The notes under the pieces are model-generated. The model was not told the DNA's origin, made no database searches, and saw only the letters and a list, made by a program, of their open reading frames with translations. From contig CAMPCZ010000004.1 of NCBI GenBank assembly GCA_946648015.1, forward strand, positions 1 through 39,317: a stretch of 39,317 bases of DNA, written 5' to 3'. Below are positions 1 to 39,317 of the stretch, piece by piece; position 1 is the stretch's first letter, and the number at the start of each line of letters is the position of its first letter. Made by a program: the position numbers and the translations under genes. This DNA comes from an uncultured Clostridia bacterium. GTDB lineage: Bacteria > Bacillota > Clostridia > Christensenellales > CAG-1252.

Positions 1-705
1 GCGGCCATCACACCCCGCACCAAGGCTTTGGTGTTGCCCTACCCCGACAACCCCACGGGCGCCATAATGACCCGAGAGGAACTGCAAGCGGTGGCAGACC
101 TTGTCAAGGCGCACGATTTGCTGGTCGTATCCGACGAGATATACGCCGAGCTTACCTACGGAGTGCAACACACGAGCGTGGCCACTCTACCCGATATGTG
201 GCAACGCACCATCGTACTCAACGGATTCAGCAAAGCGTTTGCTATGACCGGGTGGCGTTTAGGCTACGTTTGCGCTCCCAAGCCAATTCGCGACGTAATG
301 CTCAAAATACACCAATTTTCCCTGATGTGCGCGCCCACCGCAGCCCAATATGCGGGTCTGGAAGCAATGCAATCGGGCTTGGAAGACGACTTTGCCTCGG
401 TGGAAGTCATGCGCAAACAATACAACCTACGCCGCAAATATTTGGTGGCCAGCCTCAACGAGATGGGGCTAAGGTGCTTCGAGCCGCAAGGCGCGTTTTA
501 CGCCTTTCCCAACGTATCGGCTACGGGCATGGACGGCGAGGCGTTTGTCGAAACGTTGCTCAAAGAGGAAGCGTTAGCCGTTATACCCGGCCAAGCGTTT
601 GGCGAATGCGGCCGCGACAACGTGCGTATAAGCTACGCCTACTCTATGGAGCAGATCGCCGAAGCGTTGCGTCGTCTCAAACGCTTCGTTGCCAATCACC
701 ACTAA
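1..705 (+). CDS. Pyridoxal-phosphate-dependent aminotransferase class I/II, C-terminal part (5' truncated by window edge)
   Basis: Frame open from base 1 (AAITPRTKALVLPYPDNPTG...); motifs DNPTGAIMT, VVSDEIYAELTY, NGFSKAFAMTGWRLGYV (PLP-Lys region). Confidence 0.93.
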   Translation, partial: AAITPRTKALVLPYPDNPTGAIMTREELQAVADLVKAHDLLVVSDEIYAELTYGVQHTSVATLPDMWQRTIVLNGFSKAFAMTGWRLGYVCAPKPIRDVMLKIHQFSLMCAPTAAQYAGLEAMQSGLEDDFASVEVMRKQYNLRRKYLVASLNEMGLRCFEPQGAFYAFPNVSATGMDGEAFVETLLKEEALAVIPGQAFGECGRDNVRISYAYSMEQIAEALRRLKRFVANHH

Positions 706-753
706 TTCATTCCGCAGCAACGTGCGTTTTTTTTACACAAACAAGGAGAAGAT

Positions 754-2307
754 ATGGATACGATTACCGTAGCGATGACGGGTGCAAGCGGCAATATGGG
801 ACAAGCCGTTGTGCGCGAAATGATGAAATTGACGGGAGTACGCCTTCGGGTGCTTTTGCTCGACCAAAAGCGAGAAAGACGCCTCAGCGCCAAATGGCGC
901 AAAACATACGGCGACCGCATAAGCGTGCTGTTTGGCAACATCAAAAACGCCGACGACTGCCTGTCTTTGGTGGCGAGCGCACAATACGTCGTGAGTATGG
1001 CCGCAGTCATTCCGCCCCTTGCGGACAAGCGCCCCGATCTGGCACGCGACGCCAACGTGGTGGGCGTCGCCAATATGGTGGCGGCGGTAGAGGCGCAAAC
1101 ACCCCAGCCCAAGTTCATACATATATCCACCGTGGCACTGTACGGCAACCGCGACTATCATCACCCTTGGGGACGCGTGGGCGACCCCTTGCTGCCCAGC
1201 GCCTACGACAGTTACGGCTTGGGCAAACTCATCGGGGAACGCACCGTGTTGGATAGCAACATCGCCACTTGGGCGGTGCTGCGCCAAACAGGTATGTTAT
1301 ACGAAAAATTGCTGATGGCCAACATTGCGGACGGCTTGATGTTTCACACCTGTTTCAACGTACCCATCGAGTGGGCGACCGACCACGATAGCGGCGTACT
1401 ACTCAAAAACATTTTGGAGCAGGATCTGCGCGGCGAAGCCGACGATTTTTGGCGAAACGTCTACAACATCGGCGGCGGCCAAGCCTATCGCACCACCGGA
1501 TTCGAGACCTTCGACATGGGGTTTGCAATGATAGGCGGCAGCGTCGAAAAATTCATGAAACCGAATTGGCACGCCACACGCAACTTTCATTGTATGTGGT
1601 TTGCCGACAGCGACGTTTTGGAGCAAAAATTCCACTACCGTTCCAAATCGGCGGCTCAGTTTTGGAAAGACGTGCGCGCCAAAAACAAATATTTTGCATT
1701 GGCCAAGTTGTTGCCGCCGGCGGCTATACGCGCCATCATATTCAAACCCCTACTCAAAGACAACAACGCCCCCTATCGCTGGGTAAAAGAGGGCAACGTG
1801 GGCCGCATCAACGCCTTTTTCGGCAGTAAACAACAATGGAAAGCAATCGGCGAGGATTGGACGAAATTTGCCGTATGGTGCAAAAACCAAATAGATGGAC
1901 AAGACTACAAAGCGGCGCTTGCGCCCGAGGCGGCCGCGCGATACAAGTTGTCGCACGGCTACGACGAAAGCAAGCCTATGGCCGCACTCGACCTTGACGA
2001 CTTGCGAAGCGCGGCCTCTTTTCGCGGAGGGCAATGTTTGGCGCCTCGGTTTGACGCGGGCAACTGGTATGACAAAGTGCTTTGGCAATGTGCCGACGGC
2101 CATACATTCGAGGCCTCGCCATATACCGTACTCAAAGCGGGCCATTGGTGCCCGCATTGCATACGCTGGGAGCATTGGAACTTTGACCGCTTGGCCAAAA
2201 ACAATCCTTTCTATGGCCAAATATGGTACGATACGCACTCGCCAAGCGAGAATGCAGTGTACTATTTTGATACCGACGGCATAGCCCGAGTCGAAGAGGA
2301 CGTTTGA
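754..2307 (+). CDS. NAD-dependent epimerase/dehydratase family protein with Cys-rich C-terminal (zinc-ribbon-like) extension
   Basis: N-terminal TGASGNMGQAVV Rossmann motif, SxYGLGKLIGE SDR-like motif; C-terminal CLAP...WQCADGHTF...GHWCPHC; SD aaggag upstream. Confidence 0.85.
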   Translation: MDTITVAMTGASGNMGQAVVREMMKLTGVRLRVLLLDQKRERRLSAKWRKTYGDRISVLFGNIKNADDCLSLVASAQYVVSMAAVIPPLADKRPDLARDANVVGVANMVAAVEAQTPQPKFIHISTVALYGNRDYHHPWGRVGDPLLPSAYDSYGLGKLIGERTVLDSNIATWAVLRQTGMLYEKLLMANIADGLMFHTCFNVPIEWATDHDSGVLLKNILEQDLRGEADDFWRNVYNIGGGQAYRTTGFETFDMGFAMIGGSVEKFMKPNWHATRNFHCMWFADSDVLEQKFHYRSKSAAQFWKDVRAKNKYFALAKLLPPAAIRAIIFKPLLKDNNAPYRWVKEGNVGRINAFFGSKQQWKAIGEDWTKFAVWCKNQIDGQDYKAALAPEAAARYKLSHGYDESKPMAALDLDDLRSAASFRGGQCLAPRFDAGNWYDKVLWQCADGHTFEASPYTVLKAGHWCPHCIRWEHWNFDRLAKNNPFYGQIWYDTHSPSENAVYYFDTDGIARVEEDV

Positions 2308-2308
2308 G

Positions 2309-3166
2309 ATGAAAACCCTGGATGTCTACTATTTTTCGGCTACAGGCAACACCCTAAAGGCCGTGCAGGCCCTTTGCCACGCACTACAGGCCAAAGGAAT
2401 ACAAAGCCGTTTTTGGCCCATAGAAAAAACACAACCGCCCGCGGCACCCGACGGCGATATGATTTGCATTGCCTACCCTGTGCACGGATTCAATGCACCC
2501 GTCATTGCCGAACGATTTGCCAAGACCTTTCCACAAGGTAGCGGACAATATTTCTTCGTAGTCAAAACCGGGGGTGAACCCCTCAAGATCAACGGCGCCA
2601 GTAGCGTTCGTATCGTCAAACGAATGCAGGCCAAAGGCTATCGTTTCGGCGCCGAATTCCACTATATAATGCCCTATAACATCATTTTTCGCCACCCAGA
2701 CGATATGGTGGCGCTCATGCGCGAGCGTCTCTACCAAAAGGTAGCCGAGGACGCCGAAGTAGTGGCCAATGAACAGAACATTCCGCTGCCTGCCTGCGCC
2801 AAAGCACGCTTGGTAGCGGGACTTGTGCGCATAGAGCACCCCGCTATGCCCGTTATAGGCAAAACCTTTCGCGTTGTCAAAAAGAAATGCATAGACTGCG
2901 GACTGTGCATACGCAACTGCCCCACCCAAAACATACGCAAACAAGGGGACAAATTCAAATTCGGCAACCATTGTCTGGGGTGTATGCGTTGTTCCTTCCT
3001 CTGCCCCAAAGGCGCCATCAATATTGGCATTTTGCAGGCGTGGAAAGTCAACGGTAAGTACGACTTCGAGGGCGCAAAAGCAAGCGATACACCGCATATC
3101 ATACGCTATTGCCACAACAGTTACCTGCGCTATTTCGGCATAGACAAAGAGAACAAAAAAGACTGA
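2309..3166 (+). CDS. EFR1-type flavodoxin-like / 4Fe-4S ferredoxin protein
   Basis: N-terminal YYFSATGNTLKAV flavodoxin motif; two 4Fe-4S clusters CIDCGLCIRNCP and CLGCMRCSFLCP; starts 1 nt after previous stop. Confidence 0.9.
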   Translation: MKTLDVYYFSATGNTLKAVQALCHALQAKGIQSRFWPIEKTQPPAAPDGDMICIAYPVHGFNAPVIAERFAKTFPQGSGQYFFVVKTGGEPLKINGASSVRIVKRMQAKGYRFGAEFHYIMPYNIIFRHPDDMVALMRERLYQKVAEDAEVVANEQNIPLPACAKARLVAGLVRIEHPAMPVIGKTFRVVKKKCIDCGLCIRNCPTQNIRKQGDKFKFGNHCLGCMRCSFLCPKGAINIGILQAWKVNGKYDFEGAKASDTPHIIRYCHNSYLRYFGIDKENKKD

Positions 3167-3198
3167 TCACACGGCGTTTTGCCAACGATTCATAAACA

Positions 3199-3237
3199 AA
3201 ACAAAAGGCCATTCCGCATGGGAACGGCCTTTTGTTT
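3199..3237. terminator. Bidirectional intrinsic terminator between convergent genes
   Basis: AAACAAAAGGCC-A-TTCC-gcatg-GGAA-C-GGCCTTTTGTTT. Confidence 0.9.
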
Positions 3238-3251
3238 GATCAAACCGCCTA

Positions 3252-5189
3252 TTATGCGCTGTGTTTGGCAGCGCGCGCCTCTTTGCGCGCGGATTGTTGC
3301 GACAAGAAGTCGGGTGCCTCGCCGTGCTTGACGAACAGCATCATGATAGCGCCCAACGCCACGCAGGCTGCGCTGAAGATAAACAAAGCCTTGCTGCCGC
3401 CGATGTAGTCCATGACCAAGCCGCCCAAGATGGGGCCGATGGTTTGCGCCGACATCGTGGCAATGTAGTAGATGCCCGTAAAGCGGCCGATATCCTCGGG
3501 AGAAGACACCTCCAGCACCATTGGCAAGGTGTTGACGTTGGCAAAGATGAGGCCAAAGCCGGACACCATATAGCACGCCATAAAGATGATGGTAGCGGTA
3601 TCGCTGGCCTTGTTGACGCAAATAGCCACCAACAAATAGCTGATAATGGCAAGGCTAAAGCCGAAAATAATAGACCATCTGCGGCCAATCTTGCGTCCCA
3701 TAATGCCTACGGGTATAAAGCCTATGGCCGCAACCACAAGGCTGGCGCCACTGACGATAGAGGCAAGACCCGTGCTGACGCCCAAAATCTTGACGCAATA
3801 GATGGGCATATTGTTGGCAATGGCATAGTAACCGATAAACCACATAAAGATGGAGCCCAAAATGAGAAGGAAGCTGGTTATCTTCTTTTTGCCATAAGCC
3901 TTGAACATATTGCCCTTGGCCTTTTTCTTCGTCTTGCCTTCCTCCTCTTTTTCCTCATATACCGGCAAACCGTACTCGCGGCAAATGGCATTGCATTGTT
4001 CCACCATCTTGCGCTCGCGCACCAAAAGGATGAATAACGTCAGCACCAGCGCCAACGAGGCCGCCATCGTGCCGAATATGATCCAATACTGCGTGGACAA
4101 AGGTATCTTGTCCGCAAACATAAAGGTGATGGTGTAGATGAGGAAGCCGATGCCGCCGCCCACGCCGCCGATGAGGTTGATCATGGCGTTGCCGGGGCTA
4201 CGCAACGGGCTGGGCGTTACGTCGGGCATCAAGCTGACGGCGGGCGTCCTGATGACGGTTTGCGCCAAAATAATGAGCACCAACGCCACCAAGAAGAAGC
4301 CGAAGAAGCCCCAATTTACCTCTTTGTTGACGGCCGCGGAAACAAAGTCGTTGGCGGTATCGTCCACGTATTGGGCATAGGCGGTGGCGGTAGCGTTGAG
4401 GGTATTGTATTGCTCCTCGCTAAGCGCCACGCTATCCTCCTTGGACGCCAAGGTAAAGGTGCCGTCGGCATAGGTTACGTTGCGAATAGAATAGGTCGCG
4501 CTACCGATGACGCCCATCAACTTGCCGTTGGAAACTTGGGGGTTGTACAGGCTGACGTAAAAATCGCGCGTGTTGTCGGGGTGCTCGCTCTTGAGCTTTT
4601 CAAAATCCGTTTTGCCTAAATGGCTATAATTCCCGTTTTCGGCTTCGTCATACCAAGAGGCCAACAACTCGTTGCGCGTAATAGGCGTGCCGGTTTCGGG
4701 ATTGGTGATGGCTATATTGCCGTCCTCTATCTCAAAGAAGCCTTGGTACTGGGTGCGAATGGCATTGCTGTTTGTCAACTGCTTGGACACCGAGATGGGC
4801 ACCAAAATCATGGCTACGATGGTAATGACCGTACCGATGACGATGAACGGTGTGCGGCGGCCGAAGCGGCGACCGAGTTTGGTGCGCCCCGATCGATCGC
4901 TGATGCCGCCGAAGATGGGCAGCAGCACCATACACATGGCCGAAGCAATGCCCACTATGACGTTGCGAATGGTATTGCTAAATCCAAACGCCTGCTCCAG
5001 CAAAAGGGGCACGACAAAGTTGTACACCGTCCAGAAAATCATTACGACGGCAAATCCCAAACCGACTTTGAGCGTTTGGGGATAATTGAGTTTGAGATCT
5101 TTGCAATCCTTGACTTGCGGCGTTTCGGCGACCTCGGGTGCGTCTACGCGGTCGGCAGCGGATTCATTCAAATTCTTTTCCTCGTCCAT
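3252..5189 (-). CDS. MFS transporter (GPH/SLC45-like sugar transporter) with large insertion after TM3-4 region
   Basis: Hydrophobic segments; GGISDRSGRTKLGRRFGRRTPFIVIG loop motif; 645 aa. Confidence 0.85.
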   Translation of the reverse strand: MDEEKNLNESAADRVDAPEVAETPQVKDCKDLKLNYPQTLKVGLGFAVVMIFWTVYNFVVPLLLEQAFGFSNTIRNVIVGIASAMCMVLLPIFGGISDRSGRTKLGRRFGRRTPFIVIGTVITIVAMILVPISVSKQLTNSNAIRTQYQGFFEIEDGNIAITNPETGTPITRNELLASWYDEAENGNYSHLGKTDFEKLKSEHPDNTRDFYVSLYNPQVSNGKLMGVIGSATYSIRNVTYADGTFTLASKEDSVALSEEQYNTLNATATAYAQYVDDTANDFVSAAVNKEVNWGFFGFFLVALVLIILAQTVIRTPAVSLMPDVTPSPLRSPGNAMINLIGGVGGGIGFLIYTITFMFADKIPLSTQYWIIFGTMAASLALVLTLFILLVRERKMVEQCNAICREYGLPVYEEKEEEGKTKKKAKGNMFKAYGKKKITSFLLILGSIFMWFIGYYAIANNMPIYCVKILGVSTGLASIVSGASLVVAAIGFIPVGIMGRKIGRRWSIIFGFSLAIISYLLVAICVNKASDTATIIFMACYMVSGFGLIFANVNTLPMVLEVSSPEDIGRFTGIYYIATMSAQTIGPILGGLVMDYIGGSKALFIFSAACVALGAIMMLFVKHGEAPDFLSQQSARKEARAAKHSA

Positions 5190-5217
5190 AGCATCCTCCT
5201 ATTTACACTATAAATCT

Positions 5218-5246
5218 ATTTTACAGTACGAATAGTTGCTTGTCAA
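5218..5246 (-). promoter_or_regulatory. SigA-type promoter for MFS gene
   Basis: Minus strand TTGACA-17 bp-TAAAAT. Confidence 0.8.
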
Positions 5247-5251
5247 TATGC

Positions 5252-5276
5252 AAAAAAGGGGCGGCGCCCCTCTTTT
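5252..5276 (-). terminator. Intrinsic terminator of NitT/TauT-type ABC operon
   Basis: Minus strand AAAAGA GGGGC-GCC-GCCCC TTTTTT. Confidence 0.85.
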
Positions 5277-5296
5277 GGTTTATATTTTTGTAAATT

Positions 5297-5965
5297 TCAG
5301 CGAAGAATAGGCACTGGCGACGTCAATGCCGCGCGCACCGCGGCGCGAGCGACCTCTTTGTCCGCCACCGTTCCGTCATATACCACGGACGCAGGGCTAC
5401 CACGCAATACCAACACCCGCCCCGCCAACGCCACGGCCTCGTCTACGTCGTGCGTTACCATCACGGTAGTCGTGTTTGCCTCGCGCCATAATGCGGCGAA
5501 TACCTCGTGCAATTTGGCCTGCAACGATAGGTCCAACCCGCGAAACGGCTCGTCCATCAAAAGCAAATCGCACTCGGCGGCAAACGCGCGTGCCATAGAC
5601 ACGCGTTGCGCCATACCGCCTGACAATTGGTGGGGCAACAATTTGAGACTATCGCCAAGCCCCACCGCTTCGAGCCAGCGCTTGGCACCGGCCTCGTCGA
5701 TAGAAGGCACGGCCAACAAATTGTGCAATACGTCAAGCGTAGGCAGAAGGCGCGGCTCCTGAAACATATAGCCCACATTACGCTTGTCGATCCGGCCATA
5801 GTCGGGCGGCACGATACCCGCTAAAAGATGTAGCAGGGTCGTCTTGCCCACGCCGCTGTCGCCCAGCACGGCAGTGATGGCACCCTCCTCCAACGTCAAA
5901 TGCAAGTGGTCGAATATGACTTTGTCGCCATAGGCAAACCCTAGATCAGACAATCGCATTGCCAT
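5297..5965 (-). CDS. ABC transporter ATP-binding protein (NitT/TauT/SsuB type)
   Basis: Walker A GDSGVGKTT, LSGGMAQRVSMARAF signature, LLLMDEP Walker B, VTHDVDEAV. Confidence 0.92.
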   Translation of the reverse strand: MAMRLSDLGFAYGDKVIFDHLHLTLEEGAITAVLGDSGVGKTTLLHLLAGIVPPDYGRIDKRNVGYMFQEPRLLPTLDVLHNLLAVPSIDEAGAKRWLEAVGLGDSLKLLPHQLSGGMAQRVSMARAFAAECDLLLMDEPFRGLDLSLQAKLHEVFAALWREANTTTVMVTHDVDEAVALAGRVLVLRGSPASVVYDGTVADKEVARAAVRAALTSPVPILR

Positions 5966-6776
5966 ACCTCCTCAAGCACAAGCGCTCAATCAATTTGAGC
6001 AAGCACTCCGCCAATACCGACAGCAATACGGCCACCAACAGCCAAGCGAACAGCATGGCAGTCCCGTCCAGCAAATCGGCGGCGGCATTGGTCATATGCA
6101 CGCCGATAGAGCCCACGGTATGCGCCAAGATCTCGGCGCTGACCGTCGCTTTGATATTGAGAGCGAATGCGGTACTGCACGCCGAAAACATCATGGGGAC
6201 GGCGTGTGGCACGTAGATATACCGTATTTGCTTCGACAGGGGCATGCGATACACCTTGGCCATTTGCAGCAAATCGCGGGGCGCGGTGGCAATGCTATCG
6301 GCGACGGTGGTATATATCACCGGAAATACCATCAGAAAGCCTATGCAAACGGGGGTATATTTGGCTCGCAGCCACACCATAATGACGAGGGTAAGGCCCA
6401 TCGTGGGCGCGGCGCGAAAGAATGCGACCAGCGGCTTGCAAAAAGCGCGAAACTTGGAAAACACGCCACCCGCAACGCCCATCGCGGCACCTGCGAAAAA
6501 GGCTATGGCGAACCCGCAAATAGCGCGCAACAACGTGGCGAACGTATCTCGATAAAAGGATGGGGTACCCCACAACCTGCCGAATGCGACGCAAACGGCC
6601 GAAAAGCGCGGAAGCATATACTCTTTTTTGAGCCCGACTGCCACCAATTCCCACGCGCCCAAAAACAAAGCGATCGCCGCGAGGGCCAACAACGTGCCCC
6701 CGTGGCGTCGCCAAATATAGCCTGCAATACGTGCGGCCTTATTGCGCTTGGTAGAAGACGCCGTCATAATTGCCAT
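5946..6776 (-). CDS. ABC transporter permease (NitT/TauT/SsuC type)
   Basis: Multi-TM protein between ATPase and binding protein; permease-like segment YRMPLSKQIRYIYVPHAVPMMFSACSTAF. Confidence 0.88.
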   Translation of the reverse strand: MAIMTASSTKRNKAARIAGYIWRRHGGTLLALAAIALFLGAWELVAVGLKKEYMLPRFSAVCVAFGRLWGTPSFYRDTFATLLRAICGFAIAFFAGAAMGVAGGVFSKFRAFCKPLVAFFRAAPTMGLTLVIMVWLRAKYTPVCIGFLMVFPVIYTTVADSIATAPRDLLQMAKVYRMPLSKQIRYIYVPHAVPMMFSACSTAFALNIKATVSAEILAHTVGSIGVHMTNAAADLLDGTAMLFAWLLVAVLLSVLAECLLKLIERLCLRRYGNAIV

Positions 6777-7818
6777 CGGCCAAGCGAGGAACCAACACGC
6801 CTACAAGACGCTTGACGTCCTCTTTTGCCGCGGAGGCCGAACGGTAGCTTTGCGCCGTGCGCAAATAGCATTGTTTGACGATGGCACCCTTCAAGCTATT
6901 GTCCTCGCGCGACTGCATATAGTTGCCCAATTCCTCGGCATTGGCCGCAGAAGCGTTGAAGTAGTCGATAGAGGCTGCAAGCGTACTCTCGAAAGCGGCG
7001 ATAAACGCTTGGTCGGCGGCAACGCTCTTTTTGACGAATATACCCGCTTGGGGGTAGGCAAGCCCGGTCAATGATTGCCACACGGCGCTTAGGCTACCCA
7101 AAATGCGATAGTTTGTCACGCCGTTTTTGGCGAGCAACGCTTTGGTGGCCGTGGCGGCAGGTTCGCCCAACAGAGCGCAGTCTACCGAGCCGGCAATGAG
7201 GTCTGCCTGAATGGTGGCCGCGTCCACGCCGTCGGCTACGGTGCAATCGACGTTTTGCAATCCCAACAGATATTTGAGACTATTGTCGGGCACTTGATTG
7301 TTGCCGATAGAACTGATGCTTTTTGCCGCGAATTGCGCCAAGAATGCGGCGGCATCGGCGGTTGTTGCATTGTCGGCCAGCGCCTCATAACCGTCGTTGG
7401 TAGTTACAATATATAGATTACCCCAACTGGTTACGCCCAACATATAGTAGTTGTCGGTGTTGATGCTCTGCATCACGCCTGCATTGGTGGGGGCAATGAT
7501 AAAGTCGGCGTCGCCGTTGATCATGCTGGCCGCCACGTTGGCCGCGCCTATGATCCTATAGTCCATGGCATGTCCCGCTACGGCGGCATTGTCCTTCATC
7601 ATTTTGGCTAAAGCCAAACTAGGCGCGCCATCGGGCGCAAACACGGTATAGGTCTCCTTGGCCCCCACGGGGTCTTGGTCGGCAGATTGCGAACTATCCT
7701 TATCGACAGGATCTTGGGTTTGTTGCGGACGAGTTGCGGCATTGTTGCAGGCGAATGCGCCCATGCACACCGCCAAGCATACGAATAATGCTACCAAAAC
7801 AACGATTACTTTTTTCAT
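6739..7818 (-). CDS. ABC transporter substrate-binding lipoprotein (NMT1/SsuA-like)
   Basis: Lipoprotein signal MKKVIVVLVALFVCLAVCMGAFACNN; two-domain SBP-like sequence; SD AAGGAG. Confidence 0.85.
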   Translation of the reverse strand: MKKVIVVLVALFVCLAVCMGAFACNNAATRPQQTQDPVDKDSSQSADQDPVGAKETYTVFAPDGAPSLALAKMMKDNAAVAGHAMDYRIIGAANVAASMINGDADFIIAPTNAGVMQSINTDNYYMLGVTSWGNLYIVTTNDGYEALADNATTADAAAFLAQFAAKSISSIGNNQVPDNSLKYLLGLQNVDCTVADGVDAATIQADLIAGSVDCALLGEPAATATKALLAKNGVTNYRILGSLSAVWQSLTGLAYPQAGIFVKKSVAADQAFIAAFESTLAASIDYFNASAANAEELGNYMQSREDNSLKGAIVKQCYLRTAQSYRSASAAKEDVKRLVGVLVPRLADGNYDGVFYQAQ

Positions 7819-8008
7819 ATTGAACTCCTTTGCGAATGCGATACTAGTATATCACTTTTAGCGCGCACGATATGTTGCACAGGCAACATTTTAGCAAAAT
7901 ACTTTTGTATTTTGCGCGTTTCGGCGACATTGACGCCAAGTATAGGCGCGACAAACGCACATTCGAAAGAAATACGTCATCTTTTTTGCAGATAAAACGA
8001 ACAATCGT

Positions 8009-8038
8009 TTGACAATAGGCGATCCAAAAAGGTATGCT
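8009..8038 (+). promoter_or_regulatory. SigA-type promoter for sugar isomerase-like gene
   Basis: TTGACA-18 bp-TATGCT, start codon at 8055. Confidence 0.65.
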
Positions 8039-8054
8039 TGAATTGAGGTAAATT

Positions 8055-8840
8055 ATGGAAAAGCATATCAGTTTCGGCAACGGATATAAGACGAGTTACC
8101 AAAGCAAACTCGACACCATCAAAGGCGTAGGATTCGACGGCGTTTTCTTCATCTTTGAGTGCGACCGCAATTTTTACGAAGCCAACCAATATGCCCAAAA
8201 GATCGGGCTAAAAATCGACAGTATGCACCTGCCCTACTTGGCTACCAACGATATTTGGCGCGAGGGAGAGGACGGCGACTATTTTACCGACCGACTGATA
8301 GCGGGCATACACTATGCCGGCAGTATGGGCATCAAAAACGCCGTAGCACACGTATCCAGTTCGCCCACGCCGCCTATGCACAACGATTTGGGGCTCAAAC
8401 GATTGGAAAAGGTAGTGGCGGTAGCGCAAAAGCGCAACGTGCGGTTTTGCCTCGAAAACACGCGTCGCAACGACTATCTCGATTGGGTGTTTGCCAATTT
8501 CAAAGACGCCGACTCGCTGGGTTTTTGCTTCGACTTTGGTCATACCAACGCCTTTACACACGATACGACCGACCCCAGATGGTTGCCCTATCTCGACAAA
8601 TTGACCTGCGTACATATGCACGACAACGACGGCACGGGCGATCAGCACCTGCTGCCCTTCGACGGCAATCTGAATTGGCAATACCTTATGCCCACCGTAT
8701 TCAAAACGCGGCGCGACGTGCCCCTTACACTGGAGTTTACCGACAACGCGCGCACGCTACACCCCTACTGGACCGAAAAGCATTTTCTGGCCGAAGCGAT
8801 CGATCGACTATCTGTGCTGGAACACCTCATCGACAAATAA
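8055..8840 (+). CDS. Sugar phosphate isomerase/epimerase-like TIM barrel (AP endonuclease family 2)
   Basis: MEKHISFGNGYKTSYQSKLDTIKGVGFDGVF...CLENTRRND...FCFDFGHTNAF...VHMHDNDG...LEFT; SD gaggt. Confidence 0.85.
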   Translation: MEKHISFGNGYKTSYQSKLDTIKGVGFDGVFFIFECDRNFYEANQYAQKIGLKIDSMHLPYLATNDIWREGEDGDYFTDRLIAGIHYAGSMGIKNAVAHVSSSPTPPMHNDLGLKRLEKVVAVAQKRNVRFCLENTRRNDYLDWVFANFKDADSLGFCFDFGHTNAFTHDTTDPRWLPYLDKLTCVHMHDNDGTGDQHLLPFDGNLNWQYLMPTVFKTRRDVPLTLEFTDNARTLHPYWTEKHFLAEAIDRLSVLEHLIDK

Positions 8841-8863
8841 CCTTTGCACCAATTATGCAAAAG

Positions 8864-8893
8864 AAATGGCCGCCTTTTTGGCGGCCATTTTGC
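8864..8893. terminator. Intrinsic terminator between convergent genes
   Basis: AAATGGCCGCC-TTTTT-GGCGGCCATTT. Confidence 0.88.
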
Positions 8894-8909
8894 TATCTTT
8901 CGCGTCGTA

Positions 8910-10124
8910 TTATTGCAATCTCGACCACATTCTACTGATATTCTCGTAGTCGGCTGCGTCAAAATCTTTCATGACCCCGCAACGGTTGAGCGTTTCGGCA
9001 GAGGGGAACATGGTTTCGATAAACATCTCTTTCCAACCCGGTTGGGTGCCCTCAAACATCTCATCGTCGGTGGTATAGGTCTCGTACAATTCGTCATAAG
9101 CCGCTTTGACGGGGCTGATGGCACCTGCATAATCGCTGTTAAGCAAAGCGATATCTTTGCGGCACAAGAAAGCCAAAAACTCGTTGGCGGCGTCCACGTT
9201 GACGGCGTATTTGTTGATGACGAAGGCGTCGATATACACGTTGCCGCCCTCTTTGGGCACTACATACCACATATTGCGATTGCCCTCTTGCTCTTTGCCG
9301 GCGGCGTCCTCATAGTCGTTCATCACGTAGCCGGCGTCGCACGACCACATCAATGCCACGGCGGGAGCGGTGGATTTGCCGGCGGCCATATCGAATTTGA
9401 CGTCGTCCACGTCCCACACACTGCCGGACTTGACCGATTTCAACAACGTTTCGGCCTTGTTCACGGTGGCTGGCGAAGCGTCCTCGAAGATGGCTTGTAC
9501 GGCCTCTTTTTGCTGCACACCCTCTAGGCCCGCCAACTCGTTGCGCGCATTGTAGATGCAAGCGGACACGTAGGTGTCGCGAATGGAATCTTTGAGCGAA
9601 CGTCTATTGACGAACTCGGTACCGTACAACGCCTCCCAGCTATCGATCTGCTTGCCGGTTTTGGTGATGTCGTACACCAAACCGAGGGTACCGTACATAT
9701 AGGGCACGGCGTACTTGAGTTGGGGGTCAAATTCGCGGGCAGTCTCCAAATATTCGGAACGGAACAAACCCTCTTGCTCCACGTCCAACACGTTCTTGTC
9801 CACGGGCAACAACAGTTCCTTTTTGATCAAGTATTCCACCATGTAGTCGGAGGGGCAAATGAGGTCGTAATCGGCATGACGCACCTCCACTTCGCGCTGA
9901 ATGTCCTCTACCGCCTCGAAGTCCTCGGCCATCACTTTGACGCGCTTGCCCGTTTTCTCCAAATAATAGGACTCGAATTCTTCAAAGATATCATAGTCCA
10001 TATACTCGCCGGGTAGATAGATCTTGAGTTGCTCCTCGCGGGGTACGTTGTTGCAGCTGGCGAAAACGACGGCAACAGAGGCCAACATTGCCACACACAG
10101 TACGATACAAACAATCTTTTTCAT
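8910..10124 (-). CDS. potD: Spermidine/putrescine ABC transporter substrate-binding lipoprotein
   Basis: Lipoprotein signal ...VVFASCNN; LKIYLPGEYMDYDIFEEFE; last gene of potABCD-like operon. Confidence 0.9.
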   Translation of the reverse strand: MKKIVCIVLCVAMLASVAVVFASCNNVPREEQLKIYLPGEYMDYDIFEEFESYYLEKTGKRVKVMAEDFEAVEDIQREVEVRHADYDLICPSDYMVEYLIKKELLLPVDKNVLDVEQEGLFRSEYLETAREFDPQLKYAVPYMYGTLGLVYDITKTGKQIDSWEALYGTEFVNRRSLKDSIRDTYVSACIYNARNELAGLEGVQQKEAVQAIFEDASPATVNKAETLLKSVKSGSVWDVDDVKFDMAAGKSTAPAVALMWSCDAGYVMNDYEDAAGKEQEGNRNMWYVVPKEGGNVYIDAFVINKYAVNVDAANEFLAFLCRKDIALLNSDYAGAISPVKAAYDELYETYTTDDEMFEGTQPGWKEMFIETMFPSAETLNRCGVMKDFDAADYENISRMWSRLQ

Positions 10125-10168
10125 CCTTATTCTCCTTATAATTTATAATGCAACGCCTTGGCGTCGGA

Positions 10169-10990
10169 TTACTTTTTGCGCGCTTCGTTTTGCAAGCGCT
10201 TGTTTTTGATGATGTTACCCACTATCAACACGCCCAATACCAAAACGAAGATGATGGTGGACAGCGCGCGAATATCGGGGTTGAGCTTGTTACGAAGGCC
10301 ATCATAGACAATGGTGGATATGGTATCCACGCCGGTGCCGTTGATATTGGTAACCACAAAGTCGTCCAACGACAAAGTGAACGCCAATGCAAATCCCGAT
10401 ACCATAGCGCCCGCGAGTTGGGGTAGCAACACGGTAATAAGGCTACGAATAGCCCCCGCGCCCAAGTCCATACTGGCCTCCAACAGGTTGGGGTTGAGTT
10501 GTTTGAGACGCGGGCTGACGGTCAAAATGACGTAGGGCGTGGTGATGACGGTATGCGCCACAATCAGCCACCCCAATCCGAAGTTGACGGGCAATTTGAC
10601 GGTGTCGCGCAAAAACAGCATCAGCAAGAAAAAGCCCATAGCCGTAACGATCTCGGCATTGACCACCGTTATTTGCGAGGCGGTGTCCACCGCGGTTTGC
10701 CAACGACGGCGCATATAATGTATGCCTACGGCGGCGGTAGTCCCCAACAAGGTGGCGATCAGGGCGGAAACCACGCCTACGACGATGGTGTTTTTGGTGG
10801 CAGTCAGCAACTTTTTATCTTCAAACAGATTGGCGTATTGCGAAAAGGTAAATTCGCCGAAAGTGTCGCCTGCGGAGCGCGCGCCGCTAAAGGAATACAC
10901 CATTATCAGGATCAAAGGCAGATAGATAGCCAACAATACCACTATGAGGATAGCCCAACGGGCAATAGTCCACATCGTACTCTTTTTCAT
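10169..10990 (-). CDS. potC: Spermidine/putrescine ABC transporter permease
   Basis: MKKSTMWTIARWAILIVVLLAIYLPLILIMVYSFS; EASMDLGAGAIRSLITVLLPQL EAA loop. Confidence 0.92.
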   Translation of the reverse strand: MKKSTMWTIARWAILIVVLLAIYLPLILIMVYSFSGARSAGDTFGEFTFSQYANLFEDKKLLTATKNTIVVGVVSALIATLLGTTAAVGIHYMRRRWQTAVDTASQITVVNAEIVTAMGFFLLMLFLRDTVKLPVNFGLGWLIVAHTVITTPYVILTVSPRLKQLNPNLLEASMDLGAGAIRSLITVLLPQLAGAMVSGFALAFTLSLDDFVVTNINGTGVDTISTIVYDGLRNKLNPDIRALSTIIFVLVLGVLIVGNIIKNKRLQNEARKK

Positions 10991-11793
10991 GCGACTTTAC
11001 CTCCTTTGGGCGCCTTTGCCGTGCGGCGGGATAGCAAATTGGTCACCACCATTACGATGAGCACCAACACCAGCAGCACAAAGGATAGCGCCGAACCGAC
11101 GCCATAGGAGCGCTGGTGAAACAAACTGGCGATTTTGGCGCCTATGACGGTGGTATCGGCGTCGCCCATCGTCTTGGTGATGGCATAACTACTGAATACG
11201 GGCATAAACACCATGCTTATACCGCTGACCACTCCGGGAACGGACAAAGGCAACGTTACGCGGAAAAACGTGCGCACGGGGCCTGCGCCCAAATCGGCGG
11301 AAGCCTCTACGTAACTCTTGTCCAAATTGCTCAGCACCGTGTAGATGGGCAATAACATATAGGGGAAGAAGTCGTATACGATGCCCACTACGGCAGCGAA
11401 ATACCCCTTGCCTATGCCCATCATCTCCAATAGCGACTTCAATGCAAATACGCGCAGTACGAAGTTGATCCACATAGGTATGATAAACAGCAAGGACAAT
11501 ATAGCCCATTTGTTGAAAGGTTTGGACGCCAACACGTAGGCCACCGGATAGGCAAGCAACAGGCAAATACCGGTAGACAGCGCGGCGATGCCCACCGTCT
11601 GCAACAGTTGCATCACGTTCTGTTTTTCGGTAAACACTTCGCGAAAATTGGCAAAGGTAAACCCGCCGTCTTGTCCGCGAAACGCGTAGACGAGCACCAG
11701 CACCAACGGCGCGATAACGAATACCAGCGTTACCGCAAGGTACGGAAACGAAAACGCCGTGGGGCGAAATACCTTGTTTCTATTTCTCTTCAT
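10987..11793 (-). CDS. potB: Spermidine/putrescine ABC transporter permease
   Basis: EASADLGAGPVRTFFRVTLPLSVPGV EAA loop; start chosen at MKRNRNKVF (ORF extends to 11823); overlaps potA 3' end. Confidence 0.9.
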   Translation of the reverse strand: MKRNRNKVFRPTAFSFPYLAVTLVFVIAPLVLVLVYAFRGQDGGFTFANFREVFTEKQNVMQLLQTVGIAALSTGICLLLAYPVAYVLASKPFNKWAILSLLFIIPMWINFVLRVFALKSLLEMMGIGKGYFAAVVGIVYDFFPYMLLPIYTVLSNLDKSYVEASADLGAGPVRTFFRVTLPLSVPGVVSGISMVFMPVFSSYAITKTMGDADTTVIGAKIASLFHQRSYGVGSALSFVLLVLVLIVMVVTNLLSRRTAKAPKGGKVA

Positions 11794-13318
11794 CGGCGGT
11801 CTCCTCGGGGGCAACGTAGGCATCCACCAGCACTTTGGCAGGGTCGATCTTGATGCCTACACGGTCGTCCATATCCCACTCGTCGGCGGTATCTACGTAG
11901 AAATCCTCGTAGGTATCGGTGATCACCTGCACTTGGTAGTAGGTGCCTTTGTACACGCTCTGCGCTACTCTTGCGCCGATAACGCCGTCCTCTTCGTCAT
12001 CGGTGAGTTCCACCGCGTTGAAGGGGATTTGCACCACAACTTCGTCGCCTTTTTCAAATCCTTGTGCGGGTATCTCCCAATCGCCTTCGGCAAAGCAAAT
12101 CGTCTCTTCGTCATATACGTAGCCCACAAACTTGTTGATGGTGATCAACTTCTTCATAATATGGATGCTATCGGGCGCAATGGTAAGGGATACGGCAGCG
12201 CCTTTTTGAAACTCCACCTGATTTTGCACGGTAAACTCATAGTCGCCGGCCTTCACTTCCATCTCGTAATAGGTGCCCTTAAACACCACCGTCAGCACTT
12301 CACCGTCAAAGTGCCCCTGCCCCGGCCCTGCCGATATGCCGATATCTTCGGGGCGAATGATAACGTCCACGCGCTCGTTCTTCTCAAAGCCTTTGTCCAC
12401 GCAGGCAAGGGTCTTGCCCAAAAAGCGAATGGTATAATCCTTTTCCATAATGCCCGTCAAAATGTTGCTCTCGCCAATGAAGTCGGCGACAAAAGCGTTT
12501 TGCGGCTCGTCGTATATCTTTTTGGGTTGCGCCACTTGTTGTATAATACCGTCGTTCATCACGACGACCACGTCGCTCATCGTCAAGGCTTCTTCTTGGT
12601 CGTGCGTAACGAATATGAAAGTGATGCCCAATTCTTCGTGCATCTTTTTCAATTCTATCTGCATCTCTTTGCGCATTTTGAGGTCCAGCGCACCCAAAGG
12701 CTCGTCCAACAGCAGCACCTTCGGTTCGCACACCAGCGCGCGAGCAATGGCCACGCGCTGTTGTTGCCCGCCCGAAAGGCTATTGACGTCGCGATGGCCG
12801 TAGTCCTCCAAGCCCACCAATTTGAGGGCACGATTCACTTTGTCGGCAATCTCGCTTTTGGTCAACTTGCGCGTTGCTTCTACGCTGACTTTTACGCGCT
12901 CGCGGCGTACTTTTCCGTCTACCACCGTCTGTTTGGTAACGTACCGCTCTTTTGCGGGTTTGGTAGGATCGGCTATGCGTTTCAGTTTGAGGCCAAACGC
13001 TATATTTTTGAAGACGTTGAGATGGGGGAAAAGCGCGTATTTTTGAAACACGGTGTTGACGGGACGTTTGTAGGGCGGTATAGACGACATAGGCACGCCG
13101 CCGATATAGATCTCGCCCGAGGTGGGCGTCTCAAAGCCCGCTATCATACGCAAAAGCGTTGTCTTTCCGCAACCGGAAGGGCCCAGCAAGGTGACGAATT
13201 GCCCGCGTCGAATGGAGAGGGACAAGTCCTTGACGACGGCTTTGCCGTCAAACGACTTGGACACGTTTTTCAATTCGATGATCTTTTCAAAATCGTTCGT
13301 TTTATCATTGGCAGCCAT
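11780..13318 (-). CDS. potA: Spermidine/putrescine ABC transporter ATP-binding protein with extended C-terminus
   Basis: Walker A GPSGCGKTT, LSGGQQQRVAIARAL, VLLLDEPLGALD, FVTHDQEEAL; TOBE-like C-terminal repeats. Confidence 0.92.
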   Translation of the reverse strand: MAANDKTNDFEKIIELKNVSKSFDGKAVVKDLSLSIRRGQFVTLLGPSGCGKTTLLRMIAGFETPTSGEIYIGGVPMSSIPPYKRPVNTVFQKYALFPHLNVFKNIAFGLKLKRIADPTKPAKERYVTKQTVVDGKVRRERVKVSVEATRKLTKSEIADKVNRALKLVGLEDYGHRDVNSLSGGQQQRVAIARALVCEPKVLLLDEPLGALDLKMRKEMQIELKKMHEELGITFIFVTHDQEEALTMSDVVVVMNDGIIQQVAQPKKIYDEPQNAFVADFIGESNILTGIMEKDYTIRFLGKTLACVDKGFEKNERVDVIIRPEDIGISAGPGQGHFDGEVLTVVFKGTYYEMEVKAGDYEFTVQNQVEFQKGAAVSLTIAPDSIHIMKKLITINKFVGYVYDEETICFAEGDWEIPAQGFEKGDEVVVQIPFNAVELTDDEEDGVIGARVAQSVYKGTYYQVQVITDTYEDFYVDTADEWDMDDRVGIKIDPAKVLVDAYVAPEETADEEK

Positions 13319-13327
13319 ACTTTTCTC

Positions 13328-13861
13328 CTAAAAATTGCTGGGCGTTGCCACCCAAATGATTTTGCAATCCTTTGCTCCCACGTTGACTATGCGATGCTCC
13401 TTGTCGCCCAACAAATAGAAGGCGTCCCCTTTTTTTGCTTTGTAGGTGTAGTCGCCTACCGTTATCATGATTTTGCCTTCCAGCACGTACCCGAATTCTT
13501 CGCCCTCGAATGGGTAACGCACGTCGCTGCTACCATTGACAGGCAACGTCAGTATAATGGGCTCCATCTCGTTCTTTTGACTGTTGGGTATAAGCCAAGT
13601 AATGGTTCCGTCGCCGTTGGTCGACTCGAAAAAGTCGTTTTTGTCAAACACTACTTGCTCCTCTTTTTGCTCCGCAAAAAACTGTTGCAACGATATTCCC
13701 AACACGTTGAGTATGTCTATGAGCGTGGCGATAGAAGGACTGCTCACGTCGTTTTCCAACTGCGAGATGTACCCTTTGGTCAACTCGCACCGCGAGGCAA
13801 GCTCCTCTTGCGTCAAGCCGCGCTGCAAGCGGTATTCGCGAATTTTGGGCCCAATATCCAT
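13328..13861 (-). CDS. XRE-family regulator with C-terminal cupin domain
   Basis: N-terminal HTH IREYRLQRGLTQEELASRCELTKGYISQLEND; C-terminal cupin (GYVLEGKIMITVGDYTYKAKKGDAFYL). Confidence 0.92.
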   Translation of the reverse strand: MDIGPKIREYRLQRGLTQEELASRCELTKGYISQLENDVSSPSIATLIDILNVLGISLQQFFAEQKEEQVVFDKNDFFESTNGDGTITWLIPNSQKNEMEPIILTLPVNGSSDVRYPFEGEEFGYVLEGKIMITVGDYTYKAKKGDAFYLLGDKEHRIVNVGAKDCKIIWVATPSNF

Positions 13862-13903
13862 ATACTCTCCTTAGGGAAACTATTCCCCTTGTATAATAGT
13901 TAG

Positions 13904-13932
13904 ATTATATGGTTCAGGATTAGCAATGTCAA
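13904..13932 (-). promoter_or_regulatory. Consensus SigA promoter for XRE-potABCD operon
   Basis: Minus strand TTGACA-17 bp-TATAAT, full match to consensus. Confidence 0.9.
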
Positions 13933-14075
13933 TATTTTTTATTAAAAATACTAAACTTGCATAATTCTTAGTGTCACTAAACTTTTTGTTTTATATCCTT
14001 TACTTCGTCTACAAGTTGCATACAATGGACGTATTGGGGGCATACTTTCAGTAATCAAACAAAAAGGAGATTATT

Positions 14076-14585
14076 ATGAGCGAACAAACCGTCAAAACCA
14101 GCAAAACCGACTGCACCACTTCGTCGTGTCAAGATCAATACGGCGGCCACGTGTCGGTCAAGGCCGAAAAAGTGATGTTGCACGATATGGTCAAAACCGC
14201 CGTAATGGGCGTGCAAGCCATCGACGTTGTAGAGGAATACATCTACAACCAAGAGTTCAAAAGTTTCGTTGTCCACCAAAAGGATCAATACCGACATTTC
14301 AGCACTTTGGTCAACGACTATATGCGCGAGCACGGCATCGAAGAGGACTTCTACTCCTCGGTGGAGCAAGCCATCAACAAAGGTATGCTCAAAATGGGTG
14401 CATTGGGCACCAATTCGGACAGCCGCGTGGCCGAACAACTGATCAAAGGCAGCAATATGGGTCTCGACACCCTATCCAAAAACATCAACAATCCCAAAGG
14501 TATCTCGGTAGAGTTGATGGACATTGCCAAAGACTTCGTTACCTTTATGGGCGACAGTCTCCAAGAACTGCGCAAATGGCTGTGA
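14076..14585 (+). CDS. Small helical protein of unknown function (possibly ferritin-like fold)
   Basis: 169 aa ORF with SD (aaaggag), flanking terminator; sequence helix-rich; family not recognised. Confidence 0.8.
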   Translation: MSEQTVKTSKTDCTTSSCQDQYGGHVSVKAEKVMLHDMVKTAVMGVQAIDVVEEYIYNQEFKSFVVHQKDQYRHFSTLVNDYMREHGIEEDFYSSVEQAINKGMLKMGALGTNSDSRVAEQLIKGSNMGLDTLSKNINNPKGISVELMDIAKDFVTFMGDSLQELRKWL

Positions 14586-14630
14586 TAAAAGGTGATTTGT
14601 CAATTCAAGTGCAACACCGCACAAAAAAAA

Positions 14631-14656
14631 ACCAACGGCACTTCCGTTGGTCTTTT
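14631..14656. terminator. Bidirectional terminator between helical protein gene and V-ATPase operon
   Basis: ACCAACGG-CACTT-CCGTTGGT with T-tract on both strands. Confidence 0.92.
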
Positions 14657-14692
14657 TATTAGCTCTTGGTTTGCCGGTTAGCTTTTGGTTTG

Positions 14693-15328
14693 CTAATCGT
14701 TTCTGTCGGCGATCATGCTCTTCACTTTCATCAGCCTTGTGATAGAGGCGCGTTCGTTTTCGTCCAATTTTCCCTTGATATAGTGGATGGTCTCCTCTAT
14801 TTGGGGTATCATCACGTACTCCAATGCGTTGACGCGGCGTTTGTTGCGTTCTATCTCGATGGCAAGCATGGCGGTGGTTTTTTCGACCTCGGCCAGCGTC
14901 AACAACTTGCGCACCAATTCACCTATGCGCTTCACAGAATAGTCGGCCTCGCTGGTAACGTCGGCGAAAGAATAGGGATAGGCGTTGCCCGCCCCGCTCT
15001 CCACCACCTTGATTTCGGGCACTTCTACGCTCATCACGTTTTGCACGCCATAGGTGGCCTTGATACTTTCGGTCGGCATCGAAAACGCCTTTTCCATAGC
15101 GTCAGGCTCCATCAAACCGGCAGCCAAACTGAACTCTTTGAGGCAATCGGCCAATTCTTTCTCCAACTCGTCGCGCAGCTTTTTGTTCTCCTTGATGAGT
15201 ATGCTGAAGCGGCGGATCATTTCGTCCGATTTATCCTTGAGCAACTTGTGGCCGCGTACGGCGGTCGCCAATCTTGCTTTGAGTTTTTTCAACTCCATTC
15301 GTGTGGGGTTGACGTTGAGTCTTGCCAT
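14693..15328 (-). CDS. ntpD: V-type ATP synthase subunit D
   Basis: MARLNVNPTRMELKKLKARLATAVRGHKLLKDKSDEM. Confidence 0.95.
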   Translation of the reverse strand: MARLNVNPTRMELKKLKARLATAVRGHKLLKDKSDEMIRRFSILIKENKKLRDELEKELADCLKEFSLAAGLMEPDAMEKAFSMPTESIKATYGVQNVMSVEVPEIKVVESGAGNAYPYSFADVTSEADYSVKRIGELVRKLLTLAEVEKTTAMLAIEIERNKRRVNALEYVMIPQIEETIHYIKGKLDENERASITRLMKVKSMIADRND

Positions 15329-15330
15329 AC

Positions 15331-16710
15331 TTACTCCTTATTGCCGTCCAAATACTTGGAAATGTACGCCTCTTTGATACGTTTCAACTCGCTTCTCGGC
15401 AATATGCGCAACAAATCCCACCCCAAATCGAGGGTTTCCTCGATGGTGCGATTGGTCGTAAACCCTTGTGATACGTATCTACGCTCGAACTCCTCGGCAA
15501 ACTTGGCGTACAACTTGTCGGTGGCGGTAAGGGCGGCGTCGCCCAAAATGGCCGACAGCTCTTTGCACTCTTTGCCCTTGGCATAGGCGGCAAACAACTG
15601 GTTCATCGTGTCCGCATGATCCTCACGCGTTTTGTTTTTGCCTATACCTTTGTCTTTCAGACGGCTAAGCGAAGGCAACACGTCGATGGGGGGCGTCACG
15701 CCTCTCTTGTGCAACTCGCGCGACAAAATGATCTGTCCCTCGGTGATATAGCCCGTCAAGTCGGGGATAGGGTGCGTTTTATCGTCCTCGGGCATGGTCA
15801 ATATAGGAATTTGGGTGATAGAACCCTCTTTGCCCTTGATACGCCCGGCACGCTCGTACATACAAGCAAGGTCGGTATACAAATAGCCGGGGTAACCACG
15901 GCGACCGGGCACCTCTTTACGAGCGGCGGATACTTCGCGCAATGCCTCAGCATAGTTGGTGATATCGGTCAATATAACCAACACGTGCATGCCCTTTTCA
16001 AACGCCAAATACTCGGCGCAAGTCAGGGCTACCTTGGGGGTTGCAATACGCTCTATAGCGGGGTCGTTGGCCAAGTTGGTAAACAACACGGTGCGCTCGA
16101 TGGCGCCCGTTTTGCGGAAGTCGGAGATGAAATAGTCGGCCTCCTCGTAGGTGATACCGATGGCGGCAAAGACCACGGCGAATTTGCTATCCGAATTGAG
16201 CACTTTGGCTTGGCGCGCTATTTGCGCTGCCAACTCGGCGTGCGGCAAACCGCTCATAGAAAACACGGGCAATTTTTGACCGCGCACCAAGGTATTAAGT
16301 CCGTCTATGGCCGAAATACCCGTTTGGATAAATTCGTTGGGGTAGTCGCGGCTGGCGGGATTGATGGGCGAGCCGTTGATCGACAAACGCATCTCGGGAA
16401 TGATGGCTGCACCGCCATCGCGGGGTTTGCCCATACCGTCGAACACGCGGCCCAACATATCCTCGGACACATCCAAGGTTTGGCTATGACCCAAAAAGCG
16501 TGCGCGCGAAGAGGAAATTTTGAGGCCTTGCGTATTCTCGAACAACTGCACCACGGCCTTGTCGTCGCGCACTTCGAGCACCTTGCCACGGCGAATGCTG
16601 CCGTCCTCTTGCAATATCTCGACCAACTCGTCGTACTTGACTCCTTCTACGCCCTCTACGAGCATCAAAGGCCCTACGACCTCTTTGATGGTTTTGTATT
16701 CCTTATACAT
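15331..16710 (-). CDS. ntpB: V-type ATP synthase subunit B
   Basis: [32 protein letters not shown]...[22 protein letters not shown]. Confidence 0.97.
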
Positions 16711-18472
16711 TGACCTCTCCTCCTTCTGCCAAGGCTTTGAGTTGTGCCGTCAATTCGGCCTCGATATCGTCGAACGTGGCGATCTCATCCTCCACAATAT
16801 ATTTGGCGCGGCCAATGCGCTCTTTGGCGGGACAATTCAAAATGTCGTCCAAATCGGCATAGGCGGCCACGGCCTCGTTGCCCAAGTCGTAGAACAACTT
16901 GATGAGGCGCAACATACGGTATTGCTTGGCCATCGACGTAAATGTATCCACGTCGTGAAATGCGTTTTGGTGCAAATAGTCCTCGCGCACCATTTTGGCC
17001 GTTTCCATAGTCATGCGGTCGCGATAACTCAAAGCGTCCATACCCACCAAGCGCACGATCTCGTCGAGGTTGGCTTCCTCCTGCAACACGTTCATAATAA
17101 AGGCGCGCAGTTGCATAAAGTCGTCGGCCACGTTTTGTTGATACCACTCTTGCATACGATCGGCATACAAACTGTAGCTCACCAACCAGTCGATGGCCGG
17201 GAAGTGGCGTCTATACGCCAACTGGGCGCTGAGGCCCCAAAACACCTTGACGATGCGCAAAGTAGCCTGTGATACGGGCTCGGACAAGTCGCCACCCGGA
17301 GGGGATACGGCGCCGATAGCCGATACGCTACCCACCGTATTGCCCGAACCAAGCACTTTGACGATGCCGGCACGCTCGTAGAACTCGGCCAAACGACTGG
17401 CCAAATAGGCGGGATAGCCTTCGTCGCCGGGCATTTCTTCCAATCGACCGCTCATTTCACGCAAAGCCTCGGCCCAACGCGAAGTACTGTCGGCCATAAT
17501 GGCCACGCTATAGCCCATATCGCGGAAGTATTCGGCAATGGTTATACCCGTGTATATAGAGGCCTCGCGGGCGGCCACGGGCATATCGGAAGTATTGGCG
17601 ATAAGCACCGTGCGCTGCATCAAAGGCATACCCGTCTTGGGGTCCTTGAGTTCGGGAAACTCGTTCAACACGTCTGTCATTTCGTTGCCGCGCTCGCCGC
17701 AGCCCACGTAAACGATGATCTGCGCGTCGCTCCACTTGGCCAACTGGTGTTGCACTACCGTCTTGCCGCTACCGAAGGGGCCGGGCACGGCGGCCACACC
17801 GCCCTTGGCGATGGGGAACAACGTATCAATTACGCGCTGACCGGTTACCATCGGCATAGAGGGCGTCATTTTCTCTTTGTAGGGGCGCGCCTTGCGCACG
17901 GGCCAGCGTTGCAACATACACACTTCGCGTATAGTGCCGTCCGTTGCGGTGATGGCCGCCACCGTCTCGTCTATGGTGTAGTCACCCTCGGCAATGGAGG
18001 TAAGTTTGCCCTCCACGCCATACGGCACCATTATCTTGTGCACGACGATGGGAGTCTCCTGCACCACGCCCAGCACGTCGCCCGCCTCTACCGACGAGCC
18101 GACTTGCGCAGTGGGCACAAAGTGCCATTTCTTTTGATGGTCGAGATTTTGTATCTCCATACCGCGCACGATACGATCGCCGTATTTTTTGGCAATGGCG
18201 TCCAAGGGGCGTTGAATACCATCGAAAATACTCTCGATAAGGCCGGGAGCCAATTCGACGGAAAGGGGCATACCCGTAGACACCACTTTGTCGCCTACGC
18301 CCAAGCCCGACGTCTCCTCGTAAACTTGCACCGAGGCGCGGTCACCGCGCAACTCGATCACCTCGCCGATAAGGCCCATCTCGCCCACTTTTACCACGTC
18401 GTACATTTTGACGTCGGTCATATTTTCCGCCACGATAAGCGGACCGGATACTTTGATGATTTTTCCTTGCAT
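16703..18472 (-). CDS. ntpA: V-type ATP synthase subunit A
   Basis: P-loop [50 protein letters not shown]. Confidence 0.97.
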
Positions 18473-18799
18473 TTATTTGTCCTCTCTATTGAATAGAACG
18501 TCAACCCCAAGGGCACGCTCCATTTGCTCTTTCATTTTTTCCACGGCATAGCCGTTGCTGCCCGCGTCGCTGGGGATAGGCACCACCACGGGATATGGAT
18601 CCTGCAGCATACGTTTCAAAAGGTCGTCTAAGTCGCGTGCGAACACGTCCGTCAAAAAGATGACCTTGTGGTCGCGGGCCACTTTGCGCAAGATATCGCG
18701 CGCAGCGGCGCTGTCCGAGGCGGTGTAAGCGTCCACACCCGCCGCCTTAAAGGCCAATACGCCCGTGCCCAAACCGATAATCGCTAAATCACTCGCCAT
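18473..18799 (-). CDS. ntpF: V-type ATP synthase subunit F
   Basis: LAIIGLGTGVLAFKAAGVDAY...; position between C and A. Confidence 0.88.
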   Translation of the reverse strand: MASDLAIIGLGTGVLAFKAAGVDAYTASDSAAARDILRKVARDHKVIFLTDVFARDLDDLLKRMLQDPYPVVVPIPSDAGSNGYAVEKMKEQMERALGVDVLFNREDK

Positions 18800-19754
18800 A
18801 ACTTACACGCAACCTCTCTTTGATACTCTCTTTGTCGGCACCCGCCAACTTGCCGGCCAAAATGACGCGCACGTTGGCAATGTCGTTGGTTTTGTAGCCG
18901 AAATACAGCAAAAACGGCGCTACGCCCTCGCTACTGTATCGCTGCGGCAATAGCGTACGCAAAAAGGCGCTGTCCACTGCGTTTTCGTACTTGACCAAAG
19001 GCAAACGCTTCTCTTTGGCGTCTACGGCAGCACGCACCACCTCGGTATAATCGGTTTGCAAAAACCGTCTGTCCACCGCGGTGCGCTCCCCTTTTTGCAA
19101 CAACAGCAATGTGTCCACAGATAACTTGCCGCCCTCGATCCACATACTCTCAAGCTCGGCGCGTGTGTCGGCGCGCAACGCTATCGAAATATTTTTGGTG
19201 TCTATTTGCCACTGCACGTATCCCTTGGTGCGCCTATCTTTGCACACGGACAACAGATAGGCGTATAGCGCGCGATTAAAGATGGTACTGACGCCTACGC
19301 CCGTAGCGTCGCCTCGCTCAAAGGAAGCTTGCGCCTCTTTGATGGGGGCAACCAGATAGGCAGGCAACTGATTGTAAGCGCCCGCCACGCCTTTTTTGAC
19401 GCGCTCGATGGGCACAGTACCCTCTTGCATGGGCACGGTAGGCAAATTGACGTAGGCTTGGCGCAACAAATACTCGGCGTTGTAGAAGTCCCGCGGGGCC
19501 AGGCAAAAGGCCTTGATTGCCTCGGTGGGAGCGTAGGCACGCGCAAAAGCGTACAGCTGCCCCAATTCGCCATACAGCAACTGTTCGTATGCCTCGGGCG
19601 CAACGTCGCCTTCGCCAAAACCAAACTCGCCGAGCATACGAAAAGCCTCCTCGAAGTCTTGCGCCTCGAGCAAACGGGCCAATTTGTCCTTGCCCAACAA
19701 GTATTTTTGGCGCGATATGCACATCGCGTTGACAAACGTCTTGTCCACATTCAT
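18789..19754 (-). CDS. ntpC: V-type ATP synthase subunit C
   Basis: Position in operon; V-ATPase d/C-subunit-like helical sequence (FYNAEYLLRQAY). Confidence 0.88.
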   Translation of the reverse strand: MNVDKTFVNAMCISRQKYLLGKDKLARLLEAQDFEEAFRMLGEFGFGEGDVAPEAYEQLLYGELGQLYAFARAYAPTEAIKAFCLAPRDFYNAEYLLRQAYVNLPTVPMQEGTVPIERVKKGVAGAYNQLPAYLVAPIKEAQASFERGDATGVGVSTIFNRALYAYLLSVCKDRRTKGYVQWQIDTKNISIALRADTRAELESMWIEGGKLSVDTLLLLQKGERTAVDRRFLQTDYTEVVRAAVDAKEKRLPLVKYENAVDSAFLRTLLPQRYSSEGVAPFLLYFGYKTNDIANVRVILAGKLAGADKESIKERLRVSYGE

Positions 19755-19756
19755 CT

Positions 19757-20335
19757 TCAGTTACCAAACAAGCGGTCGGCCAACTCCATTTCGTGGTCGG
19801 CAAACACGCTATCGGCCAGTGCCTCAAAGCTCAGATCCTTGTCGATTGCGCGGCCTTTTAACAACACGCCGCTCTTGACCGAAGGATCGTAGACCACCTT
19901 AAGCGCGAGGGCGCGGCAAACGTCCAAAGACTGCACGTCCCCATAGGTAATGGCGCAATCCTTGGCGATACATACCTCGTCGCCCTCGGCGGCATACGTT
20001 TTCAACATGATATCGACCAAGTGCAAATAGTCCTTGTGCTCCAAGGCGTACAAACGCTCGACGAGCCTCGACTTCACCAAAGACAGCAGCGCGCGTTTTT
20101 CGGCGAGCAAAGCTTTTTTGCCATCCATACCGGCGGACACCTTGCGACGCGCCACCATATCGGCGGCGTCCGCGTCGTCTGCGCGTGCTTGGGCGTCGGC
20201 AAAGCGCTTCATTTCCGCATTGGCTTTGTCGGTTGCCTCGCTTGCGGCAAGAACGGCCTCGGCTCGAATTTGCTCGGCGCGACTCTCGGCTTCGGCCAAG
20301 ATCGCATTCAACAATTCCTGCTTGCCTTGTTCCAT
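19757..20335 (-). CDS. ntpE: V-type ATP synthase subunit E
   Basis: Coiled-coil N-terminus ILAEAESRAEQIRAEAVLAASEATDKANAEM; operon position. Confidence 0.88.
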   Translation of the reverse strand: MEQGKQELLNAILAEAESRAEQIRAEAVLAASEATDKANAEMKRFADAQARADDADAADMVARRKVSAGMDGKKALLAEKRALLSLVKSRLVERLYALEHKDYLHLVDIMLKTYAAEGDEVCIAKDCAITYGDVQSLDVCRALALKVVYDPSVKSGVLLKGRAIDKDLSFEALADSVFADHEMELADRLFGN

Positions 20336-20796
20336 TATTTCAACATGATACCCAACACCAACGCCAAGATCGCGTAGAACTCGATCATAGCGGGGAACAG
20401 CACGTATTTACCGCTGCCGGCGCTGTTTTTGCCGACCGCACAAATACAGGCCGCGGCCGCTTTGCCTTGCAAAGCACCCGACGCCAAGCCGCTGAAGCCC
20501 ATGGCTACGGTTGCACCGAATAGCGCCCAACCGCCCGTAACGCCCTCGGCACCTACCAAGCCGGCCAAAGCGGAGATCTTCATGACCGCCAAAACGAAAC
20601 CGTAGATACCTTGCGTAGCAGGCAACAAGGACAAGACGATGATCTTGGAGAATTTCTTGCCGTCCTCCGCCAACACGCCCGCCGAAGCGGCACCGGTCTT
20701 GTACAAGCCGTAAGCACTACCCACGCCGCACAAAATCATACACAGCGCGATACCGATTGCACCAATCGCTTTTCCATCCATATTGTTTTCCTCCAA
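20335..20796 (-). CDS. ntpK: V-type ATP synthase subunit K (membrane rotor proteolipid)
   Basis: LLPATQGIYGFV and AMIEFYAIL motifs of Na+-type proteolipids. Confidence 0.95.
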   Translation of the reverse strand: MEENNMDGKAIGAIGIALCMILCGVGSAYGLYKTGAASAGVLAEDGKKFSKIIVLSLLPATQGIYGFVLAVMKISALAGLVGAEGVTGGWALFGATVAMGFSGLASGALQGKAAAACICAVGKNSAGSGKYVLFPAMIEFYAILALVLGIMLK

Positions 20797-20843
20797 TATT
20801 TATCCGCTATTGCGGTATTTTTCCTTATCCGCCCGTGTGCATT

Positions 20844-22877
20844 CTATTTCTGCTCGCTTTCGGCGGCAAAATAGATATGCTCGTGCGTACTGCCGATGGG
20901 CGTAAACAGTTCGCCCTCTCCCTCGAAGAAGCGCCCGAAGAACTCAACGTATTGCAGACGCGAATCGTGGATATATGCGCCCAAAAGGCTCATAGCTATA
21001 TTGAACAAGTTGCCTACCAAAATGATGACTACGCCAAAGATGACGCCGATGGCGCCCTTGGGGAACAGGGTCTCGATAGCCAAAGTTTTGGTAAATATAG
21101 CGGCGATTTGCGCACCCGACAACATCAAGCCGTACAGACGCGCGTAGCTCAAAATATCCGACATATAATTGATAAGGCCATAGGCCGCGCCGCCGATTTT
21201 GGTGATCTTGCCAAACCCTTTGGCGGTAATGCCCGACGTGAGAATGCCGAGGCCGATAAAGCCCAGCGTAACGTACATGGCGATATTGTCGAAAGTCACA
21301 CGGTCGGAAGCCATGGCAAACACCCACACCGCAAAGGATAGCATACCAAGACCCCACACGATGCCGCCGAAGATGCCGTCCAAATACTGCCCTCGACGGA
21401 AGTGTTGCACCGCTTTGAGGAACAAGCTGACCGCAATTTGCACAACGCCCAACCCCAAGCACCACAACAAAATGGAGGGCACGGTGATACCCATAATGGT
21501 GGTAGGCGCCTCGATGGCGTCCAGATACTTGGAATAAAAGCCACCGTACGTCCCCGAATAGAACCCTATATTGAAAGGCTTATCGCCCAACACAGTGCGC
21601 AGCAAATCGAAACCGAAGAAACTGTCGAAAAGCACGCCGAAACACATGGCGAAAATACCGCCCAGTACAAACACCTTGGCCATGCGATACAGCGAAGTGC
21701 CGGGGCGGCGCTTGGACGCTATCACCAAACCGCCCACCAGCATCAACAAACCGTAGACGGCGTCCGCCATGATGACGCCCATAAACAGGGAGAAGAAAAA
21801 GCTCATGACGGGGTTGGGATCGAGCGCGCCATACGCGGGCGCGCTATACATATTGGTAATAGCCTCGAAATTCTGCACCACTTTGTTGTTTTTCATCAAC
21901 ACGGGCGCGGTCTCGGTGCGAGGCACCGGCTCGGCCTCCACAAAAACGGCTTCGGTCGCCTTTTGCGCGGCCTCTGCAACGCGCTCCACCGCCTCGGTGG
22001 GCACGTAAGCCTGCATCACAAAAGTGGATTGGGTCGAAAGCATACCTTCGCTTGCCGTCTCTTTCTCTTTGACAAAGCCCAAATAATCGTCGTACAACTT
22101 GAGTAGGCGCACGTCTTCTTTCATTTGGCACGCCTCTTGCACCAATGCGTTTTGCTTGGCCAAGCAGTCGGCTATCGACTCGTCCAAGGCTGCAATATGC
22201 GCCTCCGCCGTGGTTTCATCGCGGAAAGGACAACGCTGGAAGCCGGCAAGCGCCAACGTCTCGTCCACCTCGGCGCGGTGGGTATAAAACGCAACTACGC
22301 CTATGGCTACCCCATTACCGGCGGCGCCGTATGAATGCACGCAGCACGCATCTATCTGCGATAGAGCCGCTATGGTGGCATTCACTTTGTCGGTGGGCAA
22401 AATGCCCAAATATACCGCCGTTTTGGCGGTATCCGCGAAGGTGGACAACGCGCAAGGCACCACAAGATAGGGCTCGTAACTCTTGCGCTCTTGGGTCAAC
22501 TTGGCCACCTCGGCACGATAGGCCGCTTGTCTGTCGGCCAAACTCTCTACTGCGGCGAGCACACCTTCCACTTGGGCGCGTCGCTCTGCCACTTGGTAAA
22601 ACTCGTCCAGGGTTACGCCAAAGCCATCTTTGGCCATACCCTCTCGCATCTCCTTGGGCGCGTCGCCGATAAGACCGACCAAAAACGCCAAATCGCGCTG
22701 TACCCTATCACTCTCTTTGGCGGTGTCGGTATTGGGCAACTGCAAAAAAGCGGCGTTCTCGTTATCCTCACACGACAGTACCTGCACGGCACCCGTACGT
22801 TGCAAGGCGTTGAGCAAACCGTCCCGCTCGGCAATTTTGCCCAATATGGTCATTTTGGACATTTCAGCAATTGCCAT
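20844..22877 (-). CDS. ntpI: V-type ATP synthase subunit I
   Basis: 677 aa; soluble N-terminal half and multi-TM C-terminal half (MSFFFSLFMGVIMADAVYGLLM, SDILSYARLYGLMLSGAQIA). Confidence 0.95.
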   Translation of the reverse strand: MAIAEMSKMTILGKIAERDGLLNALQRTGAVQVLSCEDNENAAFLQLPNTDTAKESDRVQRDLAFLVGLIGDAPKEMREGMAKDGFGVTLDEFYQVAERRAQVEGVLAAVESLADRQAAYRAEVAKLTQERKSYEPYLVVPCALSTFADTAKTAVYLGILPTDKVNATIAALSQIDACCVHSYGAAGNGVAIGVVAFYTHRAEVDETLALAGFQRCPFRDETTAEAHIAALDESIADCLAKQNALVQEACQMKEDVRLLKLYDDYLGFVKEKETASEGMLSTQSTFVMQAYVPTEAVERVAEAAQKATEAVFVEAEPVPRTETAPVLMKNNKVVQNFEAITNMYSAPAYGALDPNPVMSFFFSLFMGVIMADAVYGLLMLVGGLVIASKRRPGTSLYRMAKVFVLGGIFAMCFGVLFDSFFGFDLLRTVLGDKPFNIGFYSGTYGGFYSKYLDAIEAPTTIMGITVPSILLWCLGLGVVQIAVSLFLKAVQHFRRGQYLDGIFGGIVWGLGMLSFAVWVFAMASDRVTFDNIAMYVTLGFIGLGILTSGITAKGFGKITKIGGAAYGLINYMSDILSYARLYGLMLSGAQIAAIFTKTLAIETLFPKGAIGVIFGVVIILVGNLFNIAMSLLGAYIHDSRLQYVEFFGRFFEGEGELFTPIGSTHEHIYFAAESEQK

Positions 22878-23184
22878 TGAAAATAATCTCCATCAAATCG
22901 TTGACCAAGCCGTCCACTTGCGCCAACCCGCTTTCGTGCAAAGCGGCACATTGGTCGGCATATTGCTTGGCGATATCGGTCGCAGCGGCGTCGGCCTGCA
23001 TTTCGGCCCGAGCCAGCGTTTCGGCGCGGCGAGCCTTGACTTGGCGCTTGCATTCGGCCCAATTCGCCTCGGTTTTGGTCTGCTGCTCGCGCATGGCGAC
23101 ATTAGCCTCCGTCTCGGCGGCGGCTATCAACTCTTGCGCCTGTCGTTCGGTATTTTTGACACTCTCTAAAACTTCGTCCAACAT
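22864..23184 (-). CDS. V-type ATP synthase subunit H/G-like stalk protein
   Basis: Short coiled coil MLDEVLESVKNTERQAQELIAAAETEANVAM; first gene of operon; SD GGAG. Confidence 0.82.
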   Translation of the reverse strand: MLDEVLESVKNTERQAQELIAAAETEANVAMREQQTKTEANWAECKRQVKARRAETLARAEMQADAAATDIAKQYADQCAALHESGLAQVDGLVNDLMEIIFNGNC

Positions 23185-23229
23185 ACTTACTCCGTCTTTT
23201 GCGTAGCGCTCACGCTTTTGCAATGATTT

Positions 23230-23259
23230 ATTATACAATAAGTTCGGTCTGTTTGTCAA
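23230..23259 (-). promoter_or_regulatory. SigA promoter for V-ATPase operon
   Basis: Minus strand TTGACA-18 bp-TATAAT. Confidence 0.85.
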
Positions 23260-23262
23260 CCC

Positions 23263-23943
23263 CTATCCGTTGTCCTCTACGAGTTTGTCCAACAACTCCA
23301 GATTGTCCAATTTGCCCACCACGTACAGTATGTCACCCGAGGCAAAACGATAGCCGGGCTCTATGTTATCCAACACGCCCGCCACCGTCTCTATGGCGAT
23401 GATATTGAGGTGGAACGTATTGCGCAGATCTACCTCCACAATGGACTTGCCCACAAAACTGTCGGGCACCTGCATTTTGGACATATTGATCTGTTCGGAC
23501 AGCGACACTACGTCCAAAAGGTGCGAGTTGCTGAGTTTGGTAGCCAAACGCACGGCCATATCGTGCTCGGGAAACACCACCTCTGCGCCCATTTTCTCCA
23601 ATATTTTGCCGTGCATGGCGCCGGCGGCCTTGCTCACCACCTTGGGCACGCCCATATTCATCACCAACAATGTGGCCAATATCGAACTGTCCACGTGTTC
23701 GGTCAACGTTACCACCACCACGTCGCAATTTTGCACGCCCGCTTCCAACAAGGTTTTTTCATCTATGTTGCCAATGATCAAGGCGTTCTGCGTCAATTCG
23801 CGTGCTTCGGCCACGGCGTCGGCGTCGGTATCCAGCAACAGCAGATCGGCGCCCGTCTTGGCCAACTCGGAGGCCAACTCCAAGCCAAAGCGTTCGAGCC
23901 CAATGATGCAATATGCGACGTGTCCTCTTCTCTTTCTAAACAT
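23263..23943 (-). CDS. ktrA: TrkA/KtrA-family K+ uptake regulatory subunit
   Basis: MFRKRRGHVAYCIIGLERFGLELASELAKTGADLLLLDTD (RCK-N) and TrkA-C-like tail; SD AGGAGG. Confidence 0.92.
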   Translation of the reverse strand: MFRKRRGHVAYCIIGLERFGLELASELAKTGADLLLLDTDADAVAEARELTQNALIIGNIDEKTLLEAGVQNCDVVVVTLTEHVDSSILATLLVMNMGVPKVVSKAAGAMHGKILEKMGAEVVFPEHDMAVRLATKLSNSHLLDVVSLSEQINMSKMQVPDSFVGKSIVEVDLRNTFHLNIIAIETVAGVLDNIEPGYRFASGDILYVVGKLDNLELLDKLVEDNG

Positions 23944-23951
23944 AATGCCTC

Positions 23952-25286
23952 CTAACCGATGGTGATATTGCCATCGGGATAATGCGTGCGTTTGGCGCTG
24001 CCTTGATACCACATAGTCAGCACAGTCAAGGGACTGACACGGCCGATGTACATCAACAAGCAAAACCACAACCTTGCGGCCGTGCCGTATTGGGTGGTGA
24101 TGCCCGTACTCATGCCCGCGGTGCTAAACGCGCTGACGTTCTCAAAAATGACGTCGCGCACCGCCAAGCTCGGCTCCAGCCAACACACCAGCAAGGTGCC
24201 GAACAAGCACAGACCCAAAGACAATATGGTAACGATAGACGCCTTGCGGTAGGCCTCTTGGGGAATGGTGTAATGAAAAGCGTGTCCCTCGCGATTGGTG
24301 GCCACCGTTTTGAGCTGCTGTACCAAAACGAAAACCGTCGTGGTGCGTATGCCGCCCGTCGTACTGCCCGGCGCGCAACCCACAAACATCCATGCCACCA
24401 TGACCACGAGGGCCGCATTGCTGAATAGCCCCAGGTCGTAGGTGGTAAAGCCCGCCATTCGAGCGGCCTCCGCTTGGAAGAAAGCGCCCAACCAACTGAT
24501 GTTGCCGTACTGCGTCAACTTGACAAGTAGCGTACCGACCACGGCCATTATGCCGCCCATCAACAACACTACCTTGGAGTGCAAGGACAACTTGCGCCAG
24601 CGGAAGCGCGAATCCAACAGATCGCGCACCACCAGGAAGCCCAAACCGCCCGAGGCCATAATGCCTACCGTGATCAGGTTGAACCAAACGTTGGTGCGAA
24701 ACTCAAAAATGCTTTGCCCGCCGAAAATATCCATGCCGGCATTGTTGAACGCGGCAATGGTATGAAATACGCTCAATTCCAAAGCGCGCAACGGGGCATA
24801 GTATTGCATCAAAACGAGAAAACAAAGCAACGCGCCTATCGCTTCGAAGATGAGGGTGGTAGACAAAACGCTGACCACAAAGCGAGCGATATAGCGCGAA
24901 GAACCGATATTCATGCTCTCGGCAAACAACAAGCGTTCTTTGAGATTGATGCGGCGGCGCATCATAAGCACCAAGCCCGCGCCCCAGGCCGTAACGCCCA
25001 AGCCGCCTATTTGCATCAAGATGGCCAACACAGCGCGCCCAAACGTGGTGAAAGTTTGCATCACGTTGACTACGCCCAAGCCCGTGGTGGTAGAAGCGCT
25101 TGTAGCCATAAACAAGGCGTCCATATAGGTGATGTCGTGTCCGTCGTACGTCGCCGATGGCAACGTCAACAGAGCCGCGCCCAAGAAAATGAGTATGACA
25201 AAACTCAGCGCAACGAGCCGTTGCGGCGGTTGTTTGCGAATAAACGCGGCAAATTTGTTTACTTTGACGGTCTTTTTTTCATTCAT
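23952..25286 (-). CDS. ktrB: TrkH/KtrB-family K+ transporter membrane subunit
   Basis: TSASTTTGLGVVNV, APGSTTGGIRTTT, FSTAGMSTGIT selectivity-loop motifs; start chosen at MNEKKTVKV. Confidence 0.93.
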   Translation of the reverse strand: MNEKKTVKVNKFAAFIRKQPPQRLVALSFVILIFLGAALLTLPSATYDGHDITYMDALFMATSASTTTGLGVVNVMQTFTTFGRAVLAILMQIGGLGVTAWGAGLVLMMRRRINLKERLLFAESMNIGSSRYIARFVVSVLSTTLIFEAIGALLCFLVLMQYYAPLRALELSVFHTIAAFNNAGMDIFGGQSIFEFRTNVWFNLITVGIMASGGLGFLVVRDLLDSRFRWRKLSLHSKVVLLMGGIMAVVGTLLVKLTQYGNISWLGAFFQAEAARMAGFTTYDLGLFSNAALVVMVAWMFVGCAPGSTTGGIRTTTVFVLVQQLKTVATNREGHAFHYTIPQEAYRKASIVTILSLGLCLFGTLLVCWLEPSLAVRDVIFENVSAFSTAGMSTGITTQYGTAARLWFCLLMYIGRVSPLTVLTMWYQGSAKRTHYPDGNITIG

Positions 25287-25294
25287 TCTCAACA

Positions 25295-25323
25295 ATTATG
25301 CCACTACGATCTCTTTTTGTCAA
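25295..25323 (-). promoter_or_regulatory. SigA promoter for ktrBA
   Basis: Minus strand TTGACA-17 bp-CATAAT. Confidence 0.75.
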
Positions 25324-25327
25324 CCGA

Positions 25328-26524
25328 TTACTCGCCCACGGCCGCGCCGTTACCCGCAACGATGCCCGACAGCCATGCCCAATACAAATTGTAGCCGCCG
25401 CACAAACCCGTTACGTCCAGCACTTCTCCCGCAAAATACAATCCGGTGGATTGTAGGCATTGCAGGTTTTGGTCCAGCCCGCGCAACAGCACGCCGCCGG
25501 CGGCCACTTGCGCCGCATCGTAGCCAAGAGGCCCTTTCACCGTAAATCGCCACCCCTTGCACACCTCGACAAGGCGCGTTATCTGCCTGCCGCTCAATGC
25601 CGAGCACGGCAGATCGAGGGGGGAGATACCCGCGTCTTTGAGTAGCGCATAGGCAATGGGGCGATCGAATAGCCCCACCAACAATTTGTCCACCGTGGCG
25701 TATTTGGCGGAAGCGGCGCGTCTTTCGAGCGCAGCCTGCAACGATTCGGCGGTAAGGGTCGGCGCCATATCCAACGTCAGGCGATCGCCCGCCTCGGCAA
25801 ACGCCGACAACTGCATAACGGCAATACCGCTCAAGCCATATTCGGCAAACAGCACCTCGCCCTGCTCACGCCTATCGCAGGCTTTGCCTGTCAAGCGCAA
25901 CGCCGCCCATTGTCTACAGCCCTTTAGCGAAGGGTGGTGTTCCACCGTAGCCAAAGGCACCAATGAGGGACGGGCGGGCGCCAATGACAAACCGAACGAC
26001 CGCGCTATACAAAGCCCGCAGTCGCTTGCGCCGAGCTGGGGTTGCGCCACGTTGCCCAACGCCACCACTACGGCGTCGGCCTCCACGTCGCCTACGTCGG
26101 TATGTACGCTATAATAGTTCGTTTGGCGGCGCACCGCGGACACGGTGGCCACCATGGTTTGCACGCCCAACGCTTCAGCCTCCAGCACCAAGGCGTCGCG
26201 CACCGTCTGCGCACGGTTGGAAGCGGGGTAAAGTCTACCCTCTGCGTCCTCTTGGATCAGTAGACCCAAATCGCGCCAAAACTTTTCCACCGACGCGCCC
26301 CTTTGCAACAGGGTTTGCAGTTGCTTGCTATCTTGCGTTTGATACGCGGCCGCAGATACGGCACGATTGCCCAAATTGCATCGGCCGTTGCCGCTTGCCA
26401 GCACCTTGCGCGCCGTGCGTTCCTCGCGATTGATAAGCACCACCTGCACGCCTTTGTGCCTTGCCGCGCTGATGGCGGCAGCGTATCCCGACGCGCCCGC
26501 GCCCAAAACCGCCACTCGCCTCAT
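25328..26524 (-). CDS. NAD(P)/FAD-dependent oxidoreductase (HI0933/YhiN/BaiN-like)
   Basis: RRVAVLGAGASGYAAAISAARHKGVQVVLINREERTARKVLASGNGRCNLGN; C-terminal GEVLDVTGLCGGYNLYWAW. Confidence 0.92.
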   Translation of the reverse strand: MRRVAVLGAGASGYAAAISAARHKGVQVVLINREERTARKVLASGNGRCNLGNRAVSAAAYQTQDSKQLQTLLQRGASVEKFWRDLGLLIQEDAEGRLYPASNRAQTVRDALVLEAEALGVQTMVATVSAVRRQTNYYSVHTDVGDVEADAVVVALGNVAQPQLGASDCGLCIARSFGLSLAPARPSLVPLATVEHHPSLKGCRQWAALRLTGKACDRREQGEVLFAEYGLSGIAVMQLSAFAEAGDRLTLDMAPTLTAESLQAALERRAASAKYATVDKLLVGLFDRPIAYALLKDAGISPLDLPCSALSGRQITRLVEVCKGWRFTVKGPLGYDAAQVAAGGVLLRGLDQNLQCLQSTGLYFAGEVLDVTGLCGGYNLYWAWLSGIVAGNGAAVGE

Positions 26525-27867
26525 ACGTCCTCCCGGCGGTCGCTCTCGCTATCCGCCTCCTCCCGGTGCGACGCGGAGTCATCGCTTGGGGGCAGTTGCC
26601 GGGCGTCTTCCTCTGCGCTTTCTTCTTGCACCCGTTCTTCGCTCGATTGCCCTTGTTTTGTTGCCGCCAGCGCCTGCAATTCCGCCAACATTTCGGTGGC
26701 GTTCTTGTCTTTTTTGCGGGGGGGTTGCCTTCGCTTCATCACGAAATAGGCCGCAAACAACAGCACCGATATGGCCGCCGTTACTATCATCAAAATGCCC
26801 AACGTGCCGAGTTTTTGCTTGGGTTGCACCATCGAGTCCGCCTCTATGCGTGCCAAATACAACGCAAGCATTTCTTCCACCTCCGTTTCGTCCTCGGCGT
26901 TTTGCATTTCGCGCCGCATCACTTCGGGCAAGGCATAGTAGAAGGCTTGGTCTTCGGCCGAAGCCGATGCGACGTAGTCGCTATTTGCCACGGCGCGGCG
27001 CAAGGTATCCACGGCGGCGTCGATAGCCGCAGACAGATCCACCTCGCGTTGGGGCGTAAGCAATGCGGCGGTTGCGGTGGCGGCGCGATAATCGGCCCAA
27101 ACCGAGCGCATCTCGTCCTCTACGGCGTATAATCCCAAAAGGCTGGTGGCTTCGAGCGCATTGCCGAATGCCTCGGCAATGGAAGCGGCGTCCTCTACGT
27201 TGGCGGCCAAATACGCCTCGAACATGGCGCTGGACGACTCGGCACTGCGCACCAAAAAGGTGGGCGCCTCCGTCTCATCCACGCCCAATTCGCGCCTGTA
27301 TGCGTTGACGCGTGTGGCGATGACGCCTATCTCGCGGTTGACCACGCGATCGTAGCGCTCGCACCATTGGTCGTATATCTCACTGTAGGTAGGCAACAGC
27401 ATGGCCTCTGCAAGTACCGACGAAACAGCCTCCTGCATGGCGCTTGCGCTCGTCGCCGAGCGTATGCGTTCCACCGCCGATTGATAACTCGTCTCTATTT
27501 CGTCCCATTCGCGCGAAGCGTAGGTGCGCTCCTCGCCCGCGCCAAAGCGCACGCGTTGCCCTATCCTGACGCGGTCGGCCAACTCCGCCAACGAGCAATC
27601 GCGCTCGTAATAAAGACGGTACATTGCCACTTTGTCCAAATCATCTTGGTCGTAGGCTTCCTGCACCTCGGGCTCATCGAGCAAGGCTTCGGCCTCCTCT
27701 ATATAGCCCAACGCTTGTCCGTTGGCATAGTTTTCCATCCCCTCTAATGCGTCCAAAAGCGCGGCAAACCGCGCCGCAACGCTCTCCTCCGCCATGCAAA
27801 ATGCCGACGGCAATACAGCCGCCAGCACCAGAATGACGATGGTCAACAGAGGGACAAAACGTTTCAT
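26521..27867 (-). CDS. Type I membrane protein of unknown function: signal peptide, helical extracellular region, one C-terminal TM, acidic cytoplasmic tail
   Basis: MKRFVPLLTIVILVLAAVLPSAFC signal; TM GILMIVTAAISVLLFAAYFVMKRR; overlaps neighbouring start/stop codons at both ends. Confidence 0.8.
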   Translation of the reverse strand: MKRFVPLLTIVILVLAAVLPSAFCMAEESVAARFAALLDALEGMENYANGQALGYIEEAEALLDEPEVQEAYDQDDLDKVAMYRLYYERDCSLAELADRVRIGQRVRFGAGEERTYASREWDEIETSYQSAVERIRSATSASAMQEAVSSVLAEAMLLPTYSEIYDQWCERYDRVVNREIGVIATRVNAYRRELGVDETEAPTFLVRSAESSSAMFEAYLAANVEDAASIAEAFGNALEATSLLGLYAVEDEMRSVWADYRAATATAALLTPQREVDLSAAIDAAVDTLRRAVANSDYVASASAEDQAFYYALPEVMRREMQNAEDETEVEEMLALYLARIEADSMVQPKQKLGTLGILMIVTAAISVLLFAAYFVMKRRQPPRKKDKNATEMLAELQALAATKQGQSSEERVQEESAEEDARQLPPSDDSASHREEADSESDRREDV

Positions 27868-29660
27868 TACAATTTGATCTGATCGTTGATCTCGCGCATA
27901 AATTGCACGGGTACCTTGACGACTTGGCGGTCGTAGGTAAGCATACCGTTCACCTCGTCCTGCACGTCGGACACCTGCGTATACACCAACGCCGACAACC
28001 CTTGCGCGATTTTGGGTTTGAGCGTTTCGAGATACAGTTTTTTGATGGCCGCCAGCAATTTTTCCTTTTTGCGGAAAGCGCGATAGCCCGGCATATTGAC
28101 GCCGAATACGGTGGATTCGTTGTGGATATGCCCCGCCTCTTGGTAAATCAGGCCGCCGAATTCGGTGAGCGCTATCACGCGCTCGTCGTCCTTGGAATAC
28201 TTGCAAAAACGAACGGGCGTAAAGTAGATGTGATAGCTGTTGACGTCGCCGCCGCCCTGGTCGTGCCAGCCGCTGGCATGGTCGATAAGGCGCGTGGCGT
28301 CCCACTCGCGCAACATATCCACCGCCTTGAGGGCGTCGAATTGCCCCCAGCCCTCGTTGTAGGGCACCCACAAGCACAAAGACACCGTGTTGTACAGCAA
28401 ATCTACCGTTTGCTTCATATCGCGGTAAAACTCCTCTCTGCCGTCGGCGTCCTGCCTATTAAACTTGCGATAGTTCTTTTCGCCGTCGTCCATATGTCCG
28501 ATATGTTTGTTGTTGAACAACAAGCCCATAAAGGGATTGCTGCCCACGGTAAAGGGGCTATAGGTACCCGCGCCGCCTGACACCATATCCTGCCATACCA
28601 GCATGCCCAAGCGGTCGCAATGGTAATACCAACGCAAAGGCTCTATTTTGATGTGTTTGCGCAGCATATTGAAGCCCATATCTTTCATCGTTTGTATATC
28701 GTACGCCATCGCTTCGTCGGCGGCGGCCGTATACATACCGTCCGACCAATAGCCTTGGTCCAACAAGCCGTTTTGGAAATAGGGCTTGTTGTTGAGCATC
28801 ATACGCGTAACGCCCATGGCGTCCTTGCCCATAGAAAACTTGCGCATACCGAAATAGGCCTTGACGCGGTCGTCGCCTACCTGCAAGTAGAGGTCGTACA
28901 ATTTGGGATTTTCGGGCGTCCACAGTTGATAGCGATCGAGTACGATCTCGAATTGTTTGGCCCCTTTGCCCTCGGACAGCACGTTGTCGCCGTCCTTTAC
29001 CTGCCACGCCACGTCCACGTCGCCGTCGGCAGCGACTTGCACCGCCAACACGTTGCGGTCGATATCGGGAGTAAGGCGCACGCTCTCCACGTACACTTGG
29101 GGCACGCTCTCGAGCCATACGGTTTGCCAAATGCCCGATATGGGCAAATACCAAATGCCCGAGCCACCCGTTATCTGTTTGCCGCGAGCCTGATGTCCCT
29201 TTTCGCTGGGGTCGGTAACCGCCAAAGTCAATTCGTTATCGCCCTCCACCAGCAATTTGGTTATGTCGAAAGTAAAAGGCAAATACCCGCCTTTGTGACT
29301 GCCCGCCTCCAAGCCGTTGACGCACACGGTGCAAGCATAGTCCACCGCGCCGAAATGCAGTAGAACCCTATCGTTGCGGAAGCCCGCCGGCAACGCGAAC
29401 GTGCGGCGATAGTAGAGCGTATCGGTAGGCGTAACGGTGCGCTCTACGCCCGACAACAAGCATTCGGGCGAAAAAGGCACCAATATTTTGCCTTCGTAGC
29501 CCGTAAAAGGCTGGGACGTAGGCAATATGGCATACTCCCATTCGCCGTTGAGATTGAGATAGGAATCACGCACCAACTGGGGGCGCGGATATTCCGAGAG
29601 CACTTGATTGCGGTCGATAGATTGCCCCCAAGGGGTGTACAATTTGTTGTCAGGTTTCAT
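27867..29660 (-). CDS. Glycoside hydrolase family 2 (beta-galactosidase/beta-glucuronidase-like)
   Basis: Sugar-binding jelly roll start (YPRPQLVRDSYLNLNGEWEYA); acid/base VPYNEGWGQ; nucleophile LTEFGG. Confidence 0.92.
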   Translation of the reverse strand: MKPDNKLYTPWGQSIDRNQVLSEYPRPQLVRDSYLNLNGEWEYAILPTSQPFTGYEGKILVPFSPECLLSGVERTVTPTDTLYYRRTFALPAGFRNDRVLLHFGAVDYACTVCVNGLEAGSHKGGYLPFTFDITKLLVEGDNELTLAVTDPSEKGHQARGKQITGGSGIWYLPISGIWQTVWLESVPQVYVESVRLTPDIDRNVLAVQVAADGDVDVAWQVKDGDNVLSEGKGAKQFEIVLDRYQLWTPENPKLYDLYLQVGDDRVKAYFGMRKFSMGKDAMGVTRMMLNNKPYFQNGLLDQGYWSDGMYTAAADEAMAYDIQTMKDMGFNMLRKHIKIEPLRWYYHCDRLGMLVWQDMVSGGAGTYSPFTVGSNPFMGLLFNNKHIGHMDDGEKNYRKFNRQDADGREEFYRDMKQTVDLLYNTVSLCLWVPYNEGWGQFDALKAVDMLREWDATRLIDHASGWHDQGGGDVNSYHIYFTPVRFCKYSKDDERVIALTEFGGLIYQEAGHIHNESTVFGVNMPGYRAFRKKEKLLAAIKKLYLETLKPKIAQGLSALVYTQVSDVQDEVNGMLTYDRQVVKVPVQFMREINDQIKL

Positions 29661-29684
29661 ATTTCTCTCCTTTGCTTTCTGCCG

Positions 29685-31577
29685 TTAGTGGGGCAGTTCC
29701 ACCTCTACGTGCTGTCCGCACAAGGCCAAACCGTCATAGAGTATTTGGCCGAATATATCCTCTATTTTGAAGTTGCCCTCTTTCCATTCCAAATTGAGTA
29801 CGCTACCGCCAATAGCAAGGCCGCGCACCTCGCAATGCCGCCACTCGCGCGGCAAATGCAAGCATAAGCCGACCCTATCGGTGGATAGCGGCTCCACCGA
29901 CAACAAAGCGCCCAGCAAGGTTTGACAAAACCGCCACGAAGACAAAGCGCTTTGCGCACCGTTTTTGCTCCACTCGTCCATAGGATAGGGCGAGCATAGG
30001 CCATACAGAACTTGCGTCGCATATACCTTGGCCATAGCGCCCGCCGCGTCGGCATAACCCGCTTTGGCCAGACCAAGTATGGCGGCAAAGGTATCCTCCT
30101 CCCTATAGTCGTTGTGCTTGGCGTCGTGCCGCACGTGCGCCCAACCGTCAAAGAGCATTTCGCTCACCAACGCTTTGGCCGTGCCCTCGGCACGCTCGTC
30201 CACCCCCACGCACAAGGGTTTGGCCACCTCGGCGCACAACGTCTTGCCGTTGGTGCGATAGGTATGGTAGCCGCATACCTCGGCGCCGTATTGCGTCTCT
30301 ATGCGCGACCGCACGGCAGCGGCCGCCTCTTGCCACACTTTGCTCTGTTCGGGCTCCTCGACACACGCGGCCACCCGCGACGAAAGCACGAGCAACTCGT
30401 ATAGATCGCATTGCACCGATAAGGTAGGCTTGCGTGTGTATATGGCGTTTTTGCATTGTTTGCGTATGCTGTCCACCAAGCCCCGCAACACTGCGTAGTC
30501 GTGCTTGAGCGTCTGCTCGTTGCCCGCAGTCAGCGCGCGGTGTGCCAACGCTCTGCCATAGACAATGCCGTCCGTACTACCCGAGGGCTTGCCCTCAACG
30601 TCGAAGTACGCATACGATCGGTCGCCTGCGGCGGCAAAGAAATGAGCGAGAGCCGCTTTGGCGCGATGCACGCCGCAGTAGCCCAAGATGGGCACTATGC
30701 CGGCGGTGCGCTCCACCCATACGCCGTCCTCCCACAAGGCAACGCCGATAGGCGAATCGGCCAAATGCTCAAACCCGGCAAGCAATGCGTGCGCAAAGGC
30801 GCGGTTGAGCAACGGTTCGGGCGTATGCAACACCAACGTATTACAAAATGCGTCGGCAATTTGTTCTTCTCTCTTTTTCCATTCGAGGCGGCAGTCGACC
30901 ATCAAGTCTTCGGCGCGCACTTTCGACCAATACACCACGTAATAGGCGGCCTCGTCGTGGGGGGCAAGCGTGCGATACGCGTTTTCGTCCAAATCGGTGA
31001 GCATACGCCCTTTTTCGTCGGCCAAATTCATACCGCTGGCGACGGGAACCGCCAACCCCTTGCGCGCAACGAAGCCGCACTGGGGCAAATCGAGGCGCAG
31101 ATCCAAAGTGGAGGCGGTGCGGTTGACGACGGTAATGCGCTCGATTAGCCCCATAGACTGCACGGCAGGATAGTAGCTATGCCGTATTTCGCACCCATCG
31201 CTTTGGGCAACGATATCCAGACGACCCCGCGTTTCCACGGAAACGACGCGCTCTTCCGCCAACGTACCTTCTACGTACAGGCGAGGCGAAACGTCGTACC
31301 GGTAGGCATACCCCATGCCGCCGAGAAAAGGATAGCCGCAATGCTTGCACACATCGTAGGAGCCATCCTCGTCGACCATATAGTACAAGGTAAAACGACT
31401 GCGATACCCCGCCATAGCAAACACGCCAACAAACGGAAACGTCTCGCCCTCGGCCAGCCAGCGCACGGCGCCGTCCGCCATCAAGTAGCGATTGCACTCC
31501 CCCGCTTCGGCAGGCGAAACTACGGCCCAGCGAGGTTTGCGCTGTGCTGACGTGTGTTTGCCTTTGCCGATACTCAT
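29685..31577 (-). CDS. Six-hairpin glycosidase-like protein (alpha/alpha toroid), family unassigned
   Basis: Beta-rich N-terminal half, helical C-terminal half; located upstream of GH2; SD AGAGAGG before MSIGKGK. Confidence 0.55.
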   Translation of the reverse strand: MSIGKGKHTSAQRKPRWAVVSPAEAGECNRYLMADGAVRWLAEGETFPFVGVFAMAGYRSRFTLYYMVDEDGSYDVCKHCGYPFLGGMGYAYRYDVSPRLYVEGTLAEERVVSVETRGRLDIVAQSDGCEIRHSYYPAVQSMGLIERITVVNRTASTLDLRLDLPQCGFVARKGLAVPVASGMNLADEKGRMLTDLDENAYRTLAPHDEAAYYVVYWSKVRAEDLMVDCRLEWKKREEQIADAFCNTLVLHTPEPLLNRAFAHALLAGFEHLADSPIGVALWEDGVWVERTAGIVPILGYCGVHRAKAALAHFFAAAGDRSYAYFDVEGKPSGSTDGIVYGRALAHRALTAGNEQTLKHDYAVLRGLVDSIRKQCKNAIYTRKPTLSVQCDLYELLVLSSRVAACVEEPEQSKVWQEAAAAVRSRIETQYGAEVCGYHTYRTNGKTLCAEVAKPLCVGVDERAEGTAKALVSEMLFDGWAHVRHDAKHNDYREEDTFAAILGLAKAGYADAAGAMAKVYATQVLYGLCSPYPMDEWSKNGAQSALSSWRFCQTLLGALLSVEPLSTDRVGLCLHLPREWRHCEVRGLAIGGSVLNLEWKEGNFKIEDIFGQILYDGLALCGQHVEVELPH

Positions 31578-31605
31578 ATATGCCTCTCTTAACAAAATAA
31601 TTAAA

Positions 31606-31634
31606 ATTATACCATACTTTTTGCCTTTTGTATA
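31606..31634 (-). promoter_or_regulatory. Extended -10 promoter for glycosidase operon
   Basis: Minus strand TATACA-17 bp-TATAAT with TGn (TGGTATAAT). Confidence 0.6.
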
Positions 31635-31759
31635 GATGCTTTGCCGTAGGTTTTGCGCCAAAATCCCTATTTTTTACAAAAAAGAGCCTGCTTTTGCCTC
31701 GGGCATAGTATGAAAGCACAGCCTATCGGTCATACTCCAAAAGAACAAGGAGGATAGGT

Positions 31760-33295
31760 ATGAAAAAGTTTGCATATAGCATCACGGCCATCATTTTGAT
31801 ATGCGCCATGTGTTTTGCCTTGGCGGCATGCCACAAAAAGACGGACGACAAGGCGCCCGAGGACGAGATAGACAAACCCATTGCCGCCGAGGGCATATCC
31901 CTCAATTGGCAGGAAGCGCTGATGGCCAAAGGGACCGCGCTGACGCTTGCGCACACGCTTAGCCCCGACGGTGCCACGGGCACCGCCGCCTACACCAGTT
32001 CGGATACGGCCGTGGCGCAAGTCAACGACAGCGGATTGGTATCGGCCATAGGGTCGGGCGTGGCGACCATCACCGTCAAAATCGACGACGACCACTATGC
32101 CGAGTGCCGCATTATCGTGGGCGACATCGTGGTTAAAGCGCCCGACCGCCCCGAAGGTAGCGACACAAACGGCGGGACAGACGTTACGGAGCCGGGTGGA
32201 GAAAACGGCGCCACTACGGGCGAAGGCAACACTACCGGTGACGGCAGTACCACAGGTGACGGCAGTACCACAGGAGGCAACGATACCATAGGTGATGGAA
32301 CCACTACCGGGGACGGTGAGCCTATCGGCACCGGCGACGCCGACACAGGGGACGGCAACACTACCGGTGACGGCAACACTACCGGTGACGGCAATACTAC
32401 CGGTGACGGCAATACGTCAGGAAATGACTCTGCGATAGTAGATGGCGGCGCCGTGGGTGAAGGCACCGGCAGCGACAACAACGGCAACGGTGCGAACAAT
32501 GCAACCGACACCGACGGTATGGGTGGCGACAGGCAAGCGCCCGGTGGCAGCGCACAGCCCACCGACGGCGAAGATCAGACCGCTACGCCCGCCGACAATT
32601 TGCGCCGAACCGTATTGGGCAACGAGGGCACCACGCTCTTTGACAACGTAGCGGCGGCCATAGCGGCGGCGACAGACGGCAACGTCATCGTGATAGACGC
32701 CGGCATCTACGCCGAAGACGTCGTTATCAACAAAAATCTGTCGTTGACGGGCGTCAACAATCCCAAAGTGCAGGCAATCACGGTAGAGGCAGGCAAAGCG
32801 GCCGTTCTATCCAACCTCAGCGTGGTATTGGCGGATTATCCCGACGCGGGGCAAGCGGCGGTGCACGTCAAATCGAACGCGTCGCTGGAGATGCTCAACT
32901 GCGTGGTGACAACCACCGCCACGGGCGAATTGACGGGCGGATACGGCGTATTGGTCGAAAAGCAAAGCAAAAAAGTAAAGATCGCGAGCAACAGCATAGG
33001 CAACTTCCGCTACGGCGTATATATCTGCCCCACCGACCAATCGGTGGCCGTGCACGACAACAAGTTTTCCAATATGGCGGTAGGCGTCGGCTTGGACGTG
33101 CGGCAGGAAAATGCGGAGACCAACTACCCCACGTTGGGTCGCATTGCCGACAACGAATACAACGAAGTGACCAACCACACCCAATTTTTGCACTACGGCG
33201 AAAACTACGACGGCGACTTCGACTTTGCCGACAATGAGCAAGAGAATGCGTCGGAGGGCAACAGCAATACGGGCGGCAGCGGCTTGCTCGAATAG
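31760..33295 (+). CDS. Surface lipoprotein: Ig-like (Big_2) domain, TGDGN repeat linker, right-handed beta-helix
   Basis: Lipobox ALAAC; Big_2-like LSPDGATGTAAYTSSDTAVAQVNDSGLVSAIGSGVATITVK; TTGDGN repeats; pectate-lyase-like AIAAATDGNVIVIDAGIYAEDVVINKNLSLTG. Confidence 0.88.
   Translation: MKKFAYSITAIILICAMCFALAACHKKTDDKAPEDEIDKPIAAEGISLNWQEALMAKGTALTLAHTLSPDGATGTAAYTSSDTAVAQVNDSGLVSAIGSGVATITVKIDDDHYAECRIIVGDIVVKAPDRPEGSDTNGGTDVTEPGGENGATTGEGNTTGDGSTTGDGSTTGGNDTIGDGTTTGDGEPIGTGDADTGDGNTTGDGNTTGDGNTTGDGNTSGNDSAIVDGGAVGEGTGSDNNGNGANNATDTDGMGGDRQAPGGSAQPTDGEDQTATPADNLRRTVLGNEGTTLFDNVAAAIAAATDGNVIVIDAGIYAEDVVINKNLSLTGVNNPKVQAITVEAGKAAVLSNLSVVLADYPDAGQAAVHVKSNASLEMLNCVVTTTATGELTGGYGVLVEKQSKKVKIASNSIGNFRYGVYICPTDQSVAVHDNKFSNMAVGVGLDVRQENAETNYPTLGRIADNEYNEVTNHTQFLHYGENYDGDFDFADNEQENASEGNSNTGGSGLLE
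32208..32424 (+). repeat. Degenerate 18-bp tandem repeat coding (G-D-G-N/S-T-T)n
   Basis: GGTGACGGCAACACTACC units, several near-identical copies in a row. Confidence 0.9.
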
Positions 33296-33296
33296 C

Positions 33297-33325
33297 AAAA
33301 AGGCACGGGAAACCGTGCTTTTTTG
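33297..33325 (+). terminator. Intrinsic terminator of lipoprotein gene
   Basis: AAAAAGGCACGG-GAAA-CCGTGCTTTTTT. Confidence 0.88.
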
Positions 33326-33393
33326 TAACAAAAATATGCCAAAACCCGTGCATTACTGCCAAAAAACGCCGCGGTTTGATAGTCATATCGCGG

Positions 33394-33399
33394 TATAAT
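33394..33399 (+). promoter_or_regulatory. -10 box immediately upstream of spoIIE start codon
   Basis: TATAAT, 6 nt before ATG at 33406; no good -35. Confidence 0.55.
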
Positions 33400-33405
33400 A
33401 CACAG

Positions 33406-35667
33406 ATGAAACCGCACAAAAACACACGTCTAATACTGCAATATATAGCGTTTTTTATATTGTTTATCCTATCCGCTATGGCCTCAAACGGCGTCATTCG
33501 CCCCTTTGGCATAGGGCTATTCGTAGGTCTCGTCTATTGCCGCAAAAACATATGGCTTTTGGCGCCTATGCTATTGGCCGCCGCGCTCATAGGTGAGTTC
33601 AGTTGGCAATCCATACTGCTTGCGGGCACCGCCATCGCGATCATCACCGTGGCGTATTACGTACACTATTTGCTCAAAAAACGAATGCAAGCGTGGCACT
33701 TGTTGATCTACTCGTTCATAAGTCAACTGCCCGTGCTGTTCATCTACGGTCTTTCGCCCGAGCGCCTCGTATCCGGCGCCGTGTGCTTGGTATTGGGCAC
33801 CACCTACGCCCTCGCCTCGTGCGTGGTATGTCATATGGTTTTAGTCAAAGGCATACGTTACCGCGCCACCGCCAAAGAAGAACTGTCGGTGGGAATGCTG
33901 ATAGCGGCGCTCACCATGGGCTTGATGCGCCTTTTGGTTTGGGACGTGCGCTTCGGCTATTTGGCGTTGGGTTTCGGCTACCTGCTGGCACCGCGTATGC
34001 TGGGCGAAAAAGGGGTTTTTGCGGTGGTATCGTCGGGACTGGGCGCATGGGCGGCCACAGGCGACTTGGCTTTTTTGGCATTGGCGGCGGTGTGGGGCAT
34101 AGCGGCCTACACGTTGCGCCTCAAACACCCTATATTTGCCCTGTTGGTGCTGGTCTCCACCGATTTGGCGTGCGGATTGGCACTGCATTTATACGACAAC
34201 TATTTCTACGTAAACACACTGCTATTTGCCTTGGGTGGGCTTGCATTGGCCTTAGTTCCCCCCAAAGTGCGCCATACATGGGAAAAGTGCTTAGAAGCGG
34301 ACAACGACTTGGGCGTGCGCTATTTGGTCAACCGCAACCGATTGGACTTGTACACCAAACTCAACGGAGTCAGCAGCGTATTGACGGATATGCGTTTGGT
34401 ATTGGAAGGCGGCATAGCAAGCCTGCCGCCCCTTGCCAACAACAAGAACAAATTGGCAAAGGAATTGTCGCGCACGCTGTGCGTAGAATGTGAAAACAGA
34501 CCGCATTGCGAACGCGTTTTGTCGGCGTCTACCGCGGTTGCCATGTACGACCTGATCAGCCGCGGCATCGAATTGGGGCGCCTCAACCAACTGGAAATGC
34601 CCGCCTTCTTCGACGACAACTGCCCCTATGCGCGTCGCGTCGTAGAGCGCTGCGCCGCTCTTTTGGACGATTACGTCGCACGCAAAGAGGTATGCGACCG
34701 CGTAGACGACAACAAACGCATTATGTGCGAGCAATTGTCGGGGCTTGGCGGATTGATGACGGATCTGGCTACCGAAGTCAAGCAAGTGGTATCCTACGAC
34801 ACCACCACCGAAAAGCGCATCATAGAGGACTTGTCCAACCACAACGTCATAGCCAAGGAGTGCATCGTCTACCGCGACAAAGGGCTGGCTACCGCCATCG
34901 TGGTGGTGCGCGCCGCCGACGTAGACAAGCCCGACCTCGACATTACGCTTGCCAAGCACTTGGGCAAGATGGTACTCAAAAGCGTAACCAATCACACGGC
35001 AGGCTGGGTGAGCCGATGCTACGTAACGGCACCGCCTTTGGGGTTGGCCGCCGGACAGGCCGCCAGCACCAAAAAAGGCAGCGAACACACGGGCGACACG
35101 TTCTCGGTGCTGCCACTCTCCACCGACAAAACATTGCTGGCCGTGTGCGACGGTATGGGCAGCGGGATCGAAGCCTCGGGTGGCGCCAACGCGGCCATGG
35201 CGCTGGTAGAGAGTTTTTATACGGCGGGCATAGACGACGAATCTATTTTGGGGCTTATCAACAAGCTGTTGGTAGTGCGCAACGAAGACTGCTTTCAGGC
35301 TTTGGATATGTGCGTGGTGGATTTAAGGCACAAATACGCCGATTTTATCAAACTCGGCGCGCCCGAAAGCGTAATTCGCCGAGCCGACCGCATAGAAGTG
35401 GTAGAAGGCGGCGCGCTGCCTTTGGGCATTCTCGAAAACGTTACGCCAAAGGTGAGCCGCGTGCCCCTCGTGGCAGGAGATATGATCGTGATGTGTTCGG
35501 ACGGCATATCCGAGACCATTGGCGTGGACGGCGTGGTGCGCATGACCGAGCAAAACCCCACCACCAACCCCAAAACGCTGGCGCGGCTGGTATTGGAAGA
35601 CGCGCTATTCGTCAGCGAAGACGACGACAAGACGGTGCTTTGCGCGCGCATATTCGACAACGTATAG
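33406..35667 (+). CDS. spoIIE: Stage II sporulation protein E (PP2C-type Ser phosphatase, N-terminal multi-TM)
   Basis: Multi-TM N-terminus; VCDGMGSGIEASGGANAAMALVESFYTAG and MIVMCSDGISETIG phosphatase motifs. Confidence 0.92.
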   Translation: MKPHKNTRLILQYIAFFILFILSAMASNGVIRPFGIGLFVGLVYCRKNIWLLAPMLLAAALIGEFSWQSILLAGTAIAIITVAYYVHYLLKKRMQAWHLLIYSFISQLPVLFIYGLSPERLVSGAVCLVLGTTYALASCVVCHMVLVKGIRYRATAKEELSVGMLIAALTMGLMRLLVWDVRFGYLALGFGYLLAPRMLGEKGVFAVVSSGLGAWAATGDLAFLALAAVWGIAAYTLRLKHPIFALLVLVSTDLACGLALHLYDNYFYVNTLLFALGGLALALVPPKVRHTWEKCLEADNDLGVRYLVNRNRLDLYTKLNGVSSVLTDMRLVLEGGIASLPPLANNKNKLAKELSRTLCVECENRPHCERVLSASTAVAMYDLISRGIELGRLNQLEMPAFFDDNCPYARRVVERCAALLDDYVARKEVCDRVDDNKRIMCEQLSGLGGLMTDLATEVKQVVSYDTTTEKRIIEDLSNHNVIAKECIVYRDKGLATAIVVVRAADVDKPDLDITLAKHLGKMVLKSVTNHTAGWVSRCYVTAPPLGLAAGQAASTKKGSEHTGDTFSVLPLSTDKTLLAVCDGMGSGIEASGGANAAMALVESFYTAGIDDESILGLINKLLVVRNEDCFQALDMCVVDLRHKYADFIKLGAPESVIRRADRIEVVEGGALPLGILENVTPKVSRVPLVAGDMIVMCSDGISETIGVDGVVRMTEQNPTTNPKTLARLVLEDALFVSEDDDKTVLCARIFDNV

Positions 35668-35671
35668 ATAG

Positions 35672-35769
35672 CAAAAAGGCTTGCGGAAAAATCAACACAA
35701 GCCTTTTCACTAATTATATGATAAGGGGGAAATTATAATTCTCTTTTGGTTGTAACCGTTGCCGATTAC
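35672..35769 (-). ncRNA. Candidate small RNA (~98 nt) with own promoter and terminator
   Basis: Minus-strand TTGACT-17-TAAGAT promoter (35776-35804), 5' hairpin GUAAUCG-GCAA-CGGUUAC, C-rich loop flanked by AAUUAU/AUAAUU, rho-independent terminator; no ORF. Confidence 0.5.
35673..35708. terminator. Bidirectional terminator downstream of spoIIE and of the candidate sRNA
   Basis: AAAAAGGCTTG...CAAGCCTTTT. Confidence 0.88.
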
Positions 35770-35775
35770 AATGAT

Positions 35776-35804
35776 ATCTTAGCACTATTTCCGTGCAAAG
35801 TCAA
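35776..35804 (-). promoter_or_regulatory. Orphan promoter between pepE 3' end and spoIIE terminator
   Basis: Minus strand TTGACT-17 bp-TAAGAT. Confidence 0.65.
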
Positions 35805-35828
35805 TCTTTTTTACAACTGTATCGCGTT

Positions 35829-36533
35829 TTATTGCACAATAATCTCTTTTTTGCAAAATAGAGGCTGCGTTGCGTCCAATTCGTAGGCTTTGCCGCCCGT
35901 CGAAACCACTCGCTTTATTTGCCCGTCGCCGAAGTGCAGAGCCACGTTATCCTCCAATGCATAAGCGTGCATCCCCTCTCGCCGCACCACTTGGTCAAAC
36001 TCGGGTCGCAGGTTGTAGTGGGGCGTCATAGCGCCATGCAACAACCCCCACCCGTCCATCAGACAATAGTCGTTGCCCAGGCCTTCTATCATTTGGGTAT
36101 CGGTATACATACGGTCAAACCAGCAAATAGCGCCGGCCGACAATCCCGCTATCGGCACGCCGCGCCTATAGGCCGACACGATGCGCCGCCCCAGCCCCGT
36201 GCGCCGCCACTCGGCCAGCATAAAGCCCGTATCTCCGCCGCCGATGTAGATCAGGTCGCTTTGCTCTATTTTGGCTTGCATTTCGTCCTCGCTCATCTCG
36301 CCGCCGCGCACGGTCAGCACGAGGTCGGCCTTTATGTCAAATACCGAGGTATACGTCTTGCGAAAGGTATTGAAATATGGCTTGCTGTCGTGGCTCGCGG
36401 TAGGTACAAACAATGCCGTTGGGCGCTTGCCCTCGGCATGGCGGAAGGCCAGCGTTGCACAGTAGGCGTCAATGCCCAGGGTCGATTTGGCTCTGAGGTC
36501 GCCGCCCCCTATACAAATCAAAGTTTTTTCCAT
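35829..36533 (-). CDS. Peptidase E / S51-family (class I GATase-like) peptidase
   Basis: LICIGGGDL, LIYIGGGDTGFML, IAGLSAGAICWFD nucleophile elbow; SD AGAGGTGAT. Confidence 0.88.
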   Translation of the reverse strand: MEKTLICIGGGDLRAKSTLGIDAYCATLAFRHAEGKRPTALFVPTASHDSKPYFNTFRKTYTSVFDIKADLVLTVRGGEMSEDEMQAKIEQSDLIYIGGGDTGFMLAEWRRTGLGRRIVSAYRRGVPIAGLSAGAICWFDRMYTDTQMIEGLGNDYCLMDGWGLLHGAMTPHYNLRPEFDQVVRREGMHAYALEDNVALHFGDGQIKRVVSTGGKAYELDATQPLFCKKEIIVQ

Positions 36534-36550
36534 AATATCACCTCTACCCT

Positions 36551-36579
36551 ATCTTACCTATTTTGGCGCCAATCGTCAA
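36551..36579 (-). promoter_or_regulatory. SigA promoter for S51 peptidase gene
   Basis: Minus strand TTGACG-17 bp-TAAGAT. Confidence 0.75.
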
Positions 36580-36612
36580 CATATCGTGCGCTTTTTGCTC
36601 ATAAGATAGCGT

Positions 36613-37899
36613 ATGAAACGCCTATTTTTAGCCATGCTTTGCCTTGTCATATTGTTGTCCACCCTGCTTTGCGGCTGTCGGCACGCGGCGCCTTCCGCGC
36701 CACGACAACAAGAGTTGGAGCCCATCGCCTATTCGGCGCAAATCGTTCTCGACGCCGCCACCAAGCGAATGGAGGGGACACTCCAATTCACATTCGTCTC
36801 GCCCGAAAACGGTCTTAAGGAGTTATGCGTTTGGGCGCCTCACGGCTTAGACGGGGCGCAATGCAACGAGCAAAGCCTATCCCTCGAGCGGCAAGAGAAC
36901 TACACGCTGCTTGCCCTACCCACTGTCGCCGAGGCGGGCAGCGAATGGGATATACGCCTACGCTTTTCTATGGATTGCGCCTATGGAGCGGGCTTCGTCG
37001 CCCGCGATTTTATTCCCCTTGTGTGCGCCTTTGACCAAGGATTTCTGCGCCCCCAAGCACCCGACTACGCGCCCTATTTTCGACCATGGGCGGGGCAGGT
37101 CGACATGACGATCGTCGCACCAAAGACCCAGGTGGTGCTGTGCTCCGGGCAACTGGTCGAGCGCACCTATCCCGACGGCATACAGAGCGTACGCTACGCC
37201 TTGGACGTGGCGCGCCCCAACCAAATGATAGCCGACCCCTACCTCGCACGGCGCGAAGCCACCGTGGGGCATACCCATTGGGAATACTACGCCACTTCGT
37301 TGCATGACCCCGTGTGGCAAACTCTGCTATCGCTCGCCGACGCCGCCACTACGCTGTGGGGTGAGCCTGCACACGACCACGTGGCCATCGTGCAAGGGTC
37401 ATATGCCGCCACACCCGCCTTGGTCGGAATGGCGGCCACCGATATGCGCACCATAGCCGAAGCGGTAGCGGCCATGTGGGCGGGAGCGCCCGCCGCCGAT
37501 GCTTGGATCACGCCCTCTATCGAGCGATTTGCGCTGTATCGCCTGTATGTGGATATAGACGAAAAGGCCGCCTATAAACTGCGTGACGAAGCGCGGCAAA
37601 CCCTTTTGGAATACCAACTGTTATTTGGCCAAACGGGGGACGCCGCACGTATGGACAAACCGCTCGCAAGCTATGACGAGAACGCCTATCGAGCGCTGCT
37701 CGAGAACAAAGGACTGCTGCTATGGAGCACGTTGCGCGAAATAGCGGGCGAAGCGATAGACCGCGCCATACTCGCCTTGCGCCGATCGCCGACGGCACCC
37801 GATACGGCTGCGGTGATGGCCGCGGTGAGCAAGACCACCCATCACGATTATAGCGACTATTTTGCCGCCTGGCTCGGGGGCAACGTGTTATTGGTATAA
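36613..37899 (+). CDS. M1-peptidase-like lipoprotein lacking HExxH (predicted catalytically inactive)
   Basis: Lipoprotein signal ...LLSTLLCGC; M1-like layout, IAEAVAAMWAG where VAHEIAHQWFG would be expected, followed by IERFALY (cf. NEGFATY). Confidence 0.65.
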   Translation: MKRLFLAMLCLVILLSTLLCGCRHAAPSAPRQQELEPIAYSAQIVLDAATKRMEGTLQFTFVSPENGLKELCVWAPHGLDGAQCNEQSLSLERQENYTLLALPTVAEAGSEWDIRLRFSMDCAYGAGFVARDFIPLVCAFDQGFLRPQAPDYAPYFRPWAGQVDMTIVAPKTQVVLCSGQLVERTYPDGIQSVRYALDVARPNQMIADPYLARREATVGHTHWEYYATSLHDPVWQTLLSLADAATTLWGEPAHDHVAIVQGSYAATPALVGMAATDMRTIAEAVAAMWAGAPAADAWITPSIERFALYRLYVDIDEKAAYKLRDEARQTLLEYQLLFGQTGDAARMDKPLASYDENAYRALLENKGLLLWSTLREIAGEAIDRAILALRRSPTAPDTAAVMAAVSKTTHHDYSDYFAAWLGGNVLLV

Positions 37900-37900
37900 A

Positions 37901-37949
37901 AAAGCGCCCCGCCGCATAGGGTACAAACCATTGCACGGGGCGCGGTTTT
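37901..37949. terminator. Hairpin terminator between convergent genes
   Basis: GCGCCCCG (37904-37911) / CGGGGCGC (37936-37943) followed by GGTTTT. Confidence 0.7.
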
Positions 37950-37959
37950 CTATGGACGA

Positions 37960-38718
37960 TCATAGGTACAATATGGCCAAGGCAATGAGGAATTGCGCCG
38001 CATAGTAGGTGATGTGATTGGACGCTATCATCAACTTGCTCTCGGGGTGCAAAGCACCCGTCCTTTGATAGTCGGCAGGTTTGCTGAAATAAGTAATGGA
38101 CAAGATGAGGTCGGATACGATAAAGAGTACCGCGCCCGCCAACAGCAAAGTATTGGCGGTGCAAGCGCAAACCGCCACCAACTGCCATATCGAATAGACC
38201 ACAAACCAGGCCAAAAGCAAAGCATAGCACACGCTGGGCAGCAAAAACTTGCCGAAGCGCATCTTCATCACGCCTATACTTACGGCAAATATGGCCGCTA
38301 CCAGCCCTATGGCCACCAGGGCCGACCACAACAAATTGAGTTGCGTGCCGCCAAAGCGCAATGCGCTAGCCGCAATATACAGCACGTGGCCTATGCCAAA
38401 CGCCGACATTCCTACGTATGTCATGGCGTCGGCGTCCTTTTGCGCGCCGTCGTAGCCCAGTCCTTTGAGAAAAATTTTGCAGTCCAGCGTGATGTCGCCC
38501 ACCAAGCCGCACACCAAACCGCCTATCATCAATAGAGCCGAGGTCAAGTGCGCTTGGGGGTCGGCGTTGCACAATAGGGCTGCCACGGCGACGGCCACAA
38601 ACAGCAACGACGTCAAACTTTTCAGACCAATGGCCAATGCCGACGAATACTTGTCGCGCACCACGCAAAATGCCGCGAGGGTCACTACACCCAATGCCAA
38701 AAAAATATACGGATACAT
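37960..38718 (-). CDS. YhhN/TMEM86 family (lysoplasmalogenase-like) membrane protein
   Basis: Eight-ish TM protein; LMIGGLVCGLVGDITLD and AVLFIVSDLILSITYF motifs; SD AAAGGAG. Confidence 0.78.
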   Translation of the reverse strand: MYPYIFLALGVVTLAAFCVVRDKYSSALAIGLKSLTSLLFVAVAVAALLCNADPQAHLTSALLMIGGLVCGLVGDITLDCKIFLKGLGYDGAQKDADAMTYVGMSAFGIGHVLYIAASALRFGGTQLNLLWSALVAIGLVAAIFAVSIGVMKMRFGKFLLPSVCYALLLAWFVVYSIWQLVAVCACTANTLLLAGAVLFIVSDLILSITYFSKPADYQRTGALHPESKLMIASNHITYYAAQFLIALAILYL

Positions 38719-38763
38719 AATTCTCCTTTTATACGTTATACAAGCGAAACGTTCGTCGGGCAA

Positions 38764-39087
38764 CTATTTGCGTATAAAGGACTCGTCGCCGCCGTCCTCT
38801 ATGGAAACGAAGCGTTCCACCGTCATATGCAAATCGTACTTTTCGCGCAAGGCGGCTATCTCGGCCATCATAGGCGACCGATGGTGCTCGTCCAGCGCCG
38901 CCTCGTCTCGCCAACTGTCCACCAGCAGCACGACACCCGCATCCTCGGCGGGATAGTAGTAGGCATACCGCAGATTGCCGGGCTCACGGCGAATGGACTC
39001 CACCACGCCCTTGGCAGTCATCTCGTCCGCGAAAGCGCGGGCAGCGCCCTCTTTTCCTCGATAAAAAACGTGTAATGTAATGCTCAT
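38764..39087 (-). CDS. Antibiotic biosynthesis monooxygenase (ABM) domain protein
   Basis: MSITLHVFYRGKEGAARAFADEM...EPGNLRYAYYYPAED...LVDSWRDEAALDEHHRSP. Confidence 0.85.
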   Translation of the reverse strand: MSITLHVFYRGKEGAARAFADEMTAKGVVESIRREPGNLRYAYYYPAEDAGVVLLVDSWRDEAALDEHHRSPMMAEIAALREKYDLHMTVERFVSIEDGGDESFIRK

Positions 39088-39090
39088 AGG

Positions 39091-39302
39091 CTCTCCTTCT
39101 CAAAAGGTTTGTTTTGTCCCGACAAAATGCTTTCGTCCGCAATGCGGCCTCGGATACCAAGCGCCTTTTCTCTACACTATTTTGCAACCATACGAACGCC
39201 GGCCTCTCGGCCGTACCTACTTGGCAGTAGGCCTCGCTTCGCTCCTGCGTTCTGTCGCAAGACGGCGCAAGCGTAATGCAAATACTTCGTGCTTGCACGC
39301 TT
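39091..39302 (-). ncRNA. Candidate structured 5' leader or independent ncRNA upstream of ABM gene
   Basis: Minus-strand -10 TATAAT at 39309-39314 and several perfect stems (see findings). Confidence 0.45.
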
Positions 39303-39317
39303 GCTTCTATTATACAA

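Follow-up and report, generated by a model that had tools for sequence, protein, structure and literature searches.

The locus raises the question of why promoter-like hexamers should stand between two convergent genes, and whether they direct the synthesis of a small RNA. The window, i.e. the whole 39,317-nt stretch analysed (uncultured Clostridia bacterium, CAMPCZ010000004.1), had been read in an earlier note as carrying an independent sRNA of about 100 nt between spoIIE and pepE. Our analysis leads to the same reading, to which we assign a probability of about 0.75: the locus probably encodes a small regulatory RNA of ~100 nt acting in trans. Sequence inspection placed four elements on the minus strand between 35804 and 35670 (promoter, 5' hairpin, C-rich core and terminator), and found in place the TTGACT-17-TAAGAT promoter (35804-35776), the hairpin with a GCAA loop, the CCCCC run with its terminator and the convergent gene pair that the note had described. 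The features are as follows.

35799-35804, minus strand: -35 hexamer TTGACT (TTGACA in many relatives, G001 and G019 included)
35776-35781, minus strand: -10 hexamer TAAGAT, 17 nt from the -35 hexamer
near 35769, minus strand: predicted +1
35750-35771, minus strand: 5' hairpin TTGTAATCG-GCAA-CGGTTACAA, with 7 bp within the predicted RNA
35707-35742, minus strand: conserved single-stranded core AGAATTATAATTTCCCCCTTATCATATAATTAGTGAA
35732-35717, minus strand: exact family 16-mer TTTCCCCCTTATCATA, inside the core
35729-35725, minus strand: CCCCC run
35670-35711, minus strand: intrinsic terminator stem-loop, with 16 covarying pairs in the family
33376-35667, plus strand: spoIIE (Pfam SpoIIE and SpoIIE_N), the convergent neighbour; its start codon is uncertain
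35829-36533, minus strand: peptidase S51 (pepE-like) gene, upstream of the sRNA and in the same orientation

The terminator is probably common to the sRNA and to spoIIE on the opposite strand. The predicted RNA of 105 nt folds with -31.2 kcal/mol (z = -5.5 versus shuffles), a low energy owed mostly to the terminator and the 5' hairpin. Nine promoter-like sites were counted in 9.3 kb versus 7.0 ± 2.5 in shuffles; the window promoter taken alone is within chance expectation, and conservation therefore had to decide. Among the surrounding genes, the ORF at 31760-33295 (plus strand) encodes a Big_2 domain and many consecutive GDGNTTGDG-like repeats, and a lipoprotein gene without Pfam match (36613-37899) adjoins pepE. 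By eye, the latter resembles a peptidase-M1-like gene family with members close to the sRNA in 19 other loci, and may mark an ancestral neighbourhood.

The unit is retained in close relatives. In G001, a genome of the window's genus, the spoIIE-pepE order is kept (SpoIIE 71% identical) and the intergenic minus strand preserves a TTGACA-17-TAAAAT promoter, the terminator and an identical stretch of about 50 nt (AGAATTATAATTTCCCCCTTATCATATAATTAGTGAAAAGGCTTGTG), with the window's hairpin sequence replaced by GGCAA-GAGA-TTGCC. The same core follows trxB in G019, from another genus of the family, behind a TTGACA-17-TAATAT promoter and with a terminator that differs by compensatory pairs, and the unit lies at yet another location in G005, of the window's genus, with a TTGACA-17-TATAAT promoter. 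A 16-mer search did not detect the exact core in the congeners G002 (54% complete), G003 and G004, nor a copy in sister genus g2; despite lacking the exact core, G003 gave a borderline match. The exact 23-mer of the window's core had no match in the collection of genome contigs because that form of the core is specific to the window's family.

A covariance model built from three sequences matched 76 of 396 genomes of the order, and nearly all inspected matches contained AGCTCATAATTTTCCCCCTTATCATATAATT and a terminator. GCTCAT had been left out of the model, so that its recurrence is independent evidence. The model-free search for the exact 16-mer recovered 134 of the 396 genomes, from 44 of 142 genera, with no match to the same sequence read backwards. 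A scan of genome contigs added up to at least 120 stretches, mostly from Clostridia MAGs, with carriers including Candidatus Borkfalkia (Christensenellales) and the named strain Pumilibacter intestinalis CLA-AA-M10 (L105). Outside the order, a phylum-wide search with model R2 gave nothing convincing: 12 genomes were matched and only the window was clearly real, the other matches being rejected for want of a full core with a promoter, several of them terminators or gene starts. Neighbouring genes vary (spoIIE-pepE, trxB, spmAB, aminotransferase, glmM and others), and conservation of the putative sRNA is independent of them.

The sRNA is usually present in one copy per genome. Two or three copies were seen in some genomes (L077 with L139, L089, L115 with L118; G047, G391, G313), lying about 0.85 kb apart in L077 and L089. 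In about 20 loci (L049, L075, L078, L114, L149 and others) it adjoins spmA/spmB-like spore maturation genes. An unverified "Bacteriophage sp." record (L377; MT835718.1, 10297-15325) carries it behind trxB, with flanking genes named from sequence as spoIIR-like, spore cortex hydrolase-like and polysaccharide deacetylase-like; this record looks like a bacterial contig and not a phage. The spmA/spmB-like, spoIIE (window) and spoIIR (L377) neighbours may hint at sporulation or may be due to chance.

What the core might do is suggested by its opposite sense, which in most loci reads GATAAGGGGGAAAATTATGAGC, that is, a Shine-Dalgarno (SD) sequence AAGGGGG, six bases, AUG and AGC. In most relatives the core is thus, letter for letter, the exact complement of what would be an ideal ribosome-binding site (AAGGGGG-AAAATT-AUG-AGC). 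The complement of AUG-AGC is lost in the window's family, where the opposite-strand ATG reads ATA. The core also varies between A and C at one position (CATAATT or CATCATT). Pairing preference was expressed as the difference, in kcal/mol, between start regions and coding sequence, with gene starts taken from a simple rule. In G293, over the 1.8 of 2.0 Mb covered, the real seed reached -2.88 kcal/mol, versus -1.23 ± 0.51 for shuffles that kept CCCCC (0 of 60 as good) and -1.28 ± 0.73 for full shuffles (0 of 40). The corresponding value for the window seed in the window's own genome was -2.27, versus -0.92 ± 0.65 (2 of 100 CCCCC-kept shuffles as good) and -1.06 ± 0.70 (6 of 100 full shuffles). 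These results lend clear support to start-region pairing in G293 and modest support in the window's genome. Together with the complementarity to a whole ribosome-binding site, this preference lends support to the trans-acting role that the earlier note had proposed for the C-rich segment.

Some individual matches to the core complement were also recorded. An exact 23-nt complement coincides with the start region of an rnfC-like gene in Ruminococcus bicirculans (L145, 1026-1048); the identity is probably a coincidence, and it exemplifies the core as the antisense of a natural ribosome-binding site. In G203, GGATAAGGGGGAACATTATGAG and forms almost identical to it add up to sixteen copies, many of which sit at contig ends (e.g. 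L222, ~1501-1522), a pattern reminiscent of a repeat or mobile element with a start region that would nearly match the sRNA. A site one mismatch from the core complement (G036:C144:15135-15156; L223) precedes an ORF of 14-15 codons and lies downstream of another gene.

No single universal target emerged when near-complementary sites were sought, a search that preceded any target hypothesis. The few additional sites lay, among other places, in two start regions, those of a GPH sugar transporter gene (G293) and of a GH31-like glycosidase gene, named from its sequence (G197), and directly upstream of an MFS_2 match (G167). Transporter genes of interest in G293 are located at C4:198553 and C3:164377. 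The top predicted targets in G293 included GPH transporters, GH30 enzymes, alpha-L-fucosidase, L-fucose isomerase, FGGY kinase and nucleotidyl transferases; among the families listed for two control sets of 70 G293 genes, MFS_2 occurred 0 and 1 times. The 17 GPH homologues of G293 ranked high, with an AUC of 0.75 (0 of 60 full and 1 of 60 CCCCC-kept shuffles), and seven of them were in the top 75 versus 1.2 and 1.8 for shuffled seeds, a ranking that is not an independent test because the sugar-transporter hypothesis arose from G293; the G167 and G197 sites provide partly independent support. We infer that, for at least one family of the order, sugar transporters may be among the targets, together with other carbohydrate genes. 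For the window's genus, sugar-transporter targets were not supported, the start regions of these transporters in G000 and G001 not matching, and no clear theme was apparent among the ~23% of the window genome's predicted-target list that was examined.

The same observations bear on a different role for the core, namely that it serves mainly as a docking site for an RNA-binding protein, as in a sponge RNA or a 6S-like regulator, with mRNA pairing being secondary. An invariant segment of 16-24 nt exceeds the usual length of a pairing seed, and a docking site would fit with the lack of a universal target; however, the core mirrors both SD and start codon at ideal spacing and prefers start regions, and we regard protein docking as unlikely.

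Promoters were scored in 106 distinct loci, with a threshold of at least 10 of 12 consensus positions. A predicted promoter was present on the RNA strand in 89 loci, versus 7 on the opposite strand and 6.5 expected from shuffles, and the best-scoring spacer was usually 17 nt. This distribution argues against a short translated leader on the other strand, with AAGGGGG and ATGAGC functioning as SD and start; the opposite strand does carry these elements, six bases apart, in most relatives, but the change of ATG to ATA in the window's family and the position of the codons after MS, which fall within the variable leader, make such a peptide very improbable. Very improbable, too, is the notion that the unit is merely the 3' portion of pepE, closed by a bidirectional terminator, with a chance promoter match: in the window it follows pepE in the same orientation, and one such match per window is expected by chance, but the promoter goes with the unit when its neighbours are unrelated, and the core persists where the flanks have all diverged. 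It is conservation that gives the putative promoter its significance.

The terminator stem exhibited compensatory changes at all 16 pairs and was 99.3% paired, versus 45-57% when slid, with an alignment that had been fitted to the tested structure and hence favours the high figure. A long leader was present in 84 loci, 81 of which fold better than shuffles (mean -9.6 versus -4.2 kcal/mol), and a short leader without hairpin in 21. The leader hairpin is conserved in position, not in sequence; hairpins at the place of the GNRA stem highlighted by the note were common without keeping its sequence, and the window hairpin, absent from short leaders, can be viewed as a common but dispensable 5' cap. 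The second stem of the note, AATTAT...ATAATT, was not borne out: it showed no covariation, three of its five pairs break in relatives, and the core it was meant to expose is single-stranded, predicted to be mostly unpaired (0.62-0.87). The loci thus display a fixed predicted architecture of a sigma-70-type promoter, a variable and usually hairpinned leader, an invariant C-rich core of ~24 nt and a freely evolving intrinsic terminator. A conserved site in the DNA itself, for instance a chromosome landmark or mobile-element end, would account for an invariant 16-mer usually present once per genome but not for fixed promoter spacing, terminator covariation and sequence-varied leader hairpins, which are RNA features, nor for two or three copies in some genomes, and is scarcely credible.

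The trans-acting sRNA therefore remains our preferred reading, with order-wide conservation in varying gene contexts and terminator covariation pointing to an independent transcript of about 100 nt. The family appears to be real and undescribed, and its transcription is deduced from sequence. In the proposed mechanism, the core would pair, in several mRNAs, with both the SD sequence and the start codon, blocking binding of the 30S subunit and lowering translation of the targets, and the 5' hairpin and terminator stem would shield the ends of the RNA. More tentatively, and with less confidence than doubt, the RNA could be an order-wide core sRNA of gut Clostridia, of an origin independent from RsaE and from SgrS/Spot 42, whose long invariant seed acts as a generic translation-start antisense tuning sugar uptake and catabolism, a form of post-transcriptional catabolite control. 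Expression and targets are directly testable, as the sRNA is carried by the named strain P. intestinalis CLA-AA-M10.

Rfam searches of the window and 12 relatives returned no match, and our literature search found no paper describing this sRNA. The best weak Rfam score on the window was for the SR6 antitoxin (RF02892; 25 bits versus a cut-off of 55, E = 0.027), which like the window unit has a C-run followed by a terminator hairpin; unlike in SR6, no toxin gene was seen opposite the window's sRNA. SgrS and Spot 42 are enterobacterial sRNAs acting on sugar transporters, and would be similar in action if the sugar-transporter targets are right, with no sequence relation expected; support for this target class comes from a single genome, and the window's genus provides none. 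The closest likeness is to RsaE/RoxS (RF01820; Staphylococcus, Bacillus), Firmicutes sRNAs that use C-rich regions to bind G-rich SD sequences and so keep translation from initiating (PMC4409812), and which are, like this family, short, C-rich and conserved beyond a genus. RoxS has several C-rich regions, whereas the present family has a single core, which extends over AUG and the following codon as well. RF01820 was not among the matches listed for the window, was not found in L105 and scored 21.7 bits at L036, below the gathering cut-off of 79; on present evidence, the sRNA may work like RsaE without being a member of that family. RsaE has been called the sole trans-acting sRNA besides 6S RNA common to S. 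aureus and B. subtilis (PMC4409812). Trans-acting sRNAs conserved over many genera are rare in Firmicutes, and the putative family described here, absent from Rfam and with an almost frozen core, is carried by roughly one in three sampled genomes of an order of largely uncultured gut bacteria.
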